Source of the DNA: an uncultured Methanobrevibacter sp.
GTDB lineage: Archaea > Methanobacteriota > Methanobacteria > Methanobacteriales > Methanobacteriaceae
Assembly: GCA_900320515.1 (NCBI GenBank)
Contig: ONSJ01000003.1
Location: 1-64,000 of the forward strand
Reading direction: 5' to 3'
Length of the DNA stretch: 64,000 nt
Part shown: positions 1-64,000 of the stretch, piece by piece
How positions within the stretch are numbered: the stretch's first letter is position 1
How the letters are laid out: each line of letters starts with the position of its first letter
Notes under the pieces: generated by a model
The model's input: the letters and a program-made list of their open reading frames with translations, nothing else
Databases searched by the model: none
Told to the model about the DNA's origin: nothing
Translations under genes and position numbers: made by a program

Positions 1-2455
1 TGTTGTTGATGAATCTGCACCTGTCAACAGTACCGTTTATACCAGACCATATGATTGCACCACCGTCACCGTAGTTTCCATGCTGATCGATGAGTTCGCC
101 TTTAGCGATGTTATTGGTGAAGTTGGAAAGAATAATTTCACCATGGTGACCGGACCAGAATACCGCACCACCATTGGATTTTGCGATGTTTTCTATGAAT
201 GTGGAATTATATATATTACCGTTGTGGGCACCTTCGTTCCAGTCGATAGCTCCACCGTTGGTGCCTGCAACATTTCTTGCAAAGTAGGTGTCTATGAATG
301 TGGTGTTATCACAGTCTTCAACCAAATTGTGCTGCAGGTATATCGCTCCACCACGTTTGGCTGCGGTGTTGTTTACGAAGTTACATTTTTCAATGTCACC
401 CAGGGCACCGGACCATATTACTGCACCACCGTCACCACCAGAAGTTACATCACCTAACACACTTAGTGCATTGACTATACCCAATGCCTTATTGCCATAG
501 AATTTTGAGTATATGATAGTACCATTATGACCATTCCAGAAGATTGCACCACCACTACGTCTAGCAGTGTTGTTGATGAATACACCATTTTCAACAAGTC
601 CATGGTGAGCTCCTTCATGCCAGTCAATAGCACCACCATTGGTACCTGCAACATTACTTTCAAAGTATACATTATCGAAAGTAGTGTTGTCACAGTTACC
701 ATGGGTACAGTTTTGCAGGTATATTGCTCCACCACGACCACCATAATCATAAGTGTCATTGAACTTGGCCTCATTACCAATGAATCTACAATAATTAACA
801 GTACCGTTTATACCGGACCATATGATTGCACCACCATCACCAATGTTTCCATGTTCATCGATGAGCCTTCCTTCAGCAGTATTGTTGGTGAAGTTGGAAC
901 CTATGATTACACCATTATGACCACTCCAGAATACAGCACCACCATTAGATCCGGCAGTGTTGTTGGTAAATATGGAATCATATATACTACCTTCATGTGA
1001 ACCGTCATGCCAATCAACAGCACCACCATTAATACCTGCAGTATTACTTATGAATCTACAAGCATCAACAGTAATATTGGTACAGTTTACTGTACTGTTA
1101 CCATGTAGGTATATTGCACCACCACGGTTGACAGCATGGTTGTCAGTGAAGTTACATTCACTGATTATACCATGACTACCTACCCATAGTACTGCACCAC
1201 CATCTCCACCACCAAGTATACCACCAATGGTGGATATGACCTCACCAGCAGCAGTGTTGTTGGTAAAGGTAGAGTTGATGATATCACCATAGTGACCACT
1301 CCAGTGTACTGCACCACCACTACGTTTAGCAGTGTTGTTGGTGAAGATAGAATCTACAATATAACCATGAGTAGCACCAGCAGCCCAATCAATAGCACCA
1401 CCATTATAACCTGCAGTATTGTTAATGAAGGTTGAAAGACCAACACCAGTATTATTGTTAGTAGGATCATATGATGTATTGGTCATGAACACTGCACCAC
1501 CATGATGACTTGCAGTATTGTCAATGAAAGTACAGTTATATGCATAACTGTCCCAACCTCTCATTACCATTGCACCACCATTACCAGGGTATGCCTCAAA
1601 CATACCTTTGGCTTCATTATACTTGAATGTGGAATCGGCAATGTGGAAGTTCCTGCTTTGCATACCAATAGCACCGGCTGAACCGTTAGCAGTATTTGAG
1701 GTGAACTCACAATTGACTATGTTACAGTTTTCAATGCGGTTGGCACTACTGCCGACACCACCACCATTCAGACCAGCCCAGTTTCTGACAAACTCTGAAT
1801 TGGTGATACTGGTATTGTTTGCATTGATAAACACTGCACCTGCAGCACCTGTATTCATATTATTAGGGTTCATTGTAGCACGGTTGCCTTCGAAGTATGA
1901 ATCGGTGATTGTACTACCAGCACCTGCAACACAAACAGCACCACCGTTGGCACCATCTGCAGTGTTGTTGATGAACTTACAGTTATCGATATGCACTACG
2001 CCTTTAGCCCATATAGACCCTCCATGGCTGTCTGCGTTGGCATTGATAAATGTAATTCCTTTCAAGGTTACGGTGGCTCCTTCAGCAATGATGAATACTC
2101 TGGATTGATGATTTGCATCAATGATAACATTACCCTGACCGTCAATGACGATATCATGGCTTATAGTAATGCCGTTGCTAAATGAGTCCCCTTCCTTATA
2201 GGTATAATTCCTGTCCAGAGTTACCTCTGAAACTCCGCTTAACTGTCCTGACAGATTGGTAAATGAATCTGCATTCGCAACTTCTGCCAGCGTATCTGTA
2301 TCGGAGCTAGGAAGTGCGTATGAAGAGACATTTTCGTCAACTGACAAAACAGTACTGTCAGTGCTGTTTGATCCACTGTCAGCAGCGATTACTGCCTGCA
2401 GTGAGAAAACAACACATATCAATAGTATTATTGTCAATATCTCTTTTTTATTCAT
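1..2455 (-). CDS. Adhesin-like protein, beta-helix type (partial, C-terminus beyond left edge)
   Basis: The frame is open from an ATG at 2455 to the window edge, about 818 codons, so the C-terminus is missing. A GGAGGGGG ribosome binding site lies at 2462-2469. The N-terminus (MNKKEILTIILLICVVFS) is a signal peptide ending near VIAAD. From about residue 90 the protein is a series of 22-30 residue coils with the pattern GGAI-(Y/D/F)W-x-G-(hydrophobic, Asn-rich)-F-x-NNTA, the signature of right-handed parallel beta-helix (pectin-lyase-like) surface proteins in Methanobrevibacter. In the C-terminal half a larger unit of about 130 residues recurs about every 390 bp (near 237, 617 and 1010). Likely exported to the cell surface; ligand unknown. 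It is co-directional with the giant adhesin but 585 bp downstream of it, so it probably has its own promoter. Confidence 0.9.
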   Translation of the reverse strand, partial: MNKKEILTIILLICVVFSLQAVIAADSGSNSTDSTVLSVDENVSSYALPSSDTDTLAEVANADSFTNLSGQLSGVSEVTLDRNYTYKEGDSFSNGITISHDIVIDGQGNVIIDANHQSRVFIIAEGATVTLKGITFINANADSHGGSIWAKGVVHIDNCKFINNTADGANGGAVCVAGAGSTITDSYFEGNRATMNPNNMNTGAAGAVFINANNTSITNSEFVRNWAGLNGGGVGSSANRIENCNIVNCEFTSNTANGSAGAIGMQSRNFHIADSTFKYNEAKGMFEAYPGNGGAMVMRGWDSYAYNCTFIDNTASHHGGAVFMTNTSYDPTNNNTGVGLSTFINNTAGYNGGAIDWAAGATHGYIVDSIFTNNTAKRSGGAVHWSGHYGDIINSTFTNNTAAGEVISTIGGILGGGDGGAVLWVGSHGIISECNFTDNHAVNRGGAIYLHGNSTVNCTNITVDACRFISNTAGINGGAVDWHDGSHEGSIYDSIFTNNTAGSNGGAVFWSGHNGVIIGSNFTNNTAEGRLIDEHGNIGDGGAIIWSGINGTVNYCRFIGNEAKFNDTYDYGGRGGAIYLQNCTHGNCDNTTFDNVYFESNVAGTNGGAIDWHEGAHHGLVENGVFINNTARRSGGAIFWNGHNGTIIYSKFYGNKALGIVNALSVLGDVTSGGDGGAVIWSGALGDIEKCNFVNNTAAKRGGAIYLQHNLVEDCDNTTFIDTYFARNVAGTNGGAIDWNEGAHNGNIYNSTFIENIAKSNGGAVFWSGHHGEIILSNFTNNIAKGELIDQHGNYGDGGAIIWSGINGTVDRCRFINN

Positions 2456-2476
2456 AGTACACCCCCTCCAATTTGT

Positions 2477-2493
2477 CATGTATTTCATACATG
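2477..2493. promoter_or_regulatory. Perfect inverted repeat in the leader of the 1-2455 adhesin gene
   Basis: CATGTATTTCATACATG has 7-bp arms around a 3-nt centre and lies just upstream of the ribosome binding site at 2462-2469. A TATA-like stretch lies further upstream at about 2513-2523. It could be a repressor operator or a short leader hairpin; function is inferred. Confidence 0.4.
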
Positions 2494-3040
2494 TTTTGGA
2501 GAGTCTTTAAGTGATATATATTTTAGAAAAAGATAATATATAAGTTTTACTTTTTAGTAAAAATTCAAAAAATACTGAAATAGTTATAATAATTTTAAAA
2601 AAAATTGAACGAATTGCAAAAATAGCATTTTACGGTAAAAAGTTTCAAACAACATCAATATTGAACTAAAAATATTACAATTCAAGATAATACAATTTGA
2701 TAAAATCAAGAAAAATCGCAATATACTGCACATCATCAAACGGCATGCAATTGAGATTAGATGTGTGAACAAAAATACTCAAATAACTGAACAAAATTTA
2801 AATAAAATCTTAAAATTCAAAGATTATATACAATATATTTACCACCTTTTGTATAAAATTATAACTTGAATTATAATTGAAAATACATCAATTTAAAGAT
2901 AGAAGACAAAATATCAAAAGCAAAATAACATTAAAAGTAATACTTTTCAAAAATAAAGCTATAAATTCTGAAACTGAAAAAATAAAGGAAGATAAGAAAA
3001 TTTCACAAAAAATATATTGTAAAATTTTCAAGTAGAAAAA
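2494..3040. other. AT-rich intergenic region
   Basis: No convincing gene is seen. It holds probable promoter sequence for the leftward adhesin near 2513-2540 and an imperfect inverted repeat (GAAAATTTCAC at 2996-3006 with GTAAAATTTTC at 3019-3029) just past the giant gene's stop codon, which may be its terminator. The rest is A/T-rich without recognisable structure. Confidence 0.5.
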
Positions 3041-6000
3041 TTATTTTCTGAATCTCCTGAGCGGAATGGTACACAATGCCAAAATTATGACAATCAACAT
3101 GAATATAGGGTTACCTGTTGCATGTTTTTGCAGAGTGCTTTCAGCTGATTTGCCTTCATGGCCAAATGTGCCTTTATCACCATTATCATTTTGAGTGACT
3201 TTGATCTTGCCGACAGTGGCCGCTGACAGATACCTGTCATCACCTGAGTAGTATGCCCTGATTGAATGGATTCCCTCTTCAAGACCCGGAACAGTGAATA
3301 CTGCCTTACCGTTTCTCACCGGTTTGGTATAGGTCTTGCCGTTTACTTTTATGGTAATTGTTCCTGTTGCATCCTCAGGCACAGTCACTGTGATTTTTCC
3401 GTCCTCACCCACCTTGATGTCCGGTGAGATGACTTTGATTGGAGGCTTGTATTTCAGTACCTTGAATGTTGTTGTGTTTTCGCTGACACGGTACAATATA
3501 TCCCCATTGTATTTGACGTATACATGCTTGAGTCCTGCCTTGAGGCCGGAAACTGTTATGCTTGCCCTTCCATTCTCATCAATGTTCAAATCATAAACTT
3601 TTCCTTCAACAATCAATGTGACATTTCCGGTAACGCCTTTAGGACCGACCTGGACATTGATTACGGCATCTTCTCCGACATGGATGTCATCGGCAGTCAC
3701 CACAACTGTTGAAGGCTTGTCCCTTACATGGAAGACATCGCTTGTGCTTACTGTGGTGTAGTTTTCGTTTCCGTTGTATACCGCATATGCAGGGTATGTT
3801 CCCACAGGAAGTCCGACAAGAATCCATGTTGCCTTTCCGTCATAGCTCAATTTGTCGGCTGATGACTTGAGCACATTGGTTGTCCTTACCTGATGGTCAA
3901 GAGGGATTGTTATTGTCATTCCGTATACAGTAATGTTTACTGTTCCAGGGGCATTGACAGTTACGTTCAAGACCTCAACCTCTCCATGCCAGATGTCGAC
4001 CACTTCTATTCTTATTGTTGGGGTCAGCGGCAGGACCTTGAAGTCTCCTCTTGTTGAGTTGCCCACATACTCTGAGTTTCCGCCGTAGATGACTTCGACA
4101 TGATAGTCCCCTCCTCCGAGGTCAATGAGCGGCAATGTTGCAACACCATTGTTGATTGGAACGTTGTTGTATGGCCTTCCGTTGACTGTGATGTTGACGG
4201 TTCCTGTCGCTTCCCTTGGAAGGGTCACGTTTAGGATTTCATCATCACCATAGTAGATGTCTACGGCATCAAGCCTTATCGGAGTGGCTCTCCTTTCGGC
4301 CGTCACGTTTTCACATGGATAAGTGTTGTTTTCAGGATGAGTGTCTGTCTCGTTGCTTTTGACTGTGACGACATTTGGAATCACACCAAGGTCAATCACT
4401 CTTGCAGTTATATATAATATTACGGTTTCATTTGCTCTCAGGTTTCCTACTTTGGCAATGCCCGTATTCGGATCATATGTTATGCCTGTGCGGTTGGAAT
4501 CAAATGACACGAAGTATAAAAGCTGGTCAAGCTTGTCTGTCACGTTCACTCCGGTTGCATCGGATGGACCTGCATTTATGACATAGATTGTGTAGACTAT
4601 GTTTTCCCCTACAAGCGCTTCGGTCTTGTCGACAGTCTTTATGACGCTCAAATCGACAAGAGGATTTGCAGTGACATTGGTGCCGTTGGTGGCGCCTGTC
4701 GTATTCTCATTGGATTTTGCGATTGCGATGTTTTCGAACTTGCCGTCCTTGATGACCCGCACAATCAAATCAACTGAAGCTGTTGTACCGTTGTCCAATC
4801 TAGGGATAATCCATGTAATCTTGCTTCCAGTGCGTGTCCAGTTGCCTGTGGCATTGACGAACTCGAATGCAGGGATGAGCTCATCAGTGATTTCAACCCA
4901 TGTGGCATTGCTTGGACCGTTGTTTGTGACGTTGATTGTGAATCTGACCCTGTCGGTTATGTTTATCGGTCCGGTTGCGTTTGAATATTTGATTACAACC
5001 AGTTTTGTAACCGGCAGTCCTGTGACGTTTTCGGATGAGTTGTGATTGTCATCAGGGCCGGTGTCGTTTTCATGGCTTGTGATGTTGACTGCGTTTGGAA
5101 TTGTGCCGTTGGTTTTAATCTTTGCGATTATGATTAGAAGTACTGATTCGTTGGCGTCCAGATTCCCTATATCGATTCTGCCTGTAATATTATTATAGGT
5201 AATGCCTTCACGGCTTGGAGTGAATGATATGAACTCCAAAAGATCCTTGTCCAATTTATCATATGCAACCACATCGGTTGCAGGGCTTGGACCGTGGTTT
5301 GTGACATTGATTGTGTATTTTACAAGGTCACCGACATATGCAACAGTCACGTTGACCGTTTTTGTAATGTTTAGGTTGACAATCGGATTGGCAGTGACAT
5401 TGGTGCCGTTTCCGACATCAGTCTGGTTCTCAGCAGATTTTGCAAATGCAATGTTTTCGAATGTGCCGTTGGTCAGAACGCGCACAATCAAATCGACTGA
5501 TGCAGTGGTACCGTTGTTCAATTTAGGGATAATCCAGGTAATCTTGCTTCCTGTGCGTGTCCAGTTGCCTGTGGCATTGACGAACATGAATTCAGGGACT
5601 AGCTCGTCTGTGACTTCAATCCATGTTGCATTGGAAGGACCATTGTTTGTAACGTTGATTGTGAACCTGACTAGGTCTGTGACGTTTATTGCGCCGGTTG
5701 CATTTGAATACTTGACAACGACAAGCTTTGTAACCGGAAGACCTGTGACGTTTTCGGAGCTTCCGTTGTTGTCGTCAGGGTCGGTTTCGTTTTCATGGCT
5801 TGTGACGTTGACTGCATTTGGAATCTCACCGGCCAGCCATACCTCAGCGACAATGTAGAGCATTACGCTTTCATTGGCTTTGAGGTTTCCGATTTCGGCA
5901 AGTCCTGTGTCCGGGTTGTATGTAATGCCTGTGCGGTTGGAAGCGAATGAAACGAAATGCAGGCGTCCGTCAAGCTTGTCTGTAACATTGACATAGGTTG

Positions 6001-9000
6001 CATCGCTTGGGCCGAAGTTTGTGACATTGATTGTGTATTTGACCCTGTCACCTACATATACGACTGTCACGTTGACCTTTTTGGTTACATTCAGGTTTAC
6101 GATAGGATTTGCGGTTATGTTTGTGCCGTTTGTGAAATCTGTTTTGTTTTCTGAGGATTTTGCAAATGCAAGGTTTTCAAATGTTCCGTTGGTCAGCACA
6201 CGCACAATCAGATCAACTGAAGCTGTAGCGCCGTAGTTCAGTTTAGGAATCATCCAAGTTACTGTCTGGCCATTGCGTGTCCAGTTGCCTGTGGCATTTA
6301 CAAACTCAAACTCGCTAATTAGATTATCTGTGATTTCAACCCATGTGGCATTGCTCGGACCGCAGTTTGTCACATTGATTGTGAATCTTACCAGGCCTGT
6401 GACATTCACGACAGTCACGTTGGCAGTTTTGGTCACGTTCAGGTTTACGACTGGATTTACGGTGACATTTGTGCCGTTTCCGGCATCAGTCTGGTTTTCA
6501 CTTGATTTTGCAAATGCAAGGTTTTCAAATGTTCCGTTGGTCAGCACACGCACAATCAAATTGACTGAAGCTGTTGTGCCGTTGTTGAGTCTTGGTATTG
6601 TCCATGTGATCTTGTTTCCTGTGCGTGTCCAGTTGCCTGTTGCGTTTACGAATCCGAATGCAGGAAGCAAGTCATCTGTGATTTCAATCCATGTTGCATT
6701 GGAAGGACCTTTGTTTGTAACGTTGATTGTGAATCTGACCTGGTCGTTTACATAGATTGCTTCTGTGAGGTTTGAATACTTGACCACAACAAGATTTGTC
6801 ACAGGCAGTGCAGTGATGTTATCGGATGCATTAATATTATTATTAGGGTCTGTGTCGTTCTCATGGCTTGTGACATTGACCACGTTCGGAATGGTTCCGT
6901 TGCCGGATATTTCAGCAATGATATATAGGACAACAGTTTCTTTTGCATTCAGACTTCCGATGTTGGCAATGCCTGTATCAGGATTGTATGTTATGCCTGT
7001 GCGGTTGGAATCGAATGAGACGAAGTGTAAAAGATCATCCAACTTGTCTGTCATGTTCACATATGTTGCATTGCTTGGGCCGTTGTTGGTGACTTTTATT
7101 GTGTATTTGACCCTGTCACCTACATATGCGACGGTCACATTTACCTCTTTTGTAATGCTTATGTCAACAAGAGGAAGTGCAGTAATGTTGTCGATTGTGT
7201 CATTGTTGTTGGATTCGTTCCTGTCGGTTTCATTGCTTTTCACGGCAACGAAGTTTGCGATTGTTCCGTTTGAATTGACTATTGCGTCAATGGTTAATTG
7301 AGCAAATTCTCCATTGCAAGGAAGCTCTCCGATGTACCAGATACCTGAAGTGGCATTATATTCGCCGTATCCATAGACATCAATTCTGGTCACATTCAGA
7401 AGCTCGCTTAGCTTTTCAACCACTGTGACATTGGTTGCAACGCAAGGACCCCTGTTTGTCACTGTGATGATGAACTGAACCGAATCGGTCACGTTGACAA
7501 CAGTTACATTGCCTGTAACCACTTTTGTAATCACCAGGTCAACTGTAGGAAGGGCAGTGATGTTGGTGATATTTGCCCTGTTGTTTTCAGGATTAGTATC
7601 GTTTTCAAATGATTTTACTGTTACCACATTTGTGAAGACTCCAGGAGCGATTACCCTTGCATAGATAGTCATGTTGGCTGTTTCACCTTTAGCTAACTTG
7701 CCGATTACCCATACATCACCGGTGTAATTGCCTTTGGTAGCATTATATGTTATGAATTGAAGATGGTCATAATCAAAGAACTCGGTTACCCTTACATCGC
7801 TTGCATTGAATGTGCCGTTATTATAGACGGTAATGTTGAAGTGGATGTAGTCATAGACATTGACGAATTCTGTGACGTTCACAGTCTTTGTGATGCCCAC
7901 ATCGACGTTTACGACTGCTGTGATGTTGGTCACGTTTGCCTTGTCGTTTGAAGGATCGGTATCGTTTTCATAACGGAACACCTGAACGAAGTTGTTGATT
8001 ATGCCTTCATACATCACTTCACAGACAAGAGTCATCGTTACGGTTTCATTGTTGGCCAAATCTCCGATGTACCATGTGCCTGCGCTGTATGTGCCCCTGC
8101 TTGTCTTGTTGCTTACGAGGTGGAGAGGATCCAATATGACCTCGCCCACATATACGCTTGTTGCGTTTGAAGGACCTGCATTGTGGACGGTGAGTGTAAA
8201 CTCAATTAATTCACCCACATTGACGGTTGTTGAGTTGGTATTGAGCGTTTTGGTGATTGAAACATCAACTATAGGAGATGTGGATACGAAAGCATCGTCC
8301 CAGTTGTCATATCTGTACTTCTCTTCTTCATAACTGGACACTTCAACGTAATTGCGGAATATGCCGTCGTTTTTCAGTCCGCAGACAAGTGTCAGGGTCG
8401 CATTTGAGCCCACATTCAAGTCTCCGATGTACCAGTAGCCGCCTGTCCTGTTGTAATAGCCCTTATCGGTTGAATTACTGATCAATATGAAGTTGTCGTC
8501 CAACATTTCAGTCACGTTGACAAGGGTTGCATTGGAAGGTCCCCTGTTGTAGACAGTAATGTTGAACTGGACAATGTCATTGACTGTGACGACGGATGCG
8601 TTCACGTCCTTGGTGATTACCAGGTCAACTTGAGGCACTGCAGTTATGTTTTTGATTGTATCGTTGTTGTTTGTGAGGTTTGTATCGTTTTCTGTGCTGT
8701 TCACGCTGACAAAGTTGGAAATGTTTCCAGGAGAGATTACTTCAGTGAGAATGATAAGCTGTGCAAAGCCCTTGTAAGGCAGACCTCCTATGTACCAGAT
8801 TCCGGTAGTGACATTATAGTCTCCACTTCCAGAAATAGCGTATGAAGTCATGTTGAGATGGGAGTTCAGGACTTCTCTGACTGTCACATTGCTTGCATCG
8901 CAAGGGCCGTAGTTGTTTACGTTTATAGTAAACTGTATGGTGTCACCCACTTTGGCAATGCTTTCACCTCCCCATATCACGGCTGTTTTTGTGATTGCCA

Positions 9001-12000
9001 CATCAACCAGGTAGAGTGCAGTGATGTTGGTAACATTAGCCTTGTTGTTATCAGGGTTTGTATCGTTTTCAGTGCTGTTTACGCTTACGAAATTGGAGAA
9101 GTTGCCTGCGGATTCAACCTTGGCGATTATTGTCATCATTTCGGTTGATCCGTTGTTCAAATCGCCGACGTACCATATGGAATCCAGATAATAACCTGTT
9201 GTCACGTTGAATGAGACAAGGCTCATGTGTGAATCCAGAAACTCAGTGACCCGTACGTCTGTGGCATTTGAAGGGCCTCCGTTATGGACGGTTATTGTGA
9301 ACTTGATTTGGTTTGTCACGTTGAGGGTTGTCACATTGGCCTCTTTTGTGATTGAAACATCAACAATCGGAAGGATTGTGTAATAAACCTCCGTGTGGTT
9401 GTTGTACGGATTGGTGTCACGTTCATGGCATGTCACATTGACATAGTTGACGAAGTTGCCTTCATGGACAGCCTCACATATTATTGTTAGGGTAGCGTTT
9501 GTGTGGTTGGTCAGGCTGCCGATGTGCCAGATGCCTTCAGTGACATTGTAGCTGCCGTGTGTGGCATCAGAGGATATGAATCTGAGATGATTGCCCAACT
9601 CTTCGCTTACGTTGACAAGGGTGGCATTGCACGGACCGTCGTTGATGACTGTGATTGTGAACTTGATTTGTTTGGTGACATTGACTGCTGACTGGTTGAC
9701 CTCCTTGACAATGACCAGATCAACGATAGGCGCAATTGTGACATTGTCTATTGTGTCGTTGTTGTTTGACAGGTCTGTATCAAGCTCTGTGCTGTTTACG
9801 CTAACGAAATTGGAGAGTGTGCCGTTTGAAATGACCCTGGCCTGAATAATCAGCTGTGCAGTTCCATTATTTGGCAAGTCCCCTATATACCATATGCCTG
9901 TTGTGGCATTATAGCTGCCTCTGTAGACAATAACATTTGTCACTTTGAGAAGCGGACTTAAAACTTCGCTTACTGTGACGTTTGTAGCATCACAAGGACC
10001 ATAATTCTTAACATCGATATTGAACTGCAGAAGGTCTCCGACGTTAACTACATTATAGTAATAGAAAGGAGTTTTGGTGATAGCGACATCAACAATAGGC
10101 ACGACAGTGATGTTGTCGATGCTGTCTTTATCGTTTGAGGCGTTTGTATCGTTTTCGGTTCTGTTCACGACAACAGCATTTGAAATGTTTCCAAGAGAGA
10201 TGACCTCAGCCACAATGGTCAGGATTTCGGTTGAACCGTTGTTCATCTTGCCGATTGTCCATGTGAAGTTGTCGTAGCTGCCCTTGGTTGCATTATAATA
10301 TACCAGCCTGAGATGGGTGTCCAAAAATTCCTCGACAAATACACCTGTGGCATTGCTTGGACCTGCATTGTGAACAGTTACTGTGAACTTGATTCTGTCT
10401 CCAATGTATACATAATCAGTTGCAGTGACGTTGACACCTTTGGTTATGCTTACATCCACAAGAGGATATGCGATTAAAGTGACGCTATATGTATTGTTTG
10501 ATATATATGTGTCCTTTTCAAATGATGTGACGTTGACATAATTGACGATTGTGTCATTACCTGTCACGTTACAGATTAAAGTGAGAACCGCTGTGGAGCC
10601 GTTTGTGAGATTTCCTATGTGCCAGATGCCTTCAGTGACATTGTAATATCCGTAATCGGTTTCATTACTGAGCAACTTGAGGTTATGGTTCAGGACTTCG
10701 CTCACGTTGACATGGGTTGCGTTGCAAGGGCCTATGTTGGTCACGGTGATTGTGAAGAGAACCTTGTCGGTAACATTTACAACAGTCACGTTGACTTCCT
10801 TGACAATGCCCAAATCGACGATAGGCAAAGCGGTAATGTTTTTGATTGTGTCATTGTTGTTTGTCAGGTCAGTATCGTTTTCAGTACTGTTTACGAAAAC
10901 CGCATTTGAGATTACGCCCGGTGAGATTACCTTGGCAGTAATGGTTAACTTGACCTGATCAACAGGCAAGTCGCCGATATACCATATTCCTGTTGTGACG
11001 TTATATTCTCCCTGCCATGCGTGATACTCTGTCATTTTAAGATGAGGGCTCAATACCTCAACCACTGTGACGTTGGTGGCTGCCCAAGGGCCTTTGTTTC
11101 TGACAGTGATTGTGAAAATGATTTCATCAGTCACGTTGACGACTGTAGCATTGGTGTTGACCTCTTTTGTTATCTCCAAATCGACAATAGGCAATGCGGT
11201 GACGTTGTCGATGCTTGCATTGTTGTTGCTCAAGTCAGTGTCGTTGTCGCTTGTAAATATGCTAACAATGTTTGTGAATTTGCCGACGTTTATCACCTTG
11301 GCGATTATGGTCAGGTTAAGGACCTCTCCCACATCCAGGGTGTCGATGATCCATGAGTAGCCGTCATAGAGTCCACGGGTTGTGGAATTGGAAATATGTT
11401 CGAGATGTGCATAGTCCAGAATCTCGCTTACGTATACTCCTGTTGCATTGCAAGGCCCATTATTATAAATAGTAATGTTGAACTGGATGTAGTCAGTTAC
11501 ATTGACATATCCGGTGACATTCACTGTCTTGGTTATGCCCACATCCACATTAGCTATTGCAGTGATGTTTCTGATTTCAGCATGGTTGTTTTTATAGTCG
11601 GTTTCGTTTTCATAACCGTATACATGAACCGCATTTGTGATGTTTCCTGAATATATGACCTGAGCGACAATGGTCAGGGTGGCATTTGTGCCGTTAGGCA
11701 TTTCGCCGATGGTCCAGGTATCCCCAACATAGGTACCAAGAGTTGTCTGATTGGAGAGTATCCTCAGATTGTAGTCAATGGCTTCGGCCACAAATACTCC
11801 TGTGGCATTGCAAGGGCCGTCGTTGAAGACTGTTATTGTGAATGTAACTATGTCAAGCACATTGATGATGTTGCCCTCGACATCCACATCCTTGACAATG
11901 CGCAAGTCAAGGATAGGAAGTGCTGTGAAGTTGTGTGCGGAAGCGTTGTTGTTGGTGAGATTTGTGTCTCTTCCCATGCCTGTCACCCAAACCGCATTGA

Positions 12001-15000
12001 GTATAGGTCCCATATGTATTACTTGTGCTATGATTGTTAATGTTACTGTTTCATTGACATCCAAATCGCCGATGAACCAGGTTCCGTTGGTATAGTTATA
12101 GTATCCTTTAGTGGTCTGATTGTCCAGCAGTTTCAGATAAGGACTCAGGACTTCAGTAACATTAACACCACGGGCACCGCTAGGGCCATGGTTTGTAACT
12201 GTCACGTTGTATTGGATGATGTCTGTGACGTTGACATAGTCAGCGGTTATGTTGACTGTTTTGGTGATGTGCAGGTCGTCATAAGGAAGCACTTCAAACA
12301 GTACCCAGTCGGAACTTCCCGTATGGTCAAGGTCTCCGTTAAATTCGGCTGTCACATTATATATGCCCATAGGCAGACCTGAAATGTTTGATTTGGTGTA
12401 TGTGCCGTTGATGACTTCAATTTCATAGGTGGCATTGAACGGACCTTTGACGGTTACAATAACCGTTCCGTTCAGCTCTCCCCATGCCCCGTCAGTCAGG
12501 GAAATGAGGATGGTCTGATTTTGACCGTAGAAGATAGGAGTGTAGGCGTAAATCTTTACAAGGCTTCTGTTTGACAGGGTGTCCCTCAAGTAGGTGTAGT
12601 ACCTGTCGGTTTCATGTGTGAATGCGAAGTAATAATCCTCATTGTCTTCAGCATCAAAGTAGTATGTGCATCTGCCGCCGGCATCAGTGACTACAACAGC
12701 CTCTTTTATCTTTTCACCGTTGCTGTTGAACATTTCAACTGTGACGTTCTGTCCTACTTCCCTGTCGCTTCTGTTAGGTCTTGAATTGCATACGGTCACT
12801 CCAGTTGTGCCCCAGTAGGTTACGTTGTTGCAGACCCTATCTACATTCTCCACAAGCCATATCGCATTTAGAAGATTGTCAAATCCAACAAACACCGCAC
12901 TTGTGTAGTTTTTGCCTGTTTCATCCACTCCAACATGCTTTTCTATGAATTCCTTGGAGTTTGCCTGGTTATCCAAAAGGACAACATTTGTAAGCTCGAA
13001 GAATTTGGTTGTAAATATTGCAGAACCCTGGAATGCAGTATTGTTGACCACATCACTGTTTCTGATGTAGGTTGTTCCTGCCTTATTAATTAAATTGTGA
13101 TAAATGGCTCCACCTTTTTCTTCTGCAGTGTTGTTTCTTAAGGCGGAACCATCAATTTTAAGGAGGACATCATCTGTGAAAATTGCCCCTCCTCGTTTAG
13201 CGCTATTCAATTCAAATGTGGAATCAGTTAATGAAATATCGCCTGTTTGGACATAAATGGCTCCTCCATCAAGAGCCACATTTCCTATAAATAAAGTAGT
13301 ATAAACGTTAATTTTTCTATCGCTGAACACCGCTCCTCCAAAATCAGCACCATTTACCCTAAACATGGAGTCACGAATGTCAGTGGTTGAACCAGCCCGT
13401 AAATAAACCGCTCCACCGTAAGATGCTCCATCACCAGTCACGGCACGTGAACCTATTACAGTGACATTATTCAATTTGGATCCGGCAAAATAAATTGCAC
13501 CGCCTTTAATATCTCCGGACTCGGTTGAAGCCAATGCATCAACGATGTAGACATTTTTTAACTCATCAATGGTTGTTGTATAAATTGCACCGCCACAACC
13601 GTTATTTTCAATGGTAGTTGAAGAAGTGACATTGGTTTGGGAATACTCAATTGATACATTTTCAAAAGTCTTTGCACTTCCGCTCCAATATATTGCACCA
13701 CCCTTACCGTTTGCAAGAGTGTTTGAAATGGATGCATTTATTAAACTGCCTGAAGAGCCAGACCAATAGATTGCACCACCATTGGCGTCCATTCTTACAG
13801 ATGAAGCTTGTGAATCATCAATGGTGACATTAGTGAAAGCATTAGTTTTTCCAGAGACATAAATGGCACCTCCATTGGCAGTGTTTGAATTAGCAGGATT
13901 ATTATTGTTTGAAGATGATGATGCAATAGTAATATTATTGAAATTGCCATTGGAACCAGATATATAAATTGCTCCACCATTTGCCTCAGAGCCATATTTA
14001 GAATTAGATGATGCGTTAAATATGGTAACATTGTACATGTAACCATAATCACCAGACCAATAAATCGCACCGCCGTTAGCGTTGTTAGTTGCAACATTTT
14101 GAATTGTGACATTGATTAGAGATGCATAACGGGCATAGTGCCATTTTCCCATTTTATCTTTAAATGCCTCAAATGAAATAGCTCCACCAAATGTGAGATC
14201 AGATGTGGAATTTATAATAGCCGAATTGGAAATGGTAATATTGTCGTCACCAATATGGATTGCACCTCCCCCGTGACCATACTCATCATTCTTTTGAGTA
14301 CAATAAGAATTATATATATAACAATGGTCAATTATTGTATCTCTAGCCGGACCCTCTTTCATCAATATACTTCCACCACTATAACCTGCCTTGTTTCCAT
14401 CAAAGGTGATATTATATATGTATGATTTACCCATTTGGTTTGCAATGGCACCACCATGCTTTGCTGCAGTATTGTTATAGAATTGGCAGTTGATGAAAGT
14501 TAAATTAAAACTGTTACCCCCTTGATCGCCAGTATAAAGAGCTCCACCGTCACTTGAAGCATAATTGTTGATGAATAGACAATTGTCAATTGTACTGTCC
14601 ATTGTCCTATACCAGTTGAGAGCGCCGCCATGCTTAGCATAAGCAGAATTATTAATGAATATACAGTCCCTGATTAGACCACCTGAAGCCATAGAATTCC
14701 CTTGTGTCCAAAAAATAGCTCCTCCACCAGGTTGTCCAGTGCATGAATTATTGACGAAGATAGTTCCAATAATTGAATCGTTACCATGACCTCCTTGCCA
14801 GTTAATTGCCCCGCCAGTACCGGTTGCAGTATTGAAACTGAAATATGAGTATAATACTGATGCACGTTCTCCACCAATGTCTAAAGCGCCTCCTGAACCG
14901 GAAGTTGCACTGTTGTATGATATATTACAGTTAGATATGTAAGAATCACTTCCCGAAACTTTAATTGCACCTGCAGAAGTTGCAGTATTATTGTTTATAT

Positions 15001-18000
15001 TACAATATGAAATTATGGTGTTTACACCATCAATAGTGATTGCTCCACCAGTATTAGCGCGAGCATGAGTGAAATTGGAATATGCAACGGTGGTTCCAAT
15101 ATCTGAAATATAAATTGATCCCCCATTACTTTTTGCAACAGTATTATCAAATGAGGAATAGAGGATATTTGTTCCTTTACCGTCCACATAAATAGCTCCT
15201 CCAGAACTGCTGGTAGTCTTAACGTTTTCAAAATCGGACCATCTTATAGTGGCATTATCCCCATGTACGGATATTGCTCCGCCATAGTCTGATGATGAAC
15301 TGTTTGCAAAAGTGGATGAATCGACCAGGGCATATTCCCCTTGAATATATATTATTCCACCTTCACCTGCGTAACTGTCATTGAAGCAGGACCCGTCAAT
15401 GATTGTTCTTTCACCATTAATATAAATTGTTCCTCCACGGGCTTTGCTGCCGGTGACCCAATTGCCATTAAAGTCAGATTCTGAAATGTGTGTGTCCGGA
15501 CCGGTTATGTAAATAGCACCCCCACCAGCTGAATTGACATTTTGTGTAGCTTTACACTCTTCAAAACTGCTTCCAACAATGTTGGTACCTCCACCTGCAA
15601 CGTAAATGGCACCGCCACTGCTGCTTGCAACACAAGTTGAAATATTAGAATCCTTAATTACAGCACCCCAAGCATTCAGATAAATTGCACCGCCATAGTC
15701 AGCATTGCTTGAAGAGAATGTGGAACCCTCAATTCTTGCATAGTTACCAAATACATATATGTCTCCGCCCCATTTAGCTTCACTATCATCGAAATTAGAA
15801 TCCATGATAAGTGTATTTTCTCCTTGGATAAAGATAGCGCCACCGTTATCCTCAGCGATGAAATCTGTAAAGTTAGATTCCGCAATAACTGTATTAGTAC
15901 CATTCACATAAATGGCTCCTCCCTGATAGGAATGTTTATTATTATATATACCACCATGTTCAAAATTAGAGCCGTTGATTATTGCATTTGCACCGTTTAC
16001 ATATATGTCTCCACCATAATATGCATAACAGTCATTGAAATTACATTCGGATATGTTTGCATTACCCCCACCGATGTCAATCGCTCCACCACGGGCAAAA
16101 TCATTTATAGCCTTACATCTTGTGAAGTTTGAAAGGGATATTGTGGCATTGAAACCGTTGACGAATATGGCTCCGCCGTAAAATTCGGTAGTGCTTGAAT
16201 AGTCAAAGACGTTGTTTGTGATTATCGCATCGGTTCCCCATACTGATATGGCTCCGCCGTAACGGACTGCAGTATCGTATGCAAAGTCTGAGTTTGAAAT
16301 TATTGATCTGTGACCGTCGACATAGACCGCACCGCCTGTACCTCCTTCGGCTTGAGTGGCTCCCTTGGCATCATTGTGCCTGAAGAGAGAATCATCTATG
16401 ATAGTGTCATCACCTGCAACATACACTGCACCTCCCACAAGGGCTTGAGTATTAGTGTAGTTACAGTTTATGAGATGAGTATTGTCACCTAGAATATATA
16501 TTGCACCGCCTGCATTTGTGGCCTTACAGTCATCGAACTGTGTTTCGATGATTTTAATGTCGTTTCCTGTAATGAAAAGGGCTCCACCATCGACCTTGCT
16601 TGAGTCCCTTCCGGCAGCGATTGAAACTGAAGTTGACTTGAAGCTTGATTTATTAACGGTCACATTGTCTCCTGTGAGACATATTGTTCCTCCCCTGGAG
16701 CTTGACTCGTTAAAACTTATGCCTTTGTTGTCTGCACATGTAATATTATATATTACTCCGTTGTCTCCTTCCCAGAATATTGCACCACCGTCATCGCCTG
16801 CAATGTTGCCTGTGAATGTTGAATTATGCAATTCACAGTGAGTACCGTTTACAAACAATGCTCCACCGTCCTTTGCAGTGGAATCTGTGAAATCACATCT
16901 GATGATTCTGGTGTTGTTTCCGATGAGATACACTGCACCTCCCTCATTTGCGGCATTGCAGTCTGAAAATGTGACATCACTGAGAGTTACATCATTACCT
17001 GTGATGAAGAGCGCACCTCCATCGACCTTGCTTGAGTTCTTGCCTTCATCAATGTAGGCTGCACTTGAAGTGAAGCTGGATTTGGATATTGTGACATTTG
17101 ATCCTGTAAGACAGATTGTTCCCCCTCTTGTGCTGGAAGTTTCATTATCAGACTTGTCCTTACTGATACCTCTGTTGTCGGTACATGTAATATTATATAT
17201 CCTTCCGTTGCCACCTTCCCAGAATATGGCACCACCGTCATCACCTGCAGTGTTTTGTGCGAACTCAACATTTTCTACAATAACATTGTCGGTTCTAATG
17301 TAGACTGCACCACCATCACCTGAGGAATAGCAATTTGTGAATGATGAATTTTCTATTGTAGAATGATTGTCTTCCTCATCATAAAGATCTATTGCCCCAC
17401 CTGAAGTTGCGCTTTCATGGTCGAATGTTGACCGGCTTATGTGCACTGCACCGCCCACATACATTGACCCTCCGCTGTTGGATGCATTGTTATATGAGAA
17501 ATCGGATAGTGTAACATTCAATGTGGATGCTGTGTATATTGCCCCACCATTGTTGTCTGCGAAGTTTTTAGTGAAAATTGAATCATAAATGCTTGAGGTA
17601 GAAGTTAGGGAATCGTCAGCCATGTAGATGGCTCCACCGTCGTTTGAGGCGAAGTTGTTTTGGAAAGTACAGTTTATCACCTCTATGGTTGAGCCCGCTT
17701 CAACATATATTGCACCGCCATCAGTTGCATTACCGTTTGAAAATACGATATTCTTTAAGATTACATGTGCATTGTTTGCTATTTTGAAAATGGATGCTTT
17801 GTTTGAAGCGTCAAGGGTATATCCTTTACCGTCTATAGTGACATCTTTAGTGATGCCGATTCCCTCAGTGCCCACGCTAACAGTGTCGGTGTCAGAAAAA
17901 GTATAACTAGAATTCAATTCGATGAGTCCGCCTTCAGGAACAGATCCGTCATGAATCTCCTCATCCAGCTGCTCGAATGACTTCTGACCCTCTCCTAGGG

Positions 18001-18181
18001 CATCTTTTTGTATTTCAGTCGCTTTGATTGTGTCCTGATCGTCAACTTCAGATACAGTCATGTTGTCTGACATGTCACTTGCGGATGCAAATGAGACTGT
18101 TGCAATCAATAATATAATAAAACACAATGCAACAACTGTTTGCTTTATGTTAATAATATTACCTCTTTTACATTGATTCAA
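3041..18181 (-). CDS. Giant adhesin-like surface protein (5046 aa): beta-helix, 22 DUF11 repeats, Ig-like repeats, C-terminal anchor
   Basis: Modular wall protein. Residues about 13-35 form a signal peptide (LCFIILLIATVSFASAS). Residues about 110-1750 are beta-helix coils with GGAIY motifs; about 1790-1965 is a linker/Ig-like segment; about 1968-4630 holds 22 DUF11 repeats of about 120 residues, each opening like 'VDLxITKxVN' followed by NVTD/VGD, INVTNxGPSNAT and an Asn-Asn stretch; about 4635-4990 holds four Ig-like (Big_3 type) repeats. The tail is a 20-residue hydrophobic helix (FMLIVIILALCTIPL) followed by RRFRK, a membrane/wall-retention layout. N-x-S/T sequons are extremely frequent, so heavy glycosylation is likely. 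Translation start is unresolved: the listed 5' end is a TTG without an upstream ribosome binding site, an in-frame TGA lies two codons upstream, and an AGAGGT box sits inside the frame at 18161-18166. It is the largest gene in the window and has no visible frameshift. Confidence 0.93.
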   Translation of the reverse strand: MNQCKRGNIINIKQTVVALCFIILLIATVSFASASDMSDNMTVSEVDDQDTIKATEIQKDALGEGQKSFEQLDEEIHDGSVPEGGLIELNSSYTFSDTDTVSVGTEGIGITKDVTIDGKGYTLDASNKASIFKIANNAHVILKNIVFSNGNATDGGAIYVEAGSTIEVINCTFQNNFASNDGGAIYMADDSLTSTSSIYDSIFTKNFADNNGGAIYTASTLNVTLSDFSYNNASNSGGSMYVGGAVHISRSTFDHESATSGGAIDLYDEEDNHSTIENSSFTNCYSSGDGGAVYIRTDNVIVENVEFAQNTAGDDGGAIFWEGGNGRIYNITCTDNRGISKDKSDNETSSTRGGTICLTGSNVTISKSSFTSSAAYIDEGKNSSKVDGGALFITGNDVTLSDVTFSDCNAANEGGAVYLIGNNTRIIRCDFTDSTAKDGGALFVNGTHCELHNSTFTGNIAGDDGGAIFWEGDNGVIYNITCADNKGISFNESSSRGGTICLTGDNVTVNKSSFKSTSVSIAAGRDSSKVDGGALFITGNDIKIIETQFDDCKATNAGGAIYILGDNTHLINCNYTNTQALVGGAVYVAGDDTIIDDSLFRHNDAKGATQAEGGTGGAVYVDGHRSIISNSDFAYDTAVRYGGAISVWGTDAIITNNVFDYSSTTEFYGGAIFVNGFNATISLSNFTRCKAINDFARGGAIDIGGGNANISECNFNDCYAYYGGDIYVNGANAIINGSNFEHGGIYNNKHSYQGGAIYVNGTNTVIAESNFTDFIAEDNGGAIFIQGENTLIMDSNFDDSEAKWGGDIYVFGNYARIEGSTFSSSNADYGGAIYLNAWGAVIKDSNISTCVASSSGGAIYVAGGGTNIVGSSFEECKATQNVNSAGGGAIYITGPDTHISESDFNGNWVTGSKARGGTIYINGERTIIDGSCFNDSYAGEGGIIYIQGEYALVDSSTFANSSSSDYGGAISVHGDNATIRWSDFENVKTTSSSGGAIYVDGKGTNILYSSFDNTVAKSNGGSIYISDIGTTVAYSNFTHARANTGGAITIDGVNTIISYCNINNNTATSAGAIKVSGSDSYISNCNISYNSATSGSGGALDIGGERASVLYSYFSFNTATGTGGAINWQGGHGNDSIIGTIFVNNSCTGQPGGGAIFWTQGNSMASGGLIRDCIFINNSAYAKHGGALNWYRTMDSTIDNCLFINNYASSDGGALYTGDQGGNSFNLTFINCQFYNNTAAKHGGAIANQMGKSYIYNITFDGNKAGYSGGSILMKEGPARDTIIDHCYIYNSYCTQKNDEYGHGGGAIHIGDDNITISNSAIINSTSDLTFGGAISFEAFKDKMGKWHYARYASLINVTIQNVATNNANGGAIYWSGDYGYMYNVTIFNASSNSKYGSEANGGAIYISGSNGNFNNITIASSSSNNNNPANSNTANGGAIYVSGKTNAFTNVTIDDSQASSVRMDANGGAIYWSGSSGSLINASISNTLANGKGGAIYWSGSAKTFENVSIEYSQTNVTSSTTIENNGCGGAIYTTTIDELKNVYIVDALASTESGDIKGGAIYFAGSKLNNVTVIGSRAVTGDGASYGGAVYLRAGSTTDIRDSMFRVNGADFGGAVFSDRKINVYTTLFIGNVALDGGAIYVQTGDISLTDSTFELNSAKRGGAIFTDDVLLKIDGSALRNNTAEEKGGAIYHNLINKAGTTYIRNSDVVNNTAFQGSAIFTTKFFELTNVVLLDNQANSKEFIEKHVGVDETGKNYTSAVFVGFDNLLNAIWLVENVDRVCNNVTYWGTTGVTVCNSRPNRSDREVGQNVTVEMFNSNGEKIKEAVVVTDAGGRCTYYFDAEDNEDYYFAFTHETDRYYTYLRDTLSNRSLVKIYAYTPIFYGQNQTILISLTDGAWGELNGTVIVTVKGPFNATYEIEVINGTYTKSNISGLPMGIYNVTAEFNGDLDHTGSSDWVLFEVLPYDDLHITKTVNITADYVNVTDIIQYNVTVTNHGPSGARGVNVTEVLSPYLKLLDNQTTKGYYNYTNGTWFIGDLDVNETVTLTIIAQVIHMGPILNAVWVTGMGRDTNLTNNNASAHNFTALPILDLRIVKDVDVEGNIINVLDIVTFTITVFNDGPCNATGVFVAEAIDYNLRILSNQTTLGTYVGDTWTIGEMPNGTNATLTIVAQVIYSGNITNAVHVYGYENETDYKNNHAEIRNITAIANVDVGITKTVNVTGYVNVTDYIQFNITIYNNGPCNATGVYVSEILDYAHLEHISNSTTRGLYDGYSWIIDTLDVGEVLNLTIIAKVINVGKFTNIVSIFTSDNDTDLSNNNASIDNVTALPIVDLEITKEVNTNATVVNVTDEIIFTITVRNKGPWAATNVTVVEVLSPHLKMTEYHAWQGEYNVTTGIWYIGDLPVDQVKLTITAKVISPGVISNAVFVNSTENDTDLTNNNDTIKNITALPIVDLGIVKEVNVTVVNVTDKVLFTITVTNIGPCNATHVNVSEVLNHNLKLLSNETDYGYYNVTEGIWHIGNLTNGSTAVLTLICNVTGNDTIVNYVNVTSFEKDTYISNNTYSVTLIAYPLVDVSITKGVNVTATDYVYIGDRIKFTVTVHNAGPSNATGVFVEEFLDTHLRLVYYNATKGSYDNFTWTIGKMNNGSTEILTIVAEVISLGNISNAVVVNRTENDTNASNDKDSIDNITVVPIVDVAITKTPFYYYNVVNVGDLLQFNIDVKNYGPCDATNVTVSEVLSPLLKVTNVIVYRGSYNATTGIWYIGDLPNNGTAQLIIQARVISNGTLSNFVSVNSTELDTDLSNNNDTIDNVTIAPIVDLVIVKEVNQSAVNVTKQIKFTITVINDGPCNATLVNVSEELGNHLRFISSDATHGSYNVTEGIWHIGSLTNHTNATLTIICEAVHEGNFVNYVNVTCHERDTNPYNNHTEVYYTILPIVDVSITKEANVTTLNVTNQIKFTITVHNGGPSNATDVRVTEFLDSHMSLVSFNVTTGYYLDSIWYVGDLNNGSTEMMTIIAKVESAGNFSNFVSVNSTENDTNPDNNKANVTNITALYLVDVAITKTAVIWGGESIAKVGDTIQFTINVNNYGPCDASNVTVREVLNSHLNMTSYAISGSGDYNVTTGIWYIGGLPYKGFAQLIILTEVISPGNISNFVSVNSTENDTNLTNNNDTIKNITAVPQVDLVITKDVNASVVTVNDIVQFNITVYNRGPSNATLVNVTEMLDDNFILISNSTDKGYYNRTGGYWYIGDLNVGSNATLTLVCGLKNDGIFRNYVEVSSYEEEKYRYDNWDDAFVSTSPIVDVSITKTLNTNSTTVNVGELIEFTLTVHNAGPSNATSVYVGEVILDPLHLVSNKTSRGTYSAGTWYIGDLANNETVTMTLVCEVMYEGIINNFVQVFRYENDTDPSNDKANVTNITAVVNVDVGITKTVNVTEFVNVYDYIHFNITVYNNGTFNASDVRVTEFFDYDHLQFITYNATKGNYTGDVWVIGKLAKGETANMTIYARVIAPGVFTNVVTVKSFENDTNPENNRANITNITALPTVDLVITKVVTGNVTVVNVTDSVQFIITVTNRGPCVATNVTVVEKLSELLNVTRIDVYGYGEYNATSGIWYIGELPCNGEFAQLTIDAIVNSNGTIANFVAVKSNETDRNESNNNDTIDNITALPLVDISITKEVNVTVAYVGDRVKYTIKVTNNGPSNATYVNMTDKLDDLLHFVSFDSNRTGITYNPDTGIANIGSLNAKETVVLYIIAEISGNGTIPNVVNVTSHENDTDPNNNINASDNITALPVTNLVVVKYSNLTEAIYVNDQVRFTINVTNKGPSNATWIEITDDLLPAFGFVNATGNWTRTGNKITWTIPRLNNGTTASVNLIVRVLTNGTFENLAFAKSSENQTDAGNGTNVTVNPVVNLNVTKTANVTVVNVTGLVRFTINVTNCGPSNATWVEITDNLISEFEFVNATGNWTRNGQTVTWMIPKLNYGATASVDLIVRVLTNGTFENLAFAKSSENKTDFTNGTNITANPIVNLNVTKKVNVTVVYVGDRVKYTINVTNFGPSDATYVNVTDKLDGRLHFVSFASNRTGITYNPDTGLAEIGNLKANESVMLYIVAEVWLAGEIPNAVNVTSHENETDPDDNNGSSENVTGLPVTKLVVVKYSNATGAINVTDLVRFTINVTNNGPSNATWIEVTDELVPEFMFVNATGNWTRTGSKITWIIPKLNNGTTASVDLIVRVLTNGTFENIAFAKSAENQTDVGNGTNVTANPIVNLNITKTVNVTVAYVGDLVKYTINVTNHGPSPATDVVAYDKLDKDLLEFISFTPSREGITYNNITGRIDIGNLDANESVLLIIIAKIKTNGTIPNAVNITSHENDTGPDDNHNSSENVTGLPVTKLVVIKYSNATGPINITDRVRFTINVTNNGPSNATWVEITDELIPAFEFVNATGNWTRTGSKITWIIPRLDNGTTASVDLIVRVIKDGKFENIAIAKSNENTTGATNGTNVTANPLVDLSVIKTVDKTEALVGENIVYTIYVINAGPSDATGVNVTDKLDQLLYFVSFDSNRTGITYDPNTGIAKVGNLRANETVILYITARVIDLGVIPNVVTVKSNETDTHPENNTYPCENVTAERRATPIRLDAVDIYYGDDEILNVTLPREATGTVNITVNGRPYNNVPINNGVATLPLIDLGGGDYHVEVIYGGNSEYVGNSTRGDFKVLPLTPTIRIEVVDIWHGEVEVLNVTVNAPGTVNITVYGMTITIPLDHQVRTTNVLKSSADKLSYDGKATWILVGLPVGTYPAYAVYNGNENYTTVSTSDVFHVRDKPSTVVVTADDIHVGEDAVINVQVGPKGVTGNVTLIVEGKVYDLNIDENGRASITVSGLKAGLKHVYVKYNGDILYRVSENTTTFKVLKYKPPIKVISPDIKVGEDGKITVTVPEDATGTITIKVNGKTYTKPVRNGKAVFTVPGLEEGIHSIRAYYSGDDRYLSAATVGKIKVTQNDNGDKGTFGHEGKSAESTLQKHATGNPIFMLIVIILALCTIPLRRFRK

Positions 18182-18607
18182 ATTTCATGTAAATCTAGGA
18201 GTGGGTATAATATATTATAAGATAATCCCTATATATATGCTTTTCCTTTATCAAAAGCTTAAAATAATTAAAAATATTTTAGCAAGTATGAATTTAATAT
18301 GAACTGTATTCAAAATAAATGAATTAAGGAAAGGAATAATCCTTAAAATGCCAAAAAATGCCTAAATATCATTCATTCTACAATAGAAAATAGAAAACAT
18401 TGGAATAAAAAAAATGAAAAAAGTTAAACAATGTAAAATAAATCTTTAATAAAAATGGGCAAAAATTCCCTACTTAAATCCAAAGCTAAAATTAGAGCAA
18501 CAATGATTAATATAATTTAAACACAAGGCCCTGAAAATAATATACAATATACAAAAAATGGCCGAATTGAAAAATTGAAATGAAAAAAAGAAGTGAGAAA
18601 AGTAATC
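18182..18607. other. Intergenic region with promoter of the giant adhesin
   Basis: A TATA-like stretch on the minus strand lies at about 18205-18222 (TATAATATATTATAAG on the plus strand), which places the expected transcription start near 18190, only a few bases before the TTG. The rest, towards eS1, is A-rich with no gene or clear hairpin. Confidence 0.5.
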
Positions 18608-19189
18608 CTATTTGATTACTTTACTTTTGATGATTTCAACCCTTTTGAGAGGGTAGATTTTTTTAGCATTGTGGTAAATTTCAGATGCCAATTTACCGTT
18701 TACGCAAACTGTGACCAATTCATCGAATGATTTTTCAGCAGCTGCTTCAATGAGCAATTCTTCGATGGTTTTTCTCATGAATCTTTGTTGGGAAGATTTA
18801 GCTCTTCTGATGGTAACTGCTAAAACCTGTAATTTTAATAAGCGGTCATCTTTGGTTTTGACTACTGCGGAAGCATCGATTCTGGAAGTTCCTCTTCTGA
18901 TCATACTTCTTACATAATCGGTAGTGGTCTTGTGACCGGTAAATTTGGTGTTTGCAACGTTTCCTGCAACATTGTCAATTTCAAACCTGAGTTTGATGTA
19001 TTGTTTTGAGAAGTCTCCGGTTAATTCCCTCATGGTAACTTCCACTCCTCTTCCAATGAGAAGTTCAGGATCTTTAGCTGGAGTTTCTCCAATTTCTTTG
19101 TCTTCAAAGTTCACTGGTGTTTTGATAGTGTACCAGGACTTTTCTTTCCATGTATCACGTACTCTACGTCTTGCTTTTGCTTTTGCCAT
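18608..19189 (-). CDS. rps3ae: Small ribosomal subunit protein eS1 (S3Ae)
   Basis: A 193-residue protein with a basic start (MAKAKARRRVRDTWKEKSWY), the family region IGRGVEVTMRELTGDFSKQY, and RSMIRRGTSRIDASAVVKTKD and RRAKSSQQRFMRKTI segments typical of archaeal/eukaryotic S3Ae. It is a structural component of the 30S subunit near the mRNA exit region. Length fits the archaeal family. A GGTTGAT ribosome binding site precedes the ATG and a TATA-like stretch lies at about 19203-19222. It is flanked by 420-440 bp gaps on both sides and is probably transcribed alone. Confidence 0.97.
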   Translation of the reverse strand: MAKAKARRRVRDTWKEKSWYTIKTPVNFEDKEIGETPAKDPELLIGRGVEVTMRELTGDFSKQYIKLRFEIDNVAGNVANTKFTGHKTTTDYVRSMIRRGTSRIDASAVVKTKDDRLLKLQVLAVTIRRAKSSQQRFMRKTIEELLIEAAAEKSFDELVTVCVNGKLASEIYHNAKKIYPLKRVEIIKSKVIK

Positions 19190-19628
19190 TATATCAACCG
19201 TTTATAATTATATATTTAAATCTTTGTAATATAGCGTTTCGCCATTAAAATTTTAAAAATAGTCTCAAAATTAAGTATACTACTTAAATTAAACTGTAAA
19301 AATGATTTCAAATAAGTATAGATTTACAATCGTTTATTCGACTATTGTGAGTTATTCTCACGTTATTTTAAGAAAATATTTTTAATTAAGTTTTAATTTA
19401 TAAAACCCGCCCATAAAGGTTATAATAACTTATTTTATTCATGATATATAAAGATTATTGAAATTTCACCCATATGGAAAAAATTTCAAAAAAATAAAAA
19501 TAATAAATTTTCAAACCAAAATCATAAGCATCATGAAAAAGGAATTTGCGAGCCTGAAACATGAAATCAAGCTCAAAGAATCAATATTGAAAAATGTTAC
19601 AATAGAATGAAAAAATGTATACAATATA
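19190..19628. other. AT-rich intergenic region
   Basis: No gene is seen in this stretch of about 440 bp. The end next to eS1 carries that gene's TATA-like promoter. A less AT-rich patch near 19405-19420 (AAACCCGCCCATAAAGG) has no obvious folding partner. Confidence 0.4.
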
Positions 19629-19949
19629 CTATTTCCTCATGAATTCAACATGATCGATGTACCTTTTGAGGACCTCATCGACAGGACCCTCATCCATCAC
19701 CAGCTTGATTCCTGCATCCTCAGCCTTGATTTTGGATTTGAATCCGTACTGAACTGCAATCAATACATCACAATCGCTGCATGTTTTGATTACCTTTCCA
19801 CCCTGATGCTTTGCATCATCCTCAATTTTAATGTCCCTTCTCTCGACAAAGCTCAATTCATCATCATAATCATAGACAAAAATTGACTTTCCCCTGCCAA
19901 GGTGCAGGTCCACATTTTCACCGTCTGAAGACACCACTGCCAAACGCAT
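19629..19949 (-). CDS. NifX/NafY-type dinitrogenase iron-molybdenum cofactor domain protein
   Basis: A single-domain 106-residue protein of the NifB/NifX/NafY C-terminal family. It shows the family features MRLAVVSSDGENVDLHLGRGKSIFVYD, an ERRDIKIEDDAKHQGGK segment and a conserved CSDCDVLIAVQYG loop. Relatives bind or carry metal-cluster precursors; many methanogens that do not fix nitrogen carry stand-alone copies of unknown role. No nif gene is in the window, so a nitrogenase role is not supported. It lies 33 bp downstream of the methylthio-nucleoside phosphorylase and is probably co-transcribed with it. Confidence 0.85.
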   Translation of the reverse strand: MRLAVVSSDGENVDLHLGRGKSIFVYDYDDELSFVERRDIKIEDDAKHQGGKVIKTCSDCDVLIAVQYGFKSKIKAEDAGIKLVMDEGPVDEVLKRYIDHVEFMRK

Positions 19950-19982
19950 TTTAATTCACTACTCCATCAATTACCTTAATAC

Positions 19983-20750
19983 CTATACTTCAGCACCATC
20001 TAATGCGTGATTGCACATACAATCTGTGTCATCATCCACATTTTTTATGAAATTATATATCAGTTCAAGTAGCTCATGCTCTTTTTTTGCAACCATTTCG
20101 AAGACTTCATCGATGGTCAGCTCATCCGGAGATATTCCTGAGGCGTAATTCGATACGATACAAATGGAATTGTAGCATATTTCCCTTTCACGGGCAAGAG
20201 TAACTTCAGGAACTCCTGTCATTCCGACAAGGTCTCCTCCAAGCATTTTAAACATCTTAATCTCAGCAGGAGTCTCGAATCTTGGCCCTTCTGTACAGAC
20301 GTATGTCCCTCCAAGGATGACATCGCCTGATGCGGCAAGAACATCCCTCAGGCTTGGACAGTATGCTTCAGTGACATCAATATGCACCACCTTATCCTCA
20401 TAGAAGGTCTTTACCCTGTCCTGTGAGAAATCAAGAAAATCATCGGGAATTACAAATGAACCCGGAGGCATATCCTCATTCATTGAGCCGACAGAGTTTG
20501 TGGCGATTATTTTTGTGACACCTACGTTTTTGAGCGCATCAATATTTGCCCTGAAATTAATCTTGTGGGGAGGTATTGAATGGCCTGCGGCATGCCTTGG
20601 TATGAATGCCACCTTTTTGCCGAATATCTCCAATATTGACACTTCCACATCACCATAGTCGGTCCCGATTAGTTTTTCGGTGCAGGAATCAGCCTTATGG
20701 GTGATTTCATATACACCGCTGCCCCCAATTATGCCTATCAATTTAATCAT
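19983..20750 (-). CDS. S-methyl-5'-thioinosine/thioadenosine phosphorylase
   Basis: A 255-residue purine nucleoside phosphorylase of the MTAP/MTIP branch. It has the N-terminal GIIGGSGVY loop, the phosphate-binding segment [41 protein letters not shown], and the substrate region [12 protein letters not shown]...GMTGVPEV. It cleaves the thioether nucleoside left over from SAM/polyamine metabolism into base and 5-methylthioribose-1-phosphate. The methanogen homologue MJ0060 prefers methylthioinosine, so the exact substrate here is uncertain. The start codon overlaps the rtcB stop (ATGA), indicating translational coupling. The C-terminus carries an unusual CMCNHALDG tail. Confidence 0.9.
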
Positions 20751-22195
20751 CCTTTACATACTGATAACGGCCTGACCTTTGCAACGAGCTTTGCAATGCC
20801 TGTGCTGTCTGACACGCGAACGACACTGTCCACATCCTTATATGCACCAGGAGCCTCTTCCTCAATCACATGTTTGCTTGTGGCCTTGATTTTAATGCCT
20901 TTTGTTGCCAAATCATCGGTGATCTCATCAGCATCGAAATCCTTTTTGGCCTTTGAACGTGACAGGACCCTGCCCGCACCGTGAGCGGTGGACCCGAAAG
21001 TCTCCTCCATTGCTGTTTCGGTTCCGCACAGCACATATGAAGCGGTTCCCATTGTGCCCGGAATCAGTACAGGCTGGCCGACTTCCCTGTATTTTTCAGG
21101 AACTTCCTCTCTTCCAGGACCGAATGCTCTTGTTGCACCTTTTCTGTGAACGAGAAGTTCCTCTTCACGATTATATACCTTATGGGTTTCCATCTTGGCA
21201 ATATTGTGAGCCACATCATAGACAATGCCCATTTCCATGTCTTCAGCAGACTTTCCGAGGACTTCCTCGAAGGTTTCCCTTACCCAATGGGTCATCATCT
21301 GACGGTTTGCCCATGCGTAATTGGCCGCTGCAGCCATTGCCTGGATATAATCCTGAGCTTCCTTTGAATCAAGCGGAGCGCAGGCCAGCTGTCTGTCTGA
21401 AATATTGATTTTGTACTTTTTGTAGGCCTTGTCCATAATCCTGAGATAATCTGAACATATCTGATGTCCGCAGCCCCTTGAGCCTGTGTGAATCATGACG
21501 ACAATCATTCCTTTCCTAAGGCCGTAGACTTCAGCCACCTTTTCATCGTAGATTTCATCGACGATTTGAACTTCCAAAAAGTGATTTCCGGAACCTAAGG
21601 AACCCAATTGAGGAATTCCCCTTTTCTTGGCCTTATCAGACACTATGCTTGAGTCCGCATCAAGCATTCTGCCGTTTTCCTCAAGGACTTCAAGGTCTTC
21701 ATCCCATCCGTAGCCGTTCTTGACTGCCCATTCGGCTCCGTAGTCGAGAACATCATTTATTTCATCTTCCTTGAGTCTGATTTTGCCTTTGCTTCCCACA
21801 CCGGAAGGTATGTTTTCAAAAAGCTTTTCTGTCAGCTCGTCAAGCTTGTCCTCGATGTCTTCTATGCCCAAATTGGACCTGATAAGTCTGACGCCACAGT
21901 TGATGTCAAATCCCACACCTCCAGGGGATACGATACCGTTTCTAAGGGTGAATGCTGCCACTCCCCCGATTGGAAATCCGTATCCGAAGTGGATGTCAGG
22001 AAGTCCTATTGAGTATCTCTGAACGCCCGGAAGGCAGGCCACATTGACAATCTGTTCGATGGCCCCTTCCTCCAAATCGTCAATATATTCGTCAGCTATG
22101 TAAAATCTCCCGGAAGCCCTCATTGATTTGTTGAAAGACCCCGGAATTTCATAAACGTTATCTCTAACTTTTTTAATTTCATCTTTAATGCTCAT
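20747..22195 (-). CDS. rtcB: RNA-splicing ligase RtcB
   Basis: RtcB joins 2',3'-cyclic phosphate (or 3'-phosphate) and 5'-OH RNA ends with GTP and Mn2+, notably tRNA halves after intron removal. The 482 residues contain the hallmarks in order: ACLPG and [17 protein letters not shown], the metal-site Cys in [30 protein letters not shown], and STAHGAGR carrying the histidine that becomes guanylylated. Length is that of an intein-free enzyme. It has its own TATA-like element (about 22218-22232) and a GTGAT ribosome binding site, and overlaps the next gene by 4 bp. The archease gene, its activator, lies two genes upstream. Confidence 0.98.
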
Positions 22196-22262
22196 AGTAT
22201 CACAAAAATATTATGTTTTAATATATATCGGTGGTGTTTAAATAAGGTTTTGGTGAATGGAA

Positions 22263-22583
22263 CTATTTTCTGAAGAGTGCTGAAACGCCTGCGGCAAGCA
22301 GGAATACTGCGCTTATCACATTGATGTAGTCTGAACCCACTATGACAAACATTGTGGCTATGACGAATCCTATTCCCGCCATGTCCGGATTCTTTCGGAC
22401 ATAATATGTTGAAGCCAATCCTAAAACAGATGCCAGAATTGCAATAAGGCCCAAAAAGGGAGTATGTGCCGGTCCGACACTTTTCAAAAATATTAGAAAT
22501 GATCCTGAAAAAATTCCAATGACTGAGCCTATGATACCCATTATCATTTCAAAGTTTCTTGAAAGAATTCTGATTTTTTTCAT
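22263..22583 (-). CDS. Small four-helix membrane protein (DUF4064-like)
   Basis: A 106-residue protein with about four hydrophobic segments (MGIIGSVIGIFSGSFLIFL, FLGLIAILASVLGLASTYY, GIGFVIATMFVIVG, VISAVFLLAAGVSALF) and a basic start, resembling the DUF4064 family of small archaeal/bacterial membrane proteins. Function is unknown. It sits between archease and rtcB with gaps of 92 and 67 bp, so it may share the archease transcript. Confidence 0.7.
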   Translation of the reverse strand: MKKIRILSRNFEMIMGIIGSVIGIFSGSFLIFLKSVGPAHTPFLGLIAILASVLGLASTYYVRKNPDMAGIGFVIATMFVIVGSDYINVISAVFLLAAGVSALFRK

Positions 22584-22675
22584 GATTATAGATATGTTTC
22601 AAACAGTTATATAAAGAATGCCCCACATTGGCAACAAAAAAATACCCTGTCGCATATACCATTCATCGGATGACG

Positions 22676-23089
22676 CTACAAATCGACAATTGCCTGAACC
22701 TCGACACTGTCGGTTTTTTTAACCGCCATCTTATGGAAGGTTATGGCCTTTATCTCGGTTTTTCTCTCATGCCTATTCCAGTCAATCTCTTCACCATAGA
22801 TTACGGCTTTCAGATGGAAGCCATCGTCGATTTCAACATCAAAGCGGCTGAAAAGCATGAATTCTGTTTCATGATAGAACAGAAGCTCCTCCAAAAAGTC
22901 ATAAAGAAGGGACACGTCGTCTTCTGATGCCACTTCAAATTCTATTTTCCTTTCCGGAATTATGAGTGAAGTGTCAGATATTATATTAAATATTGCCAGG
23001 CCTGCATTTTCAAAGGCCTCATTCATGTCATTTCCGTATGCCCTAAGGCCAATGTCGGCCGTTGCTTCAAAATATTCATACTTTTTCAT
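22676..23089 (-). CDS. Archease (RtcB activator)
   Basis: Archease accelerates guanylylation of RtcB and makes ligation multiple-turnover. Family features are YEYFEATADIGLRAYG, the acidic calcium-binding residues, FLEELLFYHETEFMLFS, KTEIKAITFHKM and the terminal AIVDL. The start at 23089 was chosen because GGTGGAA lies 8 nt upstream and MKKYEYFEATAD matches the family start; a frame-extending ATG at 23131 would add 14 residues foreign to the family. Neighbourhood with rtcB supports the assignment. Confidence 0.93.
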   Translation of the reverse strand: MKKYEYFEATADIGLRAYGNDMNEAFENAGLAIFNIISDTSLIIPERKIEFEVASEDDVSLLYDFLEELLFYHETEFMLFSRFDVEIDDGFHLKAVIYGEEIDWNRHERKTEIKAITFHKMAVKKTDSVEVQAIVDL

Positions 23090-23188
23090 AGAGATTCCAC
23101 CAAAATATGTAAAAAAAATATTACTTTTCAAATGCTCTCACTCTTTGCTTATATATGTACTTTCAACAATTTTAAATTAGTGATTAAA

Positions 23189-23365
23189 ATGTTAGGAAAT
23201 AAAGACACCACACTTCAAGTAGACTTAAGAAAAAAAAGTTCAGTGAAAGATGAAATAGTATACAGCAATTTAGACGTTCAATCTTGCATGGTAGTGCTTG
23301 TAGTTATAGCAGGACTACTTTTATCTGTTATTTCAGTTGTAGCAGCTCAAGCTCCAATTATTTAA
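23189..23365 (+). CDS. 58-residue single-span membrane peptide, function unknown
   Basis: Starts MLGNKDTTLQVDLRKKSS after a GTGAT ribosome binding site. A charged, probably cytoplasmic stretch of about 33 residues is followed by one strong hydrophobic segment (MVVLVVIAGLLLSVISVVAA) close to the C-terminus, a tail-anchored layout. A longer frame from 23132 lacks a ribosome binding site. It is divergent from archease and convergent with orc1/cdc6. I do not recognise the family. Codon use looks genuine, but confidence is moderate because of its size. Confidence 0.6.
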   Translation: MLGNKDTTLQVDLRKKSSVKDEIVYSNLDVQSCMVVLVVIAGLLLSVISVVAAQAPII

Positions 23366-23399
23366 ATTGGACAATCGATGCCAAACCCTTTTAGTTGCT

Positions 23400-23434
23400 C
23401 ATTAGACTAGTGCTGCCATGCAAGCACTCTAATG
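23400..23434. terminator. Hairpin between convergent genes
   Basis: CATTAG (23400-23405) pairs with CTAATG (23429-23434), and AGTGCT (23409-23414) with AGCACT (23423-23428), leaving an 8-nt loop and a 3-nt bulge. It sits between the 58-residue gene and the 3' end of orc1/cdc6, as expected for a bidirectional terminator, although there is no long T-run. Confidence 0.5.
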
Positions 23435-23467
23435 TTAACAAAAACTAATTTCCCACATACAGGAAAA

Positions 23468-24577
23468 CTATATGACATAGTCATCGGGGTTAAAACGCAA
23501 TATAATTTCCCTAGAATTTCCTCTAACCCCTTTTCCTGTATATTTGGTATCGATCAATCTTACGAATTCCAGCTTATCGATTGCACGGTTAAAGGATGCA
23601 TAGCTGGAACTTGTTTTTTCCTTATACATTTCAGCCAATTCACCTGCAGAACACATTCCTTCGTTATCTGCAATCATTTTCAGGATGTCCCTTTCGGTAT
23701 CGTTCAAACCTTTAAGGGTTTCAGAGACATTGACGGACACCAGGGATTCAATTGCCTTGTCAAAATGTTCCTGAGTGATTTCACGACTGGCATCGGCTTC
23801 GGCAATGTTGCCGCATGATTTTAAAAGGTTGATTCCGACCCTCAAATCGCCATTCTCGAAGGTATACATTGCAACCTGCTCAAGTATGTCATCCGGCAGA
23901 ACATTCGGGAAAAATCCTGCCTTTACACGGTCCCTTAGGATACCCTCAATTTCGGAATAGGAATATAAAGGAAATACGATTTCCTGAGGAATAAATACGG
24001 TATTCACGTTCTTGTCAAAGGAATACTTGAATTCCAGATCTGACATTATTGCAAAAATAGAAGTCCTCACACCAGGATATTCCTCATATGCCCTGAGCAA
24101 ATCATAAAATACCTTATTGGCATTTTTTGACTGAATCAGGTAGTTCACATCATCCAATGCAACCACAAGGGACTTTTCGTTTTTCTGAAGGTCCTTCATG
24201 ATCTTGTCATAGACTCTTGAAAAGGGAATTCCTGTTTCGGGAGGTGCATGGCCGAAAATCCTTTTATGAATTTGTGAAAAGATTCCGAAACGTGTTGTGT
24301 GCAATTGGCAGTTGATATAGACACATACGACCTTATCAGTGTTCTTTTCAACAAGCTCATAGACTTTCCTCATTGAGGTGGTCTTTCCTGTTGCAGGTGA
24401 GCCTAAAATAACTGCATTTGAAGGTTTTCCTCCCCTCATGGCAGGTCTTATCGCTATTGCCATTGCTTCCATTTGAGTATCCCTGTAATTGAAGTTTTGA
24501 GGGACATAGTCCGGATCAAAAGCATTTATGTCTTGAAAAAGACTTTCATCAGCCATCAAAATATCTTCTATTCCCAT
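23468..24577 (-). CDS. cdc6: Orc1/Cdc6-family replication initiator (AAA+)
   Basis: Archaeal origin-recognition and helicase-loading ATPase, 369 residues. It shows Walker A GSPATGKTT (about residue 59), Walker B LVVALDDVNYL (about 148), a sensor region, and a C-terminal winged helix (DTERDILKMIADNEGMCSAGELAEMYKEKT). The acidic DD of Walker B and the arginine-rich lid indicate an active ATPase. It lies 23 bp downstream of mptE and is probably co-transcribed. I see no recognisable origin-recognition-box repeats in the short flanking gaps, so this need not be the origin-linked copy. Confidence 0.93.
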   Translation of the reverse strand: MGIEDILMADESLFQDINAFDPDYVPQNFNYRDTQMEAMAIAIRPAMRGGKPSNAVILGSPATGKTTSMRKVYELVEKNTDKVVCVYINCQLHTTRFGIFSQIHKRIFGHAPPETGIPFSRVYDKIMKDLQKNEKSLVVALDDVNYLIQSKNANKVFYDLLRAYEEYPGVRTSIFAIMSDLEFKYSFDKNVNTVFIPQEIVFPLYSYSEIEGILRDRVKAGFFPNVLPDDILEQVAMYTFENGDLRVGINLLKSCGNIAEADASREITQEHFDKAIESLVSVNVSETLKGLNDTERDILKMIADNEGMCSAGELAEMYKEKTSSSYASFNRAIDKLEFVRLIDTKYTGKGVRGNSREIILRFNPDDYVI

Positions 24578-24600
24578 GTTATCATATTTTATTGTTATTA

Positions 24601-25332
24601 TTATAAAAGATTTTCATCACATAGATTTGTCATCTTGACATTCTCATTGTCAATTATCCACTGGGTGAACTTTTCGCCGTATGCCAATTTCTTTCTTTTG
24701 AACTCGTCGGCCTTGGCAGTGTCTGTTTCGATGTTTGGCCTTGAATATCTGGTCACCACATCGCCGAAGTCCATTCCGGCCAATATGATTTCCTCTGCAT
24801 TCAATGCAACCGCCAGAAACATTGCCCTGTCACCGTCGGTGAATCCACCGAAGTTGTAGAGGTTTCCGATAGGCTGTGCCTGGGTGGTTCCAAGAACGCT
24901 TGTGAAAAATGGTGTCAGGCTTGCAATCTTTTCGATGTTGTCCCCGTGGGCATGAATTGCGACATTTGCCCCCCTGACATTGGCCAGAAGAATATCGTCA
25001 AGATTTCCGTCAAGATCTGTTGCCACTATATCCGGTGCAATCCTCTGCTCTATCAGGGCGGTTGTGGCACCGTCGGCTGCAACCAGAACATAATCTTTCA
25101 GGTCATAGTTCTCCTTCAAGTATCTTACATGCTCCCTTAAGGACGGGCCTGCACCGAATACGATGAACTTGTCTGAAAAGTCAACAAATCCCTTCAAGTC
25201 CTCCAGGGTAAGGCATCCTTCGGTTGACAGTATCTCATCCAAAAGCTTTGCAGATTCCTCATCGTTTTCACGTGAAAACCCAAAATCATCAAGAATTTCA
25301 GTATAATATTTTTCCCAAAGTCCAAATTCCAT
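24601..25332 (-). CDS. mptE: 6-hydroxymethyl-7,8-dihydropterin diphosphokinase MptE (DUF115)
   Basis: Catalyses ATP-dependent diphosphorylation of 6-hydroxymethyl-dihydropterin in tetrahydromethanopterin (and folate) synthesis in Archaea. The 243 residues carry DUF115 motifs: IVFGAGPSLREHV (nucleotide-binding-like), VAADGATTALIEQRIAPDIVATDLDGN, HAHGDN, NFGGFTDGDRA and LAGMDFGD. Length fits the archaeal family (MJ1634-type). GTGAGGTTT precedes the ATG. First gene of a likely mptE-cdc6 transcript. Confidence 0.92.
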   Translation of the reverse strand: MEFGLWEKYYTEILDDFGFSRENDEESAKLLDEILSTEGCLTLEDLKGFVDFSDKFIVFGAGPSLREHVRYLKENYDLKDYVLVAADGATTALIEQRIAPDIVATDLDGNLDDILLANVRGANVAIHAHGDNIEKIASLTPFFTSVLGTTQAQPIGNLYNFGGFTDGDRAMFLAVALNAEEIILAGMDFGDVVTRYSRPNIETDTAKADEFKRKKLAYGEKFTQWIIDNENVKMTNLCDENLL

Positions 25333-25486
25333 GTTTAAACCTCACTATAATATATATTAATATTTTAATTTGTTAAATAATTTGTCTAAAAACCGATGCG
25401 GAAAAAACAGTTAACGGCAGGGCAACGGTTTTTTGAAAAATAAGAAAATGGAAATTTAAGGGCAATAATCAGTGAAAAGTGGAAGG

Positions 25487-25795
25487 TTAATTATTGAGCA
25501 TATCCTCTATTTCAGATGGTTTCATCTCCAATATCTCAGCAACCTCATCAACAGAGAGTTTCTTTAATAAACGAGTTATAATACACTTTCTACCTTCATT
25601 TCTACCTTGATTTCTACCTTCATTTATACCGTCATTTCTAGCTTCATTTCTAATCTCAGAAATAACTCCATGATATGATTCCGCCATATTAATCATCTCC
25701 AGTAATTTCCCCTCTTTTCCTCATCAACATATTCCTCAATGTTTAAAAACATTGCAAGAACCATCTCATCATACAAATTCTCAGGAACGCAATGC
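25487..25795 (-). pseudogene. Duplicated 3' fragment of the adjacent nuclease-like gene
   Basis: The last 69 codons (MINMAESYHGVISEIRNEAR... to a LSVDEVAEILEMKPSEI end) repeat the C-terminus of the gene at 25830-26699. Homology continues upstream to about 25795, but a missing base relative to the intact copy (CCCCTCTTTT against CTCCTTCTTTT, near 25710) breaks the frame, and similarity stops abruptly. The fragment lacks the catalytic domain. It is a tandem partial duplication and probably non-functional. Confidence 0.8.
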
Positions 25796-25829
25796 CCTAT
25801 TTCACAAATAAAAGTAGAAAAAAAAGAAA

Positions 25830-26699
25830 TTAATCTACCTTATTGATGATATTCAAGATTTCAGAAGATTTCATCTCCAACAACTCAGCAACCTCATCAA
25901 CAGAGTACTTTTTCAACAAACGAATTATAATACTCTTTTTTCCTTCATCTCTACCTTGATTTCTACCTTCATTTATACCATCATTTCTAATCTCAGAAAT
26001 AACTCCATGATATGATTCCGCCATATTAATCATCTCCAGCAATTTCTCCTTCTTTTCCTCATCAACATATTCCTCAATGTTCAAAAACATTGCAAGAACC
26101 ATCTCATCATACAAATTCTCAGGAATGCAATGCCTTTTTAATTTGATATATCCACAAATCTCTTCTGTAATGTCTGCTTCACTCTCTTTAATGTCAAATA
26201 ATGGCAGTGTTATTAGCAATGAGATTTCCTCTTCGGTCAATTTTTTGTTGTGTTGTAATTTGTCCCTTATGATACTTAAAGGTTTTTGCTTGTTGATTTT
26301 TTTGGTTTTAATGATTTGTGGATGATAGGTTATGTCCAGCTTTGTATATTCCTTGATTTTTCCATCTTTAGAGAGCAGAATTATTATCAATTTAACATCA
26401 GCCTTTTTCTGACAGTGCAACCTATCGTAATATTCGAATGCCTGTTTCAAATCCTTTTTGGTCAAAGGATTTTTCTTGAATTCGAAAATCAGTATTTTTT
26501 CAGATTTCGTCACCACATGAAAATCTAAAAAACTGTCAAAGATTTTTCCCCTGCCGATCTTTTTGAAAGATATCATTTCAGTGGGCATTATCTCCTCGAT
26601 TTCCCCATCAATTCCAAGCATCTTCAGAATATGTGCCAAAAAATACATGAAAGAAAATTTCAGGAACAAATCCCTATTGTTTTTGATTTTTTCAGCCAC
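25830..26699 (-). CDS. PD-(D/E)XK nuclease-like protein (Rpn/transposase-associated type)
   Basis: A 289-residue protein. The N-terminal part has a nuclease-like core FDSFLDFHVVTKSEKILIFEFKKN (D...E-x-K order) near residues 55-80, then HPQIIKTKKI. The C-terminus has a charged NEGRNQGRDEGKK repeat followed by a short helix-turn-helix-like segment (KYSVDEVAELLEMKSSEI), the layout of Rpn/YhgA-like and related proteins often linked to mobile DNA. Start is GTG with AGGAGG 4 nt upstream. It stands alone next to its own duplicated fragment. Biological role is not established. Confidence 0.7.
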   Translation of the reverse strand: MAEKIKNNRDLFLKFSFMYFLAHILKMLGIDGEIEEIMPTEMISFKKIGRGKIFDSFLDFHVVTKSEKILIFEFKKNPLTKKDLKQAFEYYDRLHCQKKADVKLIIILLSKDGKIKEYTKLDITYHPQIIKTKKINKQKPLSIIRDKLQHNKKLTEEEISLLITLPLFDIKESEADITEEICGYIKLKRHCIPENLYDEMVLAMFLNIEEYVDEEKKEKLLEMINMAESYHGVISEIRNDGINEGRNQGRDEGKKSIIIRLLKKYSVDEVAELLEMKSSEILNIINKVD

Positions 26700-26879
26700 A
26701 AAACCTCCTTAAAATATTTAATTTAAAAAAAAAATGATTTGTTCCAAAAACAAACCATGCAAGTTATAATTGGATTTACTCTTATTTAAATTCTTTGATA
26801 CGAATTTAAAGCAATATTTACTTGTCAATGTTAAAAAATAAGTTCATATAAATATTGTTTTGTCATTGAAAAAATCAAA

Positions 26880-27527
26880 TCATTTATTTACCATATTGAC
26901 AGGCTTTCCAGTGATGCGTGCATAGAGATTACTGATTTGCCTTAATGTGAAGCCCACCATGAATGCCGAAATTATTGTTCCGATGTTGACGGCTCCAAAA
27001 GGGCTTGAATACCACAGCCCACACATAATAAGCGCTGTTAAAACCATAGATGCATCAAAAAGAATTTTAACGGATGAAAACCTCCAGCCGGTAACGATGG
27101 CGATTGCCTCAACGCATCCCTCCCCCGGAAGCGGAGCGATATTGGCAGGCATATATACGAATATACCGAAAGCAATAAGGAAGATGCTTACAATCAAAAA
27201 CACGACCATCATCATGACTGAACCATCAAAGGGAATCTGTGAGGTGACCGTCAGTGCCAAAGCGTTGAAGTAACTGAATACAATACAGTTGATAAGCTGA
27301 AGCAACCTTTTCATGTGAAATCCTGAGCGCAGAATCAGAAATTGGAGAAAAATCAGTGCCGCATTGAAGAGGAATGTTGTTATTCCAATGTTTATGTCAG
27401 TAATCAAAACAAGAGAATAGGCAATTGAGCTTATCGGAGTGGTTCCAAGGGTAGATACGATTGAAAATGCCACACCGAATGCCATTATGAACAATCCTGC
27501 GACAAACAGGCAACTCCTTTTTATCAT
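26880..27527 (-). CDS. YczE/YyaS/YitT-like integral membrane protein
   Basis: 215 residues with five to six membrane spans. Signature segments of this family are FGVAFSIVSTLGTTPISSIAYSL near the N-terminus and FGIFVYMPANIAPLPGEGCVEAIA in the middle. Members are uncharacterised transport or resistance-type membrane proteins. Its paralogue lies 15 bp upstream on the same strand, so the two form an operon and probably arose by tandem duplication. Confidence 0.8.
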   Translation of the reverse strand: MIKRSCLFVAGLFIMAFGVAFSIVSTLGTTPISSIAYSLVLITDINIGITTFLFNAALIFLQFLILRSGFHMKRLLQLINCIVFSYFNALALTVTSQIPFDGSVMMMVVFLIVSIFLIAFGIFVYMPANIAPLPGEGCVEAIAIVTGWRFSSVKILFDASMVLTALIMCGLWYSSPFGAVNIGTIISAFMVGFTLRQISNLYARITGKPVNMVNK

Positions 27528-27542
27528 ACTATAATATATATA

Positions 27543-28211
27543 TTAAATCTTTTTTAAATCCACATTATTGCCAGTCAGATGCATGTTCAGTTTGTGTATG
27601 AATCTGACGGTCGTTCCTATGAACAGGGCTCCCAGAATGGTTCCGACACCTACACTTCCGAATTCGCCCAGAAACACATAGCTCAATATTAAAGCAGTTG
27701 AAACGACACATACGTCAAAGCAAACCTTGATTGTGGAAAACGGCTTGTTGGTAACTATTGCAATTGCCTGTGTTACTCCTTCAACGGAAAGGGGGATGAT
27801 ATTTGCAGGAACATAGAAGAACAGCCCCAGTGCGATGAGCAATATTGAAACTGCAGACATGACAAAAGCCAGAAACAGATTGTAAGCTGGAGGGATGAAA
27901 TACATCAGCGAAACGGAAAAGCTTGTGAATGCTCCGAATAGGACCCCCACAAATACCTGCAGAAAATGTTTCCTTTTGAAGTCCTTCCTGAGAAGTATCA
28001 GTTCGATTGCAACAAGTATTGAATGAAATATGAATGTTGCAATGCCTATTTCAATATTCCCAATCAGATTCATCGCATAAGGTATTGAGCTTACCGGCGC
28101 TGAGCCCAATCCTGATTTGATTGAAAATGCCACTCCCAATGTAATCAGATACAGGCCGAAAATATAGCTGAAAACCCTCCTGAACGTCAACTCCTCTCCA
28201 CTAAATTGCAT
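27543..28211 (-). CDS. YczE/YyaS/YitT-like integral membrane protein, paralogue
   Basis: About 222 residues from the ATG at 28211 (MQFSGEEL...). Core motifs match the downstream neighbour: LGVAFSIKSGLGSAPVSSIPYA and LGLFFYVPANIIPLSVEGVTQAIA. A longer reading to 28307 would add 32 residues that do not look like a signal or family sequence and would run into the repeats of the divergent promoter region, so the shorter start is preferred. First gene of the two-gene membrane operon. Function unknown. Confidence 0.78.
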   Translation of the reverse strand: MQFSGEELTFRRVFSYIFGLYLITLGVAFSIKSGLGSAPVSSIPYAMNLIGNIEIGIATFIFHSILVAIELILLRKDFKRKHFLQVFVGVLFGAFTSFSVSLMYFIPPAYNLFLAFVMSAVSILLIALGLFFYVPANIIPLSVEGVTQAIAIVTNKPFSTIKVCFDVCVVSTALILSYVFLGEFGSVGVGTILGALFIGTTVRFIHKLNMHLTGNNVDLKKI

Positions 28212-28235
28212 ACAACAATATTGGATTACATTGTA

Positions 28236-28286
28236 TTTAAACAATGTGTAAAAATCATAATACCGATTTAAACAGTGTATGAAAAT
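28236..28286. promoter_or_regulatory. Pair of 20-bp direct repeats in a divergent promoter region
   Basis: TTTAAACAATGTGTAAAAAT (28236-28255) and TTTAAACAGTGTATGAAAAT (28267-28286) match at 17 of 20 positions and are spaced 31 bp, about three helical turns. They lie just upstream of the YitT-like operon and 115 bp or more before the aminotransferase. Candidate regulator binding sites. Confidence 0.4.
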
Positions 28287-28353
28287 GTACACTAATATTT
28301 CCGGCATATTGAATATTCATCATATCAAAAATATTTAATAAGTATAAGAATTA

Positions 28354-28391
28354 AAGATATATATTAGCTTTATAAAGCTACTTACTGGAGG
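28354..28391 (+). promoter_or_regulatory. Promoter, palindrome and RBS of the aminotransferase
   Basis: A TATA-like GATATATATTA lies at 28354-28364, a perfect 14-bp palindrome AGCTTTATAAAGCT at 28366-28379, and GGAGG at 28387-28391, 8 nt before the ATG. The palindrome falls between the TATA box and the expected transcription start, a classic position for a repressor site in Archaea. Confidence 0.5.
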
Positions 28392-28399
28392 AAATTTTA

Positions 28400-29542
28400 A
28401 TGAATGATATCTTGTTAATGCTTCCTGGACCTACAACAGTGCACCCTAGAGTACTCAGTGCAATGTCACAGGCTGTTGTAAACCACAGAGGAGCAAAATA
28501 CGGAGAAATTTTAACTGAAACTACTGAATTAATGAGTAAAGTTTTCCAAACCCCAAATAAATCTTATCTATTAACCGGATCTGGAACTGCAGCAATGGAA
28601 GCAGGTGTTGCAAATACAGTGGCTCCTGGAGAAAAAATATTGAACGTCGTCGGAGGAAAATTCGGTGAACGTCTCCTGAAAATCTCCCAGACCCATGGAC
28701 TTGAAGCCAAAGAACTTGAAGTGGAATGGGGAACCGCTGTAGACCCTAAGCTTATTGCCGAAGCACTTGATGAAGACGAAGACATCAAGGCAGTAACCGT
28801 AATCCACAATGAAACCTCAACCGGTGTTGCTGCACCAATCGAGGAAATCGGTAAGGTCATGAAAAACTATGACGCATTATACATCGTCGATACCGTGTCC
28901 TCCCTTGCAGGAGACGAAGTCAATGTTGAAAAGTTCGGAATCGACGTCTGTTTTACCGGATCCCAAAAATGTCTGGCCGCACCGCCTGGCATGGCTGCAA
29001 TCACATTAAGCGACGATGCATGGGCTGCAGTTGATAAAGTAGAGACCAATACTTTCTATCTTGACCTGAAAGCTGCACGTAAAAGCGGAGACAAAGCTGT
29101 TCCTGAAACTCCATACACCCCATCAGTTTCACTTACCTATGCAATGAATGAAGCTTTGAAAATGGTTATGGAAGAAGGACTTGATGCAAGAGTTGCACGT
29201 CACCACAAAGCTGCTAAAGCAAGCGTAGCAGCAGTCAAAGCATTAGGATTAGAGTTATTTGCTGATGAAGCCGTTTCATCCGCAACAGTAACTGCCGTCA
29301 AAATGCCTGAAGGAATCACCGATGCGGACTTCAGAGGCACAACCCGTGACAAGTATGGTGTTGAATTGGCAGGAGGCCAGGACCACCTGAAAGGAAACAT
29401 CTTCAGAATAGGACACATGGGTAACGTCTCATACAAGGAATTGACTCAAACCTTTGCGGCAATCGGCATGACCCTGAAAGGTTTAGGCGTAACCGACGAT
29501 GCAGGCGCAGGCGTTGCATCAATTGCAGAATCATATTTATGA
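28400..29542 (+). CDS. PLP-dependent aminotransferase, alanine-glyoxylate/serine-pyruvate type
   Basis: A 380-residue class-V aminotransferase. It opens with MLPGPTTVHPRVL, has LTGSGTAAMEAGVAN (cofactor phosphate loop), HNETSTGVAAPI, VDTVSSLAGD and the Schiff-base lysine in FTGSQKCLAAPPG (about residue 195), and ends with FRIGHMGNVSYKEL. Relatives in methanogens (MJ0959-type) have broad amino-donor specificity; exact substrates cannot be read from sequence. Strong GGAGG ribosome binding site; transcribed alone with a palindrome in its promoter. Confidence 0.92.
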   Translation: MNDILLMLPGPTTVHPRVLSAMSQAVVNHRGAKYGEILTETTELMSKVFQTPNKSYLLTGSGTAAMEAGVANTVAPGEKILNVVGGKFGERLLKISQTHGLEAKELEVEWGTAVDPKLIAEALDEDEDIKAVTVIHNETSTGVAAPIEEIGKVMKNYDALYIVDTVSSLAGDEVNVEKFGIDVCFTGSQKCLAAPPGMAAITLSDDAWAAVDKVETNTFYLDLKAARKSGDKAVPETPYTPSVSLTYAMNEALKMVMEEGLDARVARHHKAAKASVAAVKALGLELFADEAVSSATVTAVKMPEGITDADFRGTTRDKYGVELAGGQDHLKGNIFRIGHMGNVSYKELTQTFAAIGMTLKGLGVTDDAGAGVASIAESYL

Positions 29543-29589
29543 TTCTTCATTTTCTTTTTTTATTGAATGATATGTAATATATTTTTAAC

Positions 29590-29856
29590 ATAGTATAACT
29601 TATAAGTCATTTCGCCAGATTCATGATAAGTTATAAGTAATATATTTTTTACATCAGAATTTTTCTGATAAGTTATAAGTTAAAAGTTACACTTGAAATG
29701 CATGTCTATATCCTGTGTATTAGAACTTATAAGTTAAAAGTTACACTTGAAATGCACGTCTACATCTTGTGTATTAGAACTTATAAGTTAAAAGTTACAC
29801 TTGAAATGCACCTCTCAAAAATCGAATTATAACTAAAAAGTTACACTTGAAACTTA
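29590..29856. repeat. Array of 54-bp tandem repeats with embedded palindromes
   Basis: Units begin at 29673, 29727 and 29781 (exact period 54), with a degenerate fourth about 46 bp later. Each unit contains the palindrome core ACTTATAAGT or its variant, then AAAAGTTACACTTGAAATGCA and a variable-looking TCTAYATCYTGTGTATTAG part that is itself conserved. Two additional palindrome copies (AACTTATAAGTC near 29597, AAGTTATAAGTA near 29628) precede the array. It lies between the aminotransferase and the GerW operon and encodes no protein. Confidence 0.85.
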
Positions 29857-29898
29857 TGTCTTATGAATAAAAAAAGTATTACTCAACTTCAAAACTAA

Positions 29899-29911
29899 AC
29901 TTATATAATAA
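29899..29911 (+). promoter_or_regulatory. TATA-like element of the GerW operon
   Basis: ACTTATATAATAA lies about 45 bp before the GerW start, with an expected transcription start near 29935. It directly follows the 54-bp repeat array. Confidence 0.5.
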
Positions 29912-29952
29912 TAAAAAACAAAAAGTATAACCAATAACAGGATGTGAAGACT

Positions 29953-30378
29953 ATGTCAAAAAAAATTAAAACAACCGTTGAAGAATTACACAAATTGATT
30001 AATGTCGACAATGTAATCGGCAGCCCTATAGAAACCGAAGATAAAATAATGATTCCCGTTGTAAGGATGGGAGTGGGATTCGGAGCCGGAGAAAGCCAGG
30101 TAGGAATGGAAGGCGGCAATGATGCAGTCGGTGCAGGTGCCGGAGTCGAACCGATTTCCATGGTGATGATACCTAAAAATGGAAATGACGCCGAAGGAGT
30201 CCGTGTACTTAATCTATCCAAAGGATCAGAAACAAACAAAGCAATATCAGACATTGCACTGGTCATAAGCGACCTTGTAAAATCATATATGGATTCACAA
30301 CAACCGGATGAATACTACGATGAATCCGAATATATAGAACCTGAATTCAGCACACCTGAAGAAAGTGAAGAAGAATAG
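29953..30378 (+). CDS. GerW/YtfJ-family protein
   Basis: About 141 residues. The region IPVVRMGVGFGAGESQ, followed by a Gly-rich stretch and GVEPISMVMIPKNG, is the Spore_YtfJ (GerW) family core; the C-terminus is an acidic tail (YYDESEYIEPEF...EESEEE). The family is named for a Bacillus spore-germination protein, but archaeal members cannot act in spores, so the role here is unknown. ATG at 29953 is preferred to a GTG three codons upstream. It is followed 8 bp later by a DUF2953 gene, the same partner as in Bacillus (ytfI-ytfJ). Confidence 0.85.
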   Translation: MSKKIKTTVEELHKLINVDNVIGSPIETEDKIMIPVVRMGVGFGAGESQVGMEGGNDAVGAGAGVEPISMVMIPKNGNDAEGVRVLNLSKGSETNKAISDIALVISDLVKSYMDSQQPDEYYDESEYIEPEFSTPEESEEE

Positions 30379-30386
30379 GACTTTAC

Positions 30387-30971
30387 ATGTTGAACATCCT
30401 TTTGATGATTATCCTGATAATCATCCTATTTCTTATTATTTTACTCCTTTGTGGAATTAAGATATCATTTGAATACACCAAAAAAGGCAGTAAGATTAAA
30501 GGATGTTTGAAAATACTTATTTTTAAAAAAATCAAAATTTACGCCCGCCGTTTCCCCTCAAATGACAACGACAACGACGAAGATGACAAAGACGAGGAGA
30601 AAAAGCAAAGGGACATCAAGAAACTGTTTGAACTGGCAAGGCCCTGTTTCGGTGATTTTAAAACTTATCTGAAATCTGTCCTGAACACCATCAAGGTCAA
30701 AAAGCTGCAAAACCATCTTATTTTCGGTATGGCCAGCTATGCGGATACCGGCAAATACATAGGCATCATCTGGGCGATTTTAGCCGTCATAAATCCGATG
30801 CATGAAAAGCTGAAATTGAGCGCCGAACCGACATTTGAGGGATCGGTCCTTGACGGATATGGAATAAATGAAGTTGAAATCTATCCGTTAAGGCTAATAG
30901 TTCCTACAATCAGGCTTATTTCAAAAAAAGACGTTAGAATATTCATAAGAGGTGTTTGGGATGAGCGATAA
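30387..30971 (+). CDS. DUF2953 membrane protein
   Basis: 194 residues: an N-terminal hydrophobic anchor (LLMIILIIILFLIILLLCG), then a cytoplasmic or periplasmic beta-rich part with a charged insert (NDNDNDEDDKDEEKKQRD) and the DUF2953 C-terminal pattern NHLIFGMASYADTGKYIG...FEGSVLDGYG. Function unknown in all organisms; the conserved pairing with GerW suggests the two act together at the membrane. It overlaps the next gene by 11 bp. Confidence 0.82.
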   Translation: MLNILLMIILIIILFLIILLLCGIKISFEYTKKGSKIKGCLKILIFKKIKIYARRFPSNDNDNDEDDKDEEKKQRDIKKLFELARPCFGDFKTYLKSVLNTIKVKKLQNHLIFGMASYADTGKYIGIIWAILAVINPMHEKLKLSAEPTFEGSVLDGYGINEVEIYPLRLIVPTIRLISKKDVRIFIRGVWDER

Positions 30972-31218
30972 TATCATGAAAGATATTGAAGAGTTTCTTG
31001 AACTCGAAAATTACACCGACTATGAATTCAAGGAAGCTTGCGGATTGACATTTGCCTTCAAACGGGAGATACTAATGATTAAGGGCAGAATATCCTCCGC
31101 CAGCATTGCGCCTGTCGGAATAATTTATGAAGAAAACGGCCAATATTATCTGGCACCCCTAGATAAGGCTGTCAACATTAATGAAACTGTTAAGGAATAT
31201 GTTGAAAAATGCATCTAA
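30961..31218 (+). CDS. 85-residue hypothetical protein in the GerW operon
   Basis: Starts at ATG 30961 (MSDNIMKDIEEFLELE) with GAGGTG 8 nt upstream, inside the end of the DUF2953 gene. It is a soluble, mixed alpha/beta protein with FKEACGLTFAFKREI and APVGIIYEENGQYYLAPLDK. I do not recognise the family. Translational coupling and conserved order suggest it works with GerW and DUF2953. Its 3' end overlaps the convergent TPP-enzyme gene by 4 bp. Confidence 0.75.
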   Translation: MSDNIMKDIEEFLELENYTDYEFKEACGLTFAFKREILMIKGRISSASIAPVGIIYEENGQYYLAPLDKAVNINETVKEYVEKCI

Positions 31219-32747
31219 TGTGGAAGAGGAATGTCTTCGCTTTCAACGATTACCTCAACAACAAGAGGTCCTTCAAGTTCCTTATCAAGAATCATCTCCA
31301 GATCATCAAGATTGTCCACCCTTACAGCATCGATTCCATAGCCTGAGGCAATCTTTACAAAATCGGGATTTTCAAGTTTGACCTGATATGCTTCCATATC
31401 GTAGAATGACTCCTCCCACTGGCGGATGATTCCGAACTCTGAATTGTTTATGATGAACACTATGACGTCGAGATTCTGCTGCTTAAGCGTTGCAAGCTCC
31501 TGGAGGTTCATCTGAAAGTCTCCGTCACCGTTGATGACGATGACCTTTTCGCCTGTCGCTATTGCTGCGCCTATCCCGGCCGGAAGCCCATAGCCCATAG
31601 GAGCCATCGCCCCTGAAAAGAGAAGCTTCCTTGGAGTTTGGGATTTCTTTAAAAGGGTGACCCATGTGGTGTGTGATCCCGCACCTGAAGCGACGATATT
31701 GTCGGGAAACCTTTCAAGTATCCTTTTTATTGCGGCCTGCGGCTTTAAATCTTCATCAAGACCTTCAATATGATATGAATCATCGATTTGGGATATCTCA
31801 TCAATCCAGCTGACAGGCCTGAATCTGATTTTTGAGAGAAAATCGCCAACCTTTCCATGAATCGGATAATTGCCCACCAGCACGTCCTTGTTTATGTTTA
31901 CGTGAATGAAATTTTCAGGAATTTCAGGCAGTGTCCTTTCGCTTGCCTTGATTCCAAGACCGATTATGCAGTCTGCGTTTTCAAATGCATACTTTCCCCT
32001 TTCGGTTGCACGTGTTCTGCACAGTCCAAGGTTTAAGGGACTCCTTTCGGGAATCACACCCATTCCATGAAATGTTGTGGCGGCAGGAATCTGATATTTG
32101 TTTACAATACCTTCAATGACTTCAGCTTGGCTTATTGCACCGGCGCCTAAAATAAGGAGGGGCTTTTCGGAATTGTCAATCAGATCCTGAGCCCTTGAAA
32201 TGTTGGACATGTCCTCATCACACAGATAGCACAAATCAAAGTCATCAAAGTCCTCCTCGAGAAGGACATCCTTTGAAAGGTTTATGTGAATCGGGCCTTT
32301 CGGGAAGTTTTTAAGCTCATGGATGGATGCCCTGAGCATGTACATGGCTTCGGTTCCGTTGAGCGGATTGTATGAGGCCTGTGTGATGTGCTTGAACATT
32401 TCTACCTGAGGGGTTGTCTGGAAAAAGTCGCTTCCGCGATATTTCAGTTCATTGTCTCCGGTCAGCACCAGCACCGGCAGATTGTCCTTGAAAGCCGTTG
32501 CAAGAGGCATTGTTGTGTTAAGTGCTCCCGGTGAAGCTGTTGTGATGCAGACTCCGATTTTACCGGTGGACCTTGCATATCCGTCTGCTGCTGTGGCCGC
32601 TCCCTGCTCGTGTTTTGTAAGGACATGGTTGATTTCGCTTTTTGATAGGGCCTCATAAAGGGGCATTATCTGCTCGCCCGGAATTCCAAAGACATCAAGG
32701 ATGCCTTCCTCTTCCAGTATCTCAACTATTTTTCCGGCAACGTTCAC
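31215..32747 (-). CDS. Thiamine-pyrophosphate enzyme, acetolactate synthase-like
   Basis: 510 residues with the three-domain layout of the acetolactate synthase/decarboxylase family: N-terminal Pyr domain with the catalytic glutamate in TKHEQGAATAADGYAR, a central domain (LLILGAGAI), and a C-terminal PP domain with the TPP/Mg motif GDGDFQMNLQE...IINN. Its sequence is shorter and different from a canonical IlvB (about 560-590 residues), and no regulatory-subunit gene is adjacent, so it may act on another 2-keto acid. Start is GTG, overlapping the dut stop (GTGA), indicating coupling to dUTPase. Confidence 0.85.
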   Translation of the reverse strand: MNVAGKIVEILEEEGILDVFGIPGEQIMPLYEALSKSEINHVLTKHEQGAATAADGYARSTGKIGVCITTASPGALNTTMPLATAFKDNLPVLVLTGDNELKYRGSDFFQTTPQVEMFKHITQASYNPLNGTEAMYMLRASIHELKNFPKGPIHINLSKDVLLEEDFDDFDLCYLCDEDMSNISRAQDLIDNSEKPLLILGAGAISQAEVIEGIVNKYQIPAATTFHGMGVIPERSPLNLGLCRTRATERGKYAFENADCIIGLGIKASERTLPEIPENFIHVNINKDVLVGNYPIHGKVGDFLSKIRFRPVSWIDEISQIDDSYHIEGLDEDLKPQAAIKRILERFPDNIVASGAGSHTTWVTLLKKSQTPRKLLFSGAMAPMGYGLPAGIGAAIATGEKVIVINGDGDFQMNLQELATLKQQNLDVIVFIINNSEFGIIRQWEESFYDMEAYQVKLENPDFVKIASGYGIDAVRVDNLDDLEMILDKELEGPLVVEVIVESEDIPLPH

Positions 32748-33217
32748 TCTTCCGCCTCCTGGTATGACCCGTCATACTCTCCGGAGCCTTCAACCGGAAA
32801 TACGACCGCCTGGGCAATCCTGTCGCCTGACTTGATTTTATATTCATACTCACCGTGATTGTAAATCATGAACATCAGGGTTCCGTAAAAGCCGGGGTCC
32901 CCCACTGCAGTCTGTACAGAGACAAATGACCTTAAAAGTGTTGATCGTGGCAGATATAGCATGGTATATCCCTTTGGAATCTTTATTTTCCTTTTGATGC
33001 TTGCCAGATATGCTGTATGGGGCTTCAATGTGTAGATGTCGCCCTCAAGCTCTTCAATTTCCGGCAGGTTCTTTTCATTGTCAATCAATGATCCTGCGCT
33101 TTTCTGCACGTATATCTTATCCAATTCCAAATCGATTCCGGATGGCTGGACCAAATCAGCGAAATCCGGAAATATCTTTACAAGTTCATCTTCACCGAGC
33201 ATGTTATCAACCTTCAA
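32744..33217 (-). CDS. dut: dUTP diphosphatase, archaeal dCTP-deaminase-like family
   Basis: 157 residues with the trimeric dUTPase/dCTP deaminase motifs: QPSGIDLEL, YLPRSTLLRSF, the catalytic-loop VQTAVGDPGFYGTLMF and GDRIAQAVVFPV. The length matches the methanogen dUTPase subfamily rather than the approximately 200-residue bifunctional deaminase. It removes dUTP and supplies dUMP for thymidylate synthesis. First gene of a two-gene unit with the TPP enzyme, divergent from the tautomerase. Confidence 0.85.
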   Translation of the reverse strand: MKVDNMLGEDELVKIFPDFADLVQPSGIDLELDKIYVQKSAGSLIDNEKNLPEIEELEGDIYTLKPHTAYLASIKRKIKIPKGYTMLYLPRSTLLRSFVSVQTAVGDPGFYGTLMFMIYNHGEYEYKIKSGDRIAQAVVFPVEGSGEYDGSYQEAEE

Positions 33218-33262
33218 TAAGATATTTATCTTAAATCGTTAATATATTAGATTGGTGATAAT

Positions 33263-33451
33263 ATGCCTGTAATTCAAATTGCTGGAAACAATAACATAAG
33301 TATTGAAAATAAACGAGAAATGGTAAAGAAAGTGTCTGAAGTCGTTGCTGAAGCATACGGCCTTCCAATTGAAACAATAACCGTACTGGTAACCGGATTC
33401 GAACCGGATGACATCGGTGCGGGCGGTGAGCTTTTAAGCGACAGAAAATGA
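33263..33451 (+). CDS. 4-oxalocrotonate tautomerase-like protein
   Basis: 62 residues starting Met-Pro-Val, giving the N-terminal catalytic proline (Pro1) of the tautomerase superfamily after Met removal, followed by KREMVKKVSEVVAEAYGLP and ETITVLVTGFEPDDIGAGG. The usual active-site arginine around position 39 is not apparent, so activity may differ. The archaeal substrate is unknown. GGTGAT ribosome binding site. A hairpin (GGGGAG 33461-33466 with CTCCCC 33475-33480) follows. Confidence 0.85.
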   Translation: MPVIQIAGNNNISIENKREMVKKVSEVVAEAYGLPIETITVLVTGFEPDDIGAGGELLSDRK

Positions 33452-33460
33452 ATTTGAAAA

Positions 33461-33508
33461 GGGGAGTCGGAAATCTCCCCATTAAAGTTCAAACCAAAAA
33501 AGAACTTT
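33461..33508. terminator. Two hairpins between convergent tautomerase and 310-aa gene
   Basis: GGGGAG/CTCCCC (33461-33466, 33475-33480) and AAAGTTC/GAACTTT (33484-33490, 33502-33508) form two short stems back to back, likely terminators for the convergent genes. Confidence 0.5.
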
Positions 33509-33532
33509 CGTATTTGACTTGCAAATACATGC

Positions 33533-34462
33533 TTATTTTGGTTTTTGTTTAATATAATGATTTTGATTTTTGCAGATGAGCCCTTTTTCTATTAGCTCAT
33601 CAAGGTTTTTTTGGATTTTTGCTGTGAAATTGCCTGAGCGAAATCTTATGAGGGCTTTTTCAATATCCCCGACTGTTGAGTCGTCAACCGCATCATATAC
33701 GCTTTTTTGAAATGGGGTTAAATTGAAGATGATGTCATTTAGGGGATCATGAGTGTTTTTAAACTCCCACATTCCGTCCTGGGCTTTTGTGTTGAATTTC
33801 TCCTCCAATTCGGGAATCCTGTCTGTCAGCTCATCAAGGTATTGGTGCTCTGCAAGACCCAGCTTGTGCTTGGTTATTCTATTTAGAAATTCGGCGTGGA
33901 TTTTATCAAGGTCAATGTCATTTTTGCTTTCAAATGAACCCAATACATACACCTTATCGTCTATCACCTCAGTAACCCGGTAATTTTTGCTGTCCTCATC
34001 ATACTGGATTTGTGAGAAGGATTTGACGTCCCACATGTTGTCCATAAGATGGTTTCTTGCAAACTCCGCATCCTCAAGCTTGTCGTAATATCCGAAGACA
34101 TAGTCATCGCCTGCAATCTGCTTTTTGATTATGAACGTGTCAAATACCCTTGTGATGTTGAGCCCGTACCTTGAGTTGTTGGGATTTCTCATTTTCCTTT
34201 TGGTCAGGCGGCTGATTTGGCTCTGGGACGGTTTTTCTTTTGATTTTGCCAGAACATGAATCCTATCGTCAATCACCGCCAGAACAATGTATTGGCCATC
34301 ATGTTCATAGGTTTCACTGATAGAATCGAGATTCCAATCGTTTTCAACCAGCAAATCCCTTAAAAATAGTGCATCATCCAAATCCTGCAATTTGGCATAG
34401 GTTCTGTTGGCCTTGACGATTGAAAAGGAGTTTTTGTTTTGGCGAATGTATTTTCTCTTCAT
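33533..34462 (-). CDS. Probable DNA-binding protein with two integrase-arm-like repeats and a C-terminal winged helix
   Basis: About 309 residues, start ATG 34462 (no strong ribosome binding site seen). Two repeats of about 90 residues carry a pattern like Y-(A/V)-(K/F)-L-D-A-x-F-x-R-(D/N)-L-L-x-x-x-W: DLDDALFLRDLLVENDWNL near residue 30 and KLEDAEFARNHLMDNMWDV near 125. This resembles AP2/arm-type DNA-binding modules of integrases. The C-terminus (TVGDIEKALIRFRSGNFTAKI...LDELIEKGLICKNQNHY) looks like a winged helix. Assignment is by pattern only; no function is claimed. Confidence 0.6.
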   Translation of the reverse strand: MKRKYIRQNKNSFSIVKANRTYAKLQDLDDALFLRDLLVENDWNLDSISETYEHDGQYIVLAVIDDRIHVLAKSKEKPSQSQISRLTKRKMRNPNNSRYGLNITRVFDTFIIKKQIAGDDYVFGYYDKLEDAEFARNHLMDNMWDVKSFSQIQYDEDSKNYRVTEVIDDKVYVLGSFESKNDIDLDKIHAEFLNRITKHKLGLAEHQYLDELTDRIPELEEKFNTKAQDGMWEFKNTHDPLNDIIFNLTPFQKSVYDAVDDSTVGDIEKALIRFRSGNFTAKIQKNLDELIEKGLICKNQNHYIKQKPK

Positions 34463-34507
34463 CAATATGATTTTGGATTTTAAGATAGATAAATTTTAAT
34501 AAAAAAA

Positions 34508-34535
34508 AGAAAATAAGGAAATTAATCCTTATTTT
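34508..34535 (-). terminator. Terminator overlapping the stop codon of the 512-aa adhesin
   Basis: AAATAAGGA and TCCTTATTT (34511-34519, 34526-34534) form a stem whose 5' arm on the mRNA includes the TAA stop (34529-34531), followed by a U-rich tract. Confidence 0.65.
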
Positions 34536-36067
34536 TTAACTTTTACGGTTAATTTTTTGGTTGTTTTGTTGTAGGTCGCTTGGATTTTGACCTTTTTGCC
34601 CACTTTAAGTTTTTTCAAGATGTTTTTCTTGACTGTAACTTTTGCAACACCTTTCCTGTTGGTTTTTGCCTTGTAGGTTTTTCCCTTGAACTTGAACTTG
34701 ATTACTTTTCCTTTAACGGCCTTCCCGTTGATTTTTAATGTAGCCTTTAAAACAATCTTTTTGGCGGATTTCTTGACGCTGACCTTCTTGAAGGCCAATT
34801 TGATGACATCCTTATTGGCAGGGTTTTTGACGGTTACAAAGAAAGTGTTTGAGTAGAATTTCTCGTCTGAGTCCAGAATGACCTTGATCATGTGCTCACC
34901 TATGGTGAGTCCTTTAATGGATTCGCTAGCCTTTCCTGTTTCCAAACTGGCTGATTTGACGAATTTTCCATCAACGTAAATATCCATAACATCAGATGAA
35001 ACAGGACATTTAATGTTTATATTCAGGGCATTTCCGGCTTCCAGCTGATTTCTGTCCACATTAACTGAAAATCCCTGAGAGTTCACATCGACATAAATGA
35101 AAGCTTCATAATAGCCGGAATAGTTGCCCATAGTGTAGTTTACATAGTAGGGATGATTTCCCTCGGCCAGATTTTCAACCGGAATGATTGCCCGTCCGTC
35201 AACTACCGGAACAGTTATGACTTCGCTGCCCCACCGGTCTGCGTGATCGCCTATTCTGTTATATAGCGTTGCGTTTCCGGAAGTTCCCCGAGAACCCTGA
35301 AGTATTATGGCGCTTTTTTCGCCTACTGACATGTCATCAAAAATGATTTCCGGAATGACTGCAAACACACAGCTTTCTGTCCTGTTGGGATATTTTTCAT
35401 CCCCCGGATAAGTGGCAGTCACATTGTATTTTCCGACCTTGAAATCAAATGCAGGAGTAAGTATGGCCTCGCCTCCAGTCGGGAAAACCTCATATGACTT
35501 TCCGCTGATGTTGACGATTACCCTGTTTGAAGCGGACTGGGGAAGCGCAATTTTAAATGAAATCCTGTCGTCAAACAGAAACTCATCTATCAGGCCCTCG
35601 TCATCCTCCTCAGAGAACGGATAAAATTTGAACTCATATGTGAAATCAACCGTTTTTTCAACTTCATATGGCTCAACGGCACCGTTTTTCTGATAAATCG
35701 TTTTTATTTTATATATTCCAAAATTTGAAATCCCCAAGTCATTGGCATGGATATGCAAGCAAGAAATCTCCTCTTCAGAGTCAAAAGTCCTGTTATATGC
35801 CGCTGTTCCATTGTCTTCGACATATACACTAACGGTACCGTTTAAACCGGAAATGTCCTGAACATAAACGGCACAATAGAATTCATCATCCAAATCCACC
35901 GTATCGCTAACACTCACATTCACATCATCATTTTCTCCAATCGCATCATCAGAATCAATTGAAGCTTCTGTAGCGTTTCCTGCAGCCATATCATCTGCTG
36001 CACTGGCGGCTGCGATTGTAAAAATGGCCAGTATAAATCCCACAATCATCAAATATTTCATTTTCAT
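34529..36067 (-). CDS. Adhesin-like protein with Ig-like repeats (512 aa)
   Basis: Signal peptide MKMKYLMIVGFILAIFTIAA ending near ASAADD, an acidic linker, then about four Ig-like domains with the recurring PGDEKYPN...V and LAEGNHPYYVNY/LTIGEHMIKV strands seen in Big_3-type repeats. The last 85 residues are strongly basic (KKSAKKIVLKATLKINGKAV, GKTYKAKTNRKGVAKV, ending KLTVKVKK), the same C-terminal module found in the other Ig-type adhesins here; it may hold the protein in the cell wall by charge. No membrane anchor follows. TGATGTGATT precedes the ATG. Confidence 0.88.
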   Translation of the reverse strand: MKMKYLMIVGFILAIFTIAAASAADDMAAGNATEASIDSDDAIGENDDVNVSVSDTVDLDDEFYCAVYVQDISGLNGTVSVYVEDNGTAAYNRTFDSEEEISCLHIHANDLGISNFGIYKIKTIYQKNGAVEPYEVEKTVDFTYEFKFYPFSEEDDEGLIDEFLFDDRISFKIALPQSASNRVIVNISGKSYEVFPTGGEAILTPAFDFKVGKYNVTATYPGDEKYPNRTESCVFAVIPEIIFDDMSVGEKSAIILQGSRGTSGNATLYNRIGDHADRWGSEVITVPVVDGRAIIPVENLAEGNHPYYVNYTMGNYSGYYEAFIYVDVNSQGFSVNVDRNQLEAGNALNINIKCPVSSDVMDIYVDGKFVKSASLETGKASESIKGLTIGEHMIKVILDSDEKFYSNTFFVTVKNPANKDVIKLAFKKVSVKKSAKKIVLKATLKINGKAVKGKVIKFKFKGKTYKAKTNRKGVAKVTVKKNILKKLKVGKKVKIQATYNKTTKKLTVKVKK

Positions 36068-36177
36068 GATTAATCACATCACTATATCAATAAGTTTGTG
36101 TGTAAACTATATTTAACAATTATGATGGATAGTATTGAAATCGGGAAAAATAGCTGAAATGAAATTAAAAAAATAAG

Positions 36178-36206
36178 AAAAATAAGGAATTGACTCCTTA
36201 TTTTTT
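36178..36206 (-). terminator. Terminator overlapping the stop codon of the 1433-aa adhesin
   Basis: AATAAGGA (36181-36188) pairs with TCCTTATT (36195-36202); the TAA stop is at 36198-36200 within the arm, and a U-rich tract follows on the mRNA. Confidence 0.65.
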
Positions 36207-39200
36207 GACCTTAACGGTGTATTTTACGGTATCCTTGAGGTAAGTTGCCTGATAGGTTACCTTTTTGCCTTTCTTGAGCTTTTTAAGCACTTTTTTCTTG
36301 ATGGTGAATTTTGCAACACCTTTCTTGTTTGTTTTGGCAGTGTATTTTTTGCCCTTGAACTTGAGGGTGATCTTTTTGCCCTTGAGGTATTTGCCGTTCA
36401 CCTTAGCTAAAGTAGCTTTTATCACGAGTTTTTTGGCTGAGCGTTTGACCTTGACTTTTTGGAGTTTCAATACGTGTTTTACTGTTAGTTTTTTGGTTAC
36501 TTCAATGCCTAAAGCTTTTGTTGTGATTTTGTAGGTTCCAGGAGTCTGTGTGATCACGACTGTTGCAACACCATTGGCATTAGTGGTTACTGTTTTAAAG
36601 ACTTTGCCGTTTACAAGGAAAGTGACCTGAGTGTTTGCAGCAACCTTGCCATCAGTTCCATAGATTGTTACAGAGTATTTGGTGCCTGCTGAGTATATGA
36701 CGCTCAAATCGCCTGCAGTGATTTTAGGGTCAACGACTGTTTTAATGTTTACGCTGACTGTTTTGGTGAATGAGTCATAGTTGTCATCACCAGTGTACCT
36801 AATTGTTGCATTGTAAGTGCCATCTGCCAAGTCAGTTGGTTTTATGGTTGCTGAACCGTTGATTAAATCAGCGGCATAGTTTTTACCGCCGATGTTGACG
36901 ATTATGCTACCTGTTGCGTTTTTAGGCAGGTTGACTGTGAATTGCGGAGTTTTACTGTCGGTTGGAGTTGCAATATCCACGCTTGCATCAGGTTTTGAAA
37001 CTTTCACTGTGGCAGATGCAGTATATTTGGTTCCGTTGGCATCTTCAACTTCTACACGAATTTGAGCGGTGCCGTTCAGTCCTGTTACCGGAACGGTGAC
37101 TTTTCCTCCAGTGACTGGGGTTGTTGATACCTTTTCGCCATCCACATAAACGCTTACATTACCTGAGAAACCTTCAGGCAGGTCCATTGTAATGTTTCCG
37201 GAGCCGTCGGAACTGAATGTCTGTGGAATGGTCAGGTTATTGATTTCAACCCAAATCTCGTATAAGATAGGTTCATATCCGCCATCACCGTCATACACAT
37301 CAAATACGTGTTCGTCCAAATCATCGCCGATGTATTTGAATGATACGAAGTTGTCCTGTATCAGGTCGGCGGCGGAAATGCTTTCATTGATCTTGCCGTC
37401 TTTAAGCTCAACTGTCTTATATGGCTCGTTGTTGAGGATGATGGTGATGTTTCCTGTTGCGCTGCCAACATCGATTTCGACTCTTGCATCCTCACCCATT
37501 GCCACCAGACTGGACACGATTATCTTAGGTGAAAGCTCTATATCAGTGTATAAAGGTTCGATTTCAGTGTAGTTTCCTTCGTAAGCCACCTTAACATGAT
37601 ATTCTCCGTAACTCAAGCCCAAATCATTGACGTTGATTATGGCAGTGCCGTTTACAAGGGCAACTGTTTTCAATAGGCCATAGTCATAGCTTTCAGTATA
37701 CGGGTCATATAATCCCAGATATGCTGACAGATTGCCTGTAGCGTCGCTTGGCAATACCAATGCGAAGAATGTTGAGTCGTCATCGCCGTCTCTCACTATC
37801 ACATAACCTTCAATGGTAAAGTTATATGAGATTTCAGCGGCAGGATATTTGCTGTCACCTGGATATTTGACTGTGATTGTGTAGTTTCCTTCACCCAATC
37901 CTGTGAAATTGACTGTGGCTTCGCCTTCGATGATTGCGGCAGTGACGGTTTGACCGCCGATTGTTGCTGTGACATTTCCTGTTGCATCATCGGAAACTAT
38001 GATGAAGAATGGGTAGAATGAATACAGCGGCATGACGTTGTCATCTTCAAGGTTGGCTATGTACAATAATTGGGCAAAAGTGAATTTGCCTGATTTCGTT
38101 AATTTTTCATGAGTCTTATCGCCGGAATATGTGATTTCATATGTGTGTTCGCCGATTGCGAGATCCTTTATGATGATTGCGGCCTCACCATGGTCAACAA
38201 ACTCCATGGCATAGTCCTTTCCATCAATCAAGAGGCTTAAAGTTCCTGTTGCGTTAACATCATCGATGTCGAAATCTATCTCCTCATCGCCGTACATCAC
38301 TTCCGGAACGTCAATCCATGTTACGGTGAATGTGCCTTCCTGTGAAATCGGATTATAATACCTGTAGAAGGTTGCGTTGATTTTCCAGCTGTGGGTTCCC
38401 AGGGTCAGGTTTTCCATGTCAATGTCGCCGGTAATGGTGGCGCTATAGTAGTCATCGAAGTAAATTTCCTTGCCTGCGACAAGCTTGCCGTCAACGTAAA
38501 CCTCATATTCGAATCCTTGCGCATCCCTAGGGAGGTTGCTGATTATATATGCGTAATCCACATCTCCGAACTTGTTCAGTTTCTTGGCGAATTCGATGGT
38601 GACATTTGAATCCGGGCTGTTTTCAAATATCCTGAACTCATACTCCTTAAAGGTAACTCTATCTCCATCTTCACTGTAGATAACACAGAATGGATAATTA
38701 GTTATGTTTAATTTGTCTAGAGGCAAATCAATTGAAACTGATCCTCTTGCAGGGCCATTATATATATCCAAATTTTCTTCAGGGCCCCAATAACTACCTA
38801 AAATAATGAAAACGGAGAGATTGCCTTTTACATTATCTGGTGAACTGACAGTTACTGTGTAATTTCCATTTTTCCAGACATATTTAGCGTAATCTACACG
38901 AGGAACGACACTAATATCCTCATTAACCACCTCAACATCATAGTACTCACCTGTGTATTCGGCATAAATATCATAATCGCCGAACGGCAAATCACTTAAT
39001 GAAATCTCGGCTTTGCCGTCCTTTAATTCAACAGTCTTGATTGTTACTTTATGGTCATCTTCAAATTCATAAACTGTCAAGTTTCCTGAAGCATCGCCAG
39101 GCAGTGTCAATGATATGACATCATTTCCATTATATGTGAATGTTTCAGGAACATGGATGACCGGCTCAACACAAATGGAATAGTTGCATGATTTTTCAGG

Positions 39201-40499
39201 GAAGTTTCCAGTGAGCGTGAAGGTCAGGTTGTATTCGCCTATCGGCAGGTTGTCGATGAAAAAAGAGTCATACATATAATCGACCTCGAAGGTCAATGTT
39301 TTGTTTGCAACGACAACTGAAACAGTTCCTTCTGCATAACAGGACAAATCAACTGTGAATTCCGTGCTTTTTCCAAATTCAATGTAGTCATCCATTTCAT
39401 AGTCCTCACATTCAACATCGAAGTCGAAATCGAAAAGGAATGAGCCGTTGCCGGATTTATTAAAGTCCCCATTGCAGTATGTGATGTTGTAGGTGTGTTG
39501 CGTAAACTCCAAATCCTCATCGGACAGGTCTATCCTTATGCGGAAGCCGGAATAACCCTCGTCTATGTATTCTTCCACATCCCCGTCTCTGAATTTCTTA
39601 TCGTCGATTAGAACTGTTATACTTCCAAAATCTGATGGCAGATATACCATGATTGAAGTTTCAACAGTTTTGTAAGAGTTGGCGATTATCCTGTCCGGAA
39701 CATAGAATATTATGTCATCATAAATGAAATTGCGAACCTCTTCAAATGCATCGTAGCAATCATCGCCTGTGTAGTTAACTTTGAGAGTGTGCTTGCCCGG
39801 ATTTAAATCCGCCAGATCCTTGAAATATTGAGAATAGTTTTCCTTTCCAGTGTATAGCAGGTTATCATCAAGGAAAATGGAATAATTATTTTTTAAATCC
39901 GATACAAGGTCAAAATAAAATTCAGCTTCATCATCACCGGTCAAGACGAAATCGGGAACAGCAAAATCAAATCTAGGAGCAGTATCAGTTATGAATAAAG
40001 TGTCATAATCTGAAGTCTCATTATAATAGCCATCACCAGAATAGACAACCTTAAACCAATGTGTGCTGCCAACTGAAAACATTTCGGCCAGATTTCCCAA
40101 TTTTCCCAATTTAAGGGAATAGATATAAATATCGGAATCATCTTCATCCACAACATAATCCAAATTAGTTAATTCATCCTCAAATACCTGGTTACTCTCG
40201 TCATCAATGAAAACGGTAACATTTCCTTTTGCATCATTAGGGGCAGTGATTTCTGCAAAAGCATAGTCCTCATCTAAAGGAATGCCTCCTTCATCGTCAG
40301 TATTCAGAGATACGTCGACATCCTCATCGTCATAGTCGGAAAGCGTATCCCCTTCTCCACTATCGATTGAAACTGTCTCATCTACAGAATCATCGTTGTC
40401 GATTGCTGCAAGCGCATCTGAATCATCCGACGCGCTGACAGCACCTATTGTCAAAATGGCCAGTATCAAACCGACCATTATCAAATGCTTAATCTTCAT
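36198..40499 (-). CDS. Adhesin-like protein with about ten Ig-like repeats (1433 aa)
   Basis: Start at 40499 (MKIKHLIMVGLILAILTIGA) rather than the frame-extending ATG at 40517, because the shorter form opens directly with a signal peptide and has TGTGA just upstream. A very acidic linker (residues about 25-80) is followed by about ten Ig-like domains, each with a D-A-(T/K)-GN-(V/L)-(T/S)-V-(Y/F)-I-D core and a closing YxGD-(K/S)Y strand. The C-terminus is the basic module (KVKRSAKKLVIKATL, GKKYTAKTNKKGVAKF, TVKVKK). It is a surface protein with unknown ligand and a paralogue of the 512- and 728-residue neighbours. Confidence 0.88.
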   Translation of the reverse strand: MKIKHLIMVGLILAILTIGAVSASDDSDALAAIDNDDSVDETVSIDSGEGDTLSDYDDEDVDVSLNTDDEGGIPLDEDYAFAEITAPNDAKGNVTVFIDDESNQVFEDELTNLDYVVDEDDSDIYIYSLKLGKLGNLAEMFSVGSTHWFKVVYSGDGYYNETSDYDTLFITDTAPRFDFAVPDFVLTGDDEAEFYFDLVSDLKNNYSIFLDDNLLYTGKENYSQYFKDLADLNPGKHTLKVNYTGDDCYDAFEEVRNFIYDDIIFYVPDRIIANSYKTVETSIMVYLPSDFGSITVLIDDKKFRDGDVEEYIDEGYSGFRIRIDLSDEDLEFTQHTYNITYCNGDFNKSGNGSFLFDFDFDVECEDYEMDDYIEFGKSTEFTVDLSCYAEGTVSVVVANKTLTFEVDYMYDSFFIDNLPIGEYNLTFTLTGNFPEKSCNYSICVEPVIHVPETFTYNGNDVISLTLPGDASGNLTVYEFEDDHKVTIKTVELKDGKAEISLSDLPFGDYDIYAEYTGEYYDVEVVNEDISVVPRVDYAKYVWKNGNYTVTVSSPDNVKGNLSVFIILGSYWGPEENLDIYNGPARGSVSIDLPLDKLNITNYPFCVIYSEDGDRVTFKEYEFRIFENSPDSNVTIEFAKKLNKFGDVDYAYIISNLPRDAQGFEYEVYVDGKLVAGKEIYFDDYYSATITGDIDMENLTLGTHSWKINATFYRYYNPISQEGTFTVTWIDVPEVMYGDEEIDFDIDDVNATGTLSLLIDGKDYAMEFVDHGEAAIIIKDLAIGEHTYEITYSGDKTHEKLTKSGKFTFAQLLYIANLEDDNVMPLYSFYPFFIIVSDDATGNVTATIGGQTVTAAIIEGEATVNFTGLGEGNYTITVKYPGDSKYPAAEISYNFTIEGYVIVRDGDDDSTFFALVLPSDATGNLSAYLGLYDPYTESYDYGLLKTVALVNGTAIINVNDLGLSYGEYHVKVAYEGNYTEIEPLYTDIELSPKIIVSSLVAMGEDARVEIDVGSATGNITIILNNEPYKTVELKDGKINESISAADLIQDNFVSFKYIGDDLDEHVFDVYDGDGGYEPILYEIWVEINNLTIPQTFSSDGSGNITMDLPEGFSGNVSVYVDGEKVSTTPVTGGKVTVPVTGLNGTAQIRVEVEDANGTKYTASATVKVSKPDASVDIATPTDSKTPQFTVNLPKNATGSIIVNIGGKNYAADLINGSATIKPTDLADGTYNATIRYTGDDNYDSFTKTVSVNIKTVVDPKITAGDLSVIYSAGTKYSVTIYGTDGKVAANTQVTFLVNGKVFKTVTTNANGVATVVITQTPGTYKITTKALGIEVTKKLTVKHVLKLQKVKVKRSAKKLVIKATLAKVNGKYLKGKKITLKFKGKKYTAKTNKKGVAKFTIKKKVLKKLKKGKKVTYQATYLKDTVKYTVKVKK

Positions 40500-40514
40500 A
40501 ATTTCACATCTTAG

Positions 40515-40532
40515 CATATTCGTTTGAATATG
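40515..40532. promoter_or_regulatory. Inverted repeat in the leader of the 1433-aa adhesin
   Basis: CATATTCGTTTGAATATG has 7-bp arms around GTTT and lies 16 nt upstream of the ATG at 40499. A TATA-like TTATAAATAAG on the minus strand lies about 25 bp further upstream, so the repeat should overlap the transcription start. Candidate operator, similar in placement to the repeat at 2477-2493. Confidence 0.4.
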
Positions 40533-40752
40533 ATATAGTATTTTGACTGCAACTTATTTATAACATTCGGTTTGATGCGAACGAAATTGGCATTTTTTAA
40601 AAAATTAGATGGATTTAAAGTTGAATGATGTAAAATCCGATTATAAGCAATTCATGAAAAAAATAAAGAAATTTGAATATTTAATGCGTATTTTTAAACA
40701 TTGTTTTAAATCAGCACGGAAGTTTTTGCAGAGGTTGTTTCCCAATTGAAAC

Positions 40753-42939
40753 CTAAAGCGTGACTGTGCTCCCCTTATAGGTGGCCTTGACGCTTCTTAT
40801 CTTTTTTGGCTTTTTGACGCTCAGCTTGGCGATGCCTTTTTTATTGGTTTTGACCTTGTAGACCTTGGAGTCGACCTTGATTTTCACAACTTCGTTTTTA
40901 ACCTTCTTGTTGATTGTTGCCTTGACAATGAGCCTGTTTTTAGTCCTGCTTGCCTTTATGCTTATCGGCTTTACCCTAAACTTCTTGGTGAGCTTTGACC
41001 CCTTGTATGTGACCGTCAGCGTGTATCTTTTCTTTTTGAGCTTCATTGATTTTTTGAACTTCAGAACACCGTTCTTATCCGTTCTGACTTTATAGGTCTT
41101 GCCGTTGAACTTTACAGTCACCACCTTGGATATAAGAGGTTTTCCCTGCTTTGTTAGAAGTTTCATCTTCACATTGACTCCTTTGAAGGTGACTTCAGAT
41201 GAAACGGGCTTGATTTTTGCCTTATATACTGTTACGACCCTCCACTGGTCAAGGTCCTCGAATCCGCTGGCGCCGTAATAGTCGATGTATATGTCATGTT
41301 CCCCCACTGCGAGGTTTTTAAGGGAGTATCTTGCAATTCCTTCCTTGATGATGACCTTATAAGGCTTATCGTCTATGTTGAATATCACATGGCCCCTGCA
41401 ATCCTTTGGAACTTCCACGATGACGTATCCGTCTTCTCCTGCTGTAAATCTGTAGGTAACGCTGATTTTAGGGACAATCGTGAATGATGCCTCCACATCC
41501 TCGATGTCATAGTCATCGCCGCTGTAGCTTAAAAGCAGGTTATAATCTCCCGGAGCTAAGGAGTCTATTTTAGCCTCAGCATATCCGTTGGTGAGTCCAA
41601 CAGTTCTGTAGAGGTTTCCGTTGACATAGACCATGAGGCTACCACAAGCATCTCCTGGAAGCTCAAGGAAAACCTTTGATGAGTCCATGTATTCGACCTC
41701 ATCGGGAACATGGAAGCCGTAGTTTATCGTGAATTCGTAGGTCCTTTTAAGGGTGTAGAACTTGTCGTCACCTGCAAAGGAAACGGTCATGGTATAGTTT
41801 CCTGAACCGAGATTGGACACATCCACTTCAACCTGGTTGTTGACTATGTTTTCGCTGCGCTTGAATGGGTATCTTGTGCCGTTGATTTCGATTGTGAGGA
41901 GGTTGTTGTTGAGGGTGTCTGGCAGCATGACCTCTATTATGTTTTCATCGCCGTATGTGAATGGCACGATCCACACGTCGAAGTCATATGTCATGTTTAC
42001 GGATTGGTTTTTGGTCCTTGAGAAGTCCTTGCCTTCGAAAGACACAGTGACCTCACGGTCAGTGTATTTTATGTAGTTTTCAAGGGAGAGTATGTACTCG
42101 CCGTTGGATGTCTTTGATGATGCCACCAGCCTGCCGTCGATGTATACCTTGACGCTTCCTGAGGCTTTGGATGATGCTTCAACCGAGATGCAGTCGTCAT
42201 GGCTGATGTTTATGACCTTGGGTATGCTTATTAGCACATCGACTACGGTGAAGTTGAATGTCCTGTTGAACGGCCGGTAGTAGGAATCTCCGAGATATGA
42301 TATCGTGACATTGTGCCTTCCCAAATCAAGACTTGAAAACAGGTCGGTCTGCCATGAAAGGACCGGCATTGCAGAGGTTCTCTCAACCAGTTTGCCGTCG
42401 ATGTAAAGCTCAACCGTGCCGTTGGCTGACCTTGGAAAGACCAGCGCCACCTGGTGCTCCTTGTAGTGAAGGATCTCTTCTGGAAAGCGCAGGACGTCAT
42501 AGTCCGGAGGATATGACATCACCTTCAGGGACTTTGTGATGTTGAAGTCAGCTCCGTTGTAGAATGCGGATACCTTATATGTCTTCATGTCCATCGGAGG
42601 ATATACGTTGGCTATGATGATGAATTTAGGCTTTGGAAGCTTTATCGGGATTTCAAATGAATGGTCAGTAATCGTTTCGTTGTATATTGCCTCATCGTTT
42701 ATCTTTATGCAGAACTCACCGGAGGCGCTTTCCGGAAGCTCGACTGATATGTTTCCCAAATCCTTTTCCCATACCTGCTCGTCGAATGTGACATTGATGT
42801 GTGAGGTTATGTCCTCTGATTCTAAAAGCGGTTCGGTTTCAGTGGCGTTTGCATCCGTCAGGTTGTCCGCTGCGCTGACGCATGCCATAAATGCCAAAAG
42901 AAAAAGCAGGCTCGACACTACCATCCATCTAATCTTCAT
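40753..42939 (-). CDS. Adhesin-like protein with Ig-like repeats (728 aa)
   Basis: Signal peptide MKIRWMVVSSLLFLLAFMACVSAAD, then about five to six Ig-like repeats (PRSANGTVELYIDGKLV, PDTLNNNLLTIEINGTRY, PGDACGSLMVYVNGNLYRTV and PKDCRGHVIFNIDDKPYKV are equivalent strands). The last 160 residues are lysine-rich and contain two copies of the module (VKFNGKTYKVRTDKNGVLKF and KVDSKVYKVKTNKKGIAKL). Base composition is visibly richer in G+C than the neighbouring 1433-residue gene. No ribosome binding site is seen before the ATG, so translation may be leaderless or weak. Confidence 0.87.
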   Translation of the reverse strand: MKIRWMVVSSLLFLLAFMACVSAADNLTDANATETEPLLESEDITSHINVTFDEQVWEKDLGNISVELPESASGEFCIKINDEAIYNETITDHSFEIPIKLPKPKFIIIANVYPPMDMKTYKVSAFYNGADFNITKSLKVMSYPPDYDVLRFPEEILHYKEHQVALVFPRSANGTVELYIDGKLVERTSAMPVLSWQTDLFSSLDLGRHNVTISYLGDSYYRPFNRTFNFTVVDVLISIPKVINISHDDCISVEASSKASGSVKVYIDGRLVASSKTSNGEYILSLENYIKYTDREVTVSFEGKDFSRTKNQSVNMTYDFDVWIVPFTYGDENIIEVMLPDTLNNNLLTIEINGTRYPFKRSENIVNNQVEVDVSNLGSGNYTMTVSFAGDDKFYTLKRTYEFTINYGFHVPDEVEYMDSSKVFLELPGDACGSLMVYVNGNLYRTVGLTNGYAEAKIDSLAPGDYNLLLSYSGDDYDIEDVEASFTIVPKISVTYRFTAGEDGYVIVEVPKDCRGHVIFNIDDKPYKVIIKEGIARYSLKNLAVGEHDIYIDYYGASGFEDLDQWRVVTVYKAKIKPVSSEVTFKGVNVKMKLLTKQGKPLISKVVTVKFNGKTYKVRTDKNGVLKFKKSMKLKKKRYTLTVTYKGSKLTKKFRVKPISIKASRTKNRLIVKATINKKVKNEVVKIKVDSKVYKVKTNKKGIAKLSVKKPKKIRSVKATYKGSTVTL

Positions 42940-43054
42940 GAAAATAGTTTTATTCGAAGAGGTAAAAATAATTTTGCAAAATGAAATTTGCTTTTATGTG
43001 TGATGTTCGCTCAGGAAATGTGGTGTGAAATATCTGCGATGAATGTTTGATTAA

Positions 43055-43092
43055 AAAAAAGAAAAGGTATAAGGAGGTTATCTCCTTATTTA
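43055..43092 (-). terminator. Terminator of the truncated adhesin remnant
   Basis: ATAAGGAG (43069-43076) pairs with CTCCTTAT (43082-43089), with the stop codon at 43086-43088 inside the arm and a T-run on the mRNA side beyond it. Confidence 0.6.
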
Positions 43093-43721
43093 ACTTTGAT
43101 TTTAACTTTTTTGCTTATGCCATTGTAGTTTTTGTCTCCGGCGAATTTGACTGTTGCCTTATATGTGCCTTTTTTAGTTAACTTTTTGATTTTAAAGGTT
43201 GCTTTACCTTTGGCGTTTGTGGTTGCCTTGTAGGTTTTGCCTTTAATTTTTAAGGTAACTTTTGCATTCTTCAAAGCTTTGTTTAGGTTGGTCTTTAAAG
43301 TGATTGTGTACTTCTTGACTTTAACACTGTGTTTGAAGGTTTTCTTTTTGGCAGTCAATTTTGGCGTTGCCTTTTTGGCTGGCGCATTTGTATTTGTCGG
43401 AGTGCTTGGTGATCCGGCATCGCTTTTCTTGCTGACGATTATGTCTGCATAACTGGTTACTGCGTCGTGGTTTGCGTCAGGTATTGTCGTAATGCTTAAG
43501 ACGTATGTTCCTTCATCCAATCCGGAAACAGAAATCTTATTTCCTGAAACATCAATGACAGCATTAGGCTGGCCGAGAACATGAGCTTTAACACCAACAG
43601 CGTCGCCAAATGAAACGTAAGCTGAACCGACACTGCCAACTTCGAATTCTAGGCCGAATCCAACTAAGGAAGGAACCTTATCGATTGAAATATTCCTACT
43701 TAAATATGAAACATGAGAAAG
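43086..43721 (-). pseudogene. 5'-truncated adhesin-like gene
   Basis: The frame is open from 43721, just after a TGA at 43722-43724, to the stop at 43086, about 211 codons, but has no ATG and no signal peptide. It encodes an incomplete Ig-like region (KVPSLVGFGLEFEVGSVG, DVSGNKISVSGLDEGTYVL), a Pro/Thr/Ala linker and the basic C-terminal module (KKATPKLTAKKKTF, GKTYKATTNAKGKATF, ending SKKVKIKVK). A TTG at 43520 could start only the C-terminal piece. The best reading is a decapitated adhesin whose 5' part was lost. Confidence 0.75.
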
Positions 43722-43742
43722 TCAAGAAACCCGAATTTTCAT

Positions 43743-43791
43743 ATGTAATGCAATGTGTGTTTTCGCCATTATAATGGAATTTGCATTACAT
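43743..43791. repeat. 49-bp inverted-repeat element
   Basis: ATGTAATGCAA (43743-43753) is the exact reverse complement of TTGCATTACAT (43781-43791); the centre contains a second palindrome CCATTATAATGG. It lies just upstream of the broken 5' end of the adhesin remnant and could be a small transposable relic or a hairpin. Confidence 0.6.
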
Positions 43792-44003
43792 TTATATGAG
43801 ATGTTTTCAAACTAAGTGATGCCAATGCCAAAACCGACTGTTAAAAAAAAGTATTTATTAATCTATATATAAATATGCATTCAATATAATTTAAAAAGAC
43901 CATACAGTAAAATTTATTTTTCCTACACCACAATCAAAGACTCAAAATATATATCCTATCAGCACAATACATTTAACCGTAAGAAACTTAGTGAGGTGAC
44001 AAC

Positions 44004-44417
44004 ATGGCATTGGAAGGTGCTGAAAGAATAGATGAATTTTTAAACGAAGCGAAAGTGTTTTTCCTGGCAACAGTTGACGGAGACAAACCTAAAAACAGGC
44101 CGTTAGGCTTTCACCTTTTAAAGGACGGCAAGATCTACTTTGGCGTGGGGGATTTCAAGGACGTCTACAAGCAGATGAGAAAAAACCCATACGTTGAAAT
44201 CGTCGCCCTTGTGGAAACCGATTTCTTAAGGTATTACGGAAAGGCCGTCTTTGAAGAGGACTACACACTCGGGCAAAGCATTGTTGCAGGCAACGAATTC
44301 CTTCAGGGAATCTACAACGATGAAACCGGATTCAAGCTGGGAATCTTCCACCTTGAAGAGGCAACAGCCGAAATCCGTGACATCACCGGAAAAATCAACG
44401 AATCATACAAGTTTTAG
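44004..44417 (+). CDS. Pyridoxamine 5'-phosphate oxidase-like FMN-binding protein
   Basis: 137 residues of the split-barrel flavin-binding fold: AKVFFLATVDGDKPKNRPLGF (beta-strand and FMN phosphate contact), DGKIYFGVGDFKDVYKQMRKNP and VEIVALVETDFLRYYGKAVFEED. Such proteins in methanogens bind FMN or F420 and reduce small molecules; the substrate cannot be told from sequence. GTGAGGTGA precedes the ATG. The last 12 codons and the following terminator are duplicated at 45018-45073. Confidence 0.88.
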   Translation: MALEGAERIDEFLNEAKVFFLATVDGDKPKNRPLGFHLLKDGKIYFGVGDFKDVYKQMRKNPYVEIVALVETDFLRYYGKAVFEEDYTLGQSIVAGNEFLQGIYNDETGFKLGIFHLEEATAEIRDITGKINESYKF

Positions 44418-44436
44418 GTTTGGTTAACTCTAAACC
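44381..44436 (+). repeat. 56-bp direct repeat, left copy (gene 3' end and terminator)
   Basis: It covers the last codons (DITGKINESYKF), the TAG and a GGTTT...AAACC hairpin of the oxidoreductase gene. It matches 45018-45073 at 53 of 56 positions. Confidence 0.85.
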
Positions 44437-44444
44437 TTTAATCA

Positions 44445-44729
44445 TCACCCATTTCCATTTTTAGACTTGTTCCATCTTCCAACGAAAACATCGAAATTAT
44501 GTTTCATCGGAGGATACCCATTTTTTCGGTCTCTCTCAACAGCTTTTCTACCTCTTTCAAGCATTTCCTCCCTTGTGTATTTAGGAGGCACATAATAGTC
44601 ATCACAAAACAGACCTCTCCTGATATAGCGATCTATTAGCTCATCAATTGAGATGTTTAACTTATTTGATTTCTCCCCCAGTTTTGCCTCTATTATCTCA
44701 TCACCAATAATAATTTCATTATCAGACAT
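44445..44729 (-). CDS. 94-residue hypothetical protein
   Basis: MSDNEIIIGDEIIEAKLG...LNISIDELIDRYIRRGLFCDDYYVPPKYTREEMLERGRKAVERDRKNGYPPM. Helical and charged, with a central ISIDELIDRYIRRGL segment that could be a ribbon-helix-helix-like or antitoxin-type helix pair, but no partner toxin is adjacent. Family not recognised. It lies between two 56-bp direct repeats, which suggests arrival as an insertion. Confidence 0.65.
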   Translation of the reverse strand: MSDNEIIIGDEIIEAKLGEKSNKLNISIDELIDRYIRRGLFCDDYYVPPKYTREEMLERGRKAVERDRKNGYPPMKHNFDVFVGRWNKSKNGNG

Positions 44730-45017
44730 TAAAACACCTCATGAAAACATTAAAAGCACCGATTCAATTGGAATAATCTAATTTCAATGGATTTCATCAA
44801 AATTAAATACAATTGAAATTATACCCAAATATCCAATAATTTCTTAAATCATATTATGTTTTAATAGTATATAAAGTTAATGAAATGCAAAAAAAATAAA
44901 TAAAGACCATAATTATCTTAAAATAGTTAATTTGAGTTAAAATAACTTATTTAAATAAAATAAATCAAAAAAAGTTATTGTTCAAGTGTAATATAATATG
45001 ATAGAAAAAATAATCCT
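44730..45017. other. AT-rich gap inside the direct-repeat-bounded segment
   Basis: About 290 bp of A/T-rich sequence upstream of the 94-residue gene, containing its probable promoter near 44870 (TATATAAAG-like) and no other gene or clear structure. Confidence 0.4.
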
Positions 45018-45054
45018 CATCACCGGAAAAATAAACGAATCATACGAATTTTAG
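44998..45054 (+). pseudogene. Duplicated C-terminal fragment of the oxidoreductase gene
   Basis: A short frame MIEKIILITGKINESYEF ends with TAG in the same register as the C-terminus of the 44004-44417 gene. Only the final dozen codons and the terminator are present, so it is a remnant, not a gene. Confidence 0.75.
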
Positions 45055-45073
45055 GTTTGGTTAACTCTAAACC
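45018..45073 (+). repeat. 56-bp direct repeat, right copy
   Basis: Second copy of the 3'-end/terminator sequence at 44381-44436, offset by 637 bp, three mismatches. The two copies bracket the 94-residue gene. Confidence 0.85.
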
Positions 45074-45121
45074 CTATTTTTTTAGATAAATATAAATGTT
45101 TAACAATTGATATAATTTATT

Positions 45122-45721
45122 ATGAAGATTGAACTTGACAACACCGAGGAGAAAATCGTAAGGGCAGCATTTGACATCATTCAAAAGGAAGGCCTCACAA
45201 AGGCCACAACCAAAAGAATTGCCGCAGAAGCGGGCGTGAATGAGGTTACAGTATTCAGGAAGTTCAAAAACAAGAACAATCTCGTTGAAATCACAAAGGC
45301 GTACCATTTCCAGATACTCATTGGCAAGCTGGAGGAGATTTTCGACTTTAGAGAGGATGAGGAAACCGACGAGTATCTCAGAAGCAATTTCACAGAACTC
45401 ATCAACCTTCCCGAAGAGGATTTCAGCATCATCAAGGTGGCTCTTGAGGACGTGAGGGCAGTCTCCGACAAGAAGCTTTTGATTGCACAGATTACAGATG
45501 CAATACTGGACAAGTTTGAGGAGTTCTTCACCCTTCAGATCGAGGAGGGAAGAATCAGGAAAGTCAACCCGAGAGTATTGGGCACACTCTGTTACAGCAT
45601 AACCTTCCAGTCACTTGTCCTGTGGAAGATATACAGCGAAAGCATTGAGTTGGACGGAATAGACTATTCCACCGAATTTCTGGACATACTCAACAATGGA
45701 ATCCGGATTGGGGATGCTTAA
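45122..45721 (+). CDS. TetR-family transcriptional regulator
   Basis: 199 residues. The N-terminal helix-turn-helix is classic TetR: EEKIVRAAFDIIQKEGLTKATTKRIAAEAGVNEVTVFRKFKNK. The C-terminal half is an all-helical ligand-binding and dimerisation domain without recognisable ligand. It probably represses a nearby gene; the closest candidates are itself and the flavin protein at 44004, but no palindromic operator was identified. Confidence 0.92.
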   Translation: MKIELDNTEEKIVRAAFDIIQKEGLTKATTKRIAAEAGVNEVTVFRKFKNKNNLVEITKAYHFQILIGKLEEIFDFREDEETDEYLRSNFTELINLPEEDFSIIKVALEDVRAVSDKKLLIAQITDAILDKFEEFFTLQIEEGRIRKVNPRVLGTLCYSITFQSLVLWKIYSESIELDGIDYSTEFLDILNNGIRIGDA

Positions 45722-45744
45722 GCTTTCTCACCTGTCCGATTCAT

Positions 45745-45859
45745 AAAGTCACCATTAAAAAGAAAATCTTGAAAAAATTGAAAGTAGGCAAAAAAGTCAA
45801 ATATCAAGCAAAATATGGTAATTTAATAGTTAAAAAAACAGTTAAGGTTAAAAAAATAG
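45745..45859 (+). pseudogene. C-terminal remnant of an Ig-type adhesin
   Basis: The frame reads KVTIKKKILKKLKVGKKVKY...VKKTVKVKK, matching the last 38 residues of the 512-residue adhesin on the opposite strand. No upstream part remains. The stop codon is lost by one extra A in an A-run (AAAAAATAG). The downstream hairpin with T-run is retained. Confidence 0.8.
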
Positions 45860-45884
45860 GGGTTTTTGTCCCTTATTTTTTTAT
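45858..45884 (+). terminator. Hairpin with T-run after the adhesin remnant
   Basis: AGGG (45858-45861) pairs with CCCT (45870-45873), followed by TATTTTTTT. Left over from the lost adhesin gene, or now serving the TetR gene. Confidence 0.5.
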
Positions 45885-46140
45885 ATTCATTTTTCAACCA
45901 TATCTGCAGGACTATAAATCTCTTTGAACCATAATTATTATGTATTTTTAGGTATATAAGACTAACTTTTTAAATTTTTTAATATTTTAGTTTTATAATA
46001 CTAACTTTTGTTAATTTGTCATGAAGTTAGGTTTGTATGTCAGACGTTATTTTTCATTTTTCACACTGGAATCGATAAGATTATTAATTACAGTTTATCT
46101 GCCAATAGAAAATTAAATAGTTTAACCAGATTTGGAAAAA
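45885..46140. other. AT-rich intergenic region
   Basis: No gene or strong repeat is seen. Short T-rich stretches with 'ACTAACTTTT' occur twice (near 45961 and 46000). Confidence 0.4.
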
Positions 46141-46395
46141 CTATTGGTATACTTTTGAGCGGTCTTCAATACGTCCAATATATATGCAATTGTTTTCTAC
46201 TCTAAAACAGATTCTATAATTTCCTTTTCTTGCTCTTTTGTATTTTGGATATTTTTTTACTTTTTTATAGTTAGTGTCTTCTGGATTGTTTATTATTTCT
46301 TCTAATTTTTCACGGATTATTTTGTAAGCTATTGGATTTTTCTTTTTATAGTATTTCAATTGTTTTAAAGCAGAACGTTTAAATTCAAGTTCCAT
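46141..46395 (-). CDS. RelE/ParE-family toxin
   Basis: 84 residues (MELEFKRSALKQLKYYKKKN...). Basic, with the RelE/ParE core KRARKGNYRICFRVENNCIYIGRIEDRSKVY. Members are mRNA interferases or gyrase inhibitors; the KxR...Y layout fits RelE-like mRNases but the target is not certain. ATG 46395 lies just after the antitoxin stop; an alternative ATG at 46404 overlaps it. Second gene of a type II toxin-antitoxin operon. Confidence 0.85.
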   Translation of the reverse strand: MELEFKRSALKQLKYYKKKNPIAYKIIREKLEEIINNPEDTNYKKVKKYPKYKRARKGNYRICFRVENNCIYIGRIEDRSKVYQ

Positions 46396-46396
46396 A

Positions 46397-46618
46397 TTAA
46401 TCATCTAGATATGCATCAAGTTCGTCTAATGAAGAAAAGTGAACTCCTTCACCATTTGCAAATTCTTTATCTGCTTCAATTAAGTCTTTAATCTCCTGAT
46501 ATTCTTCATAATCATCTAATACTTTAGAGATAATGTCATTGAAAGAATCATTCTTATGTCCAATGTCTGCTAATCTTTCATGATTAAATAAACTGACTCT
46601 GATAGATTTTGTTTCCAT
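46397..46618 (-). CDS. Ribbon-helix-helix antitoxin
   Basis: 73 residues: the N-terminus METKSIRVSLFNHERLADIG...FNDIISKVLDD fits an Arc/MetJ-type DNA-binding fold, and the acidic C-terminus (ADKEFANGEGVHFSSLDELDAYLDD) is suited to wrap the toxin. It precedes the toxin gene and carries a GGTGATG ribosome binding site. A perfect 16-bp palindrome lies 49 bp upstream. Confidence 0.87.
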   Translation of the reverse strand: METKSIRVSLFNHERLADIGHKNDSFNDIISKVLDDYEEYQEIKDLIEADKEFANGEGVHFSSLDELDAYLDD

Positions 46619-46666
46619 TTATACATCACCAATAATATATTTTGTAGTTTTAAGTATATATAGTTT

Positions 46667-46682
46667 ACAAGGTATACCTTGT
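46667..46682. promoter_or_regulatory. Palindromic operator of the toxin-antitoxin operon
   Basis: ACAAGGTATACCTTGT is a perfect 16-bp palindrome lying directly upstream of an ACTATATATACTT TATA region (46650-46664 on the minus strand) in front of the antitoxin gene. It is the expected place for autoregulation by the antitoxin-toxin complex. Confidence 0.65.
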
Positions 46683-46817
46683 ATACATAATCAACAATAT
46701 TGCTCAATTTTATATTTTTTTTGTATATGGCAAAAAATATTAATATCAGTTTATGTGCCTATTGTTTTTTAAATCGTTATATATTTATATATTCTTTTAT
46801 AGACTTTTAAGCAGGAA

Positions 46818-46872
46818 TTGAATGTTTTAACTGGAAAAATCGTCTTTTAGATTGTTTGTATAGAATAAAACA
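46818..46872 (+). promoter_or_regulatory. Bipartite adhesin promoter, copy 1
   Basis: TTGAATGTTTTA (46818-46829) and ATTGTTTGTATAGAATAAAA plus CA (46851-46872), 52 nt before the adhesin ATG. The ATAAAACA part serves as the TATA box. Shared with three other adhesins downstream. Confidence 0.6.
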
Positions 46873-46923
46873 AGATTCTTGAAAAAAATATTTATCATGA
46901 TAAAAAAAGGGAGAATGGAATCA

Positions 46924-49032
46924 ATGAAATACAAAAAAAGCATAATCGTATTATTGCTTGCTATTTTTCTATTCAGCATAACTACTGTTTGTGCAAGTGA
47001 AATAGATACTCCAATAGCCAGTGAGGATACAAATCAAATTGAATTATCCGTAAATGATGAAATGTCTATGGATAATCGGCAAACAAGTGAAGAAAAATTA
47101 GAATTGGGTGTTGATGATGAAAGTTTAAGTGAAAAAACCGATACGGACATATTGGATGATTCACCGGCAACATATTCTGATTTGGCTGTAGAGATCAATA
47201 ATCCCGGAAATGTCATATTAACACATAAGAACTATACTTATGATGATGGTGCTGGAGCCATTGAAATTAATGAGGAAAATAAGGTCATTGACGGTAACGG
47301 TGCAGTCATTGACATGGCAGGATCAGCAATCCGTGCATTTACAGTATCCTCTTCCGGAGTAACAATTAAAAACCTAACCATTAAAAACGCCAACTTTAGC
47401 GGAACCGGCGGTGCAGTCTTCTTTAAACTTTCAGGCACAGTGTTAAACTGTAATTTCACAAACAACTCAGCCAGCAATGGAGGCGCCATTCGCACAAACA
47501 CTATGGGTTACGGCAAGTTAATCGGATGCAGCTTTACCGACAATTCTGCCTTTAATGGAGGCGCAGTCAACATGTATGCCGGCACTATTGAAAAATGCAG
47601 TTTTACAGGAAACACTGCAACAAACGTAGGAGGAGCAGTTGTAATTTCTGAAGGAGGAAGCCTTACAGATTGCAGTTTCACAGGAAACACCGCTTTGGAA
47701 GGCGGTGCCCTCAACATATATACAGGCAATATTGAAAACTGCAATTTCACAGGAAACAATGCAACCAAGGGTTCTGCAATTAAATTAAACGGCGGTTCAG
47801 ACACCATCATTTCCCATTCCCTCTTTTTAAACAACAGGGCAGATGCAAGTGCCGATGATCCCTTAAATGTAACTGTAAAGGGAAACACAATTGAAATCAC
47901 CTTTATGGGCCAGAACAACCTTTTAAATGCAATACGTTCCAATAACGGCATTAACTTTACCGATGTGACCTATTGGGGAAGTGAGGGAATTTCCAATACC
48001 GGTGCCGATTCCATTATCCTATCTCCGTTAAATTATGAGGCCGGCCAGAGCATAAGCGTCATCGGAGTTGTCAACGGCAACATCATTAAGACATGCAAGC
48101 CCACAGATGAAAACGGAAAAATCATTCTGGAAAACATGAGCAATTATTATCTTGTCATTCGCCATGACACCGATTCCTACTACACTGAAGCTGAAAAGAC
48201 AATCGCAAACATGAAATGCTATGTAAACATCACATCCCAGACAACAAACGACAGGACTGTAAACATCACAGCAAAATCCAACATCTACAGCGAGGTCATG
48301 CCCGGCGGACTGATGTTCTGCCTGCCTAAAATGAACGTTACCGCAGAATATGCCGGCAACGGAACCTGGTGGACAGCATACATATTTAGAGATTATGCAA
48401 CCTATGAAATCACCGGATTTTATGTCGGACTGGACAATGTGACCGTCGGCAATGCAACCATAACCGTAAATAAGGTCAATACCATATTGACTGCAGATGC
48501 GGTTACCGCAACCTACAACATAAACAGGGATTTGGTTATTACATTAAAGGACGCCAACGGAAACGCTATAAGCAGTGCAAAATTGATTGTTAATTTGAAA
48601 GGAGTTAGAGAATATATCACCGATGCCAACGGCCAGATAAAAGTTTCAACAGCCGGATTGACCCCTAAAACCTATACCGCCAAAATCACTTTTGCGGGAA
48701 ATGAAAACTGCCTTGGATCTTCAGCCAACGTAAATGTAATCATCAAGAAGGCAGCCCTAAAGATAATCGCCAAAAAGAAAACATTCCGGAAAGCCAAAAA
48801 GGTCAAAAAATACACAGTAACACTAAAAGCCAACAGCAAAGCACTGGCAAAAGTAAAACTCACCTTAAAAGTCAAGGGCAAAACCTACAAGGCAAAAACC
48901 AACGCCAAAGGTAAAGCAACCTTTAAAATCAAAAACCTTAAGAAAAAGGGCAAATACACAGCCAAAGTCACCTTCAAGGGCAACAAGTACTACAAGAAGG
49001 CAAGCAAAAAAGTTAAAATCACTATAAAGTAA
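46924..49032 (+). CDS. Adhesin-like protein, short beta-helix plus basic C-terminus (702 aa)
   Basis: Start at 46924 (MKYKKSIIVLLLAIFLFSI), which gives a direct signal peptide and matches the paralogue at 50352; GGGAG lies upstream. After an acidic linker come beta-helix coils (GGAVFFKLSGTVLNCNFTNNSA and similar, residues about 105-310), a conserved NNLLNAIRSN...VTYWG capping segment, two Ig-like regions with an EAGQSISV/GLDNVTV pattern, a Big-type repeat (ADAVTATYNINRDLVITLKD), and the basic terminal module (KKTFRKAKKVKKYTVTLKA...KKVKITIK). Exported surface protein, ligand unknown. Confidence 0.9.
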   Translation: MKYKKSIIVLLLAIFLFSITTVCASEIDTPIASEDTNQIELSVNDEMSMDNRQTSEEKLELGVDDESLSEKTDTDILDDSPATYSDLAVEINNPGNVILTHKNYTYDDGAGAIEINEENKVIDGNGAVIDMAGSAIRAFTVSSSGVTIKNLTIKNANFSGTGGAVFFKLSGTVLNCNFTNNSASNGGAIRTNTMGYGKLIGCSFTDNSAFNGGAVNMYAGTIEKCSFTGNTATNVGGAVVISEGGSLTDCSFTGNTALEGGALNIYTGNIENCNFTGNNATKGSAIKLNGGSDTIISHSLFLNNRADASADDPLNVTVKGNTIEITFMGQNNLLNAIRSNNGINFTDVTYWGSEGISNTGADSIILSPLNYEAGQSISVIGVVNGNIIKTCKPTDENGKIILENMSNYYLVIRHDTDSYYTEAEKTIANMKCYVNITSQTTNDRTVNITAKSNIYSEVMPGGLMFCLPKMNVTAEYAGNGTWWTAYIFRDYATYEITGFYVGLDNVTVGNATITVNKVNTILTADAVTATYNINRDLVITLKDANGNAISSAKLIVNLKGVREYITDANGQIKVSTAGLTPKTYTAKITFAGNENCLGSSANVNVIIKKAALKIIAKKKTFRKAKKVKKYTVTLKANSKALAKVKLTLKVKGKTYKAKTNAKGKATFKIKNLKKKGKYTAKVTFKGNKYYKKASKKVKITIK

Positions 49033-49067
49033 GTGTTTCACCAACACTTGCTTATTTTAATCTTTTT
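49029..49067 (+). terminator. Terminator at the adhesin stop codon
   Basis: AAGTGTT (49031-49037) pairs with AACACTT (49043-49049); TAA stop is at 49030-49032; a T-rich stretch follows. Confidence 0.6.
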
Positions 49068-49242
49068 TCACACCGCATTATCGATAAATATCAGTTTATA
49101 GGCTAATTTTTTACTATTATACGGTTTAACTTGTAAATAGGTTTTCTTAATTGCAGAAAAAAGTTGAGACATAAATAATTATAAAAAACTATCTGTTAAA
49201 TAATTCAAACAATTTCATTAAAAAAAGAAAAATTTACTGAAT

Positions 49243-49626
49243 TTAAGCAGTTGCAAATTCAGTTTCCATAGAAGGTATATTTGAATAGTTGCTGGTAAAT
49301 GATTCTAAAACAGGAGTCTGTTCGCTATTGTGTAACATAACCTTAAAGTTAGCACATACACATATGGATTTATCATCCACTGAAACACTCATTTTAAAAT
49401 CAATTAAATTCTTCAAACTATATTTTGGAACATTTAGTCTTTTGGAAGCATCAAGAATCTCTAAAGACACTGGAACATTATCTTCATCAAAATCCAACAA
49501 AACCCCTTCATCCATTTCAACAGTCTTATCATATTTAAATGGTCTGGTAACTTTAATTGCCAAAACATCATATGCATAATCATATCTGTAATCCACTTCA
49601 AAAGAATTATCTGCGTTTCCTTTCAT
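49243..49626 (-). CDS. DUF2283-family protein
   Basis: About 127 residues from ATG 49626 (MKGNADNSFEVDYRYDYAYD). The DUF2283 region reads YRYDYAYDVLAIKVTRPF...EMDEGVLLDFDEDNVPVSLEILDASKRL. AGAGGAGAG lies just upstream, which supports this start over the longer frame to 49668. Members are frequently paired with DUF4258 proteins in arrangements resembling toxin-antitoxin loci; that pairing is present here, with a 20-bp overlap. Confidence 0.8.
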   Translation of the reverse strand: MKGNADNSFEVDYRYDYAYDVLAIKVTRPFKYDKTVEMDEGVLLDFDEDNVPVSLEILDASKRLNVPKYSLKNLIDFKMSVSVDDKSICVCANFKVMLHNSEQTPVLESFTSNYSNIPSMETEFATA

Positions 49627-49939
49627 GTTCTCTCCTCTTCTTTTCTTCTGGATAAACAGTGATGACACTTACATTTTCATCATCACTAATTTCAATAATC
49701 ACATACAAATCCATTGTCGGCTTTGTTTCATGCGGATATATTAGCTTAAAACGATTATAATAGGTTTTAGAAATCGATAATGGAATCTTATTAATTAGAC
49801 AATCTACAGTGTAATTAATTTTAAAATCTCTTTCTAACCAGCGTTCTTCCACATGAGGAATGATTTTTAAGTTATCGGGGTCTTGTGATTTTAAAATTTC
49901 TCGAGCTTCATCGATATTATAATCTCGCACGAAAATCAC
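49607..49939 (-). CDS. DUF4258-like protein
   Basis: 110 residues: IIPHVEERWLERDFKI, SKTYYNRFKLIYPHETKPTMDLYVIIEISDDENVSVITVYPEE and a basic tail KKRREHERKRR. The 'H...R' followed by a beta-rich half resembles DUF4258, a RelE-like compact fold, but similarity is by eye. Upstream partner of the DUF2283 gene and probably its toxin or effector counterpart. Confidence 0.6.
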   Translation of the reverse strand: MIFVRDYNIDEAREILKSQDPDNLKIIPHVEERWLERDFKINYTVDCLINKIPLSISKTYYNRFKLIYPHETKPTMDLYVIIEISDDENVSVITVYPEEKKRREHERKRR

Positions 49940-50290
49940 ATACCATAAAATCTAATTAATAATTATAATCCAATTCTTATTTAATACTTTCTAATGCCTT
50001 AAATAAATATTGATTTCTTCTTGTTAAATTTTGTTTTGAAGTTTATGATTAATGGATATAAGATGAAAAGAACATTCTCCTAAATTCGATATTTTTACTG
50101 AAATATAATGCAGATTCATTGGGAATTGAGATTAGTAGTTATATTGATGATATTGTAAAATGAGATCAATTGAATTCAGTTTTTTCTAATGTTTATTATT
50201 TTTTCACAATCAAGTAGTTAGACTTATTAATATCAGTTTATAAACTCTTAACTAATGAATGAAAATTTTAAACTCAAAAACACCTTGAAA
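49940..50290. other. Intergenic region before the 1054-aa adhesin
   Basis: AT-rich and gene-free. It holds AATATCAGTTTAT near 50228-50241, a 13-mer also found near 46742 (upstream of the first plus-strand adhesin) and near 49087. Confidence 0.4.
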
Positions 50291-50312
50291 ATTGTTTGTT
50301 TAGAATAAAACA
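50291..50312 (+). promoter_or_regulatory. Shared adhesin promoter element, copy 2
   Basis: ATTGTTTGTTTAGAATAAAA plus CA, 40 nt before the ATG. Differs from copy 1 at one position. The upstream TTGAATGTTTTA box is not clearly present here. Confidence 0.6.
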
Positions 50313-50351
50313 TTATTTTTAAAAATATTTATCTTAAAAAATGGAGGAAGC

Positions 50352-53300
50352 ATGAAGTACAAAAAAAGCATAATCATAATAATGTTAACTATTTTTATAT
50401 TTGCAATTGCATCAGCAAGCGCAAGTGACGTGAATGAAACGGCAATAGCTAGTGAAGATACAACCGCAATAGAATTATCTCAAAGCGATGATATAACCGT
50501 AACAGATGAAACTCAAAAAACAATCCAAACAAATGACACTGAAATACTAACTGCAAGTGATGAGGAAACCACAGCTACTCAAAATAATCCGGATACATTA
50601 AGTCTTGAAGAAAAGACATACGCAGATTTATCCAATGCCATTGGCTCTGGAGGAGATATAAATTTACAACCGGCTAATTACAAATATAATGGAGAAAGTG
50701 ACACCATTACAATCACAACTCCAGGTATTATCAACGGTAACGGCGCAATAATAGACATGGCAGGATCAACAATCCATGCATTCAACGTACAGACTTCCGG
50801 AGTAACATTTAAAAATCTAACTATTAAAAACGCTAACTATAATGGTGATGGTGGAGCAATTTACTTTAGTAGCTCTGCTAGTTCTGGTACTGTTGAAAAT
50901 TGTAATTTCACTAACAACTCTGCTAAGTATGGTGGTGCTATCGACTTTGAAGGTTCTGGTACTGTATCAAATTGTAATTTTACTAATAACCAAGCATCAT
51001 ATGAGGGCGGTGCTATCTGGATGATTTCTGGTACTGTAACAAATTGTAATTTTACTGATAACTCTGCAACAACATATCAAGGAGGAGCTATAAGAATGTA
51101 TTCTGGTACTGTAACAAATTGTAATTTTACTAATAACCAAGCAACAACCAAAGGTGGTGCAATTTGGTTTGGTAGCAATGGTAATGTAACAAATTGTAAT
51201 TTCACTGGCAATAATGCAACTACCGGTTCTGCAATTTACTTCTACAGTACTTCAGCTACTAAAACTGTTTCCAATTCTATTTTCTTAAACAATAGGGCAA
51301 ATGCAGGAGCTTTAGATGTAGTTAAAAATGATAATAATATTACAATCACATTCACAGGTCAGAATAATCTTTTAAATGCAATTTATTCTAGAGAGGATGC
51401 TGAAGTTGCTTTTTACAATGTGACATATTGGGGAGCAGATGGAATTACAACAGTCAGTGCTAAATTGTCCGGATCCAATAAGGAAGAGGGTCAAAACATC
51501 ACTGTTAAAGGTGTTGTTAATGGAAAGATTATAGATAAAATTAACGGCACTGACGAAAACGGTGAAATAGTTTTAGATGATGCTGGTGATTATTGGATTA
51601 TCGTTAGCCATAAAGGTGATTTATACTACACAGAAATTGCTGAAACATTATTCACAAACATGAAATTATATGCAAATGTGACTTCTCTTACAACCAACAA
51701 CAAGACTGTTAACATCACTGCAAAATCAAATATTTTCAGTGAAGTTATGCCAGGTAAATTACTATTTATCTTGCCAAACGGTGAAAATATTACTGCAAAT
51801 TATGCAGGTAACGGAACCTGGTGGGCAGTACACACATTTGATGATTATATAGATTATCAGGTGAACGCATCATATGTCGGATTAAGCAATGTAATTATCA
51901 GCAATGCCACCATAAGCATCACTAGGGCCAATTCAACTGTTAATGTCAGTGATGTTGTTTTGAATTATGGTGAAGCCAAAAATGTCACTGTTACAGCCGA
52001 AGGCGCAACTGGAATCACAGCTAAAATTAACGATACCAACGTTACTGTTGTCAATAATTTTACAATTCCAATTTCAGGCTTGGCTGCAGGCAACTACACA
52101 TTAACAGTAACCACAATAGCTGATGAGGACCATAACCCTGTAACTAAAACAGTCAAAATCACTGTAAACAAGGCGCATACTGAAATTCTCATAGTCAATG
52201 AAACCATTGATTTGAAAGTCGGTGATGAAACTATTGTTGCTACTTTGACTCCTGCTGATGCAGGCAATGTTACTTTTACATCAAGTAATGTTTCTGTTGT
52301 TGATTTTGATGATGAAGGCAATGTTATTGCTCAAGGTAAAGGCCAGGCAATCATCACTGTTTCCTTTGCAGGTAATAATAATTATGCGCCAGCCGAAAAC
52401 AAGACAATCACCGTAACTGTTAGCTTGAATGATGCAAGCGTCACTGTTGATAAGGATGCTTTGGATTTGAAAATTTATGAAACATATGCAATTAATGCCA
52501 CTAAACATCCTGATACAATATTGCTTGATATCACTTACACATCCAGCAATAGCTCTGTTGCCACTGTAGATGAAAAAGGAATCGTCACTGCTGTCGGCGT
52601 AGGCAGTGCAGTCATCACTGTTGAAGTCGGGGATGATGAAATCTATGCTAAAAATTCAACAACAGTCAAGGTTACCGTAAGCAAAGTTCCAACAGAAATT
52701 GCCGCAGACCCAATCGCTGCAACATACAATGCCAATAAGGATTTGGTGATTACATTAAAAGACAGTAATGGAAATCCAATTGGTGGCTTAAACATCACCG
52801 TTGATTTGAACGGCACTAAAAACTACACAACAGACACTAACGGCCAGGTCAAGATATCCACCAAAGGACTGGCTGCAAACATATATGATGTCCTGATAAG
52901 CTTCAACGGCACTGATAATTACCTGAACTCATCAAATACAACAACTGTAAGCATCTACAAGGAATCAAGCAGAGTTGATACCAAACCACTGACAACAGAC
53001 TATAACGTGCACAAATACCTGGTTGTCGGCCTCAAGGACAATGAGGGAAATCCTATCAGAAACGCCGATGCATCTATAGAAATCCACGGCGTCACCTACA
53101 AGTGCAGAAGCGACGATGCGGGAGATGCAAGACTGATCATCAGACTGAATCCCGGCACTTATACCGCCAAAATCACCTTCGACAATGTCAACTACACAGG
53201 ATTTACACAATACGTCACAGTAATCGTCAAAAAGCTAACACCAAAACTGACCGCCAAAAAGAAAACATTCAAGAAATCCAAAAAGGTCAAAAAATACACA

Positions 53301-53516
53301 GTAACACTAAAAGCCAACAACAAAGCACTGGCAAAAGTAAAACTCACCTTAAAAGTCAAAGGCAAAACCTACAAGGCAAAAACCAACGCCAAAGGAAAGG
53401 CAACATTTAAAATCAAAAACCTTAAGAAAAAGGGCAAATACAGAGCAACAGTCAAGTTTGCAGGAAACACCTACTACAACAAAATCACCAAGAAAGTTAA
53501 AATCACAGTAAAGTAG
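50352..53516 (+). CDS. Adhesin-like protein, beta-helix plus bacterial Ig-like (Big_2) repeats (1054 aa)
   Basis: Signal peptide MKYKKSIIIIMLTIFIFAIA...SASD, GGAGG ribosome binding site 5 nt upstream. Beta-helix coils (GGAIYFSSSA, GGAIWMISG, GGAIRMYSG) occupy residues about 130-320, followed by the NNLLNAIYS...VTYWG cap and an Ig-like region. Two Big_2-type domains follow (DLKVGDETIVATLTP...GKGQAIITVSF and DLKIYETYAINATK...GVGSAVITVEV), then two Ig-like repeats and the basic terminal module (KKSKKVKKYTVTLKA, KTYKAKTNAKGKATF, KKVKITVK). It is the only adhesin here with Big_2 domains, a mosaic gain. Confidence 0.9.
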   Translation: MKYKKSIIIIMLTIFIFAIASASASDVNETAIASEDTTAIELSQSDDITVTDETQKTIQTNDTEILTASDEETTATQNNPDTLSLEEKTYADLSNAIGSGGDINLQPANYKYNGESDTITITTPGIINGNGAIIDMAGSTIHAFNVQTSGVTFKNLTIKNANYNGDGGAIYFSSSASSGTVENCNFTNNSAKYGGAIDFEGSGTVSNCNFTNNQASYEGGAIWMISGTVTNCNFTDNSATTYQGGAIRMYSGTVTNCNFTNNQATTKGGAIWFGSNGNVTNCNFTGNNATTGSAIYFYSTSATKTVSNSIFLNNRANAGALDVVKNDNNITITFTGQNNLLNAIYSREDAEVAFYNVTYWGADGITTVSAKLSGSNKEEGQNITVKGVVNGKIIDKINGTDENGEIVLDDAGDYWIIVSHKGDLYYTEIAETLFTNMKLYANVTSLTTNNKTVNITAKSNIFSEVMPGKLLFILPNGENITANYAGNGTWWAVHTFDDYIDYQVNASYVGLSNVIISNATISITRANSTVNVSDVVLNYGEAKNVTVTAEGATGITAKINDTNVTVVNNFTIPISGLAAGNYTLTVTTIADEDHNPVTKTVKITVNKAHTEILIVNETIDLKVGDETIVATLTPADAGNVTFTSSNVSVVDFDDEGNVIAQGKGQAIITVSFAGNNNYAPAENKTITVTVSLNDASVTVDKDALDLKIYETYAINATKHPDTILLDITYTSSNSSVATVDEKGIVTAVGVGSAVITVEVGDDEIYAKNSTTVKVTVSKVPTEIAADPIAATYNANKDLVITLKDSNGNPIGGLNITVDLNGTKNYTTDTNGQVKISTKGLAANIYDVLISFNGTDNYLNSSNTTTVSIYKESSRVDTKPLTTDYNVHKYLVVGLKDNEGNPIRNADASIEIHGVTYKCRSDDAGDARLIIRLNPGTYTAKITFDNVNYTGFTQYVTVIVKKLTPKLTAKKKTFKKSKKVKKYTVTLKANNKALAKVKLTLKVKGKTYKAKTNAKGKATFKIKNLKKKGKYRATVKFAGNTYYNKITKKVKITVK

Positions 53517-53545
53517 GCTTTAAAGCCTACCCCATTCTTTTTTTA
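53513..53545 (+). terminator. Perfect-palindrome terminator containing the stop codon
   Basis: GTAGGCTTTAAAGCCTAC (53513-53530) includes the TAG stop (53514-53516) and is followed by a run of T. Confidence 0.7.
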
Positions 53546-53640
53546 AACCACACAAGTGATACAGGACCAAACAGCACATAAACTCTCCCACACAATCATG
53601 GTCAAATATTTATATACAGTGAAACAGAATTTTAATTGTA

Positions 53641-53698
53641 TTGAATGTTTTATCTTAAAACAATGAATTTAAAAATTGTTCGTTCAATATAAAACATT
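53641..53698 (+). promoter_or_regulatory. Bipartite adhesin promoter, copy 3
   Basis: TTGAATGTTTTA (53641-53652) and ATTGTTCGTTCAATATAAAA plus CA (53675-53696), 33 nt before the start codon. AATGTTTTA and TAAAACATT in the two boxes are exact inverse copies. Confidence 0.65.
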
Positions 53699-53728
53699 TT
53701 TACTAAAATATTATTCATGAGGGAGAAA

Positions 53729-56599
53729 ATGAAGAGCAAAAAGATCATGCTTATACTGATTACGGCTATTTTTCTTGCAAGCATTGCAGGCGTCTGCGCA
53801 GCCGATGCAAACGATACACTAGTATCCAGCGAAAATACAAATCAAATTGAATTATCCGATAGCGATAAAGTAATTGAAGATAATCTGCAAACAAGTGAAA
53901 AAAACGATGAAATGACTTTAACTGATAATGACGTATTGGGTGCTGATTCAGCTACATATTCAGATTTGGATAGCGAGATTCGTGCATCTGGAAATGTTAC
54001 ATTAACACATAAAAATTATATTTATGATGATGATGCTCCTGCCATTACTATCACTGAGGACAATAAAGTCATTGATGGTAACGGTGCAATCATTGACATG
54101 ACAGGATCAACAATTCGAGCATTTGATGTAATAGGAAATGGAGTAACAATCAAAAATCTGACCATTAAAAATGTAAACTTTTGGGAGAATGGAGGTGCAA
54201 TTAAATTCGCTGGCGATTCTGGTACTGTGATAAACTGTAATTTTATTAACAATACTGCCCAAAATGGTGGTGCAATTTACTTCGACAAAACTGGAAATGT
54301 GGAAAATTGTAATTTTACTAATAACAAAGCAACTGGAGATGACAGTTATGGTGGTGCAGTTTACTTCAATCATGAGGGTACTGTATCAAATTGTAATTTT
54401 ACTAACAACTCTGCTAGTTATGGCGGTGCAGTTTACTTCGGTACAGATGGTACTGTGACAAATTGTAATTTTACTAACAACTCTGCTCTTGATGGTGGTG
54501 CAGTTCACTTTTACTTTGTTTCAACAGGTACTGTGACAAATTGTAATTTTACTAACAACACTGCGGGTATTAATGGTGGTGCAATTTACTTCAGCAATAC
54601 TGGAAATGTGGAAAATTGTAATTTTACTAACAACTCTGCTCTTGATGGTGGTGCAGTTTACTTCGTTAGTGACGCTGAGGTGACAAATTGTAATTTTACA
54701 GGCAACACCGGCGGATGTAATGGTGGTTCTATCCGGATGTCTTCTGGCAGTGTGACAAATTGTAATTTTACTAACAACTCTGCTGGTTATGGTGGTGCAG
54801 TTTACTTCAATCTTGAGGGTACTGTGACAAATTGTACTTTTACTAACAATGCTGCAAGAGGTGGTTTGGGTGGTGCTATATACATGCCTTCAGGTAGTGT
54901 TGAAAATTGTACTTTTACTAACAACAAAGCAGCTGAAGATGGTGCCGCTGTCTATTTCGATGGGCAGGGTACTAGTAGGATTATAAATTGTAATTTTACT
55001 AACAACACTGCGGGTATTAATGGTGGTGCAGTTTACTTCGGTACAGATGGTACTGTGACAAATTGTAATTTTACTAACAACAAAGCAACTGAAGATGGTG
55101 CCGCTGTCTATTTCGAGGTGGAGGCTACTGGTAGGATTATAAATTGTAATTTTACAGGCAACACTGCGGATAGTGATGGTGGTGCAGTTTACTTTGATAG
55201 TAATGGTTCTGTGACAAATTGTAATTTTACAGGCAACACTGCAAAAAACGGTGATGGTGCAGTTTACTTCAAGAATTCTGGTAATGTGACAAATTGTAAT
55301 TTTACTGGTAATAATGCAACTACTGGTTCCGCAATTTATTTCAATAGTGATTCAGCCACTAAAACTGTTTCCAATTCTATTTTCTTAAACAATAGAGCAA
55401 ATGCAGAGGCTTTAGAAGTAACTAAAAATGATAATAATATTACAATTATTTTCACCGGTCAGAATAACTTATTAAACGCAATCTATTCTAATGGTGATGT
55501 TACATTTACTAATGTGACCTATTGGGGTGCAAATGGAATCCAAAACACAGGCAGTTCCACCACCATACCTTCAAGATCCAAGTATGAAGCCGGTCAAAAC
55601 ATCACCGTTGGAGTAATTGTCAATGGGGAACTTGTTTTAAATGAGATTAAAGTCACAGATGAGAATGGTATGATTGTTTTGGATATAAATGCTGGTGAAA
55701 ATTATTTCATTGGTGTTCGCCATGACGCAGATTCATACTACACTGAAAAGGAAACAATAATCTCAAACAACACTAAATTCAATGTGAATGTCACCTCTCA
55801 GACAACCCATAACAAGGCAGTTAACATCACTGCAAAATCCAATATTTTCAGTGAGTTTATGCCAGGTAAATTACTATTTATCCTGCCAAACGGTACAAAC
55901 ATTACCGCAAATTATGCTGGCAATGGAATCTGGTGGGCAGTTCATACCTTAGCTGATTATGGTGTTTATCAGGTAAATGCATCCTATATCGGACTGGACA
56001 ATGTAACCATCAACAATGCAAACATAACCGTCAGCAAGACCAATACCGCATTAACTGCAGATGCAATCACTGCAACCTACAACATCAACAAAAATTTGGT
56101 GATTACATTAAAGGACGCCAACGGAAACGCTATAAGCGATGCAAAATTGACTGTCGACCTGAACGGTGCCAGGGAATATGTTACTGATGCCAACGGCCAG
56201 GTAAAAGTTAACGTGGCTAAATTAGTGCCTAAAACCTACACTGCAATAATAACATTCAATGGCGATGATGCATATGTCAAATCAGCCAAGAATGTTCAGG
56301 TAATCGTTAAAAAGGCCAAAGCTAAAATAGTTGCCAAAAAGAAAACCTTCAAGAAATCCAAAAAGGTCAAAAAATACACAGTAACACTTAAGGACAACAC
56401 CGGAAAGGCAATCAAAAAGGTAAAACTCACCTTGAAAGTCAAAGGCAAAACCTACAAGGCAAAAACCAACGCCAAAGGTAAAGCTGTCTTTAAAATCAAA
56501 AACCTTAAGAAAAAGGGAACCTATAAGGCAACAGTAACCTTCAAAGGCGACAAATACTACAGCAAAGTCACCAAAAAAGTTAAAATCACAATCAAGTAG
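53729..56599 (+). CDS. Adhesin-like protein with extended Asn-rich beta-helix (956 aa)
   Basis: Start at 53729 (MKSKKIMLILITAIFLASIAG), with GAGGGAG directly upstream; the ATG at 53717 lies before that box. Signal peptide ends near VCAAD. The long beta-helix (residues about 115-570) is built of about 15 coils of 22-28 residues with a repeated VTNCNFTNNSA-x-x-GGAVYF pattern, very uniform at DNA level. Then come the NNLLNAIYSN...VTYWG cap, two Ig-like regions, a Big-type repeat (TYNINKNLVITLKDANGNA) and the basic module ending VTKKVKITIK. Tandem paralogue of the next gene. Confidence 0.9.
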   Translation: MKSKKIMLILITAIFLASIAGVCAADANDTLVSSENTNQIELSDSDKVIEDNLQTSEKNDEMTLTDNDVLGADSATYSDLDSEIRASGNVTLTHKNYIYDDDAPAITITEDNKVIDGNGAIIDMTGSTIRAFDVIGNGVTIKNLTIKNVNFWENGGAIKFAGDSGTVINCNFINNTAQNGGAIYFDKTGNVENCNFTNNKATGDDSYGGAVYFNHEGTVSNCNFTNNSASYGGAVYFGTDGTVTNCNFTNNSALDGGAVHFYFVSTGTVTNCNFTNNTAGINGGAIYFSNTGNVENCNFTNNSALDGGAVYFVSDAEVTNCNFTGNTGGCNGGSIRMSSGSVTNCNFTNNSAGYGGAVYFNLEGTVTNCTFTNNAARGGLGGAIYMPSGSVENCTFTNNKAAEDGAAVYFDGQGTSRIINCNFTNNTAGINGGAVYFGTDGTVTNCNFTNNKATEDGAAVYFEVEATGRIINCNFTGNTADSDGGAVYFDSNGSVTNCNFTGNTAKNGDGAVYFKNSGNVTNCNFTGNNATTGSAIYFNSDSATKTVSNSIFLNNRANAEALEVTKNDNNITIIFTGQNNLLNAIYSNGDVTFTNVTYWGANGIQNTGSSTTIPSRSKYEAGQNITVGVIVNGELVLNEIKVTDENGMIVLDINAGENYFIGVRHDADSYYTEKETIISNNTKFNVNVTSQTTHNKAVNITAKSNIFSEFMPGKLLFILPNGTNITANYAGNGIWWAVHTLADYGVYQVNASYIGLDNVTINNANITVSKTNTALTADAITATYNINKNLVITLKDANGNAISDAKLTVDLNGAREYVTDANGQVKVNVAKLVPKTYTAIITFNGDDAYVKSAKNVQVIVKKAKAKIVAKKKTFKKSKKVKKYTVTLKDNTGKAIKKVKLTLKVKGKTYKAKTNAKGKAVFKIKNLKKKGTYKATVTFKGDKYYSKVTKKVKITIK

Positions 56600-56630
56600 G
56601 CTTGAAAGCCTACACCATTCTTTTTTTTAA
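56596..56630 (+). terminator. Terminator containing the adhesin stop codon
   Basis: GTAGGCTT and AAGCCTAC arms (56596-56613) enclose the TAG stop (56597-56599) in the 5' arm; eight T follow at 56621-56628. Confidence 0.7.
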
Positions 56631-56689
56631 ACCTCACCAATCAATCATGGTCAAATATTTATATATAATGGAACAGAATCTTAATTGTA

Positions 56690-56747
56690 TTGAATGTTTT
56701 AATTAAAAATAATAATTTTAAAAATTGTTCGTTCAATATAAAACATT
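56690..56747 (+). promoter_or_regulatory. Bipartite adhesin promoter, copy 4
   Basis: TTGAATGTTTTA (56690-56701) and the 22-bp element at 56724-56745, identical to copy 3, again 33 nt before the start codon. The whole 130-bp leader is nearly identical to that of the preceding adhesin gene. Confidence 0.65.
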
Positions 56748-56777
56748 TTTACAAAAATATTATTCATGAGGGAGAAA

Positions 56778-59735
56778 ATGAAGAGAAAAAAAATCATGCT
56801 TATACTGATTACGGCTATTTTTTTCGCAAGCATTGCAGGCGTCTGCGCCAGTGATGCAAACGATACAATGGTAGCCAGCGACGATACGGGAGAAATTGAA
56901 TTATCACATGAAAATGAGATGTCTGCAGATAATCTGCAAACAGGCAAAGAGAATGATGAATTGGCATTAGCGGATAATGATGAAAGTGTCAGTGCACAAA
57001 CTGGTACGGAAGTGTTAAGTGTTGATAATAGTACATATTTGATGCTTTCCTCAGAGATTAGTCAACCAGGCAATGTTAAATTAACACATAAGAATTATAT
57101 TTATGATAATAGTGGTCCTATTAGCATCCGTGAGAACAATAAGGTCATTGATGGTAACGGTGCTGTCATTGACATGGCAGGATCAACAATTCGAGCATTT
57201 GATGTAATATCAGATGGAGTAACAATCAAAAATCTAACCATTAAAAATGTAAACTTTTGGGAGAATGGAGGTGCAATTAAATTCGCCGGCGATTCTGGTT
57301 CTGTGATAAATTGTAATTTTATTAACAATACTGCCCAGAATGGTGGTGCAATTTACATCGAACATACTGGAAATGTGGAAAATTGTAATTTCACTGATAA
57401 CCATGCAGTTCAGGAAGGTGGTGCAATATATGGAGGCATTTCAGTTTTCAATAATTTCAAAACATCTTCAGATACAATTTACAATACCAATTTTCCTACT
57501 TTCACTGTTTCCAAATCTTTATTCAGATTTGATTTAGGTGAGAAGTTACTGTTCAACCTGACAGCCGACAATAAGAATTATGATGGCTACAACACTACAA
57601 TCACCCTTATCAAAGATGGCAATCCGGTTGGTGTTTATTATGCATTAAGCGGTTCTGACGAAGGATGGTCTGCAGATTTAAGTCCAGGAATTTATGTGGC
57701 CAGATTAAGCATGGAACAATATGCTGTAAACGCAATAACTGTAAACATCGTTACTGGAATGATGAATTTAAGTACATATTCTGAATTATCTCGTGAGATT
57801 GCTTCTGGAGGAGATTATATTAATTTACAGTATGGATATTATGTTTATGATAATGGTGATCCTATTACTATCCGTGAGGACAATAAGGTCATTGATGGTA
57901 ACGGTGCAGTCATTGACATGACAGGATCAAACATTCGAGCATTTGATGTAATATCAAAAGGAGTAACAATCAAAAATCTAACCATTAAAAATGTAAACTT
58001 TGAGGAGATTGGAGGTGCAATTAAATTCGCTGGCGATTCTGGTCCTGTGATAAATTGTAATTTTATTAACAATGCTGCCAAAAATGGTGGTGCAATTTAC
58101 TTCGACTATACTGGAAATGTGGAAAATTGTAGTTTTGTTAATAACTCTGCAACTAGTGATGGTGGTGCTGTCCGGATGTCTTCAGGTAATGTGACAAATT
58201 GTAATTTTGTTAATAACTCCGCAACATATCACGGTGGTGCTATTGACTTTAAAGGTTCTGGTAATGTGACAAATTGTAATTTTGTTAATAACTCCGCAAC
58301 ATATCACGGTGGTGCTATTGACTTTGAAGGTTCTGGTAATGTGACAAATTGTAATTTTACAGATAACAAAGCAACTGATACCTACTCTTATGGCGGTGCA
58401 GTTTACTTATGGAATCAAGGTACTGTGACAAATTGTAATTTCACTGGCAATAATGCAACCATTGGTTCTGCAATTTACTTCTACAGTTCATCAGCCACTA
58501 AAACTGTTTCCAATTCTCGTTTTTTAAACAATAGAGCAAATGCAGAAGCTTTAGAAATAACTAAAAATGATAATAACATTACAATTACTTTCACAGGTAA
58601 CGACAACCTTTTAAACGCAATATATTCTAATAGTGATGTTACATTTACTAATGTGACATATTGGGCAGCAAATAGAATCGCAAACACAGGCAGTTCCCCT
58701 ACAACTCCTGCAAGATCCAAGTACGAAGCTGGTCAAAACATCTCTGTGGGCGTTGTTGTTAATGGCATTATTATTTTTAATGAGGTTAAAGTCACAGATG
58801 AGAATGGTATGATTGTTTTGGATATAAAAGCTGGCGAAAATTATTATATAAGTGCTCGCCATGACACAGATTCATACTACACAGAAACTGAAAAAACAAA
58901 CTCGACCATGAAATTAAATGTGAATATCACCTCCCAGACAACCACAAATAGAACTGTTAATATCACTGCAAAATCCAACATTCCACAGGATATTGTGCAG
59001 GGCAAATTATTATTTATCTTACCAAACGGTACAAACATTACTGCAAATTATGCAGGCAATGGAACCTGGTGGGCAGTCCATAGATTTGATGATTATGGTG
59101 TTTATCAGGTCAGCGCATCCTATATCGGACTGGACAATGTAACCATCAACAATGCAAACATAACCGTCAGCAAGACCAATACCGCATTAACTGCAGATGC
59201 AGTTACCGCAACCTACAACATAAACAGGGATTTGGTGATTACATTAAAGGACGCCAACGGAAATGCTTTAAGCGGCGCCAAATTGACTGTTGACCTGAAC
59301 GGTGCCAGGGAATATGTCACTGATGCAAACGGCCAGGTGAAAGTTAACGTGGCTAAATTAGTGCCTAAAACCTACACTGCCACAATAACATTCAATGGTG
59401 ATGATATATATGCCAAATCAACCAAGAATGTTCAGGTAATCGTTAAAAAGGCCAAAGCCAAAATAGTTGCCAAAAAGAAAACCTTCAAAAAAGCCAAAAA
59501 GGTCAAAAAATACACAGTAACACTTAAGGACAACACCGGAAAGGCAATCAAAAAGGCAAAAGTCACCATCAAGGTAGGCAAAAAGACCTTTAAAGCAACA
59601 ACCAACACCAAAGGCAAGGCTGTATTCAAGCTCAAAAAACTGACCAAAAAGGCTAAATACACTGCTAAAGTTACCTACAAAGGCGACAAATACTACAGCA
59701 AAGTCACCAAGAAAGTTAAAATCACAATCAAATAA
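56778..59735 (+). CDS. Adhesin-like protein with two beta-helix blocks (985 aa)
   Basis: Start at 56778 (MKRKKIMLILITAIFFASIAG) after GAGGGAG. Block one (about residues 110-220) is a short beta-helix that breaks off at GGISVFNNFKTSSD and is followed by an Ig-like insert (FDLGEKLLFNLTADNK...SPGIYVARLS). Block two (about 330-600) restarts with the same opening sequence (IDGNGAVIDM...IRAFDVIS) 744 bp later and runs into the cap, Ig-like regions and the basic module ending VTKKVKITIK. The N-terminal half of block one is nearly identical in DNA to the preceding gene. A 75-bp tandem duplication lies at 58191-58340. Confidence 0.9.
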   Translation: MKRKKIMLILITAIFFASIAGVCASDANDTMVASDDTGEIELSHENEMSADNLQTGKENDELALADNDESVSAQTGTEVLSVDNSTYLMLSSEISQPGNVKLTHKNYIYDNSGPISIRENNKVIDGNGAVIDMAGSTIRAFDVISDGVTIKNLTIKNVNFWENGGAIKFAGDSGSVINCNFINNTAQNGGAIYIEHTGNVENCNFTDNHAVQEGGAIYGGISVFNNFKTSSDTIYNTNFPTFTVSKSLFRFDLGEKLLFNLTADNKNYDGYNTTITLIKDGNPVGVYYALSGSDEGWSADLSPGIYVARLSMEQYAVNAITVNIVTGMMNLSTYSELSREIASGGDYINLQYGYYVYDNGDPITIREDNKVIDGNGAVIDMTGSNIRAFDVISKGVTIKNLTIKNVNFEEIGGAIKFAGDSGPVINCNFINNAAKNGGAIYFDYTGNVENCSFVNNSATSDGGAVRMSSGNVTNCNFVNNSATYHGGAIDFKGSGNVTNCNFVNNSATYHGGAIDFEGSGNVTNCNFTDNKATDTYSYGGAVYLWNQGTVTNCNFTGNNATIGSAIYFYSSSATKTVSNSRFLNNRANAEALEITKNDNNITITFTGNDNLLNAIYSNSDVTFTNVTYWAANRIANTGSSPTTPARSKYEAGQNISVGVVVNGIIIFNEVKVTDENGMIVLDIKAGENYYISARHDTDSYYTETEKTNSTMKLNVNITSQTTTNRTVNITAKSNIPQDIVQGKLLFILPNGTNITANYAGNGTWWAVHRFDDYGVYQVSASYIGLDNVTINNANITVSKTNTALTADAVTATYNINRDLVITLKDANGNALSGAKLTVDLNGAREYVTDANGQVKVNVAKLVPKTYTATITFNGDDIYAKSTKNVQVIVKKAKAKIVAKKKTFKKAKKVKKYTVTLKDNTGKAIKKAKVTIKVGKKTFKATTNTKGKAVFKLKKLTKKAKYTAKVTYKGDKYYSKVTKKVKITIK
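58191..58340 (+). repeat. Tandem duplication of one 75-bp beta-helix coil
   Basis: Two adjacent 75-bp units (58191-58265 and 58266-58340) differ at one base, encoding 25 residues each (VTNCNFVNNSATYHGGAIDF then K/E-GSGN). In frame, so it adds one coil. Confidence 0.9.
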
Positions 59736-59758
59736 GGATTAAAAATCCTTATTTTTTT
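59731..59758 (+). terminator. Terminator containing the adhesin stop codon
   Basis: ATAAGGAT (59732-59739) pairs with ATCCTTAT (59745-59752); TAA stop at 59733-59735; T7 follows. Confidence 0.7.
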
Positions 59759-59912
59759 AATTTTTCTCTTTTTACTTATACACCATTTTTGGACATTTCC
59801 TAAAGAAAAATGACTCCTTCAAGTTAATTGCATCTTCACTTAATTAAAATCAATGATTTATTTGATGCATTGCATCTGATGAATGCCATATTCAATATTC
59901 TTTGAATGATTT

Positions 59913-59958
59913 GGGGATGGGCTGACGCCACAGCTTCGACGTTGCTGGCGGGCGAATC
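59913..59958. ncRNA. GC-rich structured patch, candidate small RNA
   Basis: A 46-bp stretch with about 67% G+C stands alone in AT-rich DNA between an adhesin terminator and a small secreted-protein gene. CGCC and AGC on one side can pair with GCT and GGCG on the other (about 59926-59950) with a two-base bulge. GC-rich islands in AT-rich archaeal intergenic DNA are a known sign of structured RNA, but strand, ends and identity are not determined. Confidence 0.25.
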
Positions 59959-60015
59959 AAAAAAGGACATATATCAGGATAAACATAATATAATAACACA
60001 AAAGGGGATGAAAAC

Positions 60016-60384
60016 ATGAACATGAAAACAAAGATAACGTTAATTGTGCTTTGCGTATTTATCGCAGGAATTGCAGTGACTGCAGTGGCCGGAGAACAGG
60101 TACAGTTCAAGAAATTCGAGGACAAGGGATACAAATGGGAAATAAATGAGAGCGAATGGAACCAGATGGTGAAGGATGCCAATGCCGAATACAGACATGC
60201 CGAAGCCCAGGGAAGGGCAATACCTATCGGATACTCACATCAGAAGAACGTGACAGTGACAAAGGATGGAATCGAATATAACCTAATCGCATTTGCCGTC
60301 AAAAATCACAAAAACGTTCGCTGTGAAGTCAGAGGCCTTCAGGAAGGATATCTTGTAGACTACGATACTGTAGCTGCAAAATGA
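60016..60384 (+). CDS. Small secreted protein, function unknown
   Basis: 122 residues. Signal peptide MNMKTKITLIVLCVFIAGIAVTAVAG, then a soluble, mixed domain (YKWEINESEWNQMVKDANAEYRHAEAQG; GYSHQKNVTVTKDGIEYNLIAFAVKNHKNVRCEVRGL). No cysteine pair or anchor; one Cys in VRCEV. GGGGATGA precedes the ATG. Family not recognised. It is isolated between an adhesin and the convergent helicase operon. Confidence 0.75.
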   Translation: MNMKTKITLIVLCVFIAGIAVTAVAGEQVQFKKFEDKGYKWEINESEWNQMVKDANAEYRHAEAQGRAIPIGYSHQKNVTVTKDGIEYNLIAFAVKNHKNVRCEVRGLQEGYLVDYDTVAAK

Positions 60385-60476
60385 TTTGAGAATGAGGATT
60401 ACATTCCTTATTCTTCATATTTTTATACCATCACCTGAATTGCATGACATTGAATATTGCTTGCAAATAAGACCAA

Positions 60477-63413
60477 TCAGTCATTGACGAAATATGAATA
60501 AAGCTCATCCTTGACTTCCACATCGATTTCGAAAGTGAAATTGACAATAGGCTGCTCCTTGTCGTTGATTGTACGGTAAAGCTGCTTGTGGTCAACAGGA
60601 GTCAGCTTGCCGATGTAGTAGAATTCTATTCCCTCATCGTTGTTTTTCTGGATGAAAAGCTCTATGTCCAAATCGGTGTAGTTGATTATCGGCTCCAGCT
60701 CAGGGGATGACACCTTCCTGTTGTTTCTGCTCATCCATGAGAAGCTTTGCCTTGTTATGAAGTGATCATTGTAGTTTATTGTCTCTGAGATGTCTTCGGA
60801 CTTGTTGTAGGTTACAAAAATCGGACAGGTGTTGTACTTAACCTTATATCCTCCGATATTCTGCCCGTTCATGTAGTAATCCCAGTTTAGGATTCTCGGG
60901 ACGTCCTCACGTGAGTACTTCTCATACAATCTGAATTTAGCATCATTTCTGTAGAAATTGTCGTATTTGAAGAATGCGTATTTCAGTGCATCTTCAAAGT
61001 GACTTGAAAATGCGGGATTGGCCAGTGAATCGCTTAGGCTTTTGGATATCTCAAATCTGTAGTCCCTGCTGTTTTCCAAATCATCATATGCCTCAGGGCT
61101 AAAATCAAAGAAGAGGTTTTCGGGATTTTCAACTAGCTTTTCGATTGTGTTTGCCTGATAACCCTCGCCTTTTTCCTTCCTGTAGAAGTTAAGGCTCAGG
61201 AAGTTTATTGCACCTCTGATTGATTCAAGCTGATTGTCCAGATTGAAATTGTCCTTCAGGCATTCCTCGATTTGCCTGACGGTAAAGTACCTGTTGCACT
61301 TGAGGCATGCAAGGATTATAAGCTCATGCGGCCTGATGCCCTTTATGAGCTTTTTGGAGATGAACTTCAATGGGTCGGCATTTCCGATTTCGGAGGAATA
61401 GTCCTCCTCGATTGCCGATAAAAAATCGTGGTATGTCGGAAAATCCTTGTGGGAAAGTATCAGTTCGGGATTGAATTCTGCATTGATTGCAAAGTCATAT
61501 AATGAAGGTATCCGTCCCAACTTGTATTTTAATTGATTGTACTTTTCCTTAAACAGTGCCTTTCTTGAAAAGGAGGTGTTGTTGATTGACTCATATATGC
61601 GCTTTCGGGAAATCTCATCGAAGTTGATTGAAGATGCGCCGGGAATGATCTTGTTTCCCTCCATGAGATACTTCCGGATTTTGTCCTTGTCATAGGACCT
61701 GTCCCCCGAAAGGGCAATCGGAATCATGAAATTGTTTTTATAATTGCCGATAAAGTCTAAAATGACAACATACTCCTTGTTCTGGTATTTCCTAAGTCCC
61801 CTTCCCAACTGCTGGATGAAGATGATTGGAGACTCGGTCGGCCTTACAAGCAATACCTGATTGATTTCAGGAATGTCAACGCCCTCGTTGAAGATGTCCA
61901 CAGTGAAGATGAACTCCAGTTTGTCTGGATTGTCGTCATTGGTGAGCCTGTCGATTGCCTCTAAACGTTTTTCCTGTGAGTCATCGCCGCTTAGAAATAC
62001 TGACGGATATCCTCTTTTGTTGAACTTATCTGCAAGAAGCTTGGCCTCACGCTTTCTTGAGCAGAACACCAGTGCCTTTCTTCTCTCGCCTGAATATCCG
62101 TAAAACTCTGATTTTTCAATCAGGTAGCTTACGCGCTCATCGGATGCGAGAAGATTGAAGTCTGAAAAATCATCATCGACCGTTGAGTCCTCAAATTCAA
62201 CGTCGGTTATTCCGAAATAGTGGAATGGACATAAGAGGTCCTCATCCAAGGCTTCCTGAAGGCGGATTTCATGGGCGATGTTGTTGTCAAAAAGGTCGTA
62301 AATGTTAAAGCCGTCAGTCCTTTCGGGAGATGCAGTCATTCCAAGCAGGAATTTCGGCCTGAAGTAATTGACCACATTGATGTATGACAGAGCCCCCGCC
62401 TTGTGGCCCTCGTCTATTATTATATAATCAAAGTAATCCCGAGGATAACTTGTGTAGACCTCCTCCTTGGACATTGTCTGAATTGTTGAGAAGAGATAAG
62501 GCTTGTTGAAATCCTTGGAATTGCCCGAAAGCAGTCCGAACTTTTCATGGTCGCTGAACACATTCTGGTATGCTCTTATTGACTGCTTTAAAATCTGTTC
62601 ACGATGAACAAGGAATAAAAATCTCTTGGGTTTGAAATCCTTTACTGCAAATGCCGAAGCATAGGTTTTTCCGGTACCTGTAGCCGAAACAAGGATAGCC
62701 CGATTTTCCCCATGGCTTATCAGATTTCTGACGTTTTCCAGAAACTGCTCCTGCATATAGTTTGGAGTCAGTGCAATGTTTTTATCCTTAAGCTCCCTGG
62801 TTGTCTTTCTCAAATCCGTGAAAGCCTTTGATGCATTATAAACCCTTTCATAAATCGGCAAGGCGTCTTTCAGTTCATCGGCCTCATCCCACAGCATGTC
62901 AAATTCCCTAATGATGTCTGAAAGCATCTCGCCTTCGGCAAGGGATGTGAATTCAACATTCCACTCCTTGTTGACGCTCAGGGCATTCATTGTCATGTTT
63001 GAGCTGCCGACAATGCCTCTGTAGATGTTGCCCTTTTTGAAAATGTATCCCTTGGTGTGGAAGCCCTCATTCTCCTGGGAATAGAGCTTGACCTCGATAT
63101 TATTGAATGAGTCCAGTTTTTTAAGCGCTTCGGGTTCTGTGAAGGTGAGATAGTCGGTGGTGAGGATTTTTCCTCTAATGCTGTTGCTTTCAAGATATCT
63201 GAATTCCTCAAGAAGCGGAGTTATTCCTCCCATGGTGATGAACGCAGAGGATATGATGAACTCGTCACAGCCTCTAAGCTCATCCCTCAGGGAGTTTATG
63301 ACCTTTGAGTCACGGTTGTTGTACAAAAGCTTTGGCGTGAAATCTGCGCTGGAGCTGTTGTGCTGGTTTATGAATGCGGTTTTGGCTCCGTTGAGGATTT
63401 CATCGATGTTCAT
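60477..63413 (-). CDS. PLD-nuclease/DEAD-helicase/DUF3427 fusion protein (978 aa)
   Basis: Domains in order: a phospholipase-D-type nuclease domain with FHTKGYIF (HxK motif) and GSSNMTMNAL at residues about 115-150; a superfamily-2 helicase with Walker A SATGTGKTYAS (about 243), DEGH box (IIIDEGHKAG, about 330), TASPERTD (about 360) and arginine-finger motif QQLGRGLRK (about 550); and a C-terminal DUF3427 region (about 690-970). The set of motifs is intact, so ATPase and nuclease activity are plausible. Such proteins occur in restriction-like and mobile contexts in bacteria and archaea. It is the last gene of an operon starting with a NUDIX hydrolase, with 5 bp between it and a small coiled-coil gene. 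Confidence 0.9.
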   Translation of the reverse strand: MNIDEILNGAKTAFINQHNSSSADFTPKLLYNNRDSKVINSLRDELRGCDEFIISSAFITMGGITPLLEEFRYLESNSIRGKILTTDYLTFTEPEALKKLDSFNNIEVKLYSQENEGFHTKGYIFKKGNIYRGIVGSSNMTMNALSVNKEWNVEFTSLAEGEMLSDIIREFDMLWDEADELKDALPIYERVYNASKAFTDLRKTTRELKDKNIALTPNYMQEQFLENVRNLISHGENRAILVSATGTGKTYASAFAVKDFKPKRFLFLVHREQILKQSIRAYQNVFSDHEKFGLLSGNSKDFNKPYLFSTIQTMSKEEVYTSYPRDYFDYIIIDEGHKAGALSYINVVNYFRPKFLLGMTASPERTDGFNIYDLFDNNIAHEIRLQEALDEDLLCPFHYFGITDVEFEDSTVDDDFSDFNLLASDERVSYLIEKSEFYGYSGERRKALVFCSRKREAKLLADKFNKRGYPSVFLSGDDSQEKRLEAIDRLTNDDNPDKLEFIFTVDIFNEGVDIPEINQVLLVRPTESPIIFIQQLGRGLRKYQNKEYVVILDFIGNYKNNFMIPIALSGDRSYDKDKIRKYLMEGNKIIPGASSINFDEISRKRIYESINNTSFSRKALFKEKYNQLKYKLGRIPSLYDFAINAEFNPELILSHKDFPTYHDFLSAIEEDYSSEIGNADPLKFISKKLIKGIRPHELIILACLKCNRYFTVRQIEECLKDNFNLDNQLESIRGAINFLSLNFYRKEKGEGYQANTIEKLVENPENLFFDFSPEAYDDLENSRDYRFEISKSLSDSLANPAFSSHFEDALKYAFFKYDNFYRNDAKFRLYEKYSREDVPRILNWDYYMNGQNIGGYKVKYNTCPIFVTYNKSEDISETINYNDHFITRQSFSWMSRNNRKVSSPELEPIINYTDLDIELFIQKNNDEGIEFYYIGKLTPVDHKQLYRTINDKEQPIVNFTFEIDVEVKDELYSYFVND

Positions 63414-63418
63414 CTAAT

Positions 63419-63568
63419 CTACTCGCTTTCAAGGTGTTTGATTAATTCCTGGAGTTTGTCTATTTGGATTTGGAATTCCTCTTCCCTTGGTGTTCCTTTG
63501 ACTTTTTCCAATTTATTCTGGAGTTGTTCAAGCTTTGCCTTTGCAAGTTCCAATCTTTTGTCTGCCAT
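63419..63568 (-). CDS. 49-residue coiled-coil protein between NUDIX and helicase genes
   Basis: MADKRLELAKAKLEQLQNKL followed by EKVKGTPREEEFQIQIDKLQ and a final ELIKHLESE: two amphipathic helices with heptad spacing joined by a GTP turn, a helical-hairpin layout. The start has GGAGG 7 nt upstream, inside the last codons of the NUDIX gene, and is separated from the NUDIX stop by 1 nt; the helicase ATG follows 5 nt after its own stop. The precise spacing argues for a real gene. No family is recognised; a subunit or adaptor of the helicase is an inference. Confidence 0.72.
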   Translation of the reverse strand: MADKRLELAKAKLEQLQNKLEKVKGTPREEEFQIQIDKLQELIKHLESE

Positions 63569-63569
63569 T

Positions 63570-63962
63570 TCAATCCTCCATGGTCTCTTTTAGGTAATCG
63601 ATAATTGTGAGGTCCGCCGGAATCCAGTTTACATCGTTCAGTTCGTCTTTTGTAAGCCACCTGGCGTCGTTGTGCTCCAATAGCTTTGGAGTTCCTTCTG
63701 TTATGATGGCTTCAAAGCAGGACATTTTAAGATAAAAAGTAGGATACTGGTATTCCAGGTCCAGGGCGAACTTGGTGGGTTTTATTGTGCAGTCCAGTTC
63801 TTCTTTGATTTCCCTTATGAGAGCTTGTTCTTTTGTTTCATCAGGTTCTATTTTGCCGCCTGGAAATTCCCACATGTTGATGAATTCGCCGTAGCCTCTC
63901 TTGGTTGCAAGGATTTGATTATCCTTTTTGATAATAGCTGCGACTACGTTTAAAGTTTTCAT
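63570..63962 (-). CDS. NUDIX hydrolase (MutT-like)
   Basis: 130 residues with a complete NUDIX box: GKIEPDETKEQALIREIKEE (residues about 34-53), which carries the metal-binding glutamates. The start MKTLNVVAAIIKKDNQILAT and WEFPGGK are those of 8-oxo-dGTP/(deoxy)nucleotide pyrophosphohydrolases of the MutT/CTP-pyrophosphohydrolase group, ending WIPADLTIIDYL. It could sanitise modified nucleotides or act on another nucleoside diphosphate. First gene of the operon; a TATA-like TTTATAA lies about 25-30 nt before the ATG. Confidence 0.92.
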   Translation of the reverse strand: MKTLNVVAAIIKKDNQILATKRGYGEFINMWEFPGGKIEPDETKEQALIREIKEELDCTIKPTKFALDLEYQYPTFYLKMSCFEAIITEGTPKLLEHNDARWLTKDELNDVNWIPADLTIIDYLKETMED

Positions 63963-64000
63963 GATTTAATATTTAGCAGCTTACGTTATAAATGTTAATA

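Follow-up and report, generated by a model that had tools for sequence, protein, structure and literature searches.

On the minus strand of the analysed window (the whole stretch of 64,000 nt) we found three tightly coupled open reading frames at 60477-63962. With somewhat better than even confidence, we read this locus as a SauUSI-type type IV restriction system that carries its own guard of the nucleotide pool. SauUSI is a Staphylococcus aureus type IV restriction enzyme which shreds DNA containing 5-methylcytosine (5mC) or 5-hydroxymethylcytosine (5hmC). It has been described as a lone nuclease and forms a main barrier to foreign DNA in S. aureus. While the class of the nuclease is already known, the main find here is the linked NUDIX hydrolase, for which we propose a substrate.

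The operon and its helicase-nuclease

The NUDIX gene and the small gene are separated by 1 bp, the small gene and the helicase gene by 5 bp, and the ribosome binding site of the small gene is located inside the NUDIX gene (Table 1). The three-gene operon that the initial annotation had proposed was re-found in all of these features. In the source genome the locus lies in a defence island, together with a D12 methylase and genes resembling PbeA/PbeC. The window ends only 38 bases from the operon start, and the upstream defence genes lie outside of it.

Table 1. Features of the operon, with positions counted from the first nucleotide of the window.
Feature	Position	Strand	Description	Basis
NUDIX hydrolase gene	63570..63962	-	130 aa; PADLOC PDC-S07 family; predicted 5-methyl/5-hydroxymethyl-dCTP pyrophosphohydrolase	ORF, Pfam, PADLOC
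Small gene	63419..63568	-	49-aa helical-hairpin protein, restriction-associated accessory family	ORF, family alignment, AlphaFold2, pN/pS
PLD/helicase/DUF3427 gene	60477..63413	-	978 aa	7clg_A E 1.5e-207 over residues 12-977; PADLOC mREase_IV E 2e-211
GGAGG ribosome binding site of the small gene	63575..63579	-	Within the last NUDIX codons, 6 nt 5' of the ATG	Read from sequence
H119-x-K121 catalytic motif, PLD nuclease domain	63051..63059	-	Same positions as SauUSI His-119/Lys-121	Invariant in homologue alignment
SF2 ATPase domain	61734..62768	-	Residues ~216-560	Pfam ResIII 216-365 and Helicase_C 442-541
C-terminal SRA-fold target recognition domain (TRD)	60480..60929	-	Residues ~829-978, in DUF3427; predicted 5mC/5hmC reader	Aligned to SauUSI TRD, residues 806-953

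Within the operon the Pfam models PLDc_2, ResIII, Helicase_C, DUF3427 and NUDIX were matched, with ResIII and Helicase_C above their cut-offs. The 978-aa protein is a full-length homologue of SauUSI (PDB 7clg). It starts with a PLD nuclease domain (Pfam PLDc_2) and has the SF2 ATPase in its middle, such that the intact HxK motif and the SF2 motifs noted initially were both recovered. At its C-terminus the full-length alignment to 7clg places an SRA domain with a 5mC pocket. In this pocket Y831, F841, I842 and W868 of SauUSI correspond to Y856, F866, V867 and W893, D858 to D883 and M829 to G854, i.e. the Y, F, W and D are identical while I is replaced by V and M829 by G. Both proteins share the order PLD-SF2-coupler-SRA, and both have a NUDIX gene directly upstream. 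In contrast to SauUSI, the window protein is archaeal and about 25 residues longer, and its locus contains the small gene inserted between NUDIX and nuclease.

Judged by its sequence, the helicase is a SauUSI-class type IV restriction enzyme, for which 5mC/5hmC is the predicted target in the host; SauUSI cuts DNA with 5mC as well as DNA with 5hmC (PMC7913695). The suspicion of a nucleic-acid defence locus was borne out. The role, taken before to be undescribed, belongs to a helicase type that is already known, with the SRA domain hidden in DUF3427.

Linkage and predicted substrate of the NUDIX protein

The adjacency of NUDIX and helicase is conserved far beyond this genome: a PDC-S07-family NUDIX gene adjoins SauUSI in 70 of 80 diverse loci, from Methanobrevibacter to Staphylococcus. 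Among the 70 linked loci it is located upstream in 35, downstream in 29 and convergent in 6, with a median gap of 24 bp. Along the nuclease tree the arrangement changed at least 9 times while adjacency was kept. All 42 Methanobrevibacter loci with both genes on the contig have the NUDIX gene directly before the helicase, an arrangement not due to chance. In this genus a NUDIX was present in 44/46 genomes with SauUSI compared to 0/14 without (p 7e-12), the two exceptions being contig edges; for Clostridia the corresponding numbers were 13/13 and 12/232 (p 4e-15). S. aureus SauUSI also has a NUDIX, whose sequence agrees with the solved structure 5x1x over the aligned part. The association across bacteria and archaea is thus directly observed.

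The dependence is one-sided: the NUDIX is frequent without SauUSI, whereas SauUSI hardly ever occurs without the NUDIX. Such an asymmetry would follow from a nuclease that depends on the guard, with no dependence the other way round. For 5 of 81 SauUSI loci (L097, L112, L144, L149 and Fusobacterium L078) the available genome or record contained no such NUDIX, which makes the guard less than strictly obligatory. None of nine related PLD-helicase enzymes whose C-terminus is divergent had a NUDIX neighbour. In the literature, the adjacency of SauUSI and mutT was noted once, in a Streptococcus figure legend and with no function given. A search for DUF3427 with NUDIX returned one unrelated pairing, and a search by title and abstract for type IV restriction with nudix returned nothing relevant.

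To the Pfam NUDIX model the 130-aa protein aligned with E 2.9e-16, and to PADLOC PDC-S07 with E 1e-48 over residues 1-127, covering the length of the profile. PDC-S07 was also matched by all four SauUSI-linked plasmid NUDIX proteins tested. In surveys this family, a phage defence candidate, stands alone; the present analysis links it to a nuclease and proposes a substrate. The catalytic Nudix box is intact, and the substrate-side residues shared with the assayed enzyme Q5LBB1 (see below) are present (together E33, R51, E52, E55, E56, Y74, W114 and D118 in NudG numbering). The scores for the MutT equivalog TIGR00586 (81.1 bits, cut-off 97.9) and the NudG equivalog NF007834 (85 bits, cut-off 156) remained below the cut-offs.

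The substrate prediction builds on Bacteroides fragilis Q5LBB1 (PDB 3GWY), for which kcat/Km values of ~4.8e6 on 5-Me-dCTP and ~4.4e6 on 5-hydroxymethyl-dCTP were reported (PMC5158307). Q5LBB1 falls within the clade of SauUSI-linked NUDIX proteins (SH-aLRT 84 and 94), with moderate support for this placement in a quick tree on 132 columns. It equals the window NUDIX at 20 of 20 compared positions, among them Y74, P75, F77, W114 and D118, and differs from it by a 3-residue insert before the Nudix box that the window protein lacks. Among 393 Bacteroidales genomes the top match to Q5LBB1 reached 54%, and both this protein and the runner-up are SauUSI neighbours. Escherichia coli NudG (Orf135), a 5-methyl-dCTP pyrophosphohydrolase, shares the Nudix fold, the catalytic box and D118 with the window protein but not Y74, P75, F77 and W114, and on a long, uncertain branch it fell outside the linked archaeal, Clostridia and Bacteroidota proteins. 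An assay of a SauUSI-adjacent NUDIX was not found in the literature. From these sequence relations we infer that hydrolysis of 5-methyl/hydroxymethyl-dCTP, and with it the probable destruction of the free methylated nucleotide, accounts for the window NUDIX better than the clearing or making of a signal. These triphosphates are the free counterparts of the bases against which SauUSI acts in DNA.

An independent hint for pool-cleaning at SauUSI loci may come from MazG-like proteins, which were found directly at 7 of 88 loci. For the one that was searched (L080), dCTP pyrophosphatase 1 was among the nearest solved relatives. Human DCTPP1 hydrolyses 5-methyl-dCTP (PMC10742078); it and mouse RS21-C6 are all-alpha dCTP pyrophosphatases with a fold unrelated to NUDIX and are absent from the window; the parallel may be one of function.

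The 49-residue protein

AlphaFold2 predicted the 49-aa protein as a hairpin of two helices (residues 2-23 and 28-48) with a mean pLDDT of 94.6. A pooled pN/pS of 0.187/0.666 indicates purifying selection. The gene is found between NUDIX and helicase in 25 of 42 Methanobrevibacter loci and is missing from there in 17. It is present in 35/46 genomes with SauUSI and in 4/14 without, i.e. neither only nor always together with SauUSI as for a dedicated subunit. Elsewhere in the genus it comes after C5-methylase, McrBC-like or Pbe/DndD-like genes, or stands alone. No relatives outside two genera of one archaeal family were detected in 152 Methanobacteriota genomes, none on viral contigs, and the gene was not seen in the bacterial SauUSI loci that we examined.

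The hairpin is hence a restriction-associated accessory of one archaeal family and not a SauUSI subunit. Of the adaptor-like protein suggested initially, the real, recurring family under selection stands, while the dedicated adaptor does not; a general absence of the gene from related operons applies only outside this family. Matches to the COMM domain, the Exo VII small subunit and other Pfam/NCBIfam models scored below cut-off and were attributed to coiled-coil noise. In five genomes where the small gene is missing, the NUDIX carries a C-terminal extension of ~60 aa that looks helical. With an hhalign probability of 1.9% for a fused small protein, we do not claim homology.

Proposed self-protection and competing explanations

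The joint occurrence of NUDIX and cutter across bacteria and archaea suggests that the NUDIX protects host DNA from the cutter. For the organism studied here we infer the following scheme. The SRA domain of the 978-aa enzyme would read 5mC or 5hmC in DNA, the SF2 motor would translocate and a dimer of the PLD nuclease would cut. Since such an enzyme attacks 5mC/5hmC DNA, host DNA must be kept clear of these bases. Free 5-methyl-dCTP may arise from degraded methylated DNA, and 5-hydroxymethyl-dCTP from phages making it; polymerase would build these triphosphates into host DNA and create a nuclease target. By hydrolysing both to monophosphate and PPi the NUDIX would prevent self-restriction, and such phages may in addition run short of their modified nucleotide. 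The hairpin would act as an accessory of restriction operons in the archaeal family, perhaps in stability or regulation.

Depletion of modified dCTP may instead be an offensive arm against 5hmC/5mC phages with self-protection being secondary. The phage would then face a choice between unmodified cytosine, which leaves it exposed to ordinary restriction and to its own nucleases, and shredding by SauUSI. The predicted substrate would be unchanged given the Q5LBB1 kinetics, and the PADLOC listing of PDC-S07 as well as the defence island agree with such a role. However, a phage deprived of modified dCTP would go unnoticed by SauUSI, such that NUDIX and nuclease would partly work against each other, and the one-sided dependence is better fitted by a guard; we consider an offensive arm unlikely. 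Less probable still is a general clean-up role on oxidised nucleotides (8-oxo-dGTP), as for MutT, in which case the NUDIX would simply hitchhike in defence islands. Both the MutT and the NudG model match the window protein and relatives occur alone in many genomes, but its scores stay below both equivalog cut-offs, adjacency outlasts the repeated rearrangements, the nine enzymes with divergent C-terminus have no NUDIX neighbour, and the assayed clade member favours 5-substituted dCTP.

We give the least credit to a three-part complex in which the hairpin bridges NUDIX and nuclease while the NUDIX clears or produces a nucleotide signal, as had been envisaged in the initial annotation. It would agree with the operon coupling, the intermediate position of the small gene in 25 loci and the helical-looking extension that occurs in its place. 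Against it stand the 17 loci of the genus and the bacterial loci without the gene, its occurrence beside other systems or alone, and an extension not detectably related to the hairpin. In addition, no enzyme that would make a signal was seen in the operon.

If self-protection by the NUDIX is true, conserved cleaning of the pool by a partner would account for hosts tolerating a nuclease whose target base must not occur in their own DNA, and the nuclease should become harmful once the NUDIX is removed. A family counted in surveys just as 'PDC-S07' would obtain a function, and prokaryotic 5-methyl-dCTP hydrolases a cellular reason. More tentatively, at slightly less than even confidence, SauUSI-type modification-dependent restriction may generally consist of two components, a nuclease for modified DNA and a guard directed at the free triphosphate of the same base, which it destroys. 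The guard would be the counterpart of the protective methylase in ordinary restriction-modification systems, its loss would render the nuclease autoimmune, and its logic may reach other restriction systems involving 5mC (C5-methylase operons, McrBC-like). At one locus (L255) the NUDIX comes after a C5-methylase, a MutH/Sau3AI-like nuclease and Vsr. Speaking against the guard reading, one SauUSI-free NUDIX relative forms a fusion with an N6/N4 methylase next to a DpnII system, a setting other than 5mC.

The nuclease and its operon

We compared the 978-residue protein with solved structures using phmmer. The search against the PDB matched SauUSI (7clg), a type IV restriction enzyme of S. aureus, over residues 12-977 (E 1.5e-207), and PADLOC classified the protein as mREase_IV (E 2e-211). 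SauUSI consists of a PLD nuclease, an SF2 ATPase, a coupler and an SRA domain; it cleaves S-5mC-NGS sites carrying either 5mC or 5hmC, shredding the DNA (PMC7913695). Its published pocket maps onto the window protein as Y831=Y856, F841=F866, I842=V867, W868=W893 and D858=D883 (SauUSI first), and the single change called was that of the inserting M829 to G854. H119 and K121 are retained, so that the HxK nuclease motif of the initial annotation stands. The role given there as undescribed does not: judged by its sequence the protein is a SauUSI-type enzyme, and SauUSI itself is already well studied. Given this homology and the pocket mapping, the region labelled DUF3427 largely corresponds to the coupler plus a predicted 5mC-reading domain. 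DUF3427 has been read likewise by others, by inference, for related proteins (PMC7159879).

Coordinates and sequence agree with the proposed three-gene operon: the gaps are 1 bp (NUDIX to small gene) and 5 bp (small gene to nuclease gene), and the GGAGG ribosome binding site of the small gene sits within the NUDIX gene. The source assembly comprises 2.1 Mb in 69 contigs. Just beyond the window, the upstream setting is a defence island, with genes for a DUF7226 protein, a D12 adenine methylase, a PbeC/DndD-like ATPase and a PbeA-like helicase; this set is possibly a Pbe-type defence system. Within the window, 53717-59735 encodes a neighbouring pair of big adhesin-like paralogues, both with N-rich repeats and with signal peptides that are nearly identical.

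Coordinates of the operon and of associated genes (L-numbers denote loci laid out for comparison)
Feature	Position	Strand
NUDIX gene	63962-63570	minus
49-aa protein gene	63568-63419	minus
978-aa protein gene	63413-60477	minus
DUF7226 protein, D12 methylase, PbeC/DndD-like ATPase, PbeA-like helicase (same contig, beyond window base 64000)	L233:6015-12177	
MazG-like (PF12643), adjoining SauUSI and NUDIX	L080:6880-7200	
MazG-like (PF12643), likewise	L083:6115-6426	
MazG-like (PF12643), likewise	L155:7912-8229	
MazG-like (PF12643), likewise	L130:3585-3959	
MazG-like (PF12643), likewise	L120:4132-4461	
MazG-like (PF12643), likewise	L106:4167-4550	
MazG-like (PF12643), likewise	L102:2955-3275	

Linkage of NUDIX and nuclease

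The adjacency of NUDIX and helicase genes extends well past this genome. Among Methanobrevibacter the NUDIX gene immediately precedes the nuclease in 42/42 loci whose contig carries both genes. A profile search found it in 44 of the 46 nuclease-bearing genomes versus 0/14 without (Fisher p 7e-12), counting matches at E at most 1e-36; the best E value in nuclease-free genomes was 6e-23. The two nuclease-bearing genomes that lack a match have their nuclease at a contig edge. One Methanobrevibacter genome holds two nearby SauUSI copies (L207:7188-10622 and L095), the first broken across several frames and immediately preceded by a NUDIX gene.

A wider sample comprised 80 loci from a genome collection (Bacillota, Bacteroidota, Vibrio, Methanolobus, a bathyarchaeote and Methanobrevibacter). 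The NUDIX gene adjoins the nuclease in 70 of them (35 upstream, 29 downstream, 6 convergent), with a median gap of 24 bp and 67 loci within 200 bp. The remaining ten are one tandem nuclease pair with the NUDIX at its first copy, four loci with a NUDIX elsewhere in the genome, one contig edge and four without any. The arrangement changed at least nine times on the nuclease tree; the genes were shuffled yet kept together. Plasmids of lactobacilli and Hymenobacter carry the pairing too, as does S. aureus for SauUSI itself, where the upstream NUDIX agrees, compared by eye, with a solved 'MutT' (5x1x). No such NUDIX neighbour accompanied nine related PLD-helicase enzymes whose C-terminus diverges.

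In 245 Clostridia genomes selected independently of adjacency, NUDIX was present in 13/13 with the nuclease (10 adjacent) versus 12/232 others, one of the 12 in fact carrying a nuclease cut by the contig end. The family is also found solitary, without SauUSI, in Bacteroidales and Clostridia. NUDIX is a near-constant partner of the SauUSI-type nuclease, and the dependence is one-sided.

A figure legend already places homologues of MutT and SauUSI side by side in Streptococcus (PMC7641849). PDC-S07, the PADLOC phage defence family of the window NUDIX, is counted as a candidate in surveys; no function for it was found in those consulted. We found no function proposed for the pair in the journal literature open without subscription.

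Members of the family also occur in other contexts: immediately after genes for a C5-cytosine methylase, a MutH/Sau3AI-like nuclease and Vsr in one Clostridia genome, a 5mC context without SauUSI (L255:3802-7515); fused with an N6/N4 DNA methylase within a DpnII-type operon (L253:2706-3920); fused with a GH32 glycosidase (L252:3352-5079); and adjoining a McrB-like AAA protein (PDC-M26A) in a genome where SauUSI was not detected (L254:128-2485).

Probable NUDIX substrate and possible role

The nearest characterised enzyme that could be placed is B. fragilis Q5LBB1 (PDB 3GWY). In a 74-compound screen its kcat/Km reached 4.8e6 for 5-Me-dCTP and 4.4e6 for 5-hydroxymethyl-dCTP; the value was about 50-fold lower for 5-OH-dCTP and much lower for canonical NTPs (PMC5158307). 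A tree places Q5LBB1 within the set of NUDIX proteins linked to SauUSI (SH-aLRT 84 for a group of 5, 94 for a group of 22), and the enzyme has identical letters to the window NUDIX at 20 compared positions. The parallel with SauUSI, which attacks both 5mC and 5hmC in DNA as this relative treats both nucleotides alike, is striking, and by analogy the window protein is probably a 5-Me-/5-hydroxymethyl-dCTP hydrolase. A second, unrelated fold points in the same direction: MazG-like proteins stand at seven loci, and the solved relatives of the L080 copy are a 'pyrophosphatase' (4qgp), followed by dCTP pyrophosphatase 1, which is active on 5-methyl-dCTP (PMC10742078).

Since no protective methylase accompanies a modification-dependent nuclease, the host DNA would have to be free of modified cytosine in the target context. 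Polymerases accept 5-methyl-dCTP, degraded methylated DNA may be its main source, and phages are reported to have kinases for 5-methyl- and 5-hydroxymethyl-dCMP (PMC10742078). Hydrolysis of both triphosphates would keep the host DNA clean during nuclease activity, and such a pool-cleaning hydrolase would lead one to expect the one-sided dependence that is observed. The identical chemistry would also serve an offensive role, in which NUDIX may starve the phage of its modified nucleotide. A MutT-like housekeeping enzyme is less likely. The window NUDIX falls under the curated cut-offs for MutT and NudG, for which reason both identities were rejected.

The 49-residue protein

The small open reading frame is a real gene, given a motif conserved across 29 aligned members (KVKGTPREEEFQxQxDKL), pairwise dN/dS of about 0.06-0.21 against the window copy and a confidently predicted two-helix hairpin (mean pLDDT 94.6). 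Across 152 Methanobacteriota genomes it was seen in one archaeal family only, and a search in viral contigs did not find it. The initial annotation had cast it as partner of NUDIX and helicase. This holds in part: the gene lies between both in 28/60 genomes, but also downstream of the nuclease (L051, L056, L062), on its own (L209-L211, L214) and, in Methanobrevibacter, beside other restriction genes, namely directly after a C5-methylase next to a MutH/Sau3AI-like nuclease (L212, L215, L217), after a McrB-like and DUF2357/PD-(D/E)XK pair (L216) and after a PbeC/DndD-like gene (L213). We file it as a restriction-associated accessory; a stabilising or regulatory role would be a guess.

At five loci without the small gene (L036, L039, L042, L043, L074) the NUDIX carries a conserved C-terminal extension of ~60 residues (KCNYDLDKLKELYEKTEDKFERQL), with no detectable homology to the hairpin. 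At L044 and L046 the small gene is separated from NUDIX by a 138-residue protein assigned to no family.
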